Part shown: positions 1-64,000 of the stretch, piece after piece | Numbering within the stretch: the stretch's first letter is position 1 | How the letters are laid out: every line of letters begins with the position of its first letter | NCBI RefSeq assembly: GCF_019665765.1 | Contig: NZ_CP081150.1 | Location: forward strand, 1 to 64,000 | DNA length: 64,000 nucleotides | From: Deefgea tanakiae | GTDB lineage: Bacteria; Pseudomonadota; Gammaproteobacteria; Burkholderiales; Chitinibacteraceae | Reading direction: 5' to 3' | Program-made: the position numbers and the translations under genes | Notes under the pieces: generated by a model | The model's input: only the letters and a program-made list of their open reading frames with translations | Database searches by the model: none | What the model was told of the DNA's origin: nothing

Positions 1-3
1 CTG

Positions 4-1398
4 ATGCAAATCGATACACTCTGGCCACATTGTCTGAATGAGCTTCAGCAAAACCTTGGCGCTAGTCAGTTTAATATCTGGATTAAGCCTTTAACGGCGC
101 AAATGATTGATGAAACATTAGTCATTGCCGTGCCCAATCAGATTTTTTTACAGTTTATTCGTGATCGCTATCTTGGCATGATCGAGATGGCCGCGGCTAA
201 ACTATGTAATGGCGTACCGCCGCCGATTGAGCTTAAAGTCGGGCAAATGGCTGCGCCTGCGCCAAGAATGGCTGCGCCGGCAGCGAGTTCACCAGCTACC
301 GCTTCGGGCGAGCCTGCCCAGTCGGCTGCGCCGGTTAAACAAAGCAAACGTTTTGACGCCAGTGGCGCTAGCCATGAAACCACGCGCTTAAATCCGTCCC
401 ATAGCTTTGATGCGTTGGTTACGGGTAAAGCTAATCAGGTGGCGCGCGCTGCGGCGATGCAAGTCGCTGAAAATCCCGGTGTGAGTTACAACCCGCTGTT
501 TGTATATGGCGGCGTGGGCTTGGGTAAAACGCATTTGATCCAAGCGATTGGTAATTTTGTACACCAGCACAATCCGCAAGCCAAAATTCGCTATATTCAT
601 GCCGAGAAATACGTGCAAGACGTGGTGAAGGCGTATCAACACAAATCATTTGATGAGTTTAAGCGTTATTACCATTCGCTTGATCTGCTGCTGGTCGATG
701 ATATTCAGTTCTTCGTTGGCAAAGACCGCACGCAAGAAGAGTTTTTCTATCTATTCAATGCGCTGCTTGAAAGTGGTAAGCAAATTATTCTGACGTCGGA
801 CAAAATTCCGCGTGAGATTGATGGTCTGCAAGAGCGTTTAACCAGCCGTTTCTCTTGGGGTTTGATCGTGCCGATCGAGCCGCCAGAAACTGAAATGCGC
901 GTGGCGATTTTGTTGAAAAAAGCCGAAGCCGAGCACTTTAAGCTCGACGCAAATGTCGCTTTCTTTATGGCAAAAAACATCCGCTCGAATGTGCGTGAAC
1001 TCGAAGGCGCTCTCAAACGCGTGCTAGCGTATGTGCGCTTTACCAATCAACCGATTACGGTTGAGTCGGCCAAAGAAGCGTTGCGTGATATTTTGGCTTC
1101 TGGCAATCGCCAAGTGTCAGTCGAAAATATTCAGAAGACGGTCGCTGATTTTTACAAAATCAAAGTGGCCGATATGCACAGCAAAAAGCGCACCCGCGAT
1201 ATTGCGCGGCCACGACAAATGGCGATGACGCTGACCAAAGAATTAACCCAAATGAGTTTGCCAGCGATTGGCGATGCGTTTGGTGGTCGCGATCACACGA
1301 CCGTTCTACATGCTTGCCGCACGATTGAAGAATTCCGCAAAAATGACAGCGAAATGGCGCATCAATACAGTGTGCTGCTGCAAATGTTGCGTTCTTGA
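4..1398 (+). CDS. dnaA: Chromosomal replication initiator DnaA
   Basis: This 464-residue protein binds DnaA boxes at oriC, melts the origin and recruits the helicase. The AAA+ core shows Walker A GGVGLGKT (about residues 169-176, Lys175) and Walker B LLLVDDIQF (about 228-236). The C-terminal domain IV carries the DNA-binding signature GGRDHTTVLHA (about 427-437). Residues 80-120 form an Ala/Pro/Ser-rich linker between domain I and the ATPase. Length is normal for the family. It is the first gene of the classic dnaA-dnaN-gyrB order. Only three bases precede its ATG in the window, so its promoter and ribosome site are not visible. Confidence 0.98.
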   Translation: MQIDTLWPHCLNELQQNLGASQFNIWIKPLTAQMIDETLVIAVPNQIFLQFIRDRYLGMIEMAAAKLCNGVPPPIELKVGQMAAPAPRMAAPAASSPATASGEPAQSAAPVKQSKRFDASGASHETTRLNPSHSFDALVTGKANQVARAAAMQVAENPGVSYNPLFVYGGVGLGKTHLIQAIGNFVHQHNPQAKIRYIHAEKYVQDVVKAYQHKSFDEFKRYYHSLDLLLVDDIQFFVGKDRTQEEFFYLFNALLESGKQIILTSDKIPREIDGLQERLTSRFSWGLIVPIEPPETEMRVAILLKKAEAEHFKLDANVAFFMAKNIRSNVRELEGALKRVLAYVRFTNQPITVESAKEALRDILASGNRQVSVENIQKTVADFYKIKVADMHSKKRTRDIARPRQMAMTLTKELTQMSLPAIGDAFGGRDHTTVLHACRTIEEFRKNDSEMAHQYSVLLQMLRS

Positions 1399-1438
1399 TT
1401 AGTACTACATACGGCACGCTTTCTAATTGATTGTGTTG

Positions 1439-1485
1439 GGTATTGCTTGCAGGGTATTGCTAATAATTGCCTGCGAGGCAATACC
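1439..1485 (+). repeat. 47-bp palindromic intergenic element, copy 1
   Basis: The element begins GGTATTGC and ends GCAATACC. The arms GGTATTGCTTGCAGG and CCTGCGAGGCAATACC can pair over about 15 bp with one bulge. It lies 41 bp after the dnaA stop. No T-run follows, so it is not a standard intrinsic terminator. Five relatives of the same length and ends occur elsewhere in this window, at 6404, 40198, 50734, 57290 and 59031. Confidence 0.65.
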
Positions 1486-1646
1486 TGTATATTAAAAGCA
1501 GGTGCTGTATTGAGTTGGCCGCGCAGCGCTGAGCGATAGTGATTTTGCTGCGGCAAAGCTTTCGCATTCCTGATTTTAGGCTCGATTTGCGGTAGAATCG
1601 TGCAACTTTGTGATACATCTTAAAAACATTAAATGGGTGAGAGTAA

Positions 1647-2753
1647 ATGCAACTGCTGCAAGCTGAACGCGATTCGCTCCTAAAACCACTGGCCACTGTA
1701 ACGGGTATTGTCGAGCGTCGACACACTCTGCCAATTCTGTCGAATGTACTGATTAAAAAAGAGGGCGATGCGCTATCTTTTACCGGTACTGACTTAGAAA
1801 TTCAAATTAGCAGCCAGCAAACCGAAGGCTTTTCGGGCGGTGATTTCGCGATTACCGTTGCGGCGAAAAAAATGTCCGACATTTTGCGGGCGATTCCTGA
1901 TAAAACCGTTGTGTCGCTCGAAGAAGCCGAAGGCCGTTTGACCATCAAAGCAGGTAAAAGCCGCTTTGCTTTGCAAACGCTTCCTGCCGCTGATTTTCCT
2001 GAGCTAGCCGTTGATACCAATCTACGCGCCACAATTCGCTTGCCACAAGGCCAGCTCAAAGCTTTGTTGGGCCGCGTGCAATTTGCGATGGCGCACCAAG
2101 ATATTCGTTATTACCTCAATGGCCTGTTTATGGTCACCGATGGTAATTTGTTGAAATTGGTGGCTACCGATGGTCACCGTTTGGGCTTTGTGTCGACTGA
2201 ATTGGCCACATCGTTTGAGAAAAACGAAGTCATCTTGCCGCGTAAAACGATTCTTGAATTATTCAAATTGCTCGGTGATGTGGATGACGAAGTCACCATT
2301 GATATCGCCAGCAATCAAGTCAAATTCAGCTTTGGCAAAATCGTGATTCACAGCAAAGTGGTTGACGGTAAATTCCCCGACTACAACCGCGTGATTCCAC
2401 AAAATAATGACAAATTGCTCACCGTAGATCGTCAGGCGCTATTGTCGTCGATGCAACGCGCAGCGATTTTGTCGAACGAAAAATTCCGTGGTGTTCGTTT
2501 GGTCTTGACCGACAGCACCCTGAAAATTTTGTGCAATAACAATGAGCAAGAAGAAGCCCAAGAAGAAGTTGAAGTGGGTTACAGCGGCGAGCCGCTCGAT
2601 ATCGGCTTTAACATTCAATATCTGCTCGATGTATTGACCAATTTATCGGTGGAAACCTTGCATTGCTACTTTGGCGATGTGAATTCCAGCGTATTGGTAA
2701 CGATTCCAGATAATGAACACTTCAAATACATTGTGATGCCAATGCGTATCTAG
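1647..2753 (+). CDS. dnaN: DNA polymerase III sliding clamp (beta subunit)
   Basis: This 368-residue protein is the homodimeric ring clamp that tethers DNA polymerase III to DNA. It begins MQLLQAERDSLLKPLATVTGIVERRHTLPILSN, the usual start of the first clamp domain, and ends in the family-typical YIVMPMRI, which forms part of the protein-binding cleft. Length fits the family (about 366-370). GGGTGAGAG just before the ATG serves as ribosome site. The gap from dnaA is 248 bp and holds a palindromic repeat plus space for its own promoter. A strong terminator follows at 2779, so dnaN seems not to be cotranscribed obligately with gyrB. Confidence 0.98.
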   Translation: MQLLQAERDSLLKPLATVTGIVERRHTLPILSNVLIKKEGDALSFTGTDLEIQISSQQTEGFSGGDFAITVAAKKMSDILRAIPDKTVVSLEEAEGRLTIKAGKSRFALQTLPAADFPELAVDTNLRATIRLPQGQLKALLGRVQFAMAHQDIRYYLNGLFMVTDGNLLKLVATDGHRLGFVSTELATSFEKNEVILPRKTILELFKLLGDVDDEVTIDIASNQVKFSFGKIVIHSKVVDGKFPDYNRVIPQNNDKLLTVDRQALLSSMQRAAILSNEKFRGVRLVLTDSTLKILCNNNEQEEAQEEVEVGYSGEPLDIGFNIQYLLDVLTNLSVETLHCYFGDVNSSVLVTIPDNEHFKYIVMPMRI

Positions 2754-2778
2754 AGGTGAGGCGTGAAAAAAAGCGTAG

Positions 2779-2806
2779 GGCGGTGTTCGCACCGCCGCGT
2801 TTTTTT
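2779..2806 (+). terminator. Intrinsic terminator after dnaN
   Basis: The stem GGCGGTG pairs with CACCGCC around a TTCG tetraloop and is followed by GCG and seven T residues. A run of seven A residues lies upstream, so it may work in both directions. Confidence 0.85.
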
Positions 2807-2844
2807 GTGCACCTCACACCTTTCACCTCACATCTCTGATTTAA

Positions 2845-5280
<2,436 letters not shown>

Positions 5281-5306
5281 AAAATTTTTTTAGTAAATAT
5301 GAAAAG

Positions 5307-5331
5307 GCCACCGATGTTCGGTGGCTTTTTA
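5307..5331 (+). terminator. Intrinsic terminator after gyrB
   Basis: The stem GCCACCGA pairs with TCGGTGGC around a TGT loop and is followed by TTTTTATTT. It sits 26 bp after the gyrB stop. Confidence 0.9.
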
Positions 5332-5456
5332 TTTGTTTGGGTATAGATATATGGTCCTTGCATTATAAGGTCTGCGTGGTGATACACATTGGGTTGTCTT
5401 TCGTGCTGTAGGGATTTTCGCACCCTACAGGACTAAAATATTGGAGATTGATAGAG

Positions 5457-6280
5457 ATGTTTACAGGGCAAAAAGAAAGTGATCAATACATATATCACTA
5501 TACGAAAGCTGAAACGGCCATTGAATTTATACTTGAAAATAAAAACTTAAGACTTTCTCCTTTTGCGAAGACTAATGATCCAAAAGAAACAAAGGATTGG
5601 TTTTTTATACCGGGAACTAATCAAGGTAGGAATTTAGATAAATATACTCCAGAATATTTATCTAAAGTGCTTAATCCAACATTAAAGCAAAAGACTAATT
5701 TGCTCTGCTTTTCTACTGATAAGAATCTCACAGGAAATCATCTGACTGATATGCCCAATAGAGGGTTTTGTAAGCCTAGAATGTGGGCGCAGTATGGGGG
5801 GAATCATACTGGAGTTTGTTTGATATTCGATACACTACAATTTAGCGACATCTTCTACGAACAGTTTTCAAATAAAGATTGCTCTTCTGGAATGGTTAAT
5901 TATCAAGATAGATTGATTGATTGATTGATGAAATCCAGCTGGAGCAGGCCTTTATAGTTAATGTGGATAGCTTGGAAGAAAGTAGGGCTGATGATTATGC
6001 TTTAAATCATTTACGTAAGTTTGAAAAACGATTCTATTTTGAAAAATCAACTGATTGGAGAAATGAAGATGAATTTCGTTTTGTTGTTTTCGATTGTGCA
6101 GATGAACTGTACTTTGAATATAAACATTCTTTGAGTGGAATTATGTTTGGTGCAGACTGTACAGATGAAGATATATCTAAAGTTTGCAGCTTAACAAAAC
6201 ATTTAGGTCTTCAATATCAACAGCTAAAATGGAGGAATTGCACTCCGTGGTTTGATTTTGGGCGAACTAAGTGGCTGTAG
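5457..6280 (+). pseudogene. DUF2971-family protein, frameshifted at a GATT repeat
   Basis: Two consecutive reading frames give one DUF2971 protein of about 270 residues. The N-terminal part has YHYTKAETAIEFI and FAKTNDPKE, and then MWAQYGGNHTGVCLIFD; the C-terminal part has EDEFRFVVF and LSGIMFGADCT. All are typical DUF2971 blocks. The first frame stops at 5922-5924 inside four GATT units (5911-5926); the second frame resumes at 5921. With only two units the frames join as YQDRLIDEIQLEQAF. I chose the ATG at 5457 because GGAG lies 10 bp upstream; the TTG at 5448 is too close to it. The gene is A+T-rich compared with its neighbours, which suggests transfer. DUF2971 has no settled function. Confidence 0.8.
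5911..5926 (+). repeat. Tetranucleotide repeat (GATT)4 that breaks the DUF2971 frame
   Basis: Four perfect GATT units are followed by GATG. A tetranucleotide run read in triplets meets TGA every fourth codon, so any allele of three or more units stops in this frame. Only a two-unit allele restores the protein. Confidence 0.9.
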
Positions 6281-6310
6281 AATTTTTTCCATGTAGGCCA
6301 CTTAGTTTTA
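6265..6310 (+). terminator. Possible terminator at the end of the DUF2971 gene
   Basis: AACTAAGTGGC, which covers the last codons of the gene, pairs with GCCACTTAGTT across a 21-base loop; TTTTAT follows. The long loop makes this a moderate call. Confidence 0.45.
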
Positions 6311-6403
6311 TAAACCCGCGCTCATTTTAATTTTTGAAATCGTAATCTGATTGGCGGATTACGCCTAAAGGCTAACCCGCCCTACGATTCAATAATCATG
6401 AAT

Positions 6404-6449
6404 GTATACCAATGTAGCCAATACTATTTAATAGCTACATGGCAATACC
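6404..6449 (-). repeat. 46-bp palindromic intergenic element, copy 2
   Basis: On the minus strand it begins GGTATTGCCATGTAGCTATT and ends TTGGTATAC. It aligns almost base for base with the copy at 40198 (TGTATTGCCTTCTAGCTATT at its start). Internal arms GTAGC and GGCTAC can pair. Confidence 0.65.
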
Positions 6450-6507
6450 TATACAACCCGCTGGGCTGCGCAGGCTTAGCGCCAGCCTACCAGCCCCACT
6501 TACCACA

Positions 6508-8712
6508 TTAGCTAGATTTAGCCGCCGCCTTCGCCCGCGCAGCATGCAGCTTTTTGTAGCTGTCGATCAGGCGATGATGTCGATCTAGCCCTTCGAGGTT
6601 CATGCTGGTTGGCATGAGTCCGTAAAAGCGGATGCTGCCGTCGATCGAGCCGATCACTGCATCGATACGTTCGTTACCAAACATACGACGGAAATTGACT
6701 TCAAAGTCGGCAAATTCCAGCTCTTCATCCATTTCCACTTCGAGCACGACATTGAGCGCTTGATAAAATAGTACGCGATCAAGCGTGTTGTCGTTGTATT
6801 GCAAGAACGCGCCAATCAGCTCGTGGGCTTCACGGTATTGATGTAGTGCCAGATGAATTTGTAGTTTCAGCTCCAGCACGGTGAGCTGGCCCCAAACGGT
6901 ATTTTCGTCAAAGTCGATGCCGATCAAATCAGAAACATCCGAATAATCGCCCAGCTCGTGTTCTTCTAAGCGCTGTAGTAGCGAATACAAACGCACATCG
7001 CTCAAACGATGCAGATTCAAAATATCTTCGCGGAACAGCAGTGCTTTATTGGTGTTGTCCCACACCAAATCGTCGATGGGGTAAATTTCGGAATAATCGG
7101 GCACCAAAATGCGGCAAGCTTTCGCGCCCAATTCGTCGTACACCGCCATATAGGCTTCTTTGCCGATGTCGGCCAGAATGCCGAACAAGGTCGCGGCTTC
7201 TTCGGCATTTGAGTTTTCGCCTTGACTTGAGAAATCCCAATCAACGAATTCGTAATTGGATTTCGCACTGAAGAAACGCCATGACACCACACCGCTGGAA
7301 TCGATGAAATGCTCGACAAAGTTATTCGGTTCGCGCAGTGCTTGGCTTTCCAAGGTCGGGCGTGGCAAGTCGTTCATGCCTTCAAAGCTGCGGCCTTGCA
7401 GCAACTCGGTTAGGCTGCGCTCGATGGCGACTTCCAAGCTCGGATGCGCGCCGAATGAGGCAAACACACCGCCAGTGCGCGGGTTCATTAGCGTGACGCA
7501 CATCACCGGATATTGGCCGCCGAGTGAGGCGTCTTTGACTAGAATTGGGAAGCCTTGCTCTTCGAGGCCTTTAATTCCCGCCACAATGCTTGGGTATCTC
7601 GCCAGTACATCTTGCGGCACATCGGGCAGTGCGATTTCGCCTTCTAAAATTTCGCGTTTTACGGCGCGCTCGAAGATTTCTGATAGGCACTGTACTTGCG
7701 CTTCGGCCACGGTATTGCCCGCGCTCATACCATTACTAACGAACAAGTTTTCAATCAAATTGCTGGGGAAATACACCGTTTCGCCATCCGACTGACGCAC
7801 AAACGGTAGAGAGCAAATACCGCGCTCGGTATTGCCGGAGTTGGTGTCATACAGATGAGTACCTAATAACTCGTCATCGGGATTGAAAATCGGTAAGCAA
7901 TAGTCGTCCAGAATCTCGGTTGGCAATTCACCATTCGGGCCCGGCTGAAACCAGCGCTCGCTCGGGTGATGTACAAACTCGGCGTTGGCGATGTCGCTAC
8001 CCCAGAATGAGCCTGCGTAGAAATAGTTGCAGCTAATTCGCTCGATATACTCGCCCAAGGCCGAGGCCAAAGCGCTTTCTTTGCTCGAACCTTTGCCGTT
8101 GGTAAAACACATCGGCGAGTGCGCGTCGCGAATATGCAGCGACCACACATTGGGCACAATATTGCGCCACGAGGCGATTTCGATTTTGATGCCCAAGTCA
8201 GCCAGCAAGCCCGACATATTGGCGATGGTTTGCTCCAGCGGTAAATCTTTGCCGAGGATATAGGTGGCCGCGTCCAACGAGGGATTGAGCGTGAGCAGCG
8301 CTTGCGCATCGGCGTCGAGGTTCTCGACTTCTTCAATGACAAATTCAGGACCCGTTTGCACGACTTTTTTAACTGTGCAGCGATCAATCGAGCGCAAAAT
8401 CCCTTGGCGATCTTTGGCGGAAATATCGGCAGGTAACTCGACCTGAATCTTGAAAATCTGCTGGTAGCGGTTTTCTGGATCGACAATATTATTTTGCGAC
8501 AGGCGAATATGCTCGGTCGAAATCCCGCGCGTTTCGCAGTACAACTTCACAAAATACGCCGCACACAGCGCTGATGAAGCCAAAAAGTAATCAAACGGCC
8601 CCGGCGCAGAGCCGTCGCCTTTGTAGCGAATCGGCTGATCAGCAATCACCGTAAAGTCGTCGAACTTGGCTTCGAGGCGCAGCTTGTCGAGAAAGTTAAC
8701 CTTAATTTCCAT
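6508..8712 (-). CDS. OsmC domain-YcaO domain fusion protein
   Basis: This 734-residue protein joins an OsmC-like domain (about residues 1-140, FDDFTVIADQPIRYKGDGSAPGPFDYFLASSALCAAYFV) to a full YcaO cyclodehydratase-like domain (from about 180: SPMCFTNGKGSSKESALASALGEYIER, AEAQVQCLSEIFERAVK). E. coli YcaO uses ATP and takes part in beta-methylthiolation of ribosomal protein S12 together with RimO; the C-terminal part here resembles that protein, and it ends without a PxPxP tail. I chose the ATG at 8712, which has GGAA about 6 bp upstream, over a TTG at 8724. It stands alone, divergent from the chemoreceptor gene. The exact substrate is not shown by the sequence. Confidence 0.85.
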   Translation of the reverse strand: MEIKVNFLDKLRLEAKFDDFTVIADQPIRYKGDGSAPGPFDYFLASSALCAAYFVKLYCETRGISTEHIRLSQNNIVDPENRYQQIFKIQVELPADISAKDRQGILRSIDRCTVKKVVQTGPEFVIEEVENLDADAQALLTLNPSLDAATYILGKDLPLEQTIANMSGLLADLGIKIEIASWRNIVPNVWSLHIRDAHSPMCFTNGKGSSKESALASALGEYIERISCNYFYAGSFWGSDIANAEFVHHPSERWFQPGPNGELPTEILDDYCLPIFNPDDELLGTHLYDTNSGNTERGICSLPFVRQSDGETVYFPSNLIENLFVSNGMSAGNTVAEAQVQCLSEIFERAVKREILEGEIALPDVPQDVLARYPSIVAGIKGLEEQGFPILVKDASLGGQYPVMCVTLMNPRTGGVFASFGAHPSLEVAIERSLTELLQGRSFEGMNDLPRPTLESQALREPNNFVEHFIDSSGVVSWRFFSAKSNYEFVDWDFSSQGENSNAEEAATLFGILADIGKEAYMAVYDELGAKACRILVPDYSEIYPIDDLVWDNTNKALLFREDILNLHRLSDVRLYSLLQRLEEHELGDYSDVSDLIGIDFDENTVWGQLTVLELKLQIHLALHQYREAHELIGAFLQYNDNTLDRVLFYQALNVVLEVEMDEELEFADFEVNFRRMFGNERIDAVIGSIDGSIRFYGLMPTSMNLEGLDRHHRLIDSYKKLHAARAKAAAKSS

Positions 8713-8993
8713 GGGGAATTCCAAAAATGCTTCAAATTGAGTTGGGCGCTATTATCCGGTTTTTTCCCATTGCAGTCCTGAGCTAATCGACGATGGCCGC
8801 TAATCGGCAGCCTGATGGATGAGTTTTATTCAGTATTTAATTGAGCATTTACCTCAACGTACCGAATGGTTTTTGAAATATTCCAAGTATGTAATTTTTC
8901 AATTTATTGAAGTAGAGAGATGAAAGGTTCATTGCTTGCCATTTTAGCCCCCCGCACTTACAAATAAATATTACGAACCGCTGGGTGAATAAA

Positions 8994-10613
8994 ATGACAA
9001 TCAAAGGCAAACTCATCGTTTTGAGTGCAGGACTATTAATACTCATGATGCTTATGGGCATTTTGGCGCTGCAAAGCTTGGAAAAAACCAATGCAGCCTT
9101 TGAGATGACGTATCGAGATCGCATCTTGCCGTTGGCTGAATTGAAAATTGTGGCTGATAAATATGCGGTTGATATCGTTGACACCACCCATAAAGCCAAT
9201 CATCAGATCTTTACATTTGATGAGGCGCTTCGTGGCATTAGTGCTGCGCAAGCCAAAATTCAAACTGAATGGCAGGCCTACAGCAGTACTGCAATGACGC
9301 CAGATGAAGCAGGCATGGTGAAAGCCACGCTGGCTAGCATGCAGCTAGCTGATCGAGAAATTGATCGCTTGGAGCAAATTTTGGCAAGTAAAGATGCTGA
9401 GGCGCTCAATCAATTTGCACGCACCGCACTGTATCCAGCGATTGATCCCGTCTCTGAACACATTTCTAAATTAGTCGAATTGCAATTGAGCGAAGCGAAA
9501 AAAAACTTTGAATTGGCGCAAGGTGATTTTGCCAATACTCGCATGCTGACGATTGGCTTTATTGTGGTGGCGCTGCTGTTTGGTGCGCTGTTTTCTGCTT
9601 GGGTTATTTTGGGGATGACCAAAAAAATCAATGCTTTACGTGATCAATTAAATCGAGCAACCGAGCATCAAGATTTAACTGTGCGTGTTGCCGTGCATGG
9701 CAACGATGAAATCGACACGATTGCGCTCGCCTACAATCAGCTCTCGGGCACGATGCAAGATTTGGTGAGTAATGTGGCACAAGCGATTGAAACGGTATCG
9801 CGCGAAACTGCAAATCTGGCGAGCACGAGCGATCAGGTTTCTAAGGCAACGCATCTGGGGGCCGAATCGACGAGCTCGATGGCCGCTGCCGTCGAGCAAA
9901 TGACGGTGGCCATTAGTCATGTGGCCGACAATGCCGAAGATGCGCGTCGTATTGGCCAAGCGACCTTAAGGCGTGTGGCCGATGGCGGCAGCTCTATCCG
10001 GCAAACCGTCATCGAAATTCGCCACATTGACCATGAAGTGGCCGATGCCGCTAGCAAAGTGGCAATGCTGGGGGCCGACGCCGATAAAATTAGCTCGGTG
10101 GTAGGGGTGATTAAAGAAGTGGCCGATCAAACGAATTTGCTTGCCTTGAATGCGGCCATCGAGGCGGCCCGAGCGGGTGAGCAGGGCCGAGGTTTTGCCG
10201 TGGTCGCCGATGAAGTTCGTAAATTAGCCGAGCGAACCGCTGCTGCCACTGTTGATATTCAGCAAATGGTGACCCGAATTGATGAGGCCAGTAAACAAGC
10301 CGTCTATGCCAGCAATGCGACGGTACAGCGCGCACATGATTGCGCCAGTGTGGCTGATGAGGCCGGTTTGGCGATTGCTGAAATTAATCAGGATGTGGAG
10401 CGCGAAGATCATGCGATTCGTAATATTGCTGAAGCGCTCAATGAGCAAAAATCCAGTACACAGTTGATTGCGCAGCAGGTCGAGCAAGTGGCACAAATGA
10501 CCGAAGAAAACACATCTGCCGTGCAAAGCATGAGCCAATCGGCCGCTTTGCTGGAAAAAATGACGCAAAGTTTGCAAACTGAGGTGAATTTATTTCGCTA
10601 CCGCTCAAGCTAA
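8994..10613 (+). CDS. Methyl-accepting chemotaxis protein
   Basis: This 539-residue chemoreceptor would sit in the inner membrane and signal to CheA-CheW. Transmembrane helix 1 is about residues 7-27 and helix 2 about 184-207, which enclose a roughly 155-residue periplasmic four-helix-bundle-type sensor domain. A HAMP domain follows (about 208-262). The conserved signalling tip [20 protein letters not shown] and [15 protein letters not shown] is present from about residue 380. There is no C-terminal CheR-binding pentapeptide. The ATG at 8994 has GGGTGA 5 bp upstream and is preferred over the GTG at 8985. The ligand is unknown. A strong hairpin follows at 10660. Confidence 0.93.
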
Positions 10614-10659
10614 TGGTGACTGAGTGGCTAGCATACGAAAGCGTTGAGCGTTGCTTAAG

Positions 10660-10686
10660 AGCGGCAGTCACTTTTTGACTGCCGCT
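10660..10686 (+). terminator. Hairpin after the chemoreceptor gene
   Basis: AGCGGCAGTCA pairs perfectly with TGACTGCCGCT around CTTTT. No T-run follows the right arm, so it may be a weak terminator or an mRNA-stabilising hairpin. Confidence 0.5.
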
Positions 10687-10790
10687 GATTGTGTGGATTA
10701 TTCGTATCGAGTTTTAGATTCCGTTTAAGCGTAGCCACCTAAATCAGCTAAGCTCACGCACATTGCGCTGCGAATAAAGGGAGTAAGACA

Positions 10791-11300
10791 ATGAAAAATA
10801 TATTAGTCGTATCGGTAATTGGGCAAGACAAACCGGGTTTGGTAGAGCAATTGGCGGCGGTGATTTCGCAGCAGCAGGGCAATTGGCTGGAGTCGTCATT
10901 TTCCCGTTTGGCGGGGCAGTTTGCTGGGATTGTGAAAGTGGCCGTGAAGGGCGATGGCGCTCTGCTGCTAGCGGCCTTGCAAGCCTTGCCTGGCTTGGAT
11001 GTTCGTGGTGTGTTGGATGCTGAGTTGGCGGATGAGAACGACGCGTCTTTGCAAAGCGTGGCACTCACACTGGTGGGGCACGATCGAATTGGTATCGTCA
11101 AAGACGTGTCGACTATTTTGGCTGGCTTTGGCGTCAACGTTGAAAAGCTCGAAACATGGCTCGATAGCGCACCGATGTCGGGTGAAATGATGTTTCATGC
11201 GCAAGCGCTGCTCTCTGCACCAATCAGCGTAGATCTAGGCCATGTACGCCGCGATTTAGAAGCGATTGCCGATGATTTAATGGTCGAGTGGGCTGACTAA
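10791..11300 (+). CDS. Tandem ACT-domain regulatory protein, GcvR-like
   Basis: This 169-residue cytoplasmic protein has two ACT modules, starting VVSVIGQDKPGLVEQLAAVI (about residue 5) and LTLVGHDRIGIVKDVSTIL (about residue 90). ACT modules bind small ligands, often amino acids. The layout matches GcvR, which represses the glycine-cleavage operon through GcvA in E. coli, but no gcvA lies here, so the target is unproven. AAGGGAG upstream is a good ribosome site. Its stop TAA shares one base with the ATG of the next gene, so the two are probably translated together. Confidence 0.8.
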   Translation: MKNILVVSVIGQDKPGLVEQLAAVISQQQGNWLESSFSRLAGQFAGIVKVAVKGDGALLLAALQALPGLDVRGVLDAELADENDASLQSVALTLVGHDRIGIVKDVSTILAGFGVNVEKLETWLDSAPMSGEMMFHAQALLSAPISVDLGHVRRDLEAIADDLMVEWAD

Positions 11301-12259
11301 TGTGGACTAGTCGGCTCTTGGCGCTATGCTTTGCAGTGAGCGTGAGCTCGCTGCTGGCGCAGCCTTTGGTGATGGTGGTGGAAAGCTACCATCCAGAAAA
11401 CGGCTGGGATCGGGAATACTTGCAAGGCTTGCGGAGTAAACTCGATGGCGTGGCAGAGCTCGATTACATTGCGCTAGATACCAAGCGTTTACCGACCAGA
11501 GAGCACTTAGAGCAAGCAGAATTGGCCTTGCATGAGATTCAGCAAAAAAAGCCCAAACTCGTCGTACTCGGCGATGACGCTGCGCTCGCCTTATTGGGTT
11601 CACACTTGGCGCGAATGAAAATGCCAGTGGTGTTTTTGGGGGTGAATGCAGATCCAAAGCGCTACTTTTCTGGCCCATGGCCTGCCAGCGTCACGGGGGT
11701 TTTAGAGCGGCCTCTTTATCAACAAAATGTAGATTTGATTCGCACGGTACGCGGCGCGGACTGCCGGATTTTGGTGTTGCTAGATCAAGATCGTTCTTCA
11801 TTTATTCTGCAAGATGACCTAAAAAAGTTGAAACTGCGCGGCGTCGATGTGGTGTTAATTGGAACGTTTGCCGACTGGCAAGCCAAGGTGAAGAGCGCCA
11901 ATCAGCAATACGATGCTATTTTGCTGGGGACGTATCAGGCTTTGACTGCGGCAGATTTGCAGCATGTTGATGCTGAAAAGGTTTTGCAATGGACGTCCGA
12001 GCATAGCCCCGTGCCCTTGTTTGGCTTTTGGGATTTTGCGATTGGCCGTCAGGCGGCGGCGGGGGGCATGGTGTTGTCTGGCTTTGAACATGGTGCTGCA
12101 GCGGGAAAAATGGCGCGTTCCTTATTGCAATTGCCGCAAGCCAATATGCCGATCCAGCTCAGTAGCCCTGGTCATTTAGTGTTTAGTCGCGCTAAAGTTA
12201 CTCACTGGCAGCTGAATATCCCGCCTTCATTGCAAAAAAGAATAAGTTGGCAACCTTAA
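11300..12259 (+). CDS. Periplasmic binding protein of the ABC substrate-binding type
   Basis: This 319-residue protein has an N-terminal signal peptide (hydrophobic residues 5-20, ending near LLAQP). The mature part starts LVMVVESYHPENGWDREYLQGL and alternates beta-alpha units like type-1 periplasmic binding proteins of the ABC_sub_bind kind, which often serve as sensors. No permease or ATPase gene is adjacent. Its ATG overlaps the stop of the ACT-domain gene by one base, which suggests a joint role, perhaps in sensing a nutrient. Substrate unknown. Confidence 0.65.
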   Translation: MWTSRLLALCFAVSVSSLLAQPLVMVVESYHPENGWDREYLQGLRSKLDGVAELDYIALDTKRLPTREHLEQAELALHEIQQKKPKLVVLGDDAALALLGSHLARMKMPVVFLGVNADPKRYFSGPWPASVTGVLERPLYQQNVDLIRTVRGADCRILVLLDQDRSSFILQDDLKKLKLRGVDVVLIGTFADWQAKVKSANQQYDAILLGTYQALTAADLQHVDAEKVLQWTSEHSPVPLFGFWDFAIGRQAAAGGMVLSGFEHGAAAGKMARSLLQLPQANMPIQLSSPGHLVFSRAKVTHWQLNIPPSLQKRISWQP

Positions 12260-12321
12260 TTTCTGCTTTCTGCTAGCTTGGAGTAAATTGTCGGTATTGC
12301 GCTTTTTCTGGGTTTGCCGTC

Positions 12322-15300
12322 ATGTCTTTTCGTTCTTTCACGTGGGGCTTGCTGTTGTCTATTTCGACTGCGGCCAGCTTTGCTGCCAGTGTTTCTCAAT
12401 TTTCCCCGCAAAATGAAGTCGCCAAAGTGCAGCAAGTGCGCGCGACGTTTTCTGCGCCGATGATCAAGTTTGGCGATTTATCCGCTGCTGCGCCGTTTGA
12501 TGTGGTGTGCCCCGTGAAAGGCAATGCGCGTTGGCTCGATGATAAATCGTGGGTGATGGATTTCTCAGGCGAAATGCCAGCCGCGACGCAATGCAGTTTC
12601 AAGGTCAAGGCAGGGCTTAAAGCGCAAAATGGCGAGCCGATTACCGGCAAAACGCAATTTAGCTTTCATACTGGCGCACCCATCATCACACGCTCGTGGC
12701 CTGACAATGGCACTGGTGTGGCCGATGATAGTGCTGAATATGCCAGTGGCGGCATCGCTGAGGATCAAGCCTTTGTCTTGCAATACAACGGCGCGGCGCC
12801 GGCAAGCAGCCAGCATTTATTCTGCCAAGTCGCAGGCCAAGCCGAACGCTTGCCGATGAAACGGCTTAGTGGCGACGATAAAGCGACTTTGCTGAAGCAC
12901 TTTAATTTGCAAAAAATGGCCTCGCAAGTCGATGTCGTGCAGTGCGCGCAGCGTTTGCCTGCCAATACCAAGGTCGTTTTGATCAACTCCCGTCCCGGTA
13001 GTCGTGACCCGCAATTACTCAATTTCAAAGTCGAGCCAGAATTTACCGCTAATTTTTCGTGCGAACGTCAGAATGCATCATCGGGATGTATTCCCTTCAA
13101 AGACTTCAGGCTTAATTTCTCTAGGCCTATACCCCGTAGTTTGGCTGAAAAAATCATTTTGAAATCGGCCAGCGGCGAAGCCAAACCTTATTTTAGTCAG
13201 GACGAAAGCAGCGGCATTAGCGAGTATGTGCGTTTCAAAGGCCCATTTACCGCCGAGGCTGAATTTGAAATCAAATTACCGAGTGAGCTGAGCAAAGAGC
13301 TCAAAAATGGCGATGCGTTTCCGCTCAAAATCAAAACGGCAGATTATCCACCCTTAGCCAAATTTTCCGCTGCGCCATTTGGGATTTTGGAACTCAATGC
13401 CGATCCCGCATTACCCGTCACTTTGCGCCATATTGAAGCCGATATGCCGATTAAATCGGCCAAAATCGGCGGAAGTTCGCTGACCTTGAAAGATGATCAG
13501 GCGATGATGGCTTGGTTGGCCAAAGTGAATTATTACGATGAAAATATCATTCCCATCAATGGTAAAGATGTAGAAACGCGTCGCCTGAGCCTACTCAAAA
13601 CTGAAAAATCTGCGGTCAATTTGAGCTTGCCCGGCGCGCCAGATAGCAAAGGAAAATGGCCGTTTGAAGTCGTTGGCATTCCGCTTAAAACGCCCGGCCT
13701 GCACATCGTCGAGCTGGAGTCGCGCGTGCTGGGCAAAACGCTACTCGATAGCAATAAACCGATGTATGTGCGCACCGCTGCGCTGGTCACAAATTTAGCG
13801 GTGCACTTCAAACACAGCAAAGAAAACGCAGCGGTGTGGGTGACGACACTTGATACCGCTAAACCCGTCGTTGGAGCCAAAATCGCCGTGTATAACTGCG
13901 CGGCGGAGCTGTTGTGGCAAGGCAAAACGGGCGCGAATGGCGCGGCGCTGATTCCGCAATTCTTGAAAGAGAAATCGTGCAACAGTCGCAGTTTGGCGGG
14001 ATTTTTAATCACCGCTCGTAAAACTGATACCAAAGGCGTGGAAGACGTCTCGTTCGCTCGTTCAACGTGGAATCAAGGCATAGAAAGCTGGCGCTTCCCC
14101 GTGCAAACGATTTACGGTGATCAGCCTGCGCTGCGCGCGCACACGGTGTTTGACCGAACGCTATTCCGCGCTGGCGAAACGGTGTCGATGAAACACGTGA
14201 TTCGTGTTGAGAATTCCAAAGGTTTTGCCTTGCCGAAACCAAGCCAGCTGCCCACCGAATTAACGATTACTCACGATGGCAGCGGTCAAGAGTTCAAATT
14301 CCCTCTGACGTGGCGCAATGGGCGTTACGCTGAATCGACTTATGCGATTCCAGCTAATGCCAAGCTCGGCGCGTATTCATTGAAGTTAAGCAAAAAAGGT
14401 GCTCGCAATACCTCTGGGGGGGATGAGGATGCAGGCTATGATCAGGATGGCATTACGTTATATACCGGCACATTCCGCGTTGAAGAATTCCGTTTGCCTG
14501 TGATGCGGGGGCAAATCAGTTTTGATAACAAGGCCACAATTGCACCGCAAGCTTTAGCGTTATCGCTGGCGATGAGCTACGGCAACGGCGGCGCAGCCAA
14601 AGCCTTGCCAGTGAGCGTTAGCTCGATGCTGCGTGAGCGTTATGGCCGCCCTGAAGGTTTTGATGGTTTTAGTTTTTACGCGCCAGAATTGCAACGCGAT
14701 GCAAAAACACCCTCGCTCGACGGCAAAGTGGTTCTGAATAAAGCCGCCGTGGTGCTCGATGGCAATGGCGCAGGCAAGGTCAACATTGCTAATTTGCCGC
14801 CCATCAGCAAACCGACCGATTTAGTCGCTGAGGCCACGTACACAGATCCGAATGGCGAAGTGCAAACGATTTCGCGTACCGTGACCCTGTGGCCTGCTGC
14901 TGTGCAAATTGGCGTGCAAGTCGAGGATTGGGCTGCGGTTGGTAAGACCGTCGCGATGAAAGCGGTGGTGGTCGATACCAATAATAAGCCCGTTGCAGGC
15001 CGAGAAGTGAAGGTGAGCGCGGTGCGGCATAGCTATTTATCGACGCGCAAGCGTTTGGTCGGCGGTTTTTATGCTTATGAAAGCGAAGAAAAAACCGAAG
15101 ACTTGGGCGAGGTCTGCAGCGGTAAAAGCGATGCGCGCGGTTTGGTATTTTGCGATGTCGAGCTGAAAGACGAAGGCCGTATTGAACTGATCGCGCAAAC
15201 CAGTGATGCCGAAAAACGCAAAGTGAGTGCTGCGCAAACGGTGTGGGTGAGCCGCCAAAATGAAATGTGGTTTGATGGCGAAAACAACGACCGCATCGAC

Positions 15301-18024
15301 GTCGTGCCAGAAAAACCATCGTATCAACCGGGTGAAACGGCCACGTTCCAAGTGCGAATGCCATTTAGAACCGCCACCGCGTGGGTCGCGATTGAGCGCG
15401 AAGGCGTCATTGAAACCAAGGTCATCGAACTATCAGGTAAAAATCCAACTTTTGAGCTGCCAATAGCCAGTGCTTGGGCACCGAATGTGTATGTGTCGGT
15501 GCTGGCCGTGCGTGGCCGCGTGCGCGATGTGCCGTGGTATTCCTTCTTTACTTGGGGCTGGAAAGCGCCGAGCGAATGGTGGGATGCGTATTGGAATGAA
15601 GGCGGCGACTTTCAAGCGCCAACGGCGATGGTCGACTTATCCAAACCAGCCTTTAAATATGGCCTTGCACAAATCAAAGTCGGCGAAGCCGCGCATAAAT
15701 TGCAGGTTAGCGTGACGGCTGATAAGCCGGTGTACAGCATCCGCAAAACCGCGCAAGTCAAAGTGCAAGTCAAACTCCCTAATGGCAAACCTGCGCCCGC
15801 AGGGACAGAGGTGATGTTTGCCGCTGTAGACGAGTCGCTGCTTGAGCTGCAGCCCAATACATCGTGGAATTTGCTCGATGCGATGTTGCAGCAGCGAGCT
15901 TACGGTGTTGAAACTGCCACCGCGCAGCAAGAAGTGATCGGTAAACGTCATTTTGGCCGCAAAGCCTTGCCACCCGGAGGTGGTGGTGGTGTCGCACCAA
16001 CGCGTGAATTGCTCGATACGCTGTTAGTTTGGCAACCGAAACTCATCCTTGATGCTAACGGCAGCGCAACGATTGCTGTGCCGCTGAATGATGCGTTGAC
16101 CAAGTTTAAACTCGTCGCCGTTGCCGAAGTGGGCGCGGGGCAATTTGGCACGGGCAGCACCTCAATTGCGGTGACGCAAGACTTGCAACTCACCGCTGGA
16201 CTGCCGCCACTAGTGCGTGAAGGCGATCAGTTTGCGGCGATGACGACGATTCGCAATGGCAGCAGTCGCGCAATGAAAGTAGCGGTGAGCGCGCAAGCGG
16301 CTGGCTTGAATTTGAATCCGCAAACGCTCGATATCGGCGCGGGTGAAGCGCGTGAAGTGAGTTGGCCGGTGAGGGTGCCGATGGGGGTGAGCAAGCTGGA
16401 TTGGGTGATTTCCGCCACCGAGCAGGGCGGTGAAAAAGCCGTTGATAAACTGGCGCACAGCCAGCAAGTCGAGCCAGCGATTCCAGTCACAGTGCAGCAA
16501 GCCTCGCTGCGTCGCCTTGATACGCCAGTGACGATGCCGGTTGCCTTGCCACCTAATGCACAAGCAGGGCGTGGTGGTATCAATCTGCAATTCCAAGCCA
16601 AACTCACGCGTGACATGCCTGCCGTGCGCGAGTGGTTCTTGAAATATCCGTATGTGTGCTTAGAGCAAAAAGCCTCGGTCGCGATGGGTCTGCAAGACAA
16701 AGCCCGTTGGGAAAAAATCATGCAGGAATTGCCGCTGTATCTCGATTCCGATGGCTTGGCGATGTATTACCCACCACGCGAGGGCAGTGGTGCGAAGGGC
16801 TACGATTCTCTAACCGCCTACATCCTGAGCGCGGCACACGAAGCGGGCTATGCAATCCCCGATGCCTCGCGCGATGCGATGCTCAAAGGCTTAACGCAAT
16901 TTGTCGAAGGCCGAATCAAACGCGATTTCTGGTCGCCGCGCCCTGATTTGGATGCGCGTTATCTTGCTGCGTTTGATGCGCTGGCAAGATATGGCCGCTT
17001 TGCGCCGCGTCAGTTAGCGGTGCTCAATATCCAGCCGCAAACATGGACGACGGCGATGTTGGTTGATTGGTTGTCGCTATTGCAACGCGCCCCGACCTTG
17101 CCCGATCGCGCTGCTCGTTTGGCAGAAGCCGAACAAATCCTGCGCGGCCGCCTCACTTACCAAGGCACGCGTATGGTGTTCTCGACCGAACGTGACGATT
17201 ACTGGTGGTGGCTGATGAATAACGGCGACGTCAACGCAGCGCGCCTGATTTTGGCCGTACGCGAGTTACCGACTTGGAAAGAAGATGTGCCGAAAATGTT
17301 GACGGGTCTGCTTGGCCGCCAACAGCGCGGCGTGTGGTGGACCACCAATGCCAATGTATGGGGTACGCTTGCTGTGGCCTCATTTAGCAAAAACTTCGAG
17401 GCAATACCTGTGACTGGCCAAGCGAAAGCGACCTTGGCCGACGTGAATAAATCTGCCGTATGGGGAACGACTGATCCGGCTCCGGTCATGTTGCCGTGGC
17501 CAGTGAAAACGACGAACTTGAGCATCACGCAGCAAGGCACCGGCGCGCCGTGGGTGACAGTGCAAGCACTCGCCGCCGTCGCGCTCAAAGCGCCGCAAGT
17601 CGCGGGTTACAGCATCAAGAAAACGCTAACGCCAGTTGAGCCAAAAGTCGCCGGCCAATATAGCCGAGGCGACGTTGTGCGCGTGACGCTGGAAATCGAC
17701 GCGCAAGCGGATATGACGCAAGTCGTCGTTGACGACCCCATCCCCGCTGGCGCGACGATTTTAGGTAACGGCCTAGGGCGCGATTCGGCGATTGCAACGC
17801 AGGGCGAAAAACGCAGCGGCTGGGCATGGCCCGATTTCGAAGAACACCGCTTTGCCGGCTACCGCGCCTATTACAGCTACGTGCCACGCGGTAAGTTTGC
17901 AGTTGAATATACGGTGCGCTTGAACAACGCCGGTACTTTCCAGATGCCACCAAGCCGAGTCGAAGCGATGTACGCGCCAGATGTATTCGGCGCTAGTCCA
18001 AATGCGGCGATGGTGGTGAAGTGA
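12322..18024 (+). CDS. Bacterial alpha-2-macroglobulin with thioester
   Basis: This 1900-residue secreted or periplasmic protein is of the alpha-2-macroglobulin family, thought to trap invading proteases. It begins with a signal peptide (hydrophobic up to AASFAAS); I see no lipobox cysteine, unlike E. coli YfhM. Many beta-sandwich (MG) domains fill the first 1200 residues. The thioester motif CLEQ is intact at 1446-1449 (context KYPYVCLEQKASVAMG), followed by the all-alpha thioester domain and a C-terminal receptor-like beta domain. A glycine run at about residue 1215 (PPGGGGGV) may mark a flexible loop. YfhM is usually coded next to pbpC; here pbpC lies 15 kb away at 33052. Confidence 0.9.
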   Translation: MSFRSFTWGLLLSISTAASFAASVSQFSPQNEVAKVQQVRATFSAPMIKFGDLSAAAPFDVVCPVKGNARWLDDKSWVMDFSGEMPAATQCSFKVKAGLKAQNGEPITGKTQFSFHTGAPIITRSWPDNGTGVADDSAEYASGGIAEDQAFVLQYNGAAPASSQHLFCQVAGQAERLPMKRLSGDDKATLLKHFNLQKMASQVDVVQCAQRLPANTKVVLINSRPGSRDPQLLNFKVEPEFTANFSCERQNASSGCIPFKDFRLNFSRPIPRSLAEKIILKSASGEAKPYFSQDESSGISEYVRFKGPFTAEAEFEIKLPSELSKELKNGDAFPLKIKTADYPPLAKFSAAPFGILELNADPALPVTLRHIEADMPIKSAKIGGSSLTLKDDQAMMAWLAKVNYYDENIIPINGKDVETRRLSLLKTEKSAVNLSLPGAPDSKGKWPFEVVGIPLKTPGLHIVELESRVLGKTLLDSNKPMYVRTAALVTNLAVHFKHSKENAAVWVTTLDTAKPVVGAKIAVYNCAAELLWQGKTGANGAALIPQFLKEKSCNSRSLAGFLITARKTDTKGVEDVSFARSTWNQGIESWRFPVQTIYGDQPALRAHTVFDRTLFRAGETVSMKHVIRVENSKGFALPKPSQLPTELTITHDGSGQEFKFPLTWRNGRYAESTYAIPANAKLGAYSLKLSKKGARNTSGGDEDAGYDQDGITLYTGTFRVEEFRLPVMRGQISFDNKATIAPQALALSLAMSYGNGGAAKALPVSVSSMLRERYGRPEGFDGFSFYAPELQRDAKTPSLDGKVVLNKAAVVLDGNGAGKVNIANLPPISKPTDLVAEATYTDPNGEVQTISRTVTLWPAAVQIGVQVEDWAAVGKTVAMKAVVVDTNNKPVAGREVKVSAVRHSYLSTRKRLVGGFYAYESEEKTEDLGEVCSGKSDARGLVFCDVELKDEGRIELIAQTSDAEKRKVSAAQTVWVSRQNEMWFDGENNDRIDVVPEKPSYQPGETATFQVRMPFRTATAWVAIEREGVIETKVIELSGKNPTFELPIASAWAPNVYVSVLAVRGRVRDVPWYSFFTWGWKAPSEWWDAYWNEGGDFQAPTAMVDLSKPAFKYGLAQIKVGEAAHKLQVSVTADKPVYSIRKTAQVKVQVKLPNGKPAPAGTEVMFAAVDESLLELQPNTSWNLLDAMLQQRAYGVETATAQQEVIGKRHFGRKALPPGGGGGVAPTRELLDTLLVWQPKLILDANGSATIAVPLNDALTKFKLVAVAEVGAGQFGTGSTSIAVTQDLQLTAGLPPLVREGDQFAAMTTIRNGSSRAMKVAVSAQAAGLNLNPQTLDIGAGEAREVSWPVRVPMGVSKLDWVISATEQGGEKAVDKLAHSQQVEPAIPVTVQQASLRRLDTPVTMPVALPPNAQAGRGGINLQFQAKLTRDMPAVREWFLKYPYVCLEQKASVAMGLQDKARWEKIMQELPLYLDSDGLAMYYPPREGSGAKGYDSLTAYILSAAHEAGYAIPDASRDAMLKGLTQFVEGRIKRDFWSPRPDLDARYLAAFDALARYGRFAPRQLAVLNIQPQTWTTAMLVDWLSLLQRAPTLPDRAARLAEAEQILRGRLTYQGTRMVFSTERDDYWWWLMNNGDVNAARLILAVRELPTWKEDVPKMLTGLLGRQQRGVWWTTNANVWGTLAVASFSKNFEAIPVTGQAKATLADVNKSAVWGTTDPAPVMLPWPVKTTNLSITQQGTGAPWVTVQALAAVALKAPQVAGYSIKKTLTPVEPKVAGQYSRGDVVRVTLEIDAQADMTQVVVDDPIPAGATILGNGLGRDSAIATQGEKRSGWAWPDFEEHRFAGYRAYYSYVPRGKFAVEYTVRLNNAGTFQMPPSRVEAMYAPDVFGASPNAAMVVK

Positions 18025-18056
18025 TTGATGAATGTAGATAGGTGGAGCCGGTTTTG

Positions 18057-18091
18057 GCGATACCCATCGTTTTGGGATTGATGGGTATCGC
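18057..18091 (+). repeat. GATACCCATC hairpin repeat, copy 1
   Basis: GCGATACCCATC pairs with GATGGGTATCGC over 12 bp with an 11-base loop. A close relative with the same flanks (a preceding GCCGG and a following CGCTC) lies at 19558. The two copies bracket the CAP-domain gene. Confidence 0.7.
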
Positions 18092-18122
18092 TGCGCTCTA
18101 TTTATCACGCACTGCAGTAACT

Positions 18123-18236
18123 CCTTCCCTCTTGACGGGGGAAGGTTGGGATGGTGGTGTAAATGTTTGATTTGACGATAAATTCAAAGTTTCACCCTCT
18201 CCCTCACCCTAGCCCTCTCCCGTCAAGGGAGAGGGG
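18123..18236 (+). repeat. CCCTCTCCC-type hairpins in a 302-bp gene-free stretch
   Basis: The region between 18025 and 18326 holds no gene. Besides the hairpin at 18057 it has CCTTCCC...GGGAAGG near 18123-18145 and a perfect 9-bp stem CCCTCTCCC/GGGAGAGGG with a GTCAA loop at 18213-18235. The latter resembles a repeat common in many proteobacterial genomes. Confidence 0.6.
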
Positions 18237-18326
18237 ATAAAAGCGATTCCACGACTCAATAAACCATCAACACGAAATCTGAGCATCACCATTTAAATAC
18301 TACAAATCCAAAATGGATGTGAGTGA

Positions 18327-19508
18327 ATGAAAAAATTTCTGCTTTGTTGTTTGATGTTGTGGTCGACGATGGGTTTTGCCGTCGATTTGACCAAGGGTGA
18401 TGCCGCTGCGGTATTGGCTACGCTGAATCAAATTCGGCAGGAGCAAGGTTTGCCGGCTTTGGTTCCGAATGCGGCTTTGTCGAAGATGGCGAGCGAGCAT
18501 GCTCGCTATTTGGCAGAGCATCCGAATGACATGCATCAGCAGACCAATCGTGAATCTCCTTTTTTTACCGGCGAAACCGTCGATGCGCGATGTGATCGTT
18601 TGAAGGCTGGGTTTAGCTGTGCTGAAGTGATTGCCTCAAAAGCGAATGATTGGAATGTCTCTTTGCGTTCTTTGTTGCGTGGTATTTACCACCGAAAAAT
18701 TTTACTCGACCCCTTGCTGAACTTGGTGGGTGTGGGCGAGTTTAGAAATAGCAAAGGCGAATTAACGCATGTGGTCAATTTTGCTGCACCGACTACGCAG
18801 TTGACCACTATGGTCGCAAAGCGCTGTGTGGATGGTCAGTGTACTGAGCTTGAAAAGCCGACCTTGATGCAGGCACAAAACTATGTAAAGTGGCCGATTG
18901 AGAGTTCTGTATTAGGGCCTGTGCATCCGATCACGCTAAGAGGGCAAGAGATTCCCGATCCTTTGACTGAGGATTGGCCTGTATCGGGTTATCTCTTGTC
19001 GATTAACGCCAAAACGCCGTTCAAGGTGCTCTCTTGGTCGGTGAAGGATGAGGCAACGGCGCAAGTTTTTGATTCACAATTTCAGCCGGAACCTAATTCT
19101 GAAGAAAAATTCTGGCTGTTAAAAACTAAAAAACCATTTGATTCGGGTGCACGATATAGCGTGTTGGCCAAAGTCGCTACTAAAGGGGTTGAGACTGAGT
19201 TGATTTGGCATTTTCAAACTCGGTCAAAGCTTCAACTGAAGGCTATGGATGTCGAAACAGGGACTGAGATCAAGCCAGATGCATACCGAAAAAACCAAAA
19301 AATCAAGCTTTTTAGTGATAGTGTTTCTGATTCAGTTTCTTGGAAAGGGGTGTGTATTGAGTTTGCCAATGCGGAAGTTGATTCTGTGATTGCAACCATC
19401 AATGATCTTGGTCCACATTGTTTTGTTGAGGCGCAAGATACGCAATTTCAAAATCAAGTGATTCGCATTTTATTCAATAAGGGCACGACGTCGGCCAACT
19501 CAATGTAG
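18327..19508 (+). CDS. Secreted CAP (SCP/PR1)-domain protein
   Basis: This 393-residue protein has a signal peptide (MKKFLLCCLMLWSTMGFA). Residues about 25-150 form a CAP domain: LNQIRQEQGLPALVPNAALS, then MASEHARYLAEHP and MHQQ, as in bacterial SCP-like proteins, which may bind cell-wall or lipid ligands. The remaining 240 residues contain about five cysteines and look like beta-sandwich modules; I do not recognise them. The gene lies between two copies of the GATACCCATC hairpin repeat and is not clearly in an operon with the upstream macroglobulin gene. Confidence 0.75.
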   Translation: MKKFLLCCLMLWSTMGFAVDLTKGDAAAVLATLNQIRQEQGLPALVPNAALSKMASEHARYLAEHPNDMHQQTNRESPFFTGETVDARCDRLKAGFSCAEVIASKANDWNVSLRSLLRGIYHRKILLDPLLNLVGVGEFRNSKGELTHVVNFAAPTTQLTTMVAKRCVDGQCTELEKPTLMQAQNYVKWPIESSVLGPVHPITLRGQEIPDPLTEDWPVSGYLLSINAKTPFKVLSWSVKDEATAQVFDSQFQPEPNSEEKFWLLKTKKPFDSGARYSVLAKVATKGVETELIWHFQTRSKLQLKAMDVETGTEIKPDAYRKNQKIKLFSDSVSDSVSWKGVCIEFANAEVDSVIATINDLGPHCFVEAQDTQFQNQVIRILFNKGTTSANSM

Positions 19509-19557
19509 GCTTAACTTGATTATTTTAAAAGAAACGATGGGTTGGCCGGATTGTGAC

Positions 19558-19588
19558 GATACCCATCACTTCGATTGATGGGTATCGC
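19558..19588 (+). repeat. GATACCCATC hairpin repeat, copy 2
   Basis: CGATACCCATC pairs with GATGGGTATCG over 11 bp. It stands between the convergent CAP-domain and cysteine-hydrolase genes, where it could end transcription. Confidence 0.65.
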
Positions 19589-19617
19589 TTCGCTCCACCT
19601 ATCCTACATAGCCTTAA

Positions 19618-20148
19618 TCACAATACATCAGTGCTTTTGACCAATGGCACGCGGGTTGAAACCGCGTTGAGGGCGATCAGGTGAATCATTTCGCTGACGG
19701 TGGTGCAGCAATCGGCCAGAATTGAGACGGTGTATTTTTCTGCTGCTTTCGAGATGGCGGTATGGGTCACGCAATTTTGCGTCATCATGCCGCAGATGAG
19801 TAGCTCGGTCACGCCAAGTTTTTGCAAAGTGGCCTCAAGATCGGTGTGATGAAAACTATCGGCATAGGCTTTGATCACTACGGGTGAGTCTGGAGCTGTT
19901 GCAAGAATACGTTGATGTATCTCAGCGCCAGTGCTGCCTTTATTGAAGAAGGGAGCAATACCCAAGCTTGGGTCGGCAATGTGCTGAATATGAATGATGT
20001 GTGTGCCAAGCGCTTTTGCCTTGGCGATGGCCTGCTCGATATTGAGCAGAGTTGCATCGGTATTCCATAGCGGGAATGCGCCGCCTGGGAAGTAATCATT
20101 TTGCAAATCAATCACTAATAATGCACGTTGTGTTGGCTGGGTCATCAT
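19618..20148 (-). CDS. Cysteine hydrolase of the isochorismatase family
   Basis: This protein of about 176 residues belongs to the isochorismatase-like hydrolases. The catalytic triad is visible: Asp in ALLVIDLQNDYF, Lys in VVIKAYADSF and Cys in MMTQNCVTHTA. Members act on nicotinamide, isochorismate or other amides; the substrate here cannot be told. Two adjacent ATG codons (20148 and 20145) follow GGAG at 4 and 7 bp; either may be used. The gene diverges from an AraC/GlxA-type regulator at 20266, which is the usual arrangement for a regulator and its target. Confidence 0.88.
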   Translation of the reverse strand: MMTQPTQRALLVIDLQNDYFPGGAFPLWNTDATLLNIEQAIAKAKALGTHIIHIQHIADPSLGIAPFFNKGSTGAEIHQRILATAPDSPVVIKAYADSFHHTDLEATLQKLGVTELLICGMMTQNCVTHTAISKAAEKYTVSILADCCTTVSEMIHLIALNAVSTRVPLVKSTDVL

Positions 20149-20265
20149 GGGGCTCCGATCAAAGTGATAGAGCACTCATTATCGGTCGAGTTGTTTAGCA
20201 AATACAGTGGCCTAATTGCCAAAATACACTAAGATTGGGCCAATGCATTGTCATGAGTTGCTACC

Positions 20266-21240
20266 ATGCCCAACAGTTCGCGTCCCATCGTCGCCATCAT
20301 CGCGTTTGATCAAATTAGCCCGTTTCATTTGTCGGTGCCTTGCGTGGTGTTTGGCGAAAATCATCCCGGCGCACCGCACTTTGATTTTCGGGTTTGCGCC
20401 TTCGAAACGCCGCCTTTGCGCACCTCAGCGGGTTTTACCGTGGGTGATGTGCATGACCTATCGGTACTGGATCTCGCTGAGATGATTATTATCCCCAGCT
20501 GGCGCAATCCGGAGGAAACACCACCGCAGGCTTTGCTTGAATCGCTGAAAACGGCAGCAGATCGTGGTGCGCATTTGGTGGGCTTATGTTTGGGGGCGTA
20601 TGTGTTGGCTGAAGCGGGATTGCTTGATGGTCGACACGCGACCACGCATTGGGCGTTTGCCGAAGATTTTGCGCAGCGTTTTCCCAATGTAAAACTCGAT
20701 GCCGATGTGCTGTATATCGATGATGGCAAAATCCATACTTCGGCGGGTACGGCGGCGGGCCTTGATTGTTGTTTGTACTTGCTGCGTAGCCAATACGGAG
20801 CCAGCGCTGCAAATGCCGTTGCCCGTCGGCTGGTGGTGCCGCCGCATCGACAAGGCGGGCAAAGTCAGTATATCCAGCAACCGCTACCCAGTACGGCGCG
20901 TGATTCGCGGCTTGCCGAGTTGATTACATGGGTTCGGCAGAATTTAGCGCTACCGCATACGCTCGATAGCCTCGCCGACAAAGCGCTGATGAGCCGCCGC
21001 ACTTTTACACGGCATTTTCGCCTGTTGTGCGGGCTTACTGTGGGTCAGTGGCTGATTAATGAGCGGCTGGCGGTGACGCAAGATTTATTAGAAAGTAGTG
21101 ACTTCAATATCGAGCAAATCAGCGCGCAAGTCGGCTTTGGCTCTCCAGCATCGTTGCGCCATCATTTCAAGCAAAACTTTGGCGTGTCGCCACAAGCATG
21201 GCGGCAAACATTCCGTGGCGATATTGCTCAAGAAGGCTAG
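20266..21240 (+). CDS. GlxA/FtrA-type AraC regulator with DJ-1/PfpI domain
   Basis: This 324-residue transcription factor has an N-terminal DJ-1/PfpI amidotransferase-like sensor domain (about 8-190, with GLCLGAYVLAEAGLLDG and ATTHW) and a C-terminal AraC helix-turn-helix pair (about 220-315, ALMSRRTFTRHFR and ISAQVGFGSPASLRHHFK). The sensor fold binds ligands rather than acting as an enzyme. It is divergent from the cysteine hydrolase and convergent with a second AraC regulator only 5 bp away. It probably regulates the hydrolase gene. Confidence 0.9.
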   Translation: MPNSSRPIVAIIAFDQISPFHLSVPCVVFGENHPGAPHFDFRVCAFETPPLRTSAGFTVGDVHDLSVLDLAEMIIIPSWRNPEETPPQALLESLKTAADRGAHLVGLCLGAYVLAEAGLLDGRHATTHWAFAEDFAQRFPNVKLDADVLYIDDGKIHTSAGTAAGLDCCLYLLRSQYGASAANAVARRLVVPPHRQGGQSQYIQQPLPSTARDSRLAELITWVRQNLALPHTLDSLADKALMSRRTFTRHFRLLCGLTVGQWLINERLAVTQDLLESSDFNIEQISAQVGFGSPASLRHHFKQNFGVSPQAWRQTFRGDIAQEG

Positions 21241-21245
21241 TGATT

Positions 21246-22043
21246 TCACATCACCGTCGCTCGTAATTGCATCGGCTTGGTACCAAATTGTTGGGCAAAG
21301 CGGGCGCTAAAGCGCGAGGCCGAAGCGTAGCCGCATTGTTGAGCGATGGCACCGATCGGCTGTTTGGTGGTTTGGATCATACCCAGCGCGATATTCAGTC
21401 GTACTTGTTCGAGCAAAGCGCGGAATGATTTGCCTTCTTTGTCGAGTTGGCGGCGTAGTGTCGATGCACCCAAATGCAATTGCTCGGCCATCGCGTCGAC
21501 CGTCCATTCTTTAGCGGCGTTAAGCATAATCAGTTGCTGTACGCGCGCAGCGAGCGCATCGCTGCGATTGAGCAATAAGCCCGCGCCCAATCCTGCCATC
21601 GTCATCGCGAGCAATAAACCTTCGGCTCGGTGATGCAGTAATTCGGCGGGTTCATGGCTGGCCGTGGCGGCGAAGACTTCATCCCAAAGTTTGGCAATGA
21701 CGGGTGTGGATTTCTCGCACAGCCGCGCTTCGGTTTTGAGTGCTGCAGCTACGGCAGCAGGGTAGCTGGTGCGAAAATGCTCAATCAATTGCGGATCAAA
21801 CAGCAACACCTCGCAGGCGTAGCCCTTGGCATCGGGCACATTGGTCAGCGTTAATTGCATCCCTGCAGGCGCAATAATCAAATCATCGCGCCGTGCGATC
21901 TGCGTTTTCTCATTCAACCAAATGTGTTTTTCACCCTGCCGAATCCGCATTAGCGTGGGCTGCAGGCAGGCCACTTGGCGCAGTTGCTGCGTCGCTTTGG
22001 CTAAAATCACCGTTTGCTGAATCTGGCGGGTTTGGACTTGCAT
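21246..22043 (-). CDS. AraC-family transcriptional regulator
   Basis: This 265-residue protein has an N-terminal cupin-like ligand domain (WLNEKTQIARRDDLIIAPAGMQLTL) and a C-terminal AraC DNA-binding domain (about 165-260) with EQLHLGASTLRRQLDKEG as first helix-turn-helix and IAQQCGYASASRFSARFAQQFG as second. The ligand and target genes are unknown. It ends 5 bp from the end of the convergent GlxA-like gene. Confidence 0.88.
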   Translation of the reverse strand: MQVQTRQIQQTVILAKATQQLRQVACLQPTLMRIRQGEKHIWLNEKTQIARRDDLIIAPAGMQLTLTNVPDAKGYACEVLLFDPQLIEHFRTSYPAAVAAALKTEARLCEKSTPVIAKLWDEVFAATASHEPAELLHHRAEGLLLAMTMAGLGAGLLLNRSDALAARVQQLIMLNAAKEWTVDAMAEQLHLGASTLRRQLDKEGKSFRALLEQVRLNIALGMIQTTKQPIGAIAQQCGYASASRFSARFAQQFGTKPMQLRATVM

Positions 22044-22110
22044 TGCGATTTGGCTTCCTGCTTAACATCTGGCAATGATACGGCGTAGTTGAAGGCAGCA
22101 CCAAGTTAAG

Positions 22111-22183
22111 GCAAAAGTTCCCACGCTTCGTTACAGCGCCTTGCCGTACTATGGTCTGCGTGTGCCTTGCGTGAAAACTTTTG
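22111..22183 (+). repeat. AAAAGTT-bounded repeat, copy 1
   Basis: This element begins GGCAAAAGTT, has the core CTTGCCGTACTATGGTCTGCG and ends GTGAAAACTTTTG, so its ends form an inverted repeat. Copies 2 and 3 lie at 22230 and 28379. Confidence 0.65.
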
Positions 22184-22229
22184 GACAGTCTCTGAGCGGC
22201 CTTGACTGGCTCAATGAGTAAGTAGATAA

Positions 22230-22314
22230 GCAAAAGTTTTCTTGCATCGTTGTCTTGCCCTGTCGTACTAGGTGTACTGCCTGCGGCTTCGACGCCTTGC
22301 CATAAAACTTTTGC
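22230..22314 (+). repeat. AAAAGTT-bounded repeat, copy 2
   Basis: It begins GCAAAAGTTTT and ends AAAACTTTTGC, a perfect 11-bp terminal inverted repeat. The interior GTCGTACTAGGTGTACTGCC matches the core of copy 1. The 287-bp gap between the AraC gene and the YbhB gene holds these two copies and nothing else that I can see. Confidence 0.65.
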
Positions 22315-22330
22315 GCGAGTGCTTATGCAA

Positions 22331-22873
22331 TTATTTAGCGCGTTGATACGTGGCGGTCAATGTTGCTTTGCCTAGTTTATGTTGATTGAGCATATAGCCG
22401 ACCAGTGCGCCGCTGGCGTTGGCATCGAGTGCTAACTCGGCCACATCCAAGGCCCAGACCGTATGAATGTAGCGATGCGCTTTGTCGCCTGCGGGTGGGC
22501 AAGCGCCACCATAAGCGGCGCTACCGTAATCGGTACGCGTTTGAACTGCGCCAGCAGGTACGGTACCCGCTTCGATGCTGTTCACGTCAGCAGGAATATT
22601 CACCACGCCCCAATGCCACCAGCCGCTGCCCGTTGGCGCGTCTGGATCATAAACGGTGACGGCGAAGCTCTTTGTGCCTTTGGGCGCATTTTTCCAGCTC
22701 AGTTGCGGCGACACATTCCCGCCCGTGCAGCCAAAACCACTGAATTCTTGTTGCTTGGCCATCGGCGCATTGGCTTTGAGGTCGGTGCTGCTGAGTTGAA
22801 AATCCGCAGAATGGGCAGAAAAGGCGGCGCTGGAGAGAACAAGGGCAGTAAAGAGGGCAGATGCAAGTTTCAT
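22331..22873 (-). CDS. YbhB/YbcL-family (PEBP-like) periplasmic protein
   Basis: This 180-residue protein is of the phosphatidylethanolamine-binding (Raf kinase inhibitor-like) family. A signal peptide (MKLASALFTALVLSSAAFSAHSA) directs it to the periplasm. The PEBP signature is clear: SPQLSWKNAPKGTKSFAVTVYDPDAPTGSGWWHW and YGGACPPAGDKAHRYIHTVWAL. GGAG lies 8 bp before the ATG at 22873; the frame is open to 22903 but the extension would bury the signal peptide. The physiological ligand in bacteria is not known. Confidence 0.9.
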   Translation of the reverse strand: MKLASALFTALVLSSAAFSAHSADFQLSSTDLKANAPMAKQQEFSGFGCTGGNVSPQLSWKNAPKGTKSFAVTVYDPDAPTGSGWWHWGVVNIPADVNSIEAGTVPAGAVQTRTDYGSAAYGGACPPAGDKAHRYIHTVWALDVAELALDANASGALVGYMLNQHKLGKATLTATYQRAK

Positions 22874-23005
22874 GATGGGCTCCTGAATAAGAGTCATCAT
22901 CATACAAATTGCAGCGCTGGGCGTTTGTGCGGCAACGCTCTAGTTTTAGCTTTAAACGCTCAAAGGCGGTAATTCATTCACTTTTTTGAGCGTTTATGGC
23001 GCTAA

Positions 23006-24286
23006 TCATAAACCCAGCTTATCGCGCAGCGAGTAATACCAAGCCCCCAGAGCCGTGAGCGGCACGCGGAAATGCCGCCCGCCGGGGAAGGGCAGGTGGG
23101 GTAGTTGGGCGAAAGCATCAAACCGCTGGCATTGCCCGCGAATCGCTTCAGCCAATAGTCGCCCCGCCAAATGCGTAAAGGTTACGCCGTGGCCGCTGCA
23201 GCCTTGCGAGTAATAGATGTTATCACCCAGTCTGCCGACCTGCGGCAGGCGCGACAAGGTGAGCGAAAAGTTGCCCGTCCACGCAAAATCAATGTTTACG
23301 CCCGCCAATTGCGGGAAGGTCTTGAGCAAATTGGGTAGTAATACGCTTTCGATGTGCGCGGGGTCTTTTGCACCGTAACTGACGCCACCACCGTAGAGCA
23401 GTCGTTGATCGGCGCTGATGCGGTAATAGTCGAGCAGGAAATTGCAGTCTTCGACGCAGTAATCCGATGGAATGAGTTGCGTGGCGAGTTCACCGAGTGG
23501 CGCAGTGGCGATGATTTGGCTGCCGCAGGGCATGGTTTTGGCAGCCAGCTCGGGTACTAAATTGCCAATGTAGGCGTTGCAGGCGACGATGACAAAATCG
23601 CAACTCACCGAGCCTGTTGCTGTTTTCACCTGAGGGCTCGTTCCACGAATGATCTGTGTTACCGGAGATTGCTCGTAAATGACGCCGCCGAGTGATTCAA
23701 AAGCTGCCGCTTCACCGAGCGCGAGATTGAGTGGATGAATATGCCCACCGCTGTGATCAAGCAGGCCACCGACATAAGCCTCTGTATCGACGGCGTGGCG
23801 AATTGCGCCTCGGTCAAGAATTTCTAGCTGGGTATGGCCGTAGCGCTCCCAGAGCACTTTTTGTACGGCCAGATGCCCCATCTGTTTTTGGGTGAGCGCA
23901 GCAAACAGGCCGCCATTTTTTAGATCGCATTCAATCTGATATTGGGCGATGCGCTCGCGAATAATGCGATTACCTTCAAACGCCATTTCGCCCAAAGCTT
24001 GTGCCGTTTTGTTGCCGTATTGCCGCTCGATCACATCCATATCGCGCGAATACGAATTCACAATTTGCCCGCCATTGCGCCCCGATGCGCCCCAGCCCAC
24101 CAAGGCGCTTTCTATAATGGCGACCTTAAAGCCCGCTTCGGCCAAGTGCAGCCCCGCAGATAAACCAGTAAATCCGGCGCCGATGATGCAAACATCGACT
24201 TGAATGTCATGCTGCAGTGCAGGCCGCTCTGGCTGCGGATGGGCGCTGGTTGCGTAATATGATGGGGCATGGACGGGCTTGGGCAT
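23006..24286 (-). CDS. puuB: Gamma-glutamylputrescine oxidase
   Basis: This 426-residue flavoenzyme of the DAO family oxidises gamma-glutamylputrescine to the aldehyde. The FAD dinucleotide motif is VCIIGAGFTGLSAGLHLAEAG (about 33-53), followed by GWGASGRNGGQI as in PuuB. The C-terminal FAD contact GCSGHGVTFTHLAGRLLAEAI is present. GGAG lies 7 bp upstream of the ATG. It lies downstream of puuA and puuD with a small NTF2-like gene and a repeat element in between, so it may have its own promoter. Confidence 0.9.
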   Translation of the reverse strand: MPKPVHAPSYYATSAHPQPERPALQHDIQVDVCIIGAGFTGLSAGLHLAEAGFKVAIIESALVGWGASGRNGGQIVNSYSRDMDVIERQYGNKTAQALGEMAFEGNRIIRERIAQYQIECDLKNGGLFAALTQKQMGHLAVQKVLWERYGHTQLEILDRGAIRHAVDTEAYVGGLLDHSGGHIHPLNLALGEAAAFESLGGVIYEQSPVTQIIRGTSPQVKTATGSVSCDFVIVACNAYIGNLVPELAAKTMPCGSQIIATAPLGELATQLIPSDYCVEDCNFLLDYYRISADQRLLYGGGVSYGAKDPAHIESVLLPNLLKTFPQLAGVNIDFAWTGNFSLTLSRLPQVGRLGDNIYYSQGCSGHGVTFTHLAGRLLAEAIRGQCQRFDAFAQLPHLPFPGGRHFRVPLTALGAWYYSLRDKLGL

Positions 24287-24403
24287 AAGAACTCCAAACT
24301 TATGTATATGGCTCTAAGCTTTATAAAACATGGCTTAATGGGTAATACATCCTACTTGTTAGTGATGCTTTGTTTTTGTGTTGTGCTGCAGTTGTCGAGT
24401 TGA

Positions 24404-24570
24404 GGCTTTAAAATCCCTCCATATCAAACCGACGAAGTCGGTGCAGATATAGGGGCGCCTTTCTTTGCTTACTTTCTTTGGCGAAGCAAAGAAAGTGAGT
24501 CCCCGTCGCGGATTGCGACTGTAAAACAACGTGCCGTAGGCACCTAAAACCAATAATACGTAATCTGAAC
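24404..24570 (+). repeat. Modular repeat with covarying hairpin, copy A
   Basis: The 5' module contains CCGACGAAGTCGGTGCAGAT. The shared 3' module has the stem CTTACTTTCTTTG/CAAAGAAAGTGAG with loop GCGAAG, then CCCCGTCGCGGATTGCGACT and GTGCCGTAGGCAC. It fills the gap between puuB and the NTF2-like gene. Copies B, C and D lie at 40298, 48651 and 50831. Confidence 0.8.
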
Positions 24571-24575
24571 ACAGC

Positions 24576-25010
24576 CTATTTGATTTTGATCGGCTTGCTA
24601 CTTTCCTTCACAATCAGCCATTTTCCGTGCAGGCGTTCGAGATGCAATGCTTTCATCACTTGATCTTGGTATTTCGCAGCAGTGTATTTTTGTCGAAATT
24701 GAACTTGGGCAAAAGCGCCGCGCAGTTCGGTGATATCGATGTCATTGGTTTCGGTTTTGATAAACAGCGGCTCTGAAACTCTTTCGCGTCTTTGTTGTTG
24801 CCACTGCGCCAAACTCAGCCCATTGGCAGGGATAAACTCGGGCGAGTAAAAGCTTAAATATTCGTCAATCGCCTGATTTTGCCAAGCCTGCGCCCAGTCT
24901 TTCACCATGGTATGAATCGCTTGCTCATTTTTTGATAGCGGTGCGACTTCGTTGGCCCAGAGTGATGTAGAAATCAGCAGCAGACAGATGAAGTGAATCA
25001 GTCGCTTCAT
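24576..25010 (-). CDS. Periplasmic NTF2-like protein
   Basis: This 144-residue protein has a signal peptide (MKRLIHFICLLLISTSLWA). The rest looks like an NTF2/SnoaL-fold domain of the kind found at the C-terminus of Cds6-type proteins: VKDWAQAWQNQAIDEYLSFYS, then FAQVQFRQKYTAAKYQDQV and LHLERLHGKWLIVKES. No catalytic role can be read. It lies inside the putrescine gene cluster between puuA and puuB, but nothing links it to that pathway except position. Confidence 0.6.
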   Translation of the reverse strand: MKRLIHFICLLLISTSLWANEVAPLSKNEQAIHTMVKDWAQAWQNQAIDEYLSFYSPEFIPANGLSLAQWQQQRRERVSEPLFIKTETNDIDITELRGAFAQVQFRQKYTAAKYQDQVMKALHLERLHGKWLIVKESSKPIKIK

Positions 25011-25103
25011 TGCGTAGCCCCCGAAAAAAGTGGGCTACTGTGCCAGATATTGTCATTTCTTGCTTGTCATAAACCGTAATAAAAAACCAAGCTAGAGCCA
25101 GAA

Positions 25104-26432
25104 TTAAACGTGTAATAACAAATGTTTACGCTCCCAAGGGCTAATCACTTTGGCATATTCGACATATTCGGCTTGCTTCACGGCGCAATAGGCTTGGATG
25201 AATTTCTCACCTAGGACATCGCTAATCGGTTTGCAGTCGGCCAGTGCGGTAATTGCGCCTTCTAGGCCGCGCTCAAAAGCAAATGGCAGGCTATAAGCGT
25301 CGCCCGTGAGTGGCTCAGAAGGTTTTAAGTTTTCGACGATGCCCAAATAGCCGCAGGCTAACGTGGCGGCCAGTGCTAAATAGGGATTGCAATCGACGCC
25401 GGGAACGCGGTTTTCGATGCGGCGCGCAGCCGGTGTGGAGTGGGGTACGCGAATGCCGCAGGTGCGGTTGTCAAAACCCCATTGCACATTGATCGGTGCG
25501 GCGTAATAGCGCGTCAGGCGGCGATAGCTATTTACGAACGGCGCAAACAGCGAAATGACCGCCGGAAAATATTTTTGCATACCGGCAATTGATTGATAAA
25601 ACACTTCGCTCGGTAGGCCATCGTCATTAGAAAATACGTTTTTGCCAGTGGTTTTGTCGACTACGCTCATGTGAATATGCATCGCCGAACCCGGCTCATT
25701 TTCCATCGGTTTGGCCATAAATGTCGCGTACATTTGATGGCGAATCGCCGCTTCGCGTACGGTGCGTTTGAATAAGAAAATCTGATCAGCAAGTTCGAGC
25801 GCATTGCCGTGCAAAAAGTTGATTTCCATTTGGCACGCGCCGACTTCATGAATCAGCGTATCGATTTGTAGACCTTGCGCGTCGCAATAGTCGTAAACGT
25901 CTTCGAACAGGTCGTCATATTCGTTGACTGCATCGATTGAATACGCTTTGCGGCCCGTTTCTGGGCGACCGGTTCGGCCCAGCGGCGGTTGTAGCGGTAG
26001 GTCGGGGTCGCGGTTGATGTCGACGATGTAAAACTCCATTTCCGGCGCAACGACTGGCTCCCAACCGCGATCTTCATACAGTTTGAGTACGCGGCGTAGC
26101 ACATAGCGCGGGGAGAGCTCCACTGGCGTGCCGTCAAAGTGAAAGCAATCGTGAATCACCTGCGCAACTGGATCTTTCGCCCACGGCACCAAACGTATCG
26201 TGTTGGGGTCGGGAATCAGCACCATGTCGGGGTCGGTGGCGGGGGTGATGTTTTCGGCGTATTCGCCGGTGACGGTTTGCACCAACACGACCTGCGGTAA
26301 ACGCATGCCTTCGTCTTCGTTGAACTTTTCGCGCGGTACGATTTTCCCGCGCGCAATGCCGGTGAAATCAGGGGTGACGCATTCCACTTCGGTAATTCTG
26401 CGCTCGCGCAGCCATTCGCTAATCAGGCTCAT
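25104..26432 (-). CDS. puuA: Glutamate-putrescine ligase
   Basis: This 442-residue enzyme of the glutamine-synthetase superfamily joins glutamate to putrescine with ATP, the first step of the Puu pathway. It shows the family blocks EMEFYIVD, HEVGACQMEINF, GSAMHIHMSV and NRTCGIRVPHSTPAARRIENRVPGVDCNPYLALAA. AAGGA lies 7 bp before the ATG. Only 3 bp separate it from puuD upstream, so the two are cotranscribed. The nearby puuD, puuC and puuB make this assignment much safer than for a lone glutamine-synthetase-like gene. Confidence 0.9.
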   Translation of the reverse strand: MSLISEWLRERRITEVECVTPDFTGIARGKIVPREKFNEDEGMRLPQVVLVQTVTGEYAENITPATDPDMVLIPDPNTIRLVPWAKDPVAQVIHDCFHFDGTPVELSPRYVLRRVLKLYEDRGWEPVVAPEMEFYIVDINRDPDLPLQPPLGRTGRPETGRKAYSIDAVNEYDDLFEDVYDYCDAQGLQIDTLIHEVGACQMEINFLHGNALELADQIFLFKRTVREAAIRHQMYATFMAKPMENEPGSAMHIHMSVVDKTTGKNVFSNDDGLPSEVFYQSIAGMQKYFPAVISLFAPFVNSYRRLTRYYAAPINVQWGFDNRTCGIRVPHSTPAARRIENRVPGVDCNPYLALAATLACGYLGIVENLKPSEPLTGDAYSLPFAFERGLEGAITALADCKPISDVLGEKFIQAYCAVKQAEYVEYAKVISPWERKHLLLHV

Positions 26433-26435
26433 GAT

Positions 26436-27185
26436 TTATCCTTGAATACGCTGTTGATAGTGCGCCAAGCACGCCGCGCCAAAGGCGTTAAAAATTGCGA
26501 TCGATAAGGGGTTATCTTGGAATTGCCATTCTGGATGCCACTGTACGGCCAGATTAAATGCTGCCGTATCGGCAAGGCGGAAGGCTTCGATGAGGCCATC
26601 GGGCGCAGTCGCTTCACTGATAAGTCCAGCGGCGAGCTGCTTGACGCCTTGCTGATGCAAGGAATTCACCCATGCACGATCGTGGCCATAGAGCTGACGC
26701 AATAAACCATCGGGCGTCAGCGTGATTTCGTGCGCTGGCCCGTACATCGTTGCGATATCGCCATCAGGTTCGCGGTGGTCGAGCATATTGGGTAGGGTTT
26801 GGATTTGTTGGTGCAAGGTGCCGCCGAATGCGACATTCATTTCCTGTGCGCCACGGCACAAACCAAGTACTGGAATCCCTGCGGCAATCGCCGCGCGCAT
26901 TAGCGGCAAAGTCGTTGCATCGCGTTCAGCGTCGTTAAAATCTTCAGCTAAGGTTGGTGAGCCATAGTGATGCGGCTCGATATTGCTTTGGCTGCCCGTG
27001 AATAACAATCCATCGACTTGCGCTAAGATGTGCTCTGCATGAATGGAGCCGAGCGCAGGAATCAGCAGCGGAAGTCCTCCTGCGCCCACCACGGCGGCGA
27101 TGTATTTCTCGCCAACCAGATGATAGAAATGCCCGCTTTCAAGTTTCCAGCGGCAGCAAGGGATACCTATTATGGGTAATGACAT
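26436..27185 (-). CDS. puuD: Gamma-glutamyl-GABA hydrolase
   Basis: This 249-residue class-I amidotransferase-like enzyme releases GABA from gamma-glutamyl-GABA. The nucleophile is Cys110 in VLGLCRGAQEMNVAFGG; QWHPEW near the C-terminus supplies the catalytic His. The start MSLPIIGIPCCR is family-like. It is followed within 3 bp by puuA. The 38-bp gap from ald upstream allows one polycistronic unit ald-puuD-puuA. Confidence 0.9.
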   Translation of the reverse strand: MSLPIIGIPCCRWKLESGHFYHLVGEKYIAAVVGAGGLPLLIPALGSIHAEHILAQVDGLLFTGSQSNIEPHHYGSPTLAEDFNDAERDATTLPLMRAAIAAGIPVLGLCRGAQEMNVAFGGTLHQQIQTLPNMLDHREPDGDIATMYGPAHEITLTPDGLLRQLYGHDRAWVNSLHQQGVKQLAAGLISEATAPDGLIEAFRLADTAAFNLAVQWHPEWQFQDNPLSIAIFNAFGAACLAHYQQRIQG

Positions 27186-27223
27186 GCAGCTATCTCTTTA
27201 CAAAGGTTGGCGACCAATACGCC

Positions 27224-28336
27224 CTATAGCAATAATTCTGCTGGGGTGTAATCCAGCTCTAAATCACGCGCCACTGCCGCGTAGGTGACTTTGCCGTGGC
27301 AAATATTCAAGCCATTACGCAAATGAATATCGTCATTGAGTGCGTGTTTCCAGCCCTTATTGGCAATAGCCAGCACAAACGGCAAGGTTGCATTCGTCAG
27401 TGCTAGCGTGGCGGTGCGGGCTACGCCGCCGGGCATATTCGCGACGCAATAATGGATGATGTTGTCCACCACGTAAGTCGGCGATTCGTGCGTGGTGGGG
27501 TGCGAGGTTTCAAAGCAGCCGCCTTGATCAATCGCCACGTCGACCAAGACCGAGCCGGGCTTCATCAATTTGAGCATTTGTTTTGAGACTAATTTGGGCG
27601 CCGCCGCGCCCGGGATCAGCACCGCACCAATCACCAAATCGGCGCTGGCGAGCGCGACTTCAATCGCATCGGTGGTGGAATACAGCGTTGTGAGTTGCGG
27701 ACCAAATTGGGTATCGATTTCTTTTAAGCGATTGAGCGACACATCAAAGATAGCCACCTTCGCGCCCAAGCCCATCGCCATCCGCGCGGCATTGATCCCC
27801 ACCACGCCACCACCGAGTACGACGACATTAGCTGGTGCAACGCCGGGCACACCGCTAAGTAAAATCCCCGCGCCACCTTGGGCTTTTTCAAGGCAATGCG
27901 CGCCCGCTTGAATCGACATCCGGCCCGCCACTTCCGACATTGGCGCGAGTAGCGGTAAGCCGCCACGGCCATCGGTGACGGTTTCGTAAGCAATGGCGAT
28001 GCAATCGCTATTGATCAGGCCTTGGGTTTGTTCTGGGTCGGGCGCGAGGTGCAGATAGGTAAACAGGATTTGCCCAGCGCGCAGCATGGCAATTTCGCTG
28101 GCTTGTGGCTCTTTCACTTTCACAATCATGTCTGCACGGGCAAAGATTTCCTCGGCAGATTCGACGATTTGCGCGCCAGCGCCAATGTACTGATGAGCGC
28201 TAAAACCGATTTCATCACCAGCATATTTTTGGATCATGACGGTGTGGCCTTGCTTGACCAGTTCTTTGACGCCGCTGGGCGTCAAGCCCACGCGGTATTC
28301 GTGATTTTTGATTTCTTTCGGTACGCCGATCAACAT
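27224..28336 (-). CDS. ald: Alanine dehydrogenase
   Basis: This 370-residue NAD-dependent enzyme interconverts alanine with pyruvate and ammonia. It begins MLIGVPKEIKNHEYRVGLTP and has the Rossmann motif VVVLGGGVVGINAARMAMGLGA, plus VDVAIDQGGCFETSHPTTH and NMPGGVARTAT, all characteristic of Ald. I chose the ATG at 28336, where Ald proteins normally begin and AGGTGAT lies upstream, over a GTG at 28345. It is the first gene of the putrescine cluster on this strand. A GABA or putrescine aminotransferase that uses pyruvate would make alanine, which Ald could recycle; this link is inference. Confidence 0.93.
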   Translation of the reverse strand: MLIGVPKEIKNHEYRVGLTPSGVKELVKQGHTVMIQKYAGDEIGFSAHQYIGAGAQIVESAEEIFARADMIVKVKEPQASEIAMLRAGQILFTYLHLAPDPEQTQGLINSDCIAIAYETVTDGRGGLPLLAPMSEVAGRMSIQAGAHCLEKAQGGAGILLSGVPGVAPANVVVLGGGVVGINAARMAMGLGAKVAIFDVSLNRLKEIDTQFGPQLTTLYSTTDAIEVALASADLVIGAVLIPGAAAPKLVSKQMLKLMKPGSVLVDVAIDQGGCFETSHPTTHESPTYVVDNIIHYCVANMPGGVARTATLALTNATLPFVLAIANKGWKHALNDDIHLRNGLNICHGKVTYAAVARDLELDYTPAELLL

Positions 28337-28378
28337 GTGTATCACCTTTGTGGGGCTGCTTGCAGTTCAAGTAGTCAG

Positions 28379-28456
28379 GCAAAAGCGCCCGCGCATCATT
28401 ATCGCTTTGCCGTACTGTGCTGTCTGCGGCTGTGCGCCTTGCGCGAAAACGTTTAC
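28379..28456 (+). repeat. AAAAGTT-bounded repeat, copy 3
   Basis: The core TTTGCCGTACTGTGCTGTCT and the tail GCGCCTTGCGCGAAAACGTTT match the two copies at 22111 and 22230. It lies in the ald-puuC divergent promoter region, so it may affect that control region. Confidence 0.6.
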
Positions 28457-28604
28457 TTGTTACTTAGGGAGGGTAATTTGAGTGTAGATAGCGGATTTGC
28501 CTTTTCCAAGGTGGGTTTGCCCTAATGAGGTCTACCGTGCCTGTGCGTCGTTTTGGACTATGCTAAATGCAGTTTATTGGCGTTCAAAATCACGAGAGCA
28601 CATC

Positions 28605-30086
28605 ATGACAGCGCAAATCGATTGGCATTCCCGAGCAGCAACTCAGCAATTTGAAGGCAGAGCATTTATCAACGGCACCTACTGTGCGGCGGCCAGGGGC
28701 AAAACGTTTGCGGCGGTGAATCCCGCCACGCGCAGCGTTTTGTGTTCAGTTGCCGAATGTGGCGAGTTTGAAGTGAATGCGGCGGTGCATGCGGCGCGCG
28801 CGGCGTTTGATGATGGTCGTTGGGCTGAGCTGACCCCCGTTGCGCGCAAGACTATCTTGCTGCGTTTTGCTGCGCTGATACGCGAGCATGCCGATGAGTT
28901 GGCCTTGCTCGAAACGCTGGATACGGGCAAACCGATTGCGGATTCATTGGCGGTCGATATTGCGGGCAGTGCTTATTGCATTCAGTGGTACGCCGAGGCG
29001 ATTGACAAAATCGGTGGTGAAGTCGCCCCACTGGCGGGCAATCTAGTGGGTATGGTTACACGTGAACCGATTGGTGTGGTCGCCGCAGTAGTACCCTGGA
29101 ATTTTCCGCTTTTGATGGCGAGTTGGAAAATCGCGCCAGCGCTGGCGGCGGGTAATTCGGTGATTTTGAAACCGTCCGAAAAATCACCGCTAACGGCAAT
29201 TCGGATTGCGTCTTTGGCCCAGTTAGCTGGCATTCCCGATGGCGTGTTGCAAGTGCTGCCTGGCGCTGGCACAACGGGGCGTTTATTGGCAGAGCATTCC
29301 GATGTCGATTGCATTGCCTTTACGGGATCAACGGCGGTGGGAAAACTGATCTCACAGGCCGCAGCGCAATCGAATTTAAAACGAGTTTGGCTGGAGTTAG
29401 GCGGTAAATCGCCGAACATCATCCTTGCCGATTGCCCTGACATCACCGCTGCAGCGAATGCAGCGGCCGGCGGGATTTTTTATAATCAGGGTGAAATGTG
29501 CTCCGCCGGTTCGCGGGTGTTGGTGCAACGAGAAATTTATCCGCAGTTTATCGCGGCATTGCAAATCGCAGCACAAGCCTACACACCGGGCGATCCGCTC
29601 AATCCTGCGACACGCATGGGCGCGATTGTCGATCAAATCCAATACGATAAAGTGCTGGCCTACATCGCGTCGGGCAAGCGCGAGGCTGAGCATATTGGCG
29701 GCGGCGATGCGGTGATGACTGAAACAGGGTTGTTTATTACGCCTGCGATTTTTAAAACAGCTCCCGATACAACCATCGCCCGCGAGGAGATTTTCGGCCC
29801 CGTGTGCAGTGTGATTGTGTTTGATACGCCAGCCGAAGCAATCCAAATCGCCAACAACAGCGAATACGGTTTGGCTGCCGCAGTCTGGACGTCAAATCTC
29901 ACAACCGCGCACACGATGGCAAAAAAACTGCGAGCCGGCACGGTCTGGATCAATTGCTATGACGAAGGCGGCGATATGAATCTGCCGTTCGGCGGCTATA
30001 AACAATCTGGCAATGGCCGCGATAAATCGTTGCACGCGTTGGAAAAATACACTGAATTGAAAACGACGCTGATTAAGTTGGATTAG
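28605..30086 (+). CDS. puuC: Gamma-glutamyl-gamma-aminobutyraldehyde dehydrogenase
   Basis: This 493-residue NAD(P)-dependent aldehyde dehydrogenase oxidises gamma-glutamyl-aminobutyraldehyde to gamma-glutamyl-GABA. It has PWNFPLLMASWKIAPALAAGN, the cofactor motif FTGSTAVGK, the general base in LELGGKSPN and the catalytic Cys in NQGEMCSAGSR. The frame is open from 28497, but the ATG at 28605 with GAGAG about 7 bp upstream gives the normal family length (E. coli PuuC, 495). It is divergent from ald and shares its promoter region. Confidence 0.9.
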   Translation: MTAQIDWHSRAATQQFEGRAFINGTYCAAARGKTFAAVNPATRSVLCSVAECGEFEVNAAVHAARAAFDDGRWAELTPVARKTILLRFAALIREHADELALLETLDTGKPIADSLAVDIAGSAYCIQWYAEAIDKIGGEVAPLAGNLVGMVTREPIGVVAAVVPWNFPLLMASWKIAPALAAGNSVILKPSEKSPLTAIRIASLAQLAGIPDGVLQVLPGAGTTGRLLAEHSDVDCIAFTGSTAVGKLISQAAAQSNLKRVWLELGGKSPNIILADCPDITAAANAAAGGIFYNQGEMCSAGSRVLVQREIYPQFIAALQIAAQAYTPGDPLNPATRMGAIVDQIQYDKVLAYIASGKREAEHIGGGDAVMTETGLFITPAIFKTAPDTTIAREEIFGPVCSVIVFDTPAEAIQIANNSEYGLAAAVWTSNLTTAHTMAKKLRAGTVWINCYDEGGDMNLPFGGYKQSGNGRDKSLHALEKYTELKTTLIKLD

Positions 30087-30115
30087 GCATTCTGTGAGGT
30101 CGTTCTGGCCCATAC

Positions 30116-31042
30116 TTACGACGGATCCGTCTGCATGCCGCCTAAAAAGAAACGCTGGCCTGCAGCTAAGCACAGCAAAACAGGAATAATCCCTAACACG
30201 GTTGCAGCAAGGATCAAGTTACTCATGCTGGATAATGGCCCTGTGAGGATATTGAATAAGCCAACCGTAACAGGATGTTGGCTTGCTTCTTTAAGAATAA
30301 TCGCAGGCCATAGATAATCGTTCCACGCCAGCACCATCGTCATAATCGCCAGCGCCGTAATCGCTGGATAGGATTGTGGAATGGCGATATGCCACAGCAA
30401 TTGCCATTCTGTCGCACCGTCGATGCGCGCAGCATCGAAAACCTCTTTGGGTAATTGTTCAAAATATTGCTTGAGTAAAAAAACGCCGAGCGCACTGGCG
30501 ATATTGGGCAGTACTGCAGCGGTATAGGTGTTGAGTAGTTTCATACTACCGAGCGTTAAATAGTTCGGGACGATGTTGACTTCGCTGGGGATCATAATGG
30601 TGGCAAGCAAAACCACAAATAGCGCGTTGCGACCATAAAACTCCATTTGGGCAAAGGCAAAAGCCGCTGGAATACTCAAGGCCAGTGTAAAAAACACCGT
30701 ATTACTGGTTAAGATGGCTGAATTGCTCAGGTAGCTCAGTAAGGGCAGATCGCTAAATGCACGTTCAAACCAATGCAACGTGAGTTCTTGCGGCCAGAGT
30801 GCGGCAAAAATTGCACCGACATTGCCCTCGCCGATACTAAACGCGGCATCAGTCAAACGAACCACACTGCTTGGGTCTTTGGATATCCCGACCGACAAGG
30901 CCCACAAGAATGGGAATGTCATCAGGAACAAACCGAACGTCATGAGCATGTAGCGTAAGGTGATTGAGCTCAGTGCTATGGCTAGTTTTTTGCTTGAACA
31001 AGATCGATGAGGCTTAGCTTGAATCACCCGTTGAATTAACAT
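30116..31042 (-). CDS. Sugar ABC transporter permease, MalG/UgpE type
   Basis: This integral membrane protein of about 308 residues has about six hydrophobic helices and the EAA loop VFDAARIDGATEWQLLWHIAIPQ that contacts the ATPase. It pairs with the permease coded just upstream. The frame is open to an ATG at 31054; the ATG at 31042 has GGGGGAA close upstream and overlaps the stop of the upstream gene by 7 bp, which suggests translational coupling. No ATPase or solute-binding gene is present nearby, so the transporter is incomplete here. Confidence 0.85.
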   Translation of the reverse strand: MLIQRVIQAKPHRSCSSKKLAIALSSITLRYMLMTFGLFLMTFPFLWALSVGISKDPSSVVRLTDAAFSIGEGNVGAIFAALWPQELTLHWFERAFSDLPLLSYLSNSAILTSNTVFFTLALSIPAAFAFAQMEFYGRNALFVVLLATIMIPSEVNIVPNYLTLGSMKLLNTYTAAVLPNIASALGVFLLKQYFEQLPKEVFDAARIDGATEWQLLWHIAIPQSYPAITALAIMTMVLAWNDYLWPAIILKEASQHPVTVGLFNILTGPLSSMSNLILAATVLGIIPVLLCLAAGQRFFLGGMQTDPS

Positions 31043-31923
31043 CCTTTCCCCCATGCGCCATCTTCGCCCAAAAATTTAAATAAGATGGCCGCAATGACGA
31101 GGCACATCGCCAAAATTACCGTACTAGCTGCTGCCGAGAGGCCAAATTCAGCGAAGGTAAATGCGGCTGAGTAAACAAAAAATAGCAGCGTCAAGGTGTC
31201 ATATCCGCCACCCGTGATGACTAGCACTTCAACGAAGACTTTGAGCGCGCCGATGGTGGATAGTAGCGTGCATAACAAAATCACGGGGCGCAGCGCGGGT
31301 AGGGTGACGTGCCAGAATACTTGCCACACATTAGCGCCATCGAGTCTGGCTGCGTCAATCAAATCCTGTGGCACGCGTTGCAAGCCAATTAAATACAGCA
31401 CCATGTAATAACCGACGTTTTTCCAAATTGAAAACAGCATCACTGAATACAAGGCAATCTTTTCATCGCTGATCCAGCCAATATTTTGGCCGTCTGGTAG
31501 TAAATGGGCTGCGCTCAATAGGCCATTCAAAATACCTTGATAGGCAAAGAAATAATTCCAGACTATTCCCGCAATCGGAATCGCAATGATCACTGGATAA
31601 TAAAATCCCGCGCGAAAAATAGTGATTCCGGGCAGGCGGCGAAACAATAACAATGCAATACCGAGCGCGCAGACTTGCAGGATGGGCACGGTAATGAGAA
31701 ATAGCAGCGAGTTTTTTAGACTTTGCGCAAAATAGATGTTGGCCGAGAGTTCAAGATAATTGGCGAAGCTATTCCACGCGGTAGCGCCACTCACAACGAA
31801 ATAATCCATCAAAGATAGGTATAGATTGAAGAATAGCGGCCACACGCTAAAGAGCAGAAATGGCAATGCAAATGGCAGGATAAATAAATAAGCGGTATAC
31901 GATTTAACACCGGGTTTTGCCAT
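31036..31923 (-). CDS. Sugar ABC transporter permease, MalF/UgpA type
   Basis: This 295-residue membrane protein is the first permease of a carbohydrate ABC importer (CUT1 type). Hydrophobic helices begin at about residue 10 and the EAA loop is LIDAARLDGANVWQVFWHVTLPA. It overlaps the following permease gene. The polysaccharide deacetylase gene lies 53 bp upstream on the same strand. This suggests uptake of sugars such as N-acetylglucosamine oligomers, but the substrate is only inferred. Confidence 0.87.
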   Translation of the reverse strand: MAKPGVKSYTAYLFILPFALPFLLFSVWPLFFNLYLSLMDYFVVSGATAWNSFANYLELSANIYFAQSLKNSLLFLITVPILQVCALGIALLLFRRLPGITIFRAGFYYPVIIAIPIAGIVWNYFFAYQGILNGLLSAAHLLPDGQNIGWISDEKIALYSVMLFSIWKNVGYYMVLYLIGLQRVPQDLIDAARLDGANVWQVFWHVTLPALRPVILLCTLLSTIGALKVFVEVLVITGGGYDTLTLLFFVYSAAFTFAEFGLSAAASTVILAMCLVIAAILFKFLGEDGAWGKGC

Positions 31924-31976
31924 GATGACCTCTCAGTTTTATCGCCTACTGGTGGCTGTGACGACAAAGTTCACGA

Positions 31977-32831
31977 TTATTGCTGCTGCATACTCGGCGT
32001 GGACTGCGCGGGTAAGCCGAGCATCTGGCTCACCGTTACGAATTGATAGCCACCCGCTTTAAGCCATGGAATTAATTGTTCGACGGCATCGAGTGTTTTT
32101 TCCCTACGCCCACCGGCATCGTGCATCAGTACAATCGCTTCTTCATGGATATGGTCTTGAATTGAACGCTGGATTTTGTGCGCGCCAAAGGCCATCCGAT
32201 TTTTATTCCAATCTTGGCTATCAATCGACCATAAAACCACTTTAATGCCGCGCTTGGCTAAGTCTTCAATTTGCGCATCGGTGATTTCGCCATAGGGCGG
32301 GCGCATCGTATTGGGGGCAAAGCCAACAATGCTGCGAAACTTCTCTTGGGTTGGGCCGATTTCTTCATCCCAATAGCGTTCTGCTAATTCTGGTAAATGC
32401 GGATGGTTGACTGAATGATTGCCAAGTTCATGGCCTGCTTGCCATATTTGTTTAACCAGTTCTTCACGGCCGGCCATTGATTTGGCTGTCATATAAAATG
32501 TGGCGGGTACTTGTTGCGCTTTTAATATCGCTAGTAATTGTCGGGTGTCGTTGCCGGGCCCATCATCAAAAGTGAGCGCAATCCAGCGGCGATGCGTCGG
32601 GCCTTCTAATACCACCTGCTGTGGATATTTTTTTGCTTGCCGCTCCATTTCTTCTAACGGCACTTGGTCCCAATTGGGCAAGAAAAGTGTACGTATCCTT
32701 TGTTCGGCTTTAGTTTGACTAATTGAGATTGTACTGACCGCAGGTGGTGGAATAGGTCGCCATTCCCATGCATTCCAGCCAATAATAATCATTAGCAGTG
32801 CTGCAGCAATATAGAGAAGTCGTTTTTTCAT
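31977..32831 (-). CDS. Polysaccharide deacetylase (NodB domain), membrane-anchored
   Basis: This 284-residue protein has an N-terminal anchor or signal (residues 5-20) and a complete NodB homology domain. The metal and catalytic motifs are TFDDGP (87-92), HSVNH (139-143), RPPYGE, the DSQDW block and LMHDAGG. Such enzymes remove acetyl groups from chitin-type oligosaccharides or peptidoglycan. The place ahead of two sugar permeases suggests chitooligosaccharide use, while the nearby pbpC, divergent at 33052, would equally fit peptidoglycan. Confidence 0.9.
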   Translation of the reverse strand: MKKRLLYIAAALLMIIIGWNAWEWRPIPPPAVSTISISQTKAEQRIRTLFLPNWDQVPLEEMERQAKKYPQQVVLEGPTHRRWIALTFDDGPGNDTRQLLAILKAQQVPATFYMTAKSMAGREELVKQIWQAGHELGNHSVNHPHLPELAERYWDEEIGPTQEKFRSIVGFAPNTMRPPYGEITDAQIEDLAKRGIKVVLWSIDSQDWNKNRMAFGAHKIQRSIQDHIHEEAIVLMHDAGGRREKTLDAVEQLIPWLKAGGYQFVTVSQMLGLPAQSTPSMQQQ

Positions 32832-33051
32832 TTAATGATGATCACTTGAGTGAAATCGATTTGAAGCCATTCGAAACAAAAAGATAATAAATCAGCCCCA
32901 AATTGCTGATGCCATTCGCAATCTGACATAAGATCGATGGATAAGCGATTGTTTGGCTTAATCCAAGCTGATTTTATGTCCATATTCATATTGAATACTT
33001 TGCATTTCTTGCTATTTTCGCTGTGATGACGGTTTTACTGAGCGTATTCCA

Positions 33052-35166
33052 TTGAAATTAACTCCGGTATTTCTACTACTGTTTCTTTCGGCCCCTACAT
33101 TTGCACTGCCGACATTTACTGAAGTCAAAGCTGTGTGGCGTTCATCCGATGTGGTTTTGCTCGACCGTAAAGGCGCGCCATTGCAGCGGATTCGCGTCGA
33201 TAAAACGGTGCGTAAACTCGATTGGGTGACGCTCAATCAAGTCTCGCCTGCATTTCGCCAAGCCTTGCTGATTTCCGAAGATAAGCGCTTTTACCAGCAC
33301 AGCGGAGTCGATTGGGCTGCAGTGGTCGCGGCGGGTTGGGGCAATGCGGTCAGTAGTAAAACGCGTGGGGCGTCGACGTTGACGATGCAGTTAGTTGGCT
33401 TACTTGATGAAGACTTGCGCCGTGGTAATGTGGGGCGCTCGGTGTGGCAAAAAGCGGGGCAAACGGTGTCGGCGACTTGGCTAGAACGCAGCTGGACGAA
33501 ACCACAAATTTTGGAAAGTTATCTGAACTTAGTTAGTTTTCGCGGCGAAATCGTTGGTCTTTCCGCTCTCGCCGCGACTTTGTTTGGCAAAGCCCCTAGC
33601 GGACTAGATGCCCGTGAATCGGCGATTGCCGTGGCGTTGCTGCGCGCACCGAATGCGCCAGTGGCCAAGGTTGCGGAACGCGCTTGCGGGATTGTGACTG
33701 CACTGAAGGCGGGCGATTGCCGTGGTTTGGCGGGTGAAACCGCTGTCGCGTTAGCGCAAACCTCGCCGCGTTTTTCTGCCAACGAACAGCTTGCGCCGCA
33801 TTTTTCGCGGCAATTATTGGCGCAATCGCCGCAAGCGGCAGGTAGCCAGATCAGAACGACACTTGATGCCGATTTGCAGCGCTTCGCGACTCAAGTATTG
33901 CGCCGCACGGTGGGCGAGCTGACTAATCGCAATGTCGAAGATGGGGCATTGCTGGTGCTAGATAATTCCAGCGGCGATGTGCTGGCGTGGGTGGGCTCAA
34001 GTGGTGACTGGTCGCGCGCGGGCGAGGTGGATGGCGTATTGGCTTTGCGGCAGGCCGGCTCGACTTTGAAACCGTTTTTGTATCAGCAGGCGATTGCGGG
34101 CAAATGGCTGACCGCTGCATCGCTACTCGACGACAGCCCGCTCAATCTCAATACGGGCGCGGGGCTCTACAATCCGCAAAATTACGATAGCAGTTATAAA
34201 GGGCCCGTTTCAGTGCGTACTGCATTGGGCTCGTCCTTGAACATTCCCGCAGTCAGAACGATTCAAATGGTCACGCCGCGCGCGTTTCGCGATCAGTTGT
34301 ATGCCCTAGGGCTGAGCAGTCTGAATCAAGACGGTGATTATTATGGTTTCAGTTTGGCACTCGGTGGCGCTGATGTTCGCTTACTGGAATTAACGAACGC
34401 TTATCGAGTGTTGGCAAATCTTGGGGTGTATAGCGCTGTACGCAATATTCATCATGCGCCAGCAGGCAATACCAAGCAGGTCGTTGATAAGGCGAGTAGT
34501 TTTATCATTGGCGATATTTTATCGGATCGTAATGCGCGCGCTATGACGTTTGGACTGGAAAACGTCTTAGCAACGCGCTATTGGAGCGCAGTCAAAACTG
34601 GTACCAGTAAAGACATGCGTGACAATTGGACGATTGGTTTTAGCCGCAAATATACGGTGGGCGTGTGGGTCGGCAATGCCAGCGGCGCGCCGATGTGGGA
34701 TGTCTCGGGCATGCACGGCGCTGCGCCAGTCTGGCAAGCGGTGATGAATCGCCTGCACGAACGAACTCCATCCAAAGCGCCGCCGTTAATTGCAGACGTT
34801 GAGGCGCGCCAAATTCAGTTTGAGAAAAATCTAGAAGCCCCGCGCCGCGAGCTGTTTTTGGCAGGAACAGGGCGCGATCAAATTTACGCAGCGAGTCAAG
34901 CGCAGCCGATTGCTATTGCCGCGCCGATTGACGGCGCAATTTATGCACTCGATCCCGATATTCCACCCAATAATCAGCGCATCGTTTTTCACGCTGCAGG
35001 CATCAAGCAGCCGATTTGGTGGCTGAATAAAAAACGTATCGGCCAAGGCGAAAGTATTGCATGGTTCCCATGGCCAGGACGGTATCGGTTGGAGATGCGC
35101 GATGGGGCTGGGAAAGTATTGGCGAGTGTGAAGTTTGAAGTGCGTGGGGCGGGGTTGAAAAAATAA
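33052..35166 (+). CDS. pbpC: Penicillin-binding protein 1C
   Basis: This 704-residue bifunctional peptidoglycan synthase has a short signal anchor (KLTPVFLLLFLSAPTFA). The glycosyltransferase domain has SEDKRFYQHSGVDW (Glu76), GASTLTMQL and ILESYLNLV. The transpeptidase domain has the active-site STLK (Ser337-Lys340), SLN and KTGT (515-518). A C-terminal BiPBP_C domain follows. The start is a TTG, chosen because the signal peptide begins there; no strong ribosome site is visible. In many bacteria pbpC sits next to a YfhM-type macroglobulin; here the macroglobulin gene is at 12322. Confidence 0.92.
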   Translation: MKLTPVFLLLFLSAPTFALPTFTEVKAVWRSSDVVLLDRKGAPLQRIRVDKTVRKLDWVTLNQVSPAFRQALLISEDKRFYQHSGVDWAAVVAAGWGNAVSSKTRGASTLTMQLVGLLDEDLRRGNVGRSVWQKAGQTVSATWLERSWTKPQILESYLNLVSFRGEIVGLSALAATLFGKAPSGLDARESAIAVALLRAPNAPVAKVAERACGIVTALKAGDCRGLAGETAVALAQTSPRFSANEQLAPHFSRQLLAQSPQAAGSQIRTTLDADLQRFATQVLRRTVGELTNRNVEDGALLVLDNSSGDVLAWVGSSGDWSRAGEVDGVLALRQAGSTLKPFLYQQAIAGKWLTAASLLDDSPLNLNTGAGLYNPQNYDSSYKGPVSVRTALGSSLNIPAVRTIQMVTPRAFRDQLYALGLSSLNQDGDYYGFSLALGGADVRLLELTNAYRVLANLGVYSAVRNIHHAPAGNTKQVVDKASSFIIGDILSDRNARAMTFGLENVLATRYWSAVKTGTSKDMRDNWTIGFSRKYTVGVWVGNASGAPMWDVSGMHGAAPVWQAVMNRLHERTPSKAPPLIADVEARQIQFEKNLEAPRRELFLAGTGRDQIYAASQAQPIAIAAPIDGAIYALDPDIPPNNQRIVFHAAGIKQPIWWLNKKRIGQGESIAWFPWPGRYRLEMRDGAGKVLASVKFEVRGAGLKK

Positions 35167-35248
35167 ATGGTATGTTGCTGTAGTGGAGCGCGAGTAATCT
35201 AGGCTAGTTACATTTTTAAATAACTATGAACGATAAAGTGAGTTTGTT

Positions 35249-35896
35249 ATGTCTTCGCCTCTATTTTCAGAAGCCCTCGAACTACTCCGGCAAACTCGTT
35301 ACGGTACGTTGGCGACGCAGTCAACGGTGTTGCCCGGTTATCCGCATGCGTCATTTTTGCCTTATGTGTGCGATGAGGCGGGGCGGGTGTTGTTGGTGAT
35401 GAGTCGTTTGGCCGAGCATACGCAAAATGTGTTGCGGGATGAAAAGGTCAGTTTTCTAGTTCATGATGCGGCGGCGAACTTGTCGGGGGGGCGCTTAACG
35501 CTGTTGGGCGATTTGCAGCCGGTCGCCAGTGAGCCCTTGCTTTTGGCACGCTTGACGCGGCAAAATCCAGAACTTGCCTCGTATTTGGCAATGAGTGATT
35601 TTTCCATCTGGCGGCTGTGGCCACGTCGCGCGCGGTATATCGCTGGGTTTGGCAAAATGGGCTGGTTGGAAGGCGAGGAATGGGAAAGCGCGCCTAGTTT
35701 AAGTTTGTCGCAAGAGGCGACTTTACTGCTTGAATTAGCGGGAAGCGTAGCGCTTGAGCTGCTGGGTGTGGACTACGCAGGTTTGGATGTTCGGCATGGA
35801 GATCAGATCATGCGCTATCGATTTGAGTCGCAATGCGTTGACTTGAATGAAGTGCAGGTAGCAGCGAAAGCGGTGTTGTACAGTTTTAAGTCGTAA
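35249..35896 (+). CDS. HugZ-like pyridoxamine-phosphate-oxidase-fold protein
   Basis: This 215-residue protein has a split-barrel flavin or haem-binding domain (about 1-145: LLRQTRYGTLATQ, PGYPHASFLPYVCDEAGRVLLVMSRLAEHTQN, ARYIAGFGKMGWL) and a C-terminal DUF2470-like part. This arrangement is that of HugZ/HutZ-type proteins, some of which degrade haem. No haem-uptake genes lie nearby, so its role is open. The ATG at 35249 is the only reasonable start. Confidence 0.75.
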   Translation: MSSPLFSEALELLRQTRYGTLATQSTVLPGYPHASFLPYVCDEAGRVLLVMSRLAEHTQNVLRDEKVSFLVHDAAANLSGGRLTLLGDLQPVASEPLLLARLTRQNPELASYLAMSDFSIWRLWPRRARYIAGFGKMGWLEGEEWESAPSLSLSQEATLLLELAGSVALELLGVDYAGLDVRHGDQIMRYRFESQCVDLNEVQVAAKAVLYSFKS

Positions 35897-36045
35897 AGCA
35901 TGCCTATGGGTATTTGTTGCTAGTCATTATTTGTTAATGATTGCATTGAAATACATCGGGTTTACTGTTTGAATTGGGTTTGAGTCAACGCATCAGTTTG
36001 TAATACAGGGCGTTGAATTTTTTGCGGCAAGATAAGGATAGAGCA

Positions 36046-36765
36046 ATGAGCACCCGAGTTTTATTTGTTGAAGACGATGCCGAATTGGCCGAGCTAATTG
36101 GCGGTTTTCTGCGCTCGTTTGAGTTTACGGTGGAGGTCTTGGGCGACGGACTAGGTGTTAATGACAGTGTGAAAGCCAATCCACCCGAGCTGGTGCTGCT
36201 CGATATTATGTTGCCGGGTAAAGATGGTTTGACGATCTGCCGCGAGTTACGCGAGTTTTATACTGGGCCGATTATTTTGCTGACGTCGCTCAATAGCGAT
36301 ATGAATCAGATTTTGGGCTTTGAAATCGGCGCAACGGATTACGTGGTGAAAACCACACCACCATCGGTACTGCTCGCGCGGATTCGCTCGCATTTACGTC
36401 ATGCGGGTAGCGGCAGCTTGTTGGCCGCTGTTCCCGTGCAAGATCAGTCGCGGCTTAATTTTGGCAAGCTGCAAATCGACGCCAGAAACCGCAGTGCGGT
36501 GTATCGCGGCGAGCAAATGGGCTTGTCGAGCAGCGACTTTGATTTGCTGTGGGAATTGGCCAGCCATGCCGGCGAAATCCTCAGCCGCGATCATCTACTG
36601 AAAAAACTACGTGGCATTGAATACGATGGTTTGGATCGCAGTATGGACGTGGCGATTTCACGCCTACGCAAAAAACTCGACGACGATCCAATTGATCCAC
36701 GCAAAATCAAAACCATTCGCAATAAGGGGTATTTGTTTGCAAGCGATATTTGGCAGGATGAGTAG
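36046..36765 (+). CDS. rstA: Response regulator RstA
   Basis: This 239-residue OmpR-family regulator has a receiver domain with acidic pocket EDD (9-11), phosphoacceptor Asp53 in LLDIMLPGKDG, and the Lys in DYVVKTTPPSVLLAR, a stretch typical of RstA. The C-terminal winged helix includes DFDLLWELASHAGEILSRD and YDGLDRSMDVAISRLRKKL, nearly as in E. coli RstA. The ATG at 36046 has AAGGA upstream; an open frame to 36013 adds non-family residues. The sensor kinase rstB follows after a repeat-filled 197-bp gap. A partial RstA box (8 of 12 positions) lies at 35952. Confidence 0.93.
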   Translation: MSTRVLFVEDDAELAELIGGFLRSFEFTVEVLGDGLGVNDSVKANPPELVLLDIMLPGKDGLTICRELREFYTGPIILLTSLNSDMNQILGFEIGATDYVVKTTPPSVLLARIRSHLRHAGSGSLLAAVPVQDQSRLNFGKLQIDARNRSAVYRGEQMGLSSSDFDLLWELASHAGEILSRDHLLKKLRGIEYDGLDRSMDVAISRLRKKLDDDPIDPRKIKTIRNKGYLFASDIWQDE

Positions 36766-36779
36766 GGCAATACCTACTC
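36760..36779 (+). repeat. Hairpin across the rstA stop codon
   Basis: GAGTAGG pairs with CCTACTC around GCAATA. The TAG stop of rstA is inside the left arm. It may slow ribosomes or RNases between rstA and rstB. Confidence 0.5.
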
Positions 36780-36780
36780 G

Positions 36781-36917
36781 TCCACGAAAGACACGAACAG
36801 CACGAAATAGTTTGTGGTTTTAAATTAATTTCTGTGATCTTGAAGACTGTAACGCGTTTTCTCGTTTCTCTATTAAGTGGGCTTGGATTTTTTCGTGCCT
36901 TTCGTGTTTTTCGTAGA
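36781..36917. repeat. 27-bp inverted repeat pair between rstA and rstB
   Basis: The left arm TCCACGAAAGACACGAACAG (36781 onward) and the right arm TTTCGTGCCTTTCGTGTTTT (36891 onward) are inverted copies, identical at about 24 of 27 bases, 83 bp apart. They could form a long hairpin in the mRNA. Confidence 0.65.
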
Positions 36918-36962
36918 CTCCTGTTCCTTTTGGGGTTCTGCGTCACTGTCCTCGGATTTCTC

Positions 36963-38258
36963 ATGCGCAAAGTCTTTCTGCGATTTTATTTAACGGTAGT
37001 AGTGTGCTTTTTAGCGACGTCCTTGTTGATTGGCGGCATCTATAAGCAGCTGATCGAGCGCACCAACCAGCGTTACCTCACCGATATTTTCAAATCCACA
37101 GTCTCGATTATTGAAGAAGAGCTTGGCGATTTGCCGCCGTCTTTGTGGCATGACGAGGCATCGCGCTTGCGGGGCAAGTTGCCGGTGCCGGTGCAGATTG
37201 AAACGCTCGGCGAATACTCGCTCAATGAAGAAAATCAAAAGTCGCTCGAAAAAGGCGACATTATCCTCTTGCTGGATAAAGGCTTGTACATCCATAGGAT
37301 TCACAAAACCGACCAAATGGTGGTGCTGGGGCCTATTCCTTTTTTGACTGATTTAGATAATATTTCTTGGTTGGATTTTTTGGCGCTATTCATGATGGGC
37401 GCGGCGCTGGGTTTGCCGACATGGCTGTGGCTGCGACCTTTCTGGCGTGATTTGCTGCAAATCATTCAGCAAAGTCGGCGCGTGGGGCAGGGAGATTTTG
37501 CGGCGCGCGTCACTTTGGATGAAAACTCGGCCTTAGCGTCTTTAGGCGTAACGTTTAACGGTATGGCCCACGATGTGGAAGAGCTCACCGCATCACGTCG
37601 CGCAATGATTGATGCTGTTTCGCATGATTTACGCACCCCCTTGGCGCGGATGCGCTATCGCTTAGAGGCGATTAAATCGGGCGCGGATAGCACGGCGCAA
37701 GTGGCGGCGATCGAGCGTGATTTGGGTCAGATTGATGAGTTGATCGAAGAATGGCTCACGATGTCTAGCCTCGATAGCCCACAAATGCAAATGAATATCC
37801 AGCCACAGCCTATGATGCCGTGGCTCAATAAACTCGCCAACGAGTTTAGTTTGGATGGCAGGCCGCCAGAGCTGATTAGTCATATCGATTTAAGCGATCC
37901 CTATATGGAAATCGATAGTTACTACTTGGGGCGCGCAGTGAGTAATATATTAAGTAATGCGCGGCGCTATGGTGGCGACACCATCGTGATGACTTTGAGC
38001 TGGCAAGATGGTCAGGCGCAGCTGGTTATTGATGATAATGGTGAAGGCATTCCACAAGAGCAGCGCAGTCGTTTATTGCAGCCATTTACACGGATGGAAG
38101 GCAGCCGCAATAAAGCGACCGGTGGCTTTGGTTTAGGTTTGGCGATTGTGGCGATGATTGCGCGCGGGCACGGCGGTAGTGTGGTGATTGATACTTCGCC
38201 GCAGGGCGGAGCGCGTATCATCTTGATTTGGCCAACACCACTGCGCAGTTTGTCTTAA
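36963..38258 (+). CDS. rstB: Sensor histidine kinase RstB
   Basis: This 431-residue inner-membrane kinase begins MRKVFLRFYLTVVVCFLATSLLIGG, as E. coli RstB does. A periplasmic sensor of about 110 residues lies between two helices (about 8-28 and 140-158). HAMP follows, then the dimerisation helix with phosphoacceptor His221 in AVSHDLRTPLARMRYRLE. The ATPase has the N box SNILSNARRYGG, DNGEGIP and GGFGLGLAI. The frame is open from a GTG at 36834 through repeat sequence; the ATG at 36963 fits the family. It signals to RstA. Confidence 0.92.
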   Translation: MRKVFLRFYLTVVVCFLATSLLIGGIYKQLIERTNQRYLTDIFKSTVSIIEEELGDLPPSLWHDEASRLRGKLPVPVQIETLGEYSLNEENQKSLEKGDIILLLDKGLYIHRIHKTDQMVVLGPIPFLTDLDNISWLDFLALFMMGAALGLPTWLWLRPFWRDLLQIIQQSRRVGQGDFAARVTLDENSALASLGVTFNGMAHDVEELTASRRAMIDAVSHDLRTPLARMRYRLEAIKSGADSTAQVAAIERDLGQIDELIEEWLTMSSLDSPQMQMNIQPQPMMPWLNKLANEFSLDGRPPELISHIDLSDPYMEIDSYYLGRAVSNILSNARRYGGDTIVMTLSWQDGQAQLVIDDNGEGIPQEQRSRLLQPFTRMEGSRNKATGGFGLGLAIVAMIARGHGGSVVIDTSPQGGARIILIWPTPLRSLS

Positions 38259-38367
38259 AGAGTCTGTATTGAGCGATAAATTTTAAATATGCGGTTTGGT
38301 TATTTGGTGTTTTTAGTGACTCACAGGTGCGCCGACTGCATTGTGTAGTTCCAGTAATTTTATTACG

Positions 38368-38381
38368 TACTTTCAGTTACA
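38368..38381 (+). promoter_or_regulatory. Candidate RstA box upstream of the Asr-like gene
   Basis: TACTTTCAGTTACA matches the reported RstA consensus TACATNTNGTTACA at 10 of 12 defined positions. It lies about 43 bp upstream of a possible -10 CATAAT (38424-38429) with a TGC extension and no good -35, as expected for an activator-dependent promoter. The start codon of the Asr-like gene is at 38486. Confidence 0.55.
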
Positions 38382-38485
38382 AGACGCAACTAAGGTCTTC
38401 TCGTTTCTTACTAGGTGTCGCTGCATAATCCGCTTCGTTAAAGCCGTGACTGAATCGGCCCACCTAATTTTAAGAGATGATAAAA

Positions 38486-39244
38486 ATGAACAAAATCCTT
38501 GCTCTCGTTGCTGCTGCTGTATTGGCTTCTACTGTTGCCGTTGCTGCAACAGCTCCTGCTTCTAGCGCTTCTGCAGTAACTGCAGTTAAAGTTGAAAAAC
38601 ACGCTAAGAAAGCTTCTGCTGCTTCTAAAGCTTCTGCAGTTCAAAAAGCACAAGCTAAAAAAGCTTCTGCTGCTTCAGTAGCTTCTGCTGCACAAAAAGC
38701 ACAATCTAAAAAAGCATCTGCTGTAGCTTCTAAAGCTTCTGCAGTTCAAAAAGCACAAGCTAAAAAAGCTTCTGCTGCTTCTGTAGCTTCTGCTGCACAA
38801 AAAGCACAATCTAAAAAAGCATCTGCTGTAGCTTCTAAAGCTTCTGCAGTTCAAAAAGCACAAGCTAAAAAAGCTTCTGCTGCTTCTGTAGCTTCTGCTG
38901 CACAAAAAGCTCAGTCTAAAAAAGCATCTGCTGTAGCTTCTAAAGCTTCTGCAGTTCAAAAAGCACAAGCTAAAAAAGCTTCTGCTGCTTCTGTAGCTTC
39001 TGCTGCACAAAAAGCACAATCTAAAAAAGCATCTGCTGTAGCTTCTAAAGCTTCTGCAGCGCAAAAAGCTCAAGCTAAAAAAGCTTCTGCTGCTTCTGTA
39101 GCTTCTGCTGCACAAAAAGCACAATCTAAAAAAGCATCTGCTGTAGCTTCTAAAGCTTCTGCAGCGCAAAAAGCTCAAGCTAAAAAAGCATCTGCAGCTT
39201 CTGCTGTAACTGCTTCTAAAGCTTCTGCTGCTGCAGCTAAGTAA
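38486..39244 (+). CDS. asr: Asr-like periplasmic Lys/Ala/Ser repeat protein
   Basis: This 252-residue protein has a signal peptide (MNKILALVAAAVLASTVAVAA) and a mature part made almost only of Ala, Ser, Lys, Gln and Val. The repeat unit is 35 residues, with short motifs KASAVQKAQAKK, SVASAAQKAQ and SKKASAVAS. Five complete 105-bp units and a partial one follow each other with very few base changes. The signal peptide and the QKAQAKK motif resemble the acid-shock protein Asr of E. coli, a basic periplasmic protein that becomes abundant in acid. Position directly after rstAB and before a YdgD-type protease supports that. The isolated sequence could also be called a generic histone-like repeat protein; the gene name is inferred. 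Confidence 0.7.
   Translation: MNKILALVAAAVLASTVAVAATAPASSASAVTAVKVEKHAKKASAASKASAVQKAQAKKASAASVASAAQKAQSKKASAVASKASAVQKAQAKKASAASVASAAQKAQSKKASAVASKASAVQKAQAKKASAASVASAAQKAQSKKASAVASKASAVQKAQAKKASAASVASAAQKAQSKKASAVASKASAAQKAQAKKASAASVASAAQKAQSKKASAVASKASAAQKAQAKKASAASAVTASKASAAAAK
38636..39190 (+). repeat. 105-bp in-frame tandem repeat within the Asr-like gene
   Basis: Units begin at 38636, 38741, 38846, 38951, 39056 and 39161, exactly 105 bp apart. The last two begin GCAGCGCAAAA and the first four GCAGTTCAAAA. Near identity means recent duplication or ongoing recombination, so copy number may vary between strains and may be misassembled. Confidence 0.95.
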
Positions 39245-39267
39245 TTCCTTGCTGCTAAGTAGTACCG

Positions 39268-39294
39268 AAAAGGGGCGCCTCGGCGTCCTTTTTT
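39268..39294 (+). terminator. Intrinsic terminator after the Asr-like gene
   Basis: AAAAGGGGCGCC pairs with GGCGTCCTTTTTT around TC, with one bulged base. The Asr-like gene would therefore be expressed largely as a single-gene transcript. Confidence 0.75.
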
Positions 39295-39318
39295 GCATTT
39301 TGCTGATTGAGTTGATGA

Positions 39319-40197
39319 ATGACATTTGAAGAAAAATTAGCCGTATCACTGGGCTTGGGTCTGAGCGCCCTCACTTTGCTGGGGGCGATCAGTTTGGCAT
39401 TTAGCCAAAACACGCCGCCAGCGAAGCCCATCGTAGCGATGGAGAGTGCCGCTAGCCTTGCTCTAGCCGAAGAGGCAGAAGTGACCGCTCAGCGAATCGC
39501 TTTGTTTTTTGGGCGGGATGATCGCGTTGTCGTACCCGCTCCTTATCCCGCACCGTTTGCAGCGATTGGTCAACTGCGCACCAAAAATGATTACACCTGT
39601 ACTGCTACACTCGTTGCGCCTGATTTGGCGGTGACGGCAGCGCATTGTTTTATGATGGAGGCCAAACGCGCAGATGTAGGGCAGTGGTTTATGGCGGGGT
39701 TTAATCAAGGCCAATATCAGGCGAAGTACCAAATTATCGACCAAGTATTTCATCCAGCGTTTAAGCAAGGTTTGCAATACAAAGGTGAAGATGTCTATAT
39801 CTTGCCGCAAGCGGCCGAGCACGATATTGCGTGGTTGAAACTCAAACTCGTTGAAGGCGTTGCGCCTAAGCCTATGCCACTGTTTCAAGGCGGCCGTGCT
39901 GAACTAGATGCCGAATTTCAATCGGCCAAGATGTTGCTCAACCAAGGTGGTTTTGCCGAAGATCATGATGCAATCTTGACTGCGCATTTGGGCTGCACCT
40001 TGAGTGAGTTTCGCAGTAACAACACGATGTACCATCGCTGCGATACTTTGTCCGGTGATTCGGGCTCGCCGATTTGGCTGACTACGCCTAACGGCCCGCT
40101 GTTGATTGGCGTGCAAAGCTCAGCACCGGATTGGTTTAACCGTAAAAAAGCCGATAACGTCGGTGTGACCGTATTGCAATTGCCTGCTAAGCCTTGA
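39319..40197 (+). CDS. ydgD: YdgD-type trypsin-like serine protease
   Basis: This 292-residue protein has an N-terminal membrane anchor (about residues 8-30) and an exported trypsin-fold domain. The catalytic His is in VTAAHCF, Asp in EHDIAWLKL and Ser in GDSGSPIWL. The blocks ALFFGRDDRVVV, AIGQLRTK, CTATLVAPDLAVTAAHC and LIGVQSSAPDW closely recall E. coli YdgD, which lies next to asr. The gene follows the Asr-like gene here too, so it may process that protein; this is inference. A 47-bp repeat starts directly after the stop codon. Confidence 0.85.
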   Translation: MTFEEKLAVSLGLGLSALTLLGAISLAFSQNTPPAKPIVAMESAASLALAEEAEVTAQRIALFFGRDDRVVVPAPYPAPFAAIGQLRTKNDYTCTATLVAPDLAVTAAHCFMMEAKRADVGQWFMAGFNQGQYQAKYQIIDQVFHPAFKQGLQYKGEDVYILPQAAEHDIAWLKLKLVEGVAPKPMPLFQGGRAELDAEFQSAKMLLNQGGFAEDHDAILTAHLGCTLSEFRSNNTMYHRCDTLSGDSGSPIWLTTPNGPLLIGVQSSAPDWFNRKKADNVGVTVLQLPAKP

Positions 40198-40244
40198 TGT
40201 ATTGCCTTCTAGCTATTATAGGATAATGGCTATATTGAAATACC
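40198..40244 (+). repeat. 47-bp palindromic intergenic element, copy 3
   Basis: The element TGTATTGCCTTCTAGCTATT... ends TTGAAATACC. It starts on the base after the ydgD stop codon. It is most like the inverted copy at 6404. Confidence 0.7.
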
Positions 40245-40297
40245 TATTTATTGCGGGCGATGTTCAGATTTGGTGTTGATGCTGTGCCGCGCTCGTT

Positions 40298-40536
40298 GGG
40301 CTGGGGCTTAAAAATCCCGTCTTAGCGCACCGAATGAGGGAGAGAGACAAGCAGTTTTATCGTTTGGCTCACGATCGATCGAGGGCATCGGGGACCGATG
40401 CGCGCTCGGGTCGCCTTCTTTTGCTTACTTTTCTTGGCGAAGCAAGAAAAGTGAGTCCCCGTCGCGGATTGCGACTGTAAAACAATGTGCCGCAGGCACT
40501 TAAAACCATCAACACGTAATCTGAACAAAGCCTCGT
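40298..40536 (+). repeat. Modular repeat with covarying hairpin, copy B
   Basis: This copy has a longer 5' module, with GAGGGCATCGGGGACCGATG, that is shared only with copy D. The 3' module holds the stem CTTACTTTTCTTG/CAAGAAAAGTGAG. It fills the gene-free stretch before proA and yields several false ORFs, including an extension of proA. Confidence 0.8.
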
Positions 40537-40661
40537 TACGTTGGCTCGCAATTGCTGTCCAGCGGTATGCCTTACACAGCGGGCTGTGTTGCAGATACAA
40601 TAAAGCCATCAATCGATTCAGTCGCGCCAATTGTGATGCTGGCGCTGAAGAGGAAAGCCAA

Positions 40662-41918
40662 ATGGATATCAAACAATACATGCAAGACGTGGGCCGCAAT
40701 GCCCGCGCCGCCAGCCGCCTGATGGCCAAAGCCAATACGGGCGCGAAAAATGCCGCACTTAACGCGATTGCAGATGCAATTGAGCGTGACGCGACTTTGC
40801 TATTGGCCGCCAATCAAAAAGATATGGATCAAGCGCGCGCCGATGGTTTGGAGCCAGCGATGCTCGACCGTTTGCAATTGACGGAAAAAACCATCGCGAC
40901 TATGGCGCAAGGTCTGCGTGAAATGGTCGCTTTGCCAGATCCAGTCGGCGAAATGGGTGATTTCAAATATCGTCCTAGCGGGATTCAAGTCGGAAAAATG
41001 CGCGTGCCACTCGGCGTAATCGGGATTATTTATGAAGCGCGGCCAAACGTGACGGCGGACGCGGCTGGCCTCTGTATTAAATCCGGCAACGCAACGATTC
41101 TGCGCGGAGGCCGTGAAGCGTTTAATTGCAATCAAGCGATTGCCGCTTGCGTTAAAGAAGGCTTGTCGACTGCGGGCTTGCCAGCCAGTGCGGTACAAAT
41201 TATCGAAACACCAGATCGTGCTGCGGTCGGTGAGTTGATTACGATGAATGAATTTGTCGACGTGATTATCCCACGTGGCGGCAAAGGCTTGATCGAACGA
41301 ATTAGCCGCGACGCACGCGTGCCAGTGATTAAGCATCTGGACGGTATTTGCCACGTCTATATCGATAACGAGGCTGATCCACTCAAAGCCGTTCGCATTG
41401 CCGACAACGCCAAAACGCATCGCTACGCACCGTGCAATACGATGGAAACGCTGCTCGTGAACGAGCAAATTGCAGCGACAATCTTGCCGCAAATTGCAGC
41501 TATCTACCGGGAAAAAGGTGTTGAGATGCGTGGCTGTGCAGCAACGCAAGCGATTTTGCCAGATGCGATTGCAGCGACGGAAGAAGATTGGCGCACAGAA
41601 TACTTGGCACCAATTATCTCAATTCGCATCGTGAGCGATTTGGATCAAGCGATGGATCACATCAACACTTATGGCAGTCACCATACGGATGCGATCGTTA
41701 CTGAAAACTACACCAAATCACGCCAATTCCTGCGTGAAGTCGATTCAGCCTCAGTGATGATTAACGCCTCAACGCGTTTTGCCGATGGTTTTGAATATGG
41801 TTTGGGTGCGGAGATCGGCATCTCAACCGACAAAATCCACGCGCGTGGCCCAGTGGGATTGGAAGGGCTGACTAGCGAGAAATGGATTGTGTTTGGTGAC
41901 GGCGAGATTCGTGCTTAA
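40662..41918 (+). CDS. proA: Gamma-glutamyl phosphate reductase
   Basis: This 418-residue NADPH-dependent enzyme reduces gamma-glutamyl phosphate in proline synthesis. It has [31 protein letters not shown], and the catalytic cysteine Cys258 in [11 protein letters not shown]. The C-terminus [13 protein letters not shown] is typical. The frame extends back to 40485 through a repeat, but the ATG at 40662, with GAGGAAAG upstream, gives the standard length. It heads a tight cluster: the next gene begins 3 bp after its stop. Confidence 0.96.
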
Positions 41919-41921
41919 GCG

Positions 41922-42197
41922 ATGACCGTTCCTGCTGAATTACTCGCGCTGCGCGAGCAAATCGATGCGCTCGACCAACAGCTATTTAGCGTGTTGGCCG
42001 AGCGATTTAAAGTCACCGCGCAAGTGGGGGAGTTGAAAAAGAAATTTCAACTTCCTGCGCAAGACGTAGCGCGCGAAGCGCAACAGCTTGAAAAAACAGC
42101 AAAATTGATTGCCGATGCCGGTCTCAATGCCGAGTTTGCTTTACGAGTGCAGCGATTGATTTTGGATGAAGTCGTCGCGCAACATAAGCAATGCTAA
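41922..42197 (+). CDS. Chorismate mutase, AroQ type
   Basis: This 91-residue all-helical protein matches the AroQ chorismate-mutase domain: LLALREQIDALDQQLFSVLAERFKV, then VGELKKKFQLPAQDVAREAQQL. It would convert chorismate to prephenate, or work as a related lyase. The gene lies between proA (3 bp) and nadD (12 bp), so it is cotranscribed with genes of unrelated pathways. The conserved active-site Arg and Lys are in the right places, but whether it acts alone or as a regulatory domain is not shown. Confidence 0.8.
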   Translation: MTVPAELLALREQIDALDQQLFSVLAERFKVTAQVGELKKKFQLPAQDVAREAQQLEKTAKLIADAGLNAEFALRVQRLILDEVVAQHKQC

Positions 42198-42209
42198 CCC
42201 CATTCTGAT

Positions 42210-42848
42210 ATGCAAAAAATCGGCATTTTCGGCGGTACGTTTGATCCAATTCATTATGGTCATCTTGAGTTGGCGCGTTGTATGCGCGATCAATTGCAAT
42301 TGGATGAAGTGCGGCTGATTCCAACGGGTTTACCGCCGCATCGCCCTATGCCGCCCGTGTCACCCGCGCAGCGTTTGGCGTGGGTGGAGGCGGCTTTGGT
42401 CGGCGAGAAGGGCTTGGTCGCCGACGATCGAGAAGTGCGCCGTGATGGTTTCTGCTATACCTTTGATACCTTGCGCGAAATCCAAGCTGAAAATCCGCAA
42501 GCACTGCTGGTTTGGTTGATTGGTGCTGATTCTTGGCACAATTTGCCGACTTGGCATCGCTGGCGTGAATTATTGGATTTGGGGCATTTATTGATTGCTG
42601 CGCGGCCAGAATACGCGATTGAAGCGGAAAATTCGCGCTTAAGCCCTGATTTAGCAGAAGAATTTGCTCAGCGGCACGTAATAGCCAACACCAATACACT
42701 GTCTCAGGGTAAAATCAGCCTATTATCCAGCCCGCTGCTGCCTGTATCGTCGACACAAGTGCGTGATCTATTGTCACGTGGGGAAGATGTTTCAGCGCTC
42801 ACCCCCGTGTCCGGTCTCCTTGGCCAGAGTGGGCTTTACCGTTTTTGA
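42210..42848 (+). CDS. nadD: Nicotinate-nucleotide adenylyltransferase
   Basis: This 212-residue enzyme makes nicotinic acid adenine dinucleotide in NAD synthesis. The nucleotidyltransferase motif GIFGGTFDPIHYGHL is at the N-terminus, and SSTQVRDLL near the C-terminus. LIPTGLPPHRPMP and GADSWHNLPTWHRW are typical. It lies 12 bp after the chorismate mutase gene and 10 bp before rsfS, the usual nadD-rsfS order. The following rlmH of many genomes is absent here. Confidence 0.95.
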   Translation: MQKIGIFGGTFDPIHYGHLELARCMRDQLQLDEVRLIPTGLPPHRPMPPVSPAQRLAWVEAALVGEKGLVADDREVRRDGFCYTFDTLREIQAENPQALLVWLIGADSWHNLPTWHRWRELLDLGHLLIAARPEYAIEAENSRLSPDLAEEFAQRHVIANTNTLSQGKISLLSSPLLPVSSTQVRDLLSRGEDVSALTPVSGLLGQSGLYRF

Positions 42849-42858
42849 AGGAAATACA

Positions 42859-43230
42859 ATGACAGAATACGTCGACGCAATGCGTGACATCGCCGTTTTG
42901 GCGCTTGAAGATATTAAAGCAAAAGAAATCCAAGTTTTGGATACCAAAACACTCACTGATTTGTTTGACTGCATGATCGTGGCAACTGGCGAATCAAACC
43001 GTCAAGTTCGCGCGCTAGCGAATAACGTCGCAGTTGAACTGAAAGCCAAAGGCTACGAAATTCTGAGTACCGAAGGCGAAGAGACTGGCGATTGGGTTTT
43101 GGTGGATGCAGGTAGCTTGGTGGTTCACGTGATGTTGCCAGCGGTTCGCGATTATTACGATCTTGAGCAATTGTGGGGAGGTCAAAAACCAACCTTCAAT
43201 CCACTCGGAAAAGCTTGGTCAGCCGTTTAA
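42859..43230 (+). CDS. rsfS: Ribosomal silencing factor
   Basis: This 123-residue protein binds ribosomal protein uL14 and blocks joining of the subunits during starvation. It begins MTEYVDAMRDIAVLALEDIKAKEIQVLD and has the blocks LFDCMIVATGESNRQVRALA, EGEETGDWVLVDAGSLVVHVML and RDYYDLEQLWG. GAAGGAA lies 6 bp upstream of the ATG. The frame extends into nadD, but the ATG at 42859 is clearly the start. Confidence 0.96.
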   Translation: MTEYVDAMRDIAVLALEDIKAKEIQVLDTKTLTDLFDCMIVATGESNRQVRALANNVAVELKAKGYEILSTEGEETGDWVLVDAGSLVVHVMLPAVRDYYDLEQLWGGQKPTFNPLGKAWSAV

Positions 43231-43356
43231 AAGCGCTGCGCATCCCGTGATCGTAGCGCGGGCGGTACTCGATAATTGAAGACGCCTCATGTACTTCTCG
43301 TACACTCCGGTTCCTCCGTTCCGGCCTCACTACGCTGACGGGCGCTCGCTGCTTTT
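43229..43356 (+). repeat. Repeat element after rsfS with AAAAGC/GCTTTT ends
   Basis: It begins AAAAGCGCTGCG at the rsfS stop and ends CGCTCGCTGCTTTT. The interior CTCATGTACTTCTCGTACAC is of a type I recall from other betaproteobacterial genomes. It may act as terminator. Confidence 0.5.
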
Positions 43357-43466
43357 AAAGTGCTAGGCGCCATCGCTATTCTCATTATATTCATATAAGC
43401 AAATAGTCTTTTTTATTTGCTTATTATTCCGTACAGTTCACTTATTCCACCTAACACGTAGACGCC

Positions 43467-44393
43467 ATGAATACCTTGTCCGAAGCACGGCTTACGCACT
43501 TAAAGCAGCTTGAAGCCGAATCCATCCACATCATCCGTGAAGTGGCTGCCGAATTTGAAAATCCAGTTATGTTATATTCGATTGGTAAAGACTCTGCCGT
43601 GATGCTGCATTTGGCCAAAAAAGCCTTTGCGCCGGGCAAACCACCGTTTCCGTTGATGCACGTTGACACGACTTGGAAATTCCAAGAAATGTACAAGCTG
43701 CGCGATAAACAAATCGCTGACGGTTGGAATTTGATTCGCCACGTCAATGAAGAAGGTGTGGCTGCCGGCATCAATCCGTTTACCGCAGGTTCAGCTAAGC
43801 ACACCGACGTGATGAAAACCGAAGGCTTGAAACAAGCTTTGAACAAATACGGTTTTGACGCGGCTTTCGGCGGCGCACGTCGTGACGAAGAAAAATCGCG
43901 TGCCAAAGAGCGCGTGTATTCATTCCGCGATAAAAACCATCGCTGGGATCCAAAAAATCAACGTCCAGAGCTGTGGAACATCTACAACTCGAAAGTGGAC
44001 AAAGGCGAATCTATCCGCGTTTTCCCGATTTCAAACTGGACTGAGCTGGACATCTGGCAATACATCTTCATGGAAAACATTGAGATTGTGCCATTGTATT
44101 TGTCGGAAGAGCGCGAAGTGGTTGAGTACAACGGCTCGCTGATCATGATCGACGACGAGCGTATTTTGCAATATCTGACGCCAGAGCAAAAAGCGACGAT
44201 CAGCAAGAAATGGGTGCGTTTCCGTACCTTGGGCTGTTATCCATTGACCGGTGCCGTTGAGTCGCGTGCAACGACGTTGCCTGAAGTGATTCAGGAAATG
44301 TTGTTGGCGACGACTTCTGAGCGCCAAGGCCGCGCCATTGACCATGATTCATCAGGCTCGATGGAAAAGAAAAAAATGGAAGGTTATTTCTAA
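43467..44393 (+). CDS. cysD: Sulfate adenylyltransferase subunit 2
   Basis: This 308-residue subunit forms adenosine 5'-phosphosulfate from sulfate and ATP, with CysN as GTPase partner. The PP-loop is [36 protein letters not shown] and [12 protein letters not shown] are characteristic. It is separated from cysN by a small YciI-family gene, which is not the usual arrangement. The gap to that gene is 17 bp. Confidence 0.97.
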
Positions 44394-44410
44394 AGTGGTG
44401 AGTTAGCGCA

Positions 44411-44704
44411 ATGGCGACTTTTGTTTTGTTGTTGAATTATGTGCGACCACTGACTGAAGTGGATGCACTGATATCTCAGCATAAGGCTTTTTTAGACGCG
44501 CACTATGAGGCAGGCCATTTTCTGCTATCGGGGCGCAAAGAGCCGCGAACGGGCGGGGTGATTCTGGCCCGCGCAGAATCAAAAGCAGCAATCGAAGCCA
44601 TTGTGCAGCAAGACCCATTTGCAATCGCAGGCGTGGCGCAATATGAAATTGTCGAGTTTGTACCGACGATGAGCGCGACTGAACTGCGTACTTTCCTTAG
44701 CTGA
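44411..44704 (+). CDS. YciI-family protein
   Basis: This 97-residue cytoplasmic protein has a YciI-type ferredoxin-like fold: [32 protein letters not shown], then [16 protein letters not shown] and [20 protein letters not shown]. The His and Asp of the putative active site are present. It sits in the middle of the cysD-cysN operon with 17-bp and 22-bp spacings, so it is produced with the sulfate-activating enzyme. Its function is unknown. Confidence 0.85.
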
Positions 44705-44726
44705 AACGGAAATAATTGGACTAAAT

Positions 44727-46160
44727 ATGTCAAATCAATCAGAACTGATCGCCAGCGATATCTTGGCGTATTTGAAGCAACACGAAAACAAAGACATGCT
44801 GCGCTTTATTACTTGCGGCAATGTGGATGACGGTAAATCGACTTTGATCGGTCGCTTGCTGCACGACTCAAAACTGATTTTTGAAGATCACCTTGCGGCG
44901 ATTCAAAAAGACAGTCAAAAGTTTAACACGACAGACCAAGAAATCGACTTGGCGTTGCTCGTTGATGGCTTGCAAGCTGAGCGCGAGCAGGGCATTACGA
45001 TTGACGTGGCCTACCGTTATTTCAGTACTGAAAAACGCAAATTCATCATCGCCGATTGCCCAGGCCACGAGCAATACACGCGCAATATGGCGACCGGTGC
45101 TTCAACGTCTGACCTCGCAATTATCTTGATCGACGCGCGTTACGGCGTGCAAACGCAAACGCGTCGCCACAGCTTTATCGTGTCGCTGCTGGGTATTAAG
45201 CAAGTGATCGTTGCGGTGAACAAGATGGACTTGGTTGAGTTCTCGGAAGCGCGTTACAACGAAATCCGTGCGCAATATTTGGATTTCGCTAAAGACTTGG
45301 CGATTGAAGACATCGAATTTGTGCCATTGTCGGCACTGCGCGGCGATAACGTCGTGAATGAATCCGACAAAACGCCATGGTACGAAGGGCAAACTTTGAT
45401 GGGCTTGCTGGAAAGCGTGCAAATCAATAAACACGCCAAGCTCGATGCATTCCGTTTGCCAGTGCAATACGTGAATCGCCCGAACCTCGACTTCCGTGGT
45501 TTCTGCGGCACGATTGCAGCAGGTCACGTGTTGCCCGGCGACGAAATCATTGCGCTACCATCCGGCAAAAAATCGAAAGTGAAAGCGATCGTTGCGTTTG
45601 AAGGTGAGCAGCCTGCAGCGTTTTCTGGTCAAGCGATCACCTTGACGCTAGAAGATGAAATCGATATTTCCCGTGGCGATATGATCGTTCGCGCACAAGA
45701 TGCGCAGCCGCATGTCGGCAGTGCATTTGACGCGCATTTGGTGTGGATGAACGAAGCTCCGCTAGTGGTTGGCAAGGAGTATATGGTCAAGCTCGGCGGT
45801 AAACAATGCTTTGGTCGTGTTACCTCTATCCAGTATCGTATCGACGTGAATAGTCTCGATCATCTGAACGTGCAAGAACTCAAGCTCAATGAAATTGGTT
45901 TGGTTCGCATTGATTTGACCGCACCAATTGCATTCGACACCTACCGCGAATGCCGTGGCACGGGCAATTTGATCATTATCGATCGTTTGACCAATGCCAC
46001 TTCCGCCGCCGGCATGATCCACGCACCAGCCGCTGCCGTAGCTGCGACCGAAGTGGATGAATTGACTCGTCTACGCGCATTCGAAGCCGATTTGAACGCG
46101 CTGGTTCGTAAACACTTCCCACATTGGGGCGCCAAAGACGTATTGGATTTGCTGAAGTAA
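44727..46160 (+). CDS. cysN: Sulfate adenylyltransferase subunit 1 (GTPase)
   Basis: This 477-residue EF-Tu-like GTPase couples GTP hydrolysis to APS formation. The G1 loop is [17 protein letters not shown], followed by [20 protein letters not shown] and NKMDL. It lacks the CysC kinase domain found in some fusions, so APS may be reduced directly or the kinase lies elsewhere. The gene ends in a strong terminator at 46179. Confidence 0.96.
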
Positions 46161-46178
46161 TTTGGCCTTATCCAAAAG

Positions 46179-46208
46179 AAAAAACCCGCTGATGAGGCGG
46201 GTTTTTTT
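46179..46208 (+). terminator. Intrinsic terminator after cysN
   Basis: AAAACCCGC pairs with GCGGGTTTT around a TGATGAG loop and ends in seven T residues. Flanking A and T runs make it bidirectional, so it may also serve the DUF262 gene from the other side. Confidence 0.88.
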
Positions 46209-46352
46209 GTGTGAACAATGTCGTGCAAAATATATGCAGCCTGCTGGCGTTTCTGTAGGTTGGTGCTGCACTTGCGAAGCCCAGCAATAGCGGTAAACGT
46301 AAGGCTGCATTCTATTTAGCCCGACCTACGATGCTAATCGTAAAATAAAAAG

Positions 46353-47405
46353 CTATTTTATTTTAATTCCATTTAGGCAATATTGTACTAATGCATTTCT
46401 TCGTTTCTTTCTTTGTGCTTTGCCTTTAGTGGCATTCATCATGCTCGATTTATAACTTGCTAATGAGGGGTCGTGCTCAAAGTTAGAGTTCATGTATTCA
46501 CCATAGAACTTATGAAGCTTATTTTTCACATCTTTAGGTTTTATTTCATGTTGAATGCAATAATATGAAAAAGCCCATAAGCCATATAAGTGACTCACTC
46601 CAGAGATATTAAATTCTGAAAAATCAACTTCCATTTCGATGAAGAAATCAGAAGTTTTACGAATCTTAGATTCAATGTCTTCCCAGTGGATCTCTTCGCT
46701 ATTTGCGTATTTTTGATAAAGACTGTCTAAAACTTTCGGCGATGAAGCTAGTTCGCCATTTTCTATTATCAGAAAAATAAACTCTGAAACTAATTCAATG
46801 TCCTCCATTCTGTTTCTATTTGTAACGTCTAATTCATTCTCCCAGAAAGAACTTCTTGCAAATTTATATGCTAATTGAACGAGTTTAGAATCGTAGTACT
46901 TTGCATTTCTAAGTTCTTGCCCATTTAGTTTTTCTCCACTTCTATTTAAACGATCAAATATTTTTTCAACAGTTTTGTCATCTTTTGTATAAACATATTC
47001 AATAGGTACTGGATATCCCCAAAACTCTCTTAGAATGTCCTCGAAATTATCAGATTCTAAATCTGATATCTTCAAGCCAGCTAACTCAGGAGAATATAAA
47101 GCATCATCATCGTCGTCAGCTGTAGTTAGTTTGTTATCAATGAACTTAAAAATTGATGTTAGTCTTTGTTTTCCATCAATTACTTCAAAGGAAGTGACTC
47201 CTTTATTGTCAATGTGCTCCCGCAAAAAAATAGGAGGGATAGGGATGTTTTTTAAAATACTATCAATTAGTAACGATTGTTGCTCTGTGCCCCATACACT
47301 CTTTCTTTGGTATTTCGGATCCATATTTAGTTTGTTTAGTGTTCGCCATTCATTTAGAGATGAGATGGTAACAGTATTTGATTTTCGTTTTAATCGTACA
47401 CTCAT
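46353..47405 (-). CDS. DUF262 (GmrS-N / ParB-like) protein
   Basis: This 350-residue protein has a DUF262 domain: YQRKSVW (32-38), the hallmark DGKQRLTSI (77-85) and RLNRSGEKLNGQELRNA (152-168). DUF262 is related to ParB-type nucleotide-binding folds and is the N-terminal half of GmrSD restriction enzymes; the DUF1524 HNH nuclease half is missing here. The C-terminal 180 residues are helical and unrecognised. Its ATG overlaps the TGA of the SIR2-like gene (ATGA), so the two are coupled. The region is strongly A+T-rich compared with cysN and sseA, a sign of transfer. Confidence 0.85.
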   Translation of the reverse strand: MSVRLKRKSNTVTISSLNEWRTLNKLNMDPKYQRKSVWGTEQQSLLIDSILKNIPIPPIFLREHIDNKGVTSFEVIDGKQRLTSIFKFIDNKLTTADDDDDALYSPELAGLKISDLESDNFEDILREFWGYPVPIEYVYTKDDKTVEKIFDRLNRSGEKLNGQELRNAKYYDSKLVQLAYKFARSSFWENELDVTNRNRMEDIELVSEFIFLIIENGELASSPKVLDSLYQKYANSEEIHWEDIESKIRKTSDFFIEMEVDFSEFNISGVSHLYGLWAFSYYCIQHEIKPKDVKNKLHKFYGEYMNSNFEHDPSLASYKSSMMNATKGKAQRKKRRNALVQYCLNGIKIK

Positions 47406-48442
47406 AACACTAATTCCTTTAATGCTTTGCTTGAATCAAAATGGATGTAATTTTTAAAAAGACTATTTATTACTGACTCAAAATATTTATCCATTGATGG
47501 ATTTATGTTTATTAGGTCCATATCACTTGATGGAGAAATCAAAATGCTGTCTATTTCGGCTCTGTCAACATGCCAGTAAGAAATTCCGGAAATGATCATT
47601 AAGTCATTTTTTGTGAACTGCCTGATCTTTGGTTCATAGATTTGGCGTAAACTAGCATTCCAGCCATCTTTTGTTCTGTTGACATCACCAGCAGGCGGGA
47701 TTAAAAAAATAATAGGGTTGTTTGTGCATAGATCTTCATATTTTACTTTTATATCAATAGATGAACACTCAGATTTTAGCTCTGAATAATTGATGTTAAA
47801 GCTAGATAGTGGCAGGTCTTGCTTGTATTTGAAGCTAATCGATCCATGTGGTTTGAATATTTTAAATTTGCAATTTTTACTTTCTTTTTTTATTGGTGGT
47901 AGTTCAAACTTAATATTCAAATGCTTTAGTATTCTTTCAAGCCATATGTCGTAGTTGTAAGTTACTATAATTACTTCTTCAATGTCCGGCGAGTTACTTA
48001 AAGTGGAAAAAAATATAGCCCAGGCCCAATCTTTAATTTCGTCAGGTATTTTTACTACTTTGCTATTGAAATGGATAAATAAATATTTCAAATAAGATGT
48101 AAGTTCTTTGTAGGCTAACAAGTATTTCTGCTCATTGTTAATGTCATTTTTACCTTTGAGTGCGTATACGTTAACGCTGGTTACAATTTTTTCAATCAAA
48201 TTCATTGTTTCATTTTTATCTAAATATGGACGAGCACCGAGATCCCAAAGATGAGGAGTGTATTTTTTAGATAAAAATCCAGGGTTATTGTTAGATGGCC
48301 ATTTTAAATTAGAACCGTGAGAAAATAAATTTGAAACATCAACATCATTCCAAATATCCTTCATGGATTCTGATATGTGATTGAAAAAATCAATCGTGAA
48401 ACCATTTCCTAAGACTATACAAATTTTCTTGTTTTTAGACAT
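47402..48442 (-). CDS. SIR2-like (NADase-type) protein
   Basis: This 346-residue protein has a SIR2-like fold. I see ICIVLGNGFTIDFF (about 7-20), VTYNYDIWLERIL (Asn163 and Asp165), the active-site type KPHGSISF (His199) and IISGISYWHVDRAEI (about 283-297). In defence proteins of this fold, the Asn and His cleave NAD+. The ATG at 48442 has AGGA 7 bp upstream; the ATG at 48460 lacks one. It is the first gene of the cassette, and the DUF262 gene overlaps it by ATGA. It is A+T-rich with rare-codon use. It may be a phage-defence protein; this is inference. Confidence 0.8.
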   Translation of the reverse strand: MSKNKKICIVLGNGFTIDFFNHISESMKDIWNDVDVSNLFSHGSNLKWPSNNNPGFLSKKYTPHLWDLGARPYLDKNETMNLIEKIVTSVNVYALKGKNDINNEQKYLLAYKELTSYLKYLFIHFNSKVVKIPDEIKDWAWAIFFSTLSNSPDIEEVIIVTYNYDIWLERILKHLNIKFELPPIKKESKNCKFKIFKPHGSISFKYKQDLPLSSFNINYSELKSECSSIDIKVKYEDLCTNNPIIFLIPPAGDVNRTKDGWNASLRQIYEPKIRQFTKNDLMIISGISYWHVDRAEIDSILISPSSDMDLININPSMDKYFESVINSLFKNYIHFDSSKALKELVL

Positions 48443-48650
48443 TGAAATCCTATTGGTCATACGTGTATTTTATTAGTATAAAAATACCGCGTGCAACCCA
48501 ATAATGTTGAGTTCTGTTGAGTGAACGAATCGGTCCGTTTCTGTGCATGCTTGCGATTTATTTATCTCAATTCATTGTGCTCGTTGAAATCCTATTTAGA
48601 CGTATTTAATAGCGCTATTCATTTTATGTCGATATTATGCCGCATTCGTC

Positions 48651-48801
48651 GGGCTGCAGCTTTTAAAATCCCTCAATATCAAGCCGACGAAGTCGGTGCA
48701 GATATAGGGGCGTCTTTCTTTGACGAAGCAAAGAAAGTAAGTCCCCGTCGCGGATTGCGACTCCAAAATAGCGTGCCGTAGGCACTTATTTAAACTCGCC
48801 A
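48651..48801 (+). repeat. Modular repeat with covarying hairpin, copy C
   Basis: The 5' module CCGACGAAGTCGGTGCAGAT matches copy A. The 3' hairpin is shortened to CTTTCTTTG/CAAAGAAAG around ACGAAG. It ends at the sseA stop codon. It marks one edge of the A+T-rich SIR2-DUF262 cassette; the 48443-48650 stretch upstream of the SIR2-like gene holds only its A+T-rich leader. Confidence 0.78.
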
Positions 48802-49635
48802 TCAACACAGCATCGGTCGCGCTGGATCGCTGCACCACTCGCTCCATGAGCCCGGATACAAACGCCCGCCGCTTAAGCCCGCGACTTCGAGCGCGAGTAG
48901 ATTATGGCAAGCGGTGACGCCGCTGCCGCATTGATGCACCCATTGCGCTGGCGTGCGGTCGCCCAAGAGTTGCAGCCATTCTTGGCGTAACTGCATTACC
49001 GATTTGAAGTGGCCATCGGCTAAATTGAGCATGAAAAAGCGATTAATTGCGCCAGGAATATGGCCTGCTACGGGGTCGAGCGTTTCGCCGATGCCGATAA
49101 AGCGCTCGGCACTGCGCGCATCAACAATTTCAAATTGCGCGGAGGCTAAATTGGCGAGTACATCGTCAGTGCGGACATGTAGCTCAGGCCGTAGCTGGGT
49201 GTTGAAGGTGCTGGCAGGCCACATTGGCGTTGTCGTTTCAACGGGGGCTTGGGCCGCAAGCCATGCAGGCCAACCGCCATTAAGCACTTGCACGCTATCG
49301 CAGCCGAGCCAGCGCAAGAGCCACCACAGCCTCGCGGCAAATGGGCCGCCGCTGGCGTCGTAGGCGACGATTTTACTGCTCTCAGAAATGCCAAGTTGGC
49401 CTACTCGTGCGGCGAGCTGCGCTGGGTCGGGTAGGGGATGGCGGCCATTGTGACCGAGTTTCTCACCCGACAAATCCTCGTCGAGATGCAAAAAGCGCGC
49501 ATTCGGAATGTGGCTCTCCGTATAGGCGGCGCGCCCTGCTGCTGGATTGGCTAAGTCGTGGCGACAATCCACAATCACTAAAGCAGGGTCGGCCATCAGC
49601 GCTTGCAGTTGCGCCACATTGATTACAGGATGCAT
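48802..49635 (-). CDS. sseA: Sulfurtransferase with two rhodanese domains
   Basis: This 277-residue cytoplasmic enzyme moves sulfur to thiols such as 3-mercaptopyruvate products. Rhodanese domain 1 (about 10-125) has VIVDCRHDLA and the inactive-type active-site region; domain 2 (about 155-275) carries the nucleophile Cys in the loop HQCGSGVTACH, a CGSGVTA motif typical of SseA. I chose the ATG at 49635 (MHPVINVAQL) over a GTG at 49647. Confidence 0.88.
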   Translation of the reverse strand: MHPVINVAQLQALMADPALVIVDCRHDLANPAAGRAAYTESHIPNARFLHLDEDLSGEKLGHNGRHPLPDPAQLAARVGQLGISESSKIVAYDASGGPFAARLWWLLRWLGCDSVQVLNGGWPAWLAAQAPVETTTPMWPASTFNTQLRPELHVRTDDVLANLASAQFEIVDARSAERFIGIGETLDPVAGHIPGAINRFFMLNLADGHFKSVMQLRQEWLQLLGDRTPAQWVHQCGSGVTACHNLLALEVAGLSGGRLYPGSWSEWCSDPARPMLC

Positions 49636-49749
49636 ACAGTTCGCCACATTTAAATGTTATTTAGGTGGCAAAGCATAGCTTAGTCGGCGGCTGGTGATGA
49701 GATTGCGCCCGATTTGTTCGCGAAAAGGCAACAAATCGGCCACGAATTC

Positions 49750-50088
49750 TTAATCCCGCGTCAACACTTCTAGCAGTTCAATTTCAAAATACAGATCAGA
49801 ATTTGGCGTAATGTGCTCGCCAATTTGGCGCTCGCCATAGGCTAGATGCGCGGGAACGGATAGCTTGCGTTTGCCGCCAACGCACATGCCCATGATGCCG
49901 ATGTCCCAGCCTTTAATCACACGGCCAGTGCCGATGACGCATTGGAAGGGTTTGCTTTTCCGGTGCGATGAATCAAATACGGTGCCGTCCAGCAAGGTGC
50001 CGGTGTAATGCGTGGTAATCAGCGCGCCTTTGACGGCAGCTTTGCCTTCGCCAATGACGAGGTCTTCGATAATCAGTTCATTCATCAT
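49750..50088 (-). CDS. FKBP-type peptidyl-prolyl isomerase
   Basis: This protein of about 112 residues is a minimal cytoplasmic FKBP domain. It has THYTGTLLDGTVFDSS, VIGTGRVIKGWDIGIMGMCVGGKRKLSVPAHLAYG, and the C-terminal NSDLYFEIELLEV. The catalytic pocket Tyr, Trp and Asp are present. Two ATG codons (50088 and 50085) are possible. The frame extends further upstream, but that part overlaps the LysE-type gene and is not FKBP-like. It lies 16 bp downstream of that gene. Confidence 0.92.
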   Translation of the reverse strand: MMNELIIEDLVIGEGKAAVKGALITTHYTGTLLDGTVFDSSHRKSKPFQCVIGTGRVIKGWDIGIMGMCVGGKRKLSVPAHLAYGERQIGEHITPNSDLYFEIELLEVLTRD

Positions 50089-50104
50089 GTTGTTTACCCG
50101 TGAA

Positions 50105-50722
50105 TTAATGGATTTTAGCCAGCGCGAGCGCCGCGCCAACGGCAAAAAAGGCCAGCGCACAGCAGCGATTAAATATTTGAATTCGTCGCCCACTTTCTAG
50201 CCAGCGCGCCAGCGACATGCCGCCTAAAGCGTAGGCCAGTTGCCAAGTGATTTCGATGATAAAAAAGCTGCTTAATAAAATCAGCCATTGTGGCGCTTGC
50301 GGTGCATTGGGCGTGAGAAATTGCGGCAAAAAGGCAGCGGCAAAGAGGATCGCTTTGGGGTTGGAAAGCGCAACGGCTAAACCTGTTTTAAATCGAGAGG
50401 CAGTGGTATTTGCATTTCCACTAGGCAGTGAAAGCTTGCTACCCGCATACCAGCACTGATAGCCCAAATAAATCAGGTACAACGCGCCCGCGATTTTGAG
50501 CGCCATAAACAGCAGCGGCGATGCAGCCAGCACACTGCTCACGCCCAGCGCCGATAAACCCAGCAACAGCGCAAGGCCAAGGATCGCACCGCTCATTGTG
50601 GCCGTGGTCGCGCGCCAACCATAACGTGCGCCATGGCTGAGCATCAACAACATATTCGGCCCCGGTGTGGCCGAGATAAAACTGGTTGCAACTATAAAGG
50701 CCAGCCAGATTTCGAGTGACAT
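50105..50722 (-). CDS. LysE/RhtB-family amino-acid exporter
   Basis: This 205-residue inner-membrane protein has about six hydrophobic helices and the family start MSLEIWLAFIVATSFISATPGPNMLLMLSHGARYGWRA. Such proteins export amino acids such as homoserine, threonine or lysine; the substrate is not evident. Its start lies 11 bp from a 47-bp repeat element, so the promoter probably overlaps that repeat. The FKBP gene follows on the same strand. Confidence 0.9.
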   Translation of the reverse strand: MSLEIWLAFIVATSFISATPGPNMLLMLSHGARYGWRATTATMSGAILGLALLLGLSALGVSSVLAASPLLFMALKIAGALYLIYLGYQCWYAGSKLSLPSGNANTTASRFKTGLAVALSNPKAILFAAAFLPQFLTPNAPQAPQWLILLSSFFIIEITWQLAYALGGMSLARWLESGRRIQIFNRCCALAFFAVGAALALAKIH

Positions 50723-50733
50723 ATTTGTCTCTA

Positions 50734-50780
50734 TGTATTGCTTTACTAGGTTTGATAGCTAAAGCCTGCAAGGCAATACA
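50734..50780 (+). repeat. 47-bp palindromic intergenic element, copy 4
   Basis: It begins TGTATTGCTTTACTAGG and ends GGCAATACA, so the ends form a perfect 8-bp inverted repeat. Unlike other copies it stands upstream of a gene (the LysE-type exporter). Confidence 0.68.
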
Positions 50781-50830
50781 TCTACTATTAAGTTTATTCA
50801 AATTGAAGGCTGATGCTAAGCCGCGATGGT

Positions 50831-51090
50831 TGGGCTGGGGCTTGAAATCCCGTTCAAGCGCACCGAGAGAGGGAGAGAGACAAACAGGTTCATCGTTTGG
50901 CTCACGACTGACCGAGGGCATCGGGGACCGATGCGCGCCCGGGTCGCCTTCTCTTGCTTACTTCTCTTGGCGAAGCAAGAGAAGTAAGTCCTCGTCGCGG
51001 ACTGCGACTGTAAAACAGCGTGCACCCTAAGGGTGCGGGTTTTACTAAGCCGCAAGCGGCAAAGCGACGCCACGCCGCAGGTACTTAAAC
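50831..51090 (+). repeat. Modular repeat with covarying hairpin, copy D
   Basis: The 5' module GAGGGCATCGGGGACCGATG matches copy B. The hairpin CTTACTTCTCTTG/CAAGAGAAGTAAG differs from copies A and B in both arms but still pairs. A short extra segment with GCACCCTAAGGGTGC is inserted near its 3' end. It fills the gap between the LysE gene and the J-domain operon. Confidence 0.8.
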
Positions 51091-51092
51091 TA

Positions 51093-52310
51093 TTAACTGC
51101 GGCCTTTCCAAGTTGTGCTGCAATTTTTCAGCAAATACTTAAACGCGCGCTCCATGTATTCATCGGGGAACTCAGGGTCTTTGTTGGCGAGCGCGGTGTC
51201 GGCGTCTTCTTTGAGGTCGTTTTCCCAAAAGTCGGTCAGTTCTTCGCGCAGCTCAACTGGAACATGATTTTCAATGAACTCGGCGACTAGCGCTGAATTG
51301 AGGCCTTTTTCTCGCAACGCTTTCACCATCGCAGTGGCTTCGCGCTTGAGCATCGTTGATTTGATCGGTTGCTCGGTTGCCACAAGTAAAAACAGCGTGG
51401 CAATCACCGCGTTGTCGCCATCTTGGCTAATGCGTTGCCAGTTTTTGGCAATTGCAGCATCGTAATCGCTGATCTCGTTGATGCCGCCGTCCAAAAAGAA
51501 GCTTTCTAGGTTAAAGCTATTACTGCGAATTTTCGGTAGTTCGTGCGCGAGGAAATGTTCCATTTCTGCGTGCGCGGTGCGTTTAATCAAGATGGGCGCA
51601 TCGCTAAAAAAGAGTTCAAATCGATCAGGGTTGTAGACCGTCTTTTTGGCCTTGGCGGCTTTGATCAATAGATTGAATTCTTTGCGGCTAGGAAGCTTTA
51701 CTTTGCCGTCGGGCGCTAAAATCAATAGCATCACGCTGGCGATGAGTTGCTCTGCATCGCAAATGTCTTCGTTACCGAGGCGTAGTTTCTTGGCGAGCCA
51801 AAAGCCGAGTTCGATTTTGTCTTTCAAGGCTTGGCCGCGCGCGAGATCTGCTTGGTATTGCGGCCAAGAGATTCGCTCTTCACCACTCATTTCATTTAAA
51901 AACGATTGCTGTTCTTCTTGCGAGGCTGCGCCGTCTTTCAGTAGCAGCGTATCGCGAGGCATCGCATGCAGGCGGCGCAGCATATCCGCGCCGTTTTTTG
52001 AGTGCGACAGTAGCGTGTTGCGTTGTAGCGATTGCGCGGCGACTTGCAAATCACCCTGCGCGTGATCTTCAAGATAGAGGCTAATCAGATTGGTCATCCG
52101 AATCACTGATAGCTCTAAATCAGGGCGCAAATAGGCAGTGCCAAAATAATTGGCGATTTGCACCATGCCTTTGGCCAAGTCGGCTTCGATGGTGGTCAGT
52201 TTTTCGGCGCTGATAATGCCTTGCGCCACGCCAAAACTGAGTGCTTTATCAAAAAATCGGCGTTGGTCAAAGGCGGCAATACTCGTTGCGGGATTGCTCA
52301 TATTCGTCAT
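51093..52310 (-). CDS. Uncharacterised protein in J-domain operon (405 aa)
   Basis: I do not recognise this 405-residue protein. It is predicted helical, has no signal peptide or transmembrane segment and contains several charged patches (for example KAAKAKKTVYNPDRFELFFSD and ALREKGLNSALVAEFIENH). The start ATG at 52310 lies 1 bp after the stop of the upstream gene (52312). It is the last gene of a four-gene set with a J-domain protein, which suggests a joint chaperone-linked role. Confidence 0.7.
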   Translation of the reverse strand: MTNMSNPATSIAAFDQRRFFDKALSFGVAQGIISAEKLTTIEADLAKGMVQIANYFGTAYLRPDLELSVIRMTNLISLYLEDHAQGDLQVAAQSLQRNTLLSHSKNGADMLRRLHAMPRDTLLLKDGAASQEEQQSFLNEMSGEERISWPQYQADLARGQALKDKIELGFWLAKKLRLGNEDICDAEQLIASVMLLILAPDGKVKLPSRKEFNLLIKAAKAKKTVYNPDRFELFFSDAPILIKRTAHAEMEHFLAHELPKIRSNSFNLESFFLDGGINEISDYDAAIAKNWQRISQDGDNAVIATLFLLVATEQPIKSTMLKREATAMVKALREKGLNSALVAEFIENHVPVELREELTDFWENDLKEDADTALANKDPEFPDEYMERAFKYLLKNCSTTWKGRS

Positions 52311-52311
52311 A

Positions 52312-53091
52312 TTAAATTGCGGACTCTTCGGCTTCATCGGTTTTGTCACTGCCGCCGGAAATCGCGGCGAGCAAGCTTTCAATCGCGCTGTCGCTAATCG
52401 GTTTGCTACGGCGCTCGGCGCGCATCGCGTGCGCTAAAACGCGGCCTTGCAGCTCACCAATGATGTGTTCGAAAAAGTCGGTTTGTTCATGGAATAAAAT
52501 CCAGATGGTTTCTTTCCAGTCATTGTCGGCGACTTCAGAGCGGGTGTAGCTCCAGTTGGTTTTGTCTTGAATGTGTTCGAGCGAATGAAATACGGCAAAA
52601 AATTCGCGGATTTCATCACTGGTGCTGCTGCCATCGTCCGATAAAAACGGCAGCGGGTCGGTGGTGTTGCTGGCGTGCATGACAAAATTAAACACTTCTT
52701 CGAGGCGACCGTAAAAATAGTCGGCCATCGTTTCCGTGCCACCGTCTTGCTCAAACATCGCTTCGAGGTAGTCGCCCGTTAGGTCTGGGTCTTTGTAAAT
52801 GACGGCATTAATCATGCCGCGCATTTTGTCTTTATTGCGCTCGCCGTATTGTTTGTCGAGCACCACGGCACGAGCAAATTGCTCGGGCGTCACCATCATG
52901 CTCAGCAAAGATTGCTTGGCCGAATCGTATTCGCGCATGATGGCGAGTAAATCTTTGGGGGCGACTTCATCCAAAATTTGCATCAAAGCCGTATCGCCGT
53001 GTTGATCGGCGATGTCGGACAACACTTTTTCGGCGCCAGTAATGTCGCCGACGGTAATCAGTTGTGAGGCATTGATAACTGCTGGATGCAT
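52312..53091 (-). CDS. Uncharacterised acidic protein in J-domain operon (259 aa)
   Basis: I do not recognise this 259-residue protein. It is soluble and acidic, begins MHPAVINASQLITVGDITG and ends in an acidic tail (SDKTDEAEESAI). The segment LSDIADQHGDTALMQILDEVAPKDLLAIMREYDSAK looks like a helical repeat. It is directly followed by the 405-residue protein gene and lies 109 bp downstream of the 185-residue one. Confidence 0.7.
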   Translation of the reverse strand: MHPAVINASQLITVGDITGAEKVLSDIADQHGDTALMQILDEVAPKDLLAIMREYDSAKQSLLSMMVTPEQFARAVVLDKQYGERNKDKMRGMINAVIYKDPDLTGDYLEAMFEQDGGTETMADYFYGRLEEVFNFVMHASNTTDPLPFLSDDGSSTSDEIREFFAVFHSLEHIQDKTNWSYTRSEVADNDWKETIWILFHEQTDFFEHIIGELQGRVLAHAMRAERRSKPISDSAIESLLAAISGGSDKTDEAEESAI

Positions 53092-53200
53092 AATCAGTCC
53101 TTAATGTTTGATTGGGTTTGCTGTGCGTAATAATGCAAAATTGGATGTATCTATTGCTGTGCTTTGTTAATTAATAGCTGCAGCAATATACTCATGCTAA

Positions 53201-53758
53201 TTAATTGTCGGGGTCGCGTGTTTCAAAGCCTTGCTCTTCAAGCCAAGACGAGCCAGAAGAATCAAGGTCGCTCATATCGCCACCATCATCGTCCGAATTG
53301 TAAACATCGCGATCGTCGTCTTCTTCTTCGATGGGTGTGGCTGCAGCGTGTGCGCTGTGATGCGAGCCTTTGAGGCGGAGGTATTCTAAAGCGGCCGACA
53401 CCACCAAAAACACATCGCCACCATCGGCATCCCGTGCTGCAGCGACGAGTTCCTGCGCCCAATCGGCAATGCTGAGGTTTTCTTGTAATTGATCCCAAGG
53501 GATGAAGTCATCACCATCGGGCTCGCTCGATACAATCGCTTTCATCATCGCGGGCGACGTAAAGCTAAACGCATTGTAAAAAACCACGGCGACCATTTCT
53601 GGGCTGAACTCAATCATCGGCAATAGGTGCGAAAACTGTTGGCGTTTTTCGGCTAAACGCTTTTTGAGTGCCGGTTTGCCTTCCGAGTCACTCATCAGGT
53701 CTTCGAGTTCGGCGTCGTAGACCGACATCAATTCAGCAAAAAAAGACGATACGTTCAT
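53201..53758 (-). CDS. Uncharacterised protein with acidic tail in J-domain operon (185 aa)
   Basis: This 185-residue protein is not familiar. The N-terminal 135 residues look helical (MNVSSFFAELMSVYDAELEDLM, FSPEMVAVVFYNAFSFTS). The last 45 residues are very acidic (EEEDDDRDVYNSDDDGGD), like a disordered tail. It overlaps the J-domain gene by ATGA (53755-53758), so it is translated with it. It may be a client or partner of the J-domain protein. Confidence 0.7.
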   Translation of the reverse strand: MNVSSFFAELMSVYDAELEDLMSDSEGKPALKKRLAEKRQQFSHLLPMIEFSPEMVAVVFYNAFSFTSPAMMKAIVSSEPDGDDFIPWDQLQENLSIADWAQELVAAARDADGGDVFLVVSAALEYLRLKGSHHSAHAAATPIEEEDDDRDVYNSDDDGGDMSDLDSSGSSWLEEQGFETRDPDN

Positions 53759-54039
53759 TGCAATACACCTTGTAAATATTTAGCGGCAATTTCTTGGGCG
53801 ACTTCGAGTGGATTATCAATCAAGCTGCGTTGTCGATAATCATCATAGGCTTTGCGTCGCTCGGCGTCAGACAGAACATCGTAGGCTGCTTGGATTTCAC
53901 GAAATCGCGCGGGGGCATCGGGCGCGGCATTGCGGTCTGGGTGATATTTGGTCGCGTTGCGACGATAGGCCGCTTTGATTGCGTCGATGCTGGCGTTGGG
54001 CTGGACGCCTAATTTCGCGTAGTGATCGTGTAAAGACAT
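53755..54039 (-). CDS. Small J-domain (DnaJ-like) protein
   Basis: This 94-residue protein is a nearly bare J domain: HYAKLGVQPNASIDAIKAAYRRNA, the HPD motif in YHPDRN, and IQAAYDVLSDAERRKAYDDY. J domains stimulate the ATPase of DnaK. It lacks G/F, zinc-finger and client-binding domains, so it depends on partners. The ATG at 54039 has GGGGA 6 bp upstream; an open frame to 54096 runs into the tRNA terminator. It overlaps the next gene by ATGA and is the first gene of the set. Confidence 0.88.
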   Translation of the reverse strand: MSLHDHYAKLGVQPNASIDAIKAAYRRNATKYHPDRNAAPDAPARFREIQAAYDVLSDAERRKAYDDYRQRSLIDNPLEVAQEIAAKYLQGVLQ

Positions 54040-54083
54040 GCTGATCCCCGATTTGAAGATGGTTGCCTTGCTGGATACCAAGC

Positions 54084-54115
54084 AAAAAGCCCACATCTTG
54101 CGATGCGGGCTTTTT
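54084..54115 (-). terminator. Terminator between tRNA-Met and the J-domain operon
   Basis: AAAAAGCCC(A)CATC pairs with GATG(C)GGGCTTTTT around TTGC over about 14 bp, with one mismatch or wobble. It ends the tRNA transcript; only about 45 bp lie between it and the J-domain start codon. Confidence 0.85.
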
Positions 54116-54124
54116 ACTTTATCT

Positions 54125-54201
54125 TGGTGGCTATGGCGGGACTCGAACCTGCGACCCCAGCATTATGAGTGCTGTGCTCTAACCAACTGAGCTACATAGC
54201 C
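54125..54201 (-). tRNA. tRNA-Met (elongator, CAU anticodon)
   Basis: On the minus strand the gene begins GGCTATGTAGCTCAGTTGG and ends with CATAGCC, A73 and an encoded CCA. The acceptor stem GGCTATG/CATAGCC pairs fully. The anticodon loop is CTCATAA with CAU, closed by CAGCA/TGCTG. The T arm GCAGGTTCGAGTCCCGC is normal. The sequence follows elongator tRNA-Met of E. coli closely; an initiator would lack the A1-type pair seen here and have other D-arm features. Confidence 0.93.
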
Positions 54202-54213
54202 AAGAGAGGCATG

Positions 54214-54242
54214 ATTATCACCGAACAATTTGTACTTGGCAA
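54214..54242 (-). promoter_or_regulatory. Sigma-70 promoter of tRNA-Met
   Basis: On the minus strand TTGCCA (54242-54237) and GATAAT (54219-54214) are 17 bp apart. Transcription would start a few bases before the tRNA 5' end at 54201. A GC-rich discriminator is not seen (CATGCCTC). Confidence 0.75.
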
Positions 54243-54280
54243 GTGCTTTTTGCAAAACTCACCGATAAATTGCAATTTAA

Positions 54281-55594
54281 TTATAAAACCATCACCGCGA
54301 CCCAGCCAAATGCCATTAGCGGTAAGTTGTAATGCAAGAAAGTCGGCACGACGGTATCCCACATATGATTATGCTGCCCATCGATATTCAAACCTGCCGT
54401 TGGCCCTAGTGTCGAATCTGAGGCCGGTGAGCCTGCGTCGCCCAATGCGCCTGCAGTGCCGACCAAACACACAATGGCTTCGGGGCTAAAGCCCAGTTTC
54501 ATCGCCAGCGGCACATAAATGGTCGCCAAAATCGGTACGGTAGAAAATGACGAACCAATACCGAGCGTCACGATCAGGCCGACCAAGAGCATCAAGAATG
54601 CAGCCAGCGCTTTGCTATTGCCAATCCAACCTGCTGATTGTTCGACTAAGCTTGCTACATCACCCGTGGCTTTGAGCACTTCGGCAAAGCCCGAGGCCGC
54701 AATCATAATCAGGCCAATGCCAGCCATCATTTTCATGCCTTCGCTAAATACGCTATCAGCATTGCGCCAAGGCACTGCGCCACCCACGACGCAAATGGCA
54801 AAACCAGCCAAGGCGCCGAGCAGCATCGAGTCGGCTAAGAGTTGCACAATAAAAGTCACCACCATGGCGGTGATGGCTACGCTGATCGAGCGCAAGGAGT
54901 AACGAATGTCTTCGCGCTCAACGGCTTTGAGTGCGTCGATATTGTATTGCCGTGGTTTACGGTAAGTCACAAAGACGGCGGTGAGTAGGCCAATCATCAT
55001 GCCCAGTGCAGGCAAAGCCATGGCATGCATCACATTCACTTGGCTGGCATCTAGGCCTGATTTTGCGATACTGCCGAGTAGAATTTGTTTTAAGAAGATT
55101 TCACCAAAACCAACGGGAAACAGCATATACGGCGTGATTAAACCAAAGGTCATCACGCAGGCGAGGGCGCGGCGATCGAGCTTGTATTTGGCCAATGTAT
55201 AAAGTAGCGGCGGAATCAGCAGCGGGATAAATGCGATGTGAATTGGCAATAAATTTTGCGATGAAATCGATACCGCCAATACAGCGAGCAAAATACCCCA
55301 TTTAACGCGCTGGCTATTGCTGCTTTTTTGACTGAGTTTGGTCAAGCCATCAGCCATCGCGTGAGGCAAGCCCGACTCAGCTAGTGCCAAAGCAAAAGCA
55401 CCTAATAGTGCGTACGATAAGGCAATCCCCGCGCCGCCACCCAAGCCACCATTAAATGCAGCAATGGTTTTCGCCAGCGTTAAGCCGCCACACAATCCAC
55501 CGATCACGGCGCTGATCAAGATACTAATGACGACATGAATTCGGCTGAGCGACAGCGCTAGCATCAAGGTCACGGCAATTAAAACGGCATTCAT
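54281..55594 (-). CDS. Na+/H+ antiporter family protein (YuiF/NhaC-like)
   Basis: This 437-residue membrane protein has about eleven hydrophobic segments. Characteristic blocks include SLSRIHVVISILISAVIGGL, LLPIHIAFIPLLIPPLL and, near the end, GTAGALGDAGSPASDSTLGPTAGLN, found in Na+/H+ antiporter-family (YuiF/NhaC-related) proteins. It may exchange Na+ for H+ or carry an organic anion; the sequence does not decide. It is alone between the tRNA and the divergent lysP gene. Confidence 0.8.
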   Translation of the reverse strand: MNAVLIAVTLMLALSLSRIHVVISILISAVIGGLCGGLTLAKTIAAFNGGLGGGAGIALSYALLGAFALALAESGLPHAMADGLTKLSQKSSNSQRVKWGILLAVLAVSISSQNLLPIHIAFIPLLIPPLLYTLAKYKLDRRALACVMTFGLITPYMLFPVGFGEIFLKQILLGSIAKSGLDASQVNVMHAMALPALGMMIGLLTAVFVTYRKPRQYNIDALKAVEREDIRYSLRSISVAITAMVVTFIVQLLADSMLLGALAGFAICVVGGAVPWRNADSVFSEGMKMMAGIGLIMIAASGFAEVLKATGDVASLVEQSAGWIGNSKALAAFLMLLVGLIVTLGIGSSFSTVPILATIYVPLAMKLGFSPEAIVCLVGTAGALGDAGSPASDSTLGPTAGLNIDGQHNHMWDTVVPTFLHYNLPLMAFGWVAVMVL

Positions 55595-55800
55595 GGCGAT
55601 ATTCTGGCAATTAAAACAGCTACTTTACGCGCTACAGCGTTGATCTGTTTAGAGGTAAATCATGAATTGTCGCATTGTGTAATATCTGTATATGGGATTT
55701 TCTGGGTGTTGGACTTGTTGCGAAACTGTTAGGATTTCATCCCCTTGGGTGGTTCGCATGTGATTGACCGCCCCATTACGGTGTATTCCAAAGGATTTTC

Positions 55801-57264
55801 ATGACAGCCCCTGTAGCTAACGCGGCTCCACATTTGAAGCGAAATTTGCGCGCTCGCCATCTATCGATGATTGCGATTGGCGGTTCGATTGGTACTGGTT
55901 TATTTGTTGCCTCGGGCGCGACCGTGGCCCAAGCTGGCGCTGGCGGTGCTTTGCTGGCTTATGCCGTTATCGGTTTGATGGTTTATTTCTTAATGACCAG
56001 TTTGGCCGAGATGGCAGCCTATATGCCGGTTTCTGGCTCGTTTTCGACTTACGGCGCTAAGTTTGTTGAGCCGGGTTTTGGTTTCGCATTAGGCTGGAAT
56101 TATTGGTACAACTGGGCGGTGACCATTGCCGTTGAATTGGCCGCAGCCAGTATGGTGATGAAATTTTGGTTCCCAGAAAGCTCAGGCATGATGTGGAGTG
56201 CCTTGTTTTTGGCGATTATGTTTTCGCTCAATTACCTGTCGGTGAAGGGCTTTGGTGAAGCTGAATTTTGGTTCTCTTTAATTAAAGTCATTACCGTGGT
56301 GATTTTTATCGTCACTGGTGTGTTGATGATTTTCGGCATTTTGGGTGGTAGCCATAGCGTTGGTTTTGAAAACTTTACTGCGGGTGAGGCGCCGTTTGTC
56401 GGCGGATTTCCGGCCATGCTGGGCGTGGCAATGATTGCAGGGTTCTCGTTCCAAGGTACTGAGCTGGTCGGGATTGCTGCGGGCGAGTCTGAAAACCCGC
56501 AAAAAAATATCCCAAAGGCGATTAAGCAGGTGTTTTGGCGGATTTTGTTGTTTTATGTATTGGCAATTTTCGTGATCGGCATGTTGATTCCGTATACCGA
56601 CCCGAATTTGCTCAAAAGCGATTTGGCCAATGTCGGCGTGAGTCCATTTACCTTGGTGTTTCAAAATGCGGGGATCGCCTTTGCTGCTAGCGTGATGAAC
56701 GCGGTGATTTTAACTGCGATTTTATCGGCGGGTAACTCGGGTATGTATGCATCAAGCCGGATGCTGTATTCCTTGGCTACAGAGGGTAAAGCACCAAAAA
56801 TGTTCGCCAAGTTGTCCGCCAACGGCGTGCCGCGCAATGCGCTGTATGCGACGACTGTCGTGGGGATGCTGTGCTTTTTAGCTTCTATCTTTGGTGAAAA
56901 AACGGTTTATTTGTGGCTACTGAGCACATCAGGGATGACCGGTTTTATTGCTTGGTTGGGCATTGCCATCTGCCATTATCGCTTCCGTAAAGCCTATGTG
57001 ATGCAAGGGCGTGATTTGAGCGATTTGCCGTATCGCTCCAAGTTTTATCCTTTCGGGCCGATGTTTGCATTTGCGCTGTGTATGGTGATTATGCTGGGGC
57101 AAAACTACCAAGCCTTTATGGCTGGCACGATTGATTGGGCGAGTGTCGCTGCTACCTATATCGGTATTCCGCTGTTTTTTGTCATTTGGTTGAGCTATCG
57201 CTTCCGCAATAAAACAAAATTTATTCGTTACGAGCAAATGGATTTGGATAGTCAGCGGGATTGA
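55801..57264 (+). CDS. lysP: Lysine-specific permease
   Basis: This 487-residue inner-membrane amino-acid/proton symporter has twelve hydrophobic segments. Sequence blocks ARHLSMIAIGGSIGTGLFVA, GFALGWNYWYNWAVTIAVEL and GFSFQGTELVGIAAGESENP are nearly those of E. coli LysP. AAAGGA lies 7 bp upstream of the ATG. It has no CadC partner nearby. The exact substrate, lysine, is inferred from the close match. Confidence 0.88.
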   Translation: MTAPVANAAPHLKRNLRARHLSMIAIGGSIGTGLFVASGATVAQAGAGGALLAYAVIGLMVYFLMTSLAEMAAYMPVSGSFSTYGAKFVEPGFGFALGWNYWYNWAVTIAVELAAASMVMKFWFPESSGMMWSALFLAIMFSLNYLSVKGFGEAEFWFSLIKVITVVIFIVTGVLMIFGILGGSHSVGFENFTAGEAPFVGGFPAMLGVAMIAGFSFQGTELVGIAAGESENPQKNIPKAIKQVFWRILLFYVLAIFVIGMLIPYTDPNLLKSDLANVGVSPFTLVFQNAGIAFAASVMNAVILTAILSAGNSGMYASSRMLYSLATEGKAPKMFAKLSANGVPRNALYATTVVGMLCFLASIFGEKTVYLWLLSTSGMTGFIAWLGIAICHYRFRKAYVMQGRDLSDLPYRSKFYPFGPMFAFALCMVIMLGQNYQAFMAGTIDWASVAATYIGIPLFFVIWLSYRFRNKTKFIRYEQMDLDSQRD

Positions 57265-57289
57265 TTTTTTAGCCATTAGAATGAGTAGA

Positions 57290-57336
57290 CGTATTGCCCT
57301 TTGGACTTGTAAAAGCGATGGCTATGGTCATATACA
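57290..57336 (+). repeat. 47-bp intergenic element, copy 5
   Basis: It begins GTATTGCCCTTTGGACTTG and has GGCTATGGTCATATACA at its end, 25 bp after the lysP stop. It is more diverged than other copies. Confidence 0.5.
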
Positions 57337-57398
57337 TAGCATGTGCAGACTGAACCCTGTGATTTCCTTGTATTGAACAATACGCAAAGGATTCAATC

Positions 57399-58085
57399 GT
57401 GAAACAGCCAATTCAACTCATTCTAATGCTGGCCTTTGGGCTGGTGGGAGCGCCAGCTATGGCTACTGAAGAACCAAAGTTCGAAGTCATTTCTCAAAAT
57501 AATAACTTCGAATTACGGCGATACCCAGCCATCCTCGTGGCCGAGGTCGAAGTGGCAGGCGATATGGATACGGCTTCTGGCCAAGGCTTTCGCGCCATTG
57601 CTGATTTTATCTTTGGTAACAACGTCGCAGTAAACCTGAGTAGCGAAGAAGGCTCAGAAAAAATAGCGATGACGGTGCCCGTAACTTTGACACCCGTGAA
57701 AGCGAGTGCACAAAAAATAGCGATGACCGCGCCCGTGGTTTTGGCGCCTTCAAACGCATCTGCACCAAGTGATATTCCTGCCCTGCAAGGCGCGCAGCAA
57801 TGGCGCGTTCATTTTGTGATGCCAAGTAGCTATACGCTAGCAACGCTCCCCAAGCCCAATAATCCGGCCGTCGTCATTCGTGAGCTACCTGCTAAAACGT
57901 GGGCTGTTTTAAAGTACTCTGGCTTTAATACTGAAGCGGGGACGCAAAAACGGATTGATGAGTTGCGCGCCTGGATGGCGAGCCAAAATCTAAAGGCCGT
58001 CGGCAGCCCACAATTGGCGCGCTACAATCCGCCGTGGACTTTGCCTGTTTTACGTCGTAATGAAGTGATGTTTGAAGTCGAATAA
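57399..58085 (+). CDS. SOUL-family haem-binding protein
   Basis: This 228-residue protein has a signal peptide (QPIQLILMLAFGLVGAPAMA) and a SOUL/HBP domain (about 27-228: FEVISQNNNFELRRYPAILVAEVEV, FVMPSSYTLATLPKPNN, WAVLKYSGF). The KIAMT-PV motif occurs twice, 18 residues apart, as in several bacterial SOUL proteins. The start is a GTG with AAAGGA 7 bp upstream. It probably binds haem or a tetrapyrrole in the periplasm. Confidence 0.88.
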   Translation: MKQPIQLILMLAFGLVGAPAMATEEPKFEVISQNNNFELRRYPAILVAEVEVAGDMDTASGQGFRAIADFIFGNNVAVNLSSEEGSEKIAMTVPVTLTPVKASAQKIAMTAPVVLAPSNASAPSDIPALQGAQQWRVHFVMPSSYTLATLPKPNNPAVVIRELPAKTWAVLKYSGFNTEAGTQKRIDELRAWMASQNLKAVGSPQLARYNPPWTLPVLRRNEVMFEVE

Positions 58086-58121
58086 AAGTCGTTGGCCACT
58101 GCTTGTCGCTGGAGTGGCCGT

Positions 58122-58832
58122 CTATTTCAAGCCGTAGCGCGATGCTAGCTGCTGCGGCAATCCTGATTTCATGATTTTTTGGGTCGCTCGTTGCAGGCGA
58201 TCAAGCTGTGATTTGGGCAGGTCTTTACGTGCTAATAAGGCGACCTGCATTTGCTCTAAGCGCAAAGGCAGACCGGTTTCGAGTGCGGGTAGTGCATTGC
58301 GACGAATAGCAAATAAAATCGCCTCGCGGCTGCCACACAGCAAGTCGATGCGCTGAGCCGCCAGCATTCGTACCCCTTGGTTGTAATCATTAATATCGTA
58401 AAACTGTATGTTTTGTGAATCGATGACGCGCCGACAGCCACCCCGCAGACGACCCACAATTTGCTCGTTTAATTGCGATTTATTACTTAATGCGCTGCTT
58501 GGGCTGGGCCACAGCACCAAATCCGTCATATGCAGTACGCCCAAATTACGCAGTTGAGAGGTGTGTACCGCTTTGGTGTTGTGAACTGCCAAATCGACCT
58601 TGCTGTGATTCACCATATTCACGCTGCGGGCAAACGGTGTGATGTTCAATTGCAGCTCAATGCCTGCCTCTTGACCAATCGCCGTCATCAAGTCGACATA
58701 CAAACCTAATTTTTGCCCATCGGGTGTGATGAAACTCAGTGGGATGATTTCAGGAAAAGAAACCTGCAGCGGCGCGGCTTGAAGATGGCACGCGCCCAAT
58801 ATCAGCAGTAATCCAGCCCATCGTTTGAGCAT
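58122..58832 (-). CDS. Periplasmic solute-binding protein (SBP_bac_3 type)
   Basis: This 236-residue protein has a signal peptide (MLKRWAGLLLILGACHLQA) and a type-3 extracellular solute-binding domain (SFPEIIPLSFITPDGQKLGLYVDLMTAIGQEAGIELQLN, then DLLCGSREAILFAI and the C-terminal LQRATQKIMKSGLPQQLASRYGLK). No transporter genes are adjacent. A decayed paralogue lies upstream at 59099. The ligand is unknown; polar amino acids are common for this family. Confidence 0.85.
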   Translation of the reverse strand: MLKRWAGLLLILGACHLQAAPLQVSFPEIIPLSFITPDGQKLGLYVDLMTAIGQEAGIELQLNITPFARSVNMVNHSKVDLAVHNTKAVHTSQLRNLGVLHMTDLVLWPSPSSALSNKSQLNEQIVGRLRGGCRRVIDSQNIQFYDINDYNQGVRMLAAQRIDLLCGSREAILFAIRRNALPALETGLPLRLEQMQVALLARKDLPKSQLDRLQRATQKIMKSGLPQQLASRYGLK

Positions 58833-59030
58833 CTTGGTGTTCCTTTGTCGGCGTGCACTTAATCTAGTTTAGTCTGCCTTGGATGGCTAGTAGGGATGCC
58901 GAGCGGATGTGGTGTAAAACTCGATTTGCTGGGGAGGGCGGATTGTGGTGGAAGATGAGCGGTAGCGCAAGCAGTGATAGATTTGTTTCATGAGTCGATT
59001 GTTCTGTTTAGTGTCTGAATAGTTGTTCGA

Positions 59031-59077
59031 TGTATTGCCTTCTAGATCTTTTATAGATTGACCTGCAGTAAAATACA
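59031..59077 (+). repeat. 47-bp palindromic intergenic element, copy 6
   Basis: It begins TGTATTGCCTTCTAGATC and ends GTAAAATACA. The first 15 bases equal those of copy 3. It lies between the solute-binding gene and the remnant at 59099. Confidence 0.7.
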
Positions 59078-59098
59078 TCAATATTTTTTAAGTTTAAA

Positions 59099-59269
59099 TT
59101 ACTTTAAACCGTATTGATTTAATCGCGGTGGCAGTAAGCCCGATTGCATGACTTGCTGGGTAGCTTGTCTAAGTCCTTGTGCGACATCGTTCTGCCAATT
59201 TTCGCATGCTAGAAATACTGGTTCAGTAAACCCATTCTCGTTTATTTGGGGTGCTAATGTGGCCCATCG
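59099..59269 (-). pseudogene. C-terminal remnant of a solute-binding protein gene
   Basis: The minus-strand frame ending at 59101-59099 codes a tail with LRQATQQVMQSGLLPPRLNQYGLK. It matches the tail LQRATQKIMKSGLPQQLASRYGLK of the intact protein at 58122. Upstream the frame meets a stop (59272-59270) and overlaps the end of the next gene, so the N-terminal part is lost. It is most likely the debris of a tandem paralogue. Confidence 0.8.
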
Positions 59270-60396
59270 CTAGGGTAGTGATATAAATGCCGATTATTTG
59301 GCGTTTCGCCCATTTGCAAGCCACTGGGTAAAAATGGGATTTTGCGGCGGAAGCGATCGCGATCTGATTTGGCGTCTTTTTTTGCCAATTTGCTGGCAGC
59401 AGTAAAAGGCATCGGGGTTTTGCTGGTTTCGATTTCGAGCAACTGTGTTTCTGGCTTAATTTGAATACTGTAGCGGCCCAAGTTATAGAGCAAATACATC
59501 GCGTAGAGATTGTCGATGTCTTGGTATTGGCCTTGTGAGTTTAAAAAATCGCGCGAGAGCACCGAGGGAAAGCGGTCGGGTAAATCTTTAAAGGCGATTT
59601 TTTCCTCCTCGTGCGGATCAATATAGCTAGAAAATTCATATTTTTTATAGAGTACGGTATCGATTCGGTAGCCGCGTTGATCCCATGCTTTGATCAGTTT
59701 CATCGCCATTTCGGTTGGTAAATTGCTATTGAGCGCGCTGGCGACAGTTGACCATTTGAAAAGCGACGGTTTTTCAATTTTGACGTCTTTGTATTTGGCT
59801 CCATATTTAAACGCTGAGGCTATGGTTTTGGCGCAATTGAGATCTAAATAACCATATTTAATCTCATCGCGATGGTATTCGGTCTTTTTCACTTTGGCAT
59901 GAAAATCCACATTCATCTGCGCAAGATAAGCCTGAGTCGCGTGGATTTCGTCGCTAGGAACGCCATACACACGAATGCCAATCACTGAGCGTTTGTAAAT
60001 TTCTCCAAAATCCAAGCCAAACGACGCTAAATCGGACAACGATGATTTTGATTTGAATAGATATTCTTGTTTAGGGATTTTTAAAATCAAATCCTGCGTA
60101 TAAAAATCGTCTTGGTGTTTGGCGTCGCGGTCGGCGTAAAAATTGGCGGAATACACCGATTCTTGCTGCGTCGCGTGATCGGGTATATTGAGCGCCAAAT
60201 GACCTGCAGAGCCGCCTTTGGACGTGCCAAAGCTGATCAGCAATTCAAGGTCATAGCCATCTTGTCGCAATTGCTGCCCAAATACGGCCAGATTGCTTGG
60301 CTCGCTGCCGTCTTTATCGCCCAAAGCGGCCTGCGCCGTGCCTAGCAATAAGATATAAAGTAAAAAGAAACGCAGGAAATAATAGACTTTGGGCAT
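59254..60396 (-). CDS. Exported protein, possibly permuted NlpC/P60 (DUF4105-like)
   Basis: This 380-residue protein has a signal peptide (hydrophobic residues 5-20, AQA at 21-23). I do not recognise it with certainty. Two conserved-looking motifs, SAGHLALNI (His66) and LDLNCAKTIASAF (Cys188), fit the His-then-Cys order of circularly permuted NlpC/P60-like enzymes such as DUF4105. A role in peptidoglycan or lipid hydrolysis would follow from that, but is inference. The C-terminal part is basic (KKDAKSDRDRFRRKIP). Its last codons overlap the solute-binding-protein remnant. Confidence 0.6.
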   Translation of the reverse strand: MPKVYYFLRFFLLYILLLGTAQAALGDKDGSEPSNLAVFGQQLRQDGYDLELLISFGTSKGGSAGHLALNIPDHATQQESVYSANFYADRDAKHQDDFYTQDLILKIPKQEYLFKSKSSLSDLASFGLDFGEIYKRSVIGIRVYGVPSDEIHATQAYLAQMNVDFHAKVKKTEYHRDEIKYGYLDLNCAKTIASAFKYGAKYKDVKIEKPSLFKWSTVASALNSNLPTEMAMKLIKAWDQRGYRIDTVLYKKYEFSSYIDPHEEEKIAFKDLPDRFPSVLSRDFLNSQGQYQDIDNLYAMYLLYNLGRYSIQIKPETQLLEIETSKTPMPFTAASKLAKKDAKSDRDRFRRKIPFLPSGLQMGETPNNRHLYHYPSDGPH

Positions 60397-60610
60397 TGGA
60401 TTTTGCGTCTGAGTGGAGGTTGAGTCATCGTGCGAGCATTGAAGCTGAGTTTAGGTTTTTGAGGTATTGCGAGCAAGGCAAAGTTCATGAATGTGCTGCG
60501 TGATCTACCTATACTGCACCAGCGATATGGTTTTGGGCATTGCAGGTCGTGTACCTTTGGGGGGAATATTGAGTCGCTCAATTCACATCATGCGGGAGGT
60601 AAAGTTCTGA

Positions 60611-60988
60611 ATGGCGCAATGGTATAAGACAATGTGGATTTTCGCCGGTATGGTGGCACTGGCCTTGGGCGTGATCGGGGTGATCGTCCCAGGTTTGCCG
60701 ACCACGCCGTTTGTGTTGTTGGCGGCAACGTGTTTTGCCAAGGGCTCACCTGCTTTGCACCAATGGCTATTGGCGCATCGCTATTGCGGACCGATGATTC
60801 GCGATTGGGAGCAAAATCGCTCTTTGCCACTGCGGATTAAAGTGCTGGCAATTAGTTTGATGTTGCTGATGACCAGTCTGTCGATCTGGCATTTTGCCGG
60901 GCAACCCGTATTCCAACTGAGCTTAGCCGCACTCGCGCTGATTGGTGCAGTGGTGGTACTCAGAATCCCAACTCGCAGTGCGACTTAG
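60611..60988 (+). CDS. ybaN: YbaN-family (DUF454) membrane protein
   Basis: This 125-residue protein has a hydrophobic N-terminal part (MWIFAGMVALALGVIGVIVPGLPTTPFVLLAATCFAKGSP), the hallmark of YbaN/DUF454, and two more hydrophobic segments near the C-terminus. HRYCGPMIRDWEQNRSLP is also family-typical. GGGAGG lies about 10 bp before the ATG. Function unknown; it stands alone. Confidence 0.9.
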   Translation: MAQWYKTMWIFAGMVALALGVIGVIVPGLPTTPFVLLAATCFAKGSPALHQWLLAHRYCGPMIRDWEQNRSLPLRIKVLAISLMLLMTSLSIWHFAGQPVFQLSLAALALIGAVVVLRIPTRSAT

Positions 60989-61041
60989 AATTCTTCTACG
61001 AATGGTCGCGCGGCATGAGTGCGACTTTGCTTCGTAAGACC

Positions 61042-61863
61042 TCAACTCGTTGAGGCGACCGCCTCGTCAATATTCCGCGCAGCACCTTGCTGCGGCAACT
61101 TCGCAATCCCCTGCAGACTCTCATGTTTTGCCCGAATCATCGCTTCCACTTCTTTATTCAAGGTGCGTCTATCGTGCCCTTCAGGCGTCAATTGCTCTAA
61201 AAAGTGAATTTCGATGTTGAGCTGGCGCGAAGTGGCGATGAGCCAGAGTGAATCAGTGATGCTCATATCGTCGATATAGGCGGCATCGGTTGAATATTCG
61301 CCTTGTCCATTGGTGTAACGCAGATAAATTGGCTGAATTGTTGCGTTGGTTTCAAACGCGCTTTGGATTAGCGAAGCTTTGAATGGGCGGATTTCTTGGC
61401 CGTTGCTGGTGGTGCCTTCGGGGAAAAAGGCGATGCATTCTTGATTATTGAGTGCGGTGCTGATGCTGGTGTTGACGCGCTGCGCGTCGCGTACCTTTTC
61501 GCGGTCGATAAAGACGGTGCCGGCACCTTTGCACAGCATGCCAATCACCGGCCAGTGTTGCACATCGGCGCGGGCGACAAAGCGGGCTACGGTGATGCTG
61601 TTGATGGCAAAAATATCAAACCATGAGATGTGATTGGCAATCAGAATGCAATTGGCCGGATGTAGTGGCGTCGCAGCGCCAAATACGTGGACGCGCAGGC
61701 CGAGCTTGCGGGCTAGTTGTTGTGACCAAGTTTGTGTTTTTTGTAGCTTGGCTTGCTCGCTCATGTGGGGGAAGCGAAACCGTACCACCCACATGCCGTG
61801 GATCACGTGTAATACAAATTGGATGAGGCGGCTGATTCGAGTCAGATATGAAACTTTGTGCAC
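61042..61863 (-). CDS. plsC: 1-acyl-sn-glycerol-3-phosphate acyltransferase
   Basis: This 273-residue membrane-associated enzyme adds the second acyl chain to lysophosphatidate or a related lysolipid. It has the HX4D motif NHISWFD, then GAGTVFIDRE and FPEGTTSNG, and a hydrophobic N-terminal segment. It may be PlsC itself or a paralogue such as an ornithine-lipid OlsA-type acyltransferase, since the motif cannot tell these apart. Confidence 0.83.
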   Translation of the reverse strand: MHKVSYLTRISRLIQFVLHVIHGMWVVRFRFPHMSEQAKLQKTQTWSQQLARKLGLRVHVFGAATPLHPANCILIANHISWFDIFAINSITVARFVARADVQHWPVIGMLCKGAGTVFIDREKVRDAQRVNTSISTALNNQECIAFFPEGTTSNGQEIRPFKASLIQSAFETNATIQPIYLRYTNGQGEYSTDAAYIDDMSITDSLWLIATSRQLNIEIHFLEQLTPEGHDRRTLNKEVEAMIRAKHESLQGIAKLPQQGAARNIDEAVASTS

Positions 61864-61995
61864 AGCGGGTCCTTGCTCAAGCGAAGTTGTCGATCAGGGT
61901 GGTAAGGGCATGGTACGCAATGCCCCGCGCAAACCCAAGTTTGCGCAGCAAAATACACACTTTAGATGACAGTTCGTCGAGCTAGGTGGCGCGGC

Positions 61996-63186
61996 TTACA
62001 ATTCGCCCGAACGATCTCGTCCGCGCAAGCCGGGTGCGGTGTCGCCAGTGAGCCCTTTGGAAAACGCAATCACTTTGAAAATTTCGCCCATTTCAGCACT
62101 GGTGGTGAGCTTTTGAATCGCTGCGGCGGTTTTCATGTAATCAATGCTTTCAGTTGGCAGTTGTTCGGCTAAATTCAAAATACCTGCATCGAGCAAGAAA
62201 CTGGCTTGGGATGTATAGCCGTCTAGGCAAAGATCATTAATGTCTGCAGCGGTATACATCGCTGAAAAATCCACATGGCAAGTGATGTCGGTGAGGCCGG
62301 GATAAAAGAAGGGGTCGTGGATGGTATGGTGGCGATAGTGGCCGATCAGCGTACCCATGCTGCGCTCGGGGTGGTAATACTCTTGCTGTGGGAAGCCATA
62401 GTCGAATAATAAAATCATGCCGCGATGCAGGCTTTGCGCCAGCGCGGCGATAAAACCTTGTGCTTCTAGATGGATCTCGCTGGTGTAGAGCGGGATGCGC
62501 GGTAGCGGTGCGCAGGCGGCGGCGAGCGCCAGATCGCTGATGGGGCGGTTGCTCATCGCAAAACCATTTTGGCTAACGGTCACTCCGCGTTGTTGCCATT
62601 CTCCATTCGAACCATTTCCAGAAGAGTACTGCACCAGTTCGCACGGCATTGCGTCGAGCACTTCGTTGCCGAGCATCACGCCGATAAAATCAGTCGGTAA
62701 TTGGTCTAGCCATTGTACTTTGGCGACTAAATGCGGCACTAAAGTGTGCAAAGTCTGGCGTTGCCGCTCGCGCAACTGGCCGGATAGCTCCAAAATGGCA
62801 TAGTGTTCTGGCAGCGCGTTGCGCCGCTCTAGTTCAGCTAAAATCTGTGCCGCGAGTTGCCCTGTGCCCGCGCCAATTTCGAGTACCGCACCGCCCGTTT
62901 CTGCGAGTACATGTGTCACGGTCGCGGCCACGCTGCCGCCAAACAGTGGCGAGATTTCTGGTGCGGTGACAAAATCGCCCGCACCGCCAAATTTGGTTGC
63001 GCCGCCGCTGTAATAGCCCAGCCCCGGCGTGTACATCGCTTGGCGCATATAGTCGGCAAACGAAATCCAGCCGCCCGCTGCATCAATGTGCTCGGCGATG
63101 TGCTGGCAGAGCGTTTGGCTGGCGATCAGGGCCTCGGCAGAAGGGGCGGGCAGTTGGACTTGTTGTGGCGTCATTTGGGCGGGCAT
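61996..63186 (-). CDS. MidA/NDUFAF7-family SAM-dependent methyltransferase
   Basis: This protein of about 396 residues belongs to the DUF185 methyltransferases. It has GLGYYSGGATKFGGAGDFVTAPEISPLFG and the SAM site VLEIGAGTGQLAAQIL, then GVMLGNEVLDAMPCELV and LLFDYGFPQQEYYHPERSMGTLIGHYRH. The mitochondrial relative NDUFAF7 methylates an arginine of a complex I subunit; the bacterial target is not known. The ATG at 63186 is chosen over a TTG at 63189; an inner ATG at 63174 is also possible. It is divergent from the FAD oxidoreductase. Confidence 0.92.
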   Translation of the reverse strand: MPAQMTPQQVQLPAPSAEALIASQTLCQHIAEHIDAAGGWISFADYMRQAMYTPGLGYYSGGATKFGGAGDFVTAPEISPLFGGSVAATVTHVLAETGGAVLEIGAGTGQLAAQILAELERRNALPEHYAILELSGQLRERQRQTLHTLVPHLVAKVQWLDQLPTDFIGVMLGNEVLDAMPCELVQYSSGNGSNGEWQQRGVTVSQNGFAMSNRPISDLALAAACAPLPRIPLYTSEIHLEAQGFIAALAQSLHRGMILLFDYGFPQQEYYHPERSMGTLIGHYRHHTIHDPFFYPGLTDITCHVDFSAMYTAADINDLCLDGYTSQASFLLDAGILNLAEQLPTESIDYMKTAAAIQKLTTSAEMGEIFKVIAFSKGLTGDTAPGLRGRDRSGEL

Positions 63187-63280
63187 CAAAAAAAGGATGG
63201 CGCAATTTTAGCACTGTTGGCCGCATTGCCGGCGTAGTTGCGATTCGGCGGATTGGATGAATAAGGTGATGGGGGGCGAA

Positions 63281-64000
63281 ATGGTTGAGCGTAAGGTCGA
63301 TGTACTGATTGTCGGTGGCGGTGTCGGCGGGCTGACGTTGGCGCAATGGCTGACGGGCTTGGGTCGCAGTTGGCTGATTGTGGAACAAGCCGCCGTTTTG
63401 GGCGGGCCGCTGGCCAATAGTGACTACATCTTGAAATGGATTCCGGGGCAGGCCGAAATATCGGGGCGGGATTATCTGGCTGCGATGGTGGCGCAGATCG
63501 ATGCGGCGCATTGTGCGCGGGCGACGCAATTGAGCGCAGTGGCTGTTGATGCAGATGTCGGTCAGGGTGAATTTGTCTGCACTTTAAGTCATGGCGATGT
63601 GATTCACGCCAAAAAAATGGTGTTTGCTTGCGGTGCTACGCCGTTTTCTCCTTTTCCAGAATCGGCGCGAGTGATTGTTGGCCCAGGCTTGCAAAAAATT
63701 GCTCATATCGCCGCTGGGCAACGCGTGGCGGTGCTAGGCGGAGGCGACAATGCTGCCGATCATGCGCTGATTTTAGCCGAAATGGGTGTGGCCGTGACGA
63801 TGTTGGTGCGCGGGCAGTTGCGAACATCAGCGGCGCTGCTGCAGCAAATTCGGCAACAGCCGATGATTTTGATTTGCACCGACTGCCAAGAGTTAGTGCT
63901 GTCGACCAACGCCACTGGCGTACAGGTGCAAGGCGAGCACTACGATTACGCTGTCGTTTATTTTGGCTATCAAGCATCACCGCAATTGCAGGCTTTTCCA
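63281..64000 (+). CDS. Thioredoxin-reductase-like FAD/NAD(P) oxidoreductase (partial)
   Basis: This is the first 240 codons of a flavoprotein whose end lies beyond the window. The FAD motif VDVLIVGGGVGGLTLAQWLTGLG is at residues 6-28. NYD-type blocks SDYILKWIPGQAEISGRDY and VFACGATPFSPFP follow, and the NAD(P) motif RVAVLGGGDNAADHALILAEMG is at about 148-169. The order resembles thioredoxin-reductase-like and ferredoxin-NADP reductase enzymes, but the CxxC redox site is not in the visible part. The ATG at 63281 has GGGGGG upstream; in-frame ATGs at 63257 and 63269 are possible. Confidence 0.85.
   Translation, partial: MVERKVDVLIVGGGVGGLTLAQWLTGLGRSWLIVEQAAVLGGPLANSDYILKWIPGQAEISGRDYLAAMVAQIDAAHCARATQLSAVAVDADVGQGEFVCTLSHGDVIHAKKMVFACGATPFSPFPESARVIVGPGLQKIAHIAAGQRVAVLGGGDNAADHALILAEMGVAVTMLVRGQLRTSAALLQQIRQQPMILICTDCQELVLSTNATGVQVQGEHYDYAVVYFGYQASPQLQAFP

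Follow-up and report, generated by a model that had tools for sequence, protein, structure and literature searches.

Layout of the locus and base composition

The window (the whole stretch of 64,000 nucleotides of Deefgea tanakiae that was analysed) harbors a short A+T-rich segment between cysN and sseA, and this segment contains two coupled genes on the minus strand, the first encoding a SIR2-like protein and the second a DUF262 protein. The features of the locus are the following:

44727-46160, plus strand: cysN (the name fits by eye from the ORF list)
46209..48798, no strand: variable A+T-rich segment from cysN to sseA, 2590 bases, 34.0% G+C
46353..47405, minus strand: DUF262 (GmrSD_N, ParB-like NTPase) gene, second of the pair, 350 aa, predicted sensor/regulator
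47402..47405, minus strand: ATGA overlap between the SIR2 stop and the DUF262 start, 4 bases
47402..48442, minus strand: SIR2-like gene, first of the pair, 346 aa, predicted NAD-cleaving effector; alternative start at 48460
48635..48788, no strand: dispersed intergenic repeat on the sseA side of the segment, outside the SIR2-DUF262 system
48802-49647, minus strand: sseA (the name fits by eye from the ORF list)

Both open reading frames and their ATGA coupling were confirmed as the original prediction had placed them, with SIR2 preceding DUF262. The low G+C content that it had ascribed to the pair was also found, since the SIR2 gene (31.0%) and the DUF262 gene (32.9%) lie well below cysN (50.1%), sseA (58.5%) and the whole window (49.9%); the lowest value among the 64 one-kb bins of the window (0.329) falls at 47001-48000. 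The intergenic repeat has further copies at 24381-24546 and 40428-40502 (81-84% identity within the window) and is also matched in the sibling loci L020 and L021.

The SIR2-like and DUF262 proteins

The SIR2-like protein matches the Pfam family SIR2_2 weakly (E 3.4e-4, 21.2 bits), under the curated cut-off of 24.5. At E <= 0.1, six of six members of its family match SIR2_2 (best 1.1e-4) and the PADLOC SIR2 profile PDLC04082, two of six match the PADLOC Aga_SIR2 profile PDLC02408 (best 4.1e-6) and one matches PDLC02414 (3e-6). The motif TYNYD begins at residue 161 and KPHGS at residue 197, which places the SIR2-type residues at Asn163 and His199 exactly as had been predicted, and both are invariant in the two family alignments (5 and 6 rows). 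When solved structures were searched, single sequences gave nothing usable for either protein and profiles gave weak matches only, the best for SIR2 being 8w9l_A (E 0.036), presumably a SIR2-HerA structure, with TxNYD and HGSI in register. The structure model (pLDDT 70.2, pTM 0.71; residues 200-258 fall below 50 and are unreliable) alternates strands and helices, with a strand at 5-11 that precedes GNG and strands at 154-161 and 193-196 located just ahead of Asn163 and His199, respectively. PHROGs returned chance-level matches only for this protein, and NCBIfam nothing useful for it or for its partner. The SIR2-like protein is described here as a predicted NAD-cleaving effector, with Asn163 and His199 as its putative active-site residues.

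The DUF262 protein matches Pfam GmrSD_N over residues 28-170 (E 6.8e-28), and neither protein of the pair matches a DUF1524/HNH nuclease family in Pfam at E <= 1. Its motifs Q33-R34, D77-G-K-Q-R81 and F150-D-R-L-N154 are invariant across 7 aligned members; those of GrwA are QR, DGQQR and FxxxN (PMC12137116). The expectation of an intact DGKQR motif in a protein lacking the nuclease half is thus borne out, whereas the description of DUF262 as half of GmrSD stands for the GmrSD_N domain but not for the closest relationships, which are to PADLOC NsnA (best match, E 5.8e-38, residues 8-245) and to PD-T4-2_A (second best, E 2.5e-26). The protein is one of a larger group of short DUF262 proteins whose effectors differ. 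PHROGs matches comprise families of unknown function (best 8.4e-39) and a weak ParB-like one (0.0011). The model (pLDDT 84.0, pTM 0.67) shows mixed strands and helices up to about residue 138 and is all-helical from 143 to 344.

Conservation and distribution of the pair

Besides the window, seven loci carry a SIR2 relative of at least 38% identity:

L002, Shewanella aestuarii: SIR2 74% identity
L003, Sulfurovum mangrovi plasmid: SIR2 42% identity
L005/L025, genome G139: SIR2 39% identity
L006, L007, L008 and L026, four IMG/VR contigs: SIR2 41-42% identity

At all seven, SIR2 is followed in the same direction by a gene for a DUF262 protein from the clade of the window's own, either overlapping or at most 5 bases away. 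Because DUF262 adjoins SIR2 at every locus of this identity range, the pairing goes beyond chance, and the recurrence of the pair in other genomes that had been proposed as a check is found without exception among these relatives. In the reverse direction, a DUF262 profile search of IMG/VR returned 24 loci. Four of them match near full length at 38-42% identity and are the SIR2-bearing contigs listed above; the remaining 20 cover just a portion of the query. SIR2 scans of IMG/VR yielded 0 relatives with a single protein and 3, then 4, with profiles, and the IMG/VR counts are lower bounds because such scans miss relatives. The pair appears to be rare. In a phylum sample of 398 genomes including its own, the SIR2 gene occurs in 2 (E <= 1e-5) and DUF262 relatives in 54 (E <= 1e-15); the same two SIR2 genomes give DUF262 scores of 547-550 bits, the next DUF262 scoring 130 bits. 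Among the 7 genomes of the genus, and likewise among the 369 of the class sample, the pair is present in its own genome alone; SIR2 relatives occur in 2 of 72,556 plasmid records, and the annotated phage records contain no SIR2 relative at E <= 0.01.

Homologs range from 37 to 74% identity for SIR2 and from 37 to 65% for DUF262, and the catalytic and NTP motifs are invariant nonetheless. Pairwise identities of the two proteins among 7 intact pairs correlate at r = 0.87 (141 of 5040 permutations as high), a value that counts as no evidence because it depends entirely on the window-Shewanella pair (r = -0.02 when this pair is left out). Taken as a whole, the pair is a real, conserved and mobile two-gene module. 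On the Sulfurovum plasmid, the sir2 frame (L003:7998-9025) is broken in two next to a DUF262 gene that is intact; the copy may have been inactivated, or the break may be a sequencing error. A more distant SIR2 (24% identity) stands without DUF262 on a small Carnobacterium plasmid (L004:1908-2816), close to a ToxN/AbiQ toxin gene.

Genomic surroundings

The window's own neighbors of the pair look like housekeeping genes, and the junction itself differs between siblings. The sibling genome G001 aligns with the window up to 46208 and resumes at 48799, with about 16.3 kb in between; this insert (L019) encodes HsdM, HsdS and HsdR of a type I restriction system, RhuM and a phage-type integrase. In the five other siblings, the sequence retrieved beyond cysN contains other genes and lacks sseA, which lies elsewhere in G002, G003 and G005 and has no DNA match in G004 and G006. 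The sibling comparison therefore indicates a variable cysN-sseA junction that acquired a restriction system in one relative, and it may be an integration hot spot.

Recognised defence genes flank two of the seven relatives. In L008 the pair lies between AbiU (E 1.7e-170) and, at its opposite end, a C5 methyltransferase together with a BsaWI-like nuclease. In L007, a viral contig, a gene with RnlA toxin domains (Pfam) is found immediately downstream, with an RNase H gene, on the opposite strand (L007:7673-9734); the RnlA-like protein has no PADLOC match at E <= 1e-3. An integrase flanks one relative (L006). Among the subset of neighbors searched, no defence gene was recognised in L002, L003, L005/L025 and L026. 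The proposed check for defence islands is thus answered in part, with defence-type neighbors at two relatives and a type I system at the sibling junction. In G139, a second and different SIR2_2 protein (L025:1339-2346, E 6.6e-12) is located about 3.9 kb upstream of the SIR2-DUF262 pair.

Comparison with named systems

Several known systems resemble the pair in one of its components. PADLOC NsnA, the best match of the window DUF262, is taken here to be the Menshen protein, and both lack DUF1524. In Menshen, the DUF262 gene accompanies a predicted OLD nuclease (PMC10952713), unlike the window, where the partner is SIR2 and the flanking genes, judged by eye, are cysN and sseA. Moreover, the NsnA match is not specific to Menshen, because DUF262 proteins paired with a kinase, FRG or RelA also match this model (9.4e-45, 2.1e-31 and 7.9e-31). 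For PD-T4-2, whose PD-T4-2_A is the second-best PADLOC match, DUF262 and HEPN are both listed (PMC10952713), whereas the partner in the window matches SIR2_2 and not HEPN. The HEPN-paired DUF262 proteins found in this study form a separate clade; the two HEPN partners compared with PADLOC gave no match at E <= 1e-3, so that their assignment to PD-T4-2 is not supported. The type IV restriction systems GmrSD, BrxU, SspE and GrwAB share the DUF262 domain with QR, DGQQR-like and FxxxN motifs, but the window pair has no DUF1524/HNH match and DGKQR replaces DGQQR. SIR2-HerA likewise encodes a SIR2 effector with a nucleotide-binding partner (the 8w9l match reaching only the E-value given above); the window and all seven relatives have DUF262 in place of the HerA ATPase. 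In ptuXYZ, a short DUF262 without DUF1524 is found in an operon with a PtuA-like ATPase and a PIN/BECR-fold RNase (PMC11980606), an arrangement that is alike in the short DUF262 and the effector within the operon and differs by its three genes and its partners. No TIR or SLOG domain, as in Thoeris, was matched in either protein (Pfam, E <= 1).

Membership was consequently rejected for Menshen (no OLD-type nuclease partner), PD-T4-2 (no HEPN partner), GmrSD (no DUF1524/HNH nuclease), SIR2-HerA (no HerA ATPase) and Thoeris (no TIR/SLOG). The view that no described system consists of just these two genes has held up against PADLOC, which points to NsnA and PD-T4-2_A with other partners, and against a literature search of published papers, few of them from subscription journals and none of them bioRxiv preprints, that found no description of a SIR2-DUF262 pair; a 2025 study of Menshen domain polymorphism might describe such variants. 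The pair probably serves phage defence without fitting any of the named systems compared.

A wider family of short DUF262 proteins

Of 30 DUF262 loci listed for the phylum sample (the window and G139 among them), 17 gave a motif-bearing frame by script and 13 did not. Partners from 9 of 15 further genome loci were assigned by Pfam to FRG (4), HEPN_RiboL-PSP (4) and a protein kinase accompanied by a PLD-like protein (1). Ten regions were examined among the 87 plasmid and 19 phage records with a DUF262 match, and the 8 partners searched comprise one RelA_SpoT protein, one kinase and six without a family. The FRG genes stand directly upstream of the short DUF262 gene (L063, L065, L069 and L072) and so share the gene order of the SIR2 pair; of these four, the L065 protein was compared with PADLOC and matches the candidate PDC-S15. 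RiboL-PSP HEPN proteins were linked with ParB-like genes already in 2013 (PMC3710099), and FRG is a domain of the ART superfamily that may be an NADase (PMC9503650). The latter source names couplings of sirtuins with TIR, HerA, ABI-like, PIWI and TPR-GreA/B-PIN proteins, and its main text contains no word starting with ParB.

A tree of 27 DUF262 proteins (8 SIR2-paired, 8 from plasmids and phages and 11 of the 15 further genome loci; a sample picked partly for readable partners and not a census, with 8 rows of unassigned partner kind) resolves one clade per partner, namely SIR2 (8/8), FRG (4/4), HEPN (4/4) and kinase (2/2), with support of at least 100/98 and of 100/99 for the SIR2-paired clade. 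Partner labels change 7 times on this tree, where the minimum possible is 6 and the shuffled mean 16.9, while the deep branching among the partner clades is weak (77/66). This sorting by partner suggests that the switch is shared and its effectors exchangeable, and the window pair is best read as the SIR2-bearing branch of a modular family gated by DUF262. As a more tentative extension, it is quite possible that short DUF262 is an ancient and general immune switch whose effectors (SIR2, FRG, which is likewise predicted to use NAD+, HEPN RNases, kinase and RelA/SpoT-like) were exchanged between lineages, the SIR2 form of the window being an undescribed member that mobile DNA has carried across phylum borders. 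If so, one NTP-dependent sensor could lead to NAD loss, RNA cleavage, alarmone production or phosphorylation.

Proposed mechanism and alternative explanations

The reading that we favor, and consider reasonably likely, is a mobile two-gene immune module in which a NAD-cleaving SIR2 effector would be held and released by a DUF262 sensor or switch. SIR2, as a predicted Rossmann-type enzyme, would cleave NAD+ by means of Asn163 and His199; DUF262, made up of a ParB-like NTP-binding domain and an all-helical C-terminal half, would bind SIR2, hold it off and read, through its NTP state, an infection cue such as modified or foreign DNA or an altered nucleotide pool. On this cue, SIR2 would be released, NAD+ would drop and phage growth would stop along with the cell. 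Precedents exist for both halves. In SspE, recognition of marked DNA leads to NTP hydrolysis and activation of the linked domain, in BrxU NTP shifts the oligomer, and DSR2 depletes NAD+ (PMC10952713), as does ThsA of Thoeris (PMC9503650). By analogy, the simplest account would be a DUF262 gate of the SspE and BrxU kind acting on a SIR2 of the DSR2 and ThsA kind. The defence reading draws support from the conserved pairing, the motifs, the mobile and partly defence-type context, the SIR2 profile matches and the partner-sorted DUF262 tree. Counted against an immune module are the SIR2_2 score below its cut-off, the middling SIR2 model, defence neighbors in only two of seven relatives, the split sir2 of Sulfurovum, the Carnobacterium SIR2 without DUF262 and the correlation of -0.02.

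Other explanations are compatible with part of these observations. The pair could be a toxin-antitoxin module in which DUF262 is merely the antitoxin of a SIR2 toxin and the role is retention of mobile DNA and not phage sensing, as the overlap of the genes, the mobile context and the Sulfurovum plasmid, where sir2 is split and DUF262 is intact, would fit; we regard it as unlikely, given that DUF262 is large and two-part, with NTP motifs conserved beyond the needs of a simple antitoxin, and that anti-phage genes adjoin two of the seven relatives. It is less probable still that SIR2 acts as an ADP-ribosyltransferase, marking DNA, RNA or protein once DUF262 binds foreign DNA, with no drain of NAD+. 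DNA ADP-ribosylation has been proposed for sirtuin-HerA systems (PMC9503650) and DUF262 works with modified DNA in GmrSD, BrxU and GrwAB (PMC10952713, PMC12137116), but NAD+ depletion is what is given for the SIR2 defence systems covered in review (PMC10952713), and the subset of neighbors searched with Pfam contains no macro or other ADP-ribose-removing domain. A decayed or non-defence pair carried by chance seems very improbable: its rarity in the genus and phylum samples, where its own genome is counted in both, would agree with a passenger, but both frames are open, the motifs are invariant despite the divergence of the two proteins, and the identical pairing recurs in cellular genomes, on a plasmid and in viral contigs.

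The SIR2-DUF262 pair, as the favored module, looks like an undescribed anti-phage system. DUF262 is common to many defence systems, and what a DUF262 without a nuclease senses is the question raised here, for which the two-gene SIR2 form is about the simplest setting, with an output (NAD+) that is easily measured. The genome of the window has a second, distant DUF262 match at G000:C1:3059439-3059936, inside a frame of 595 aa.
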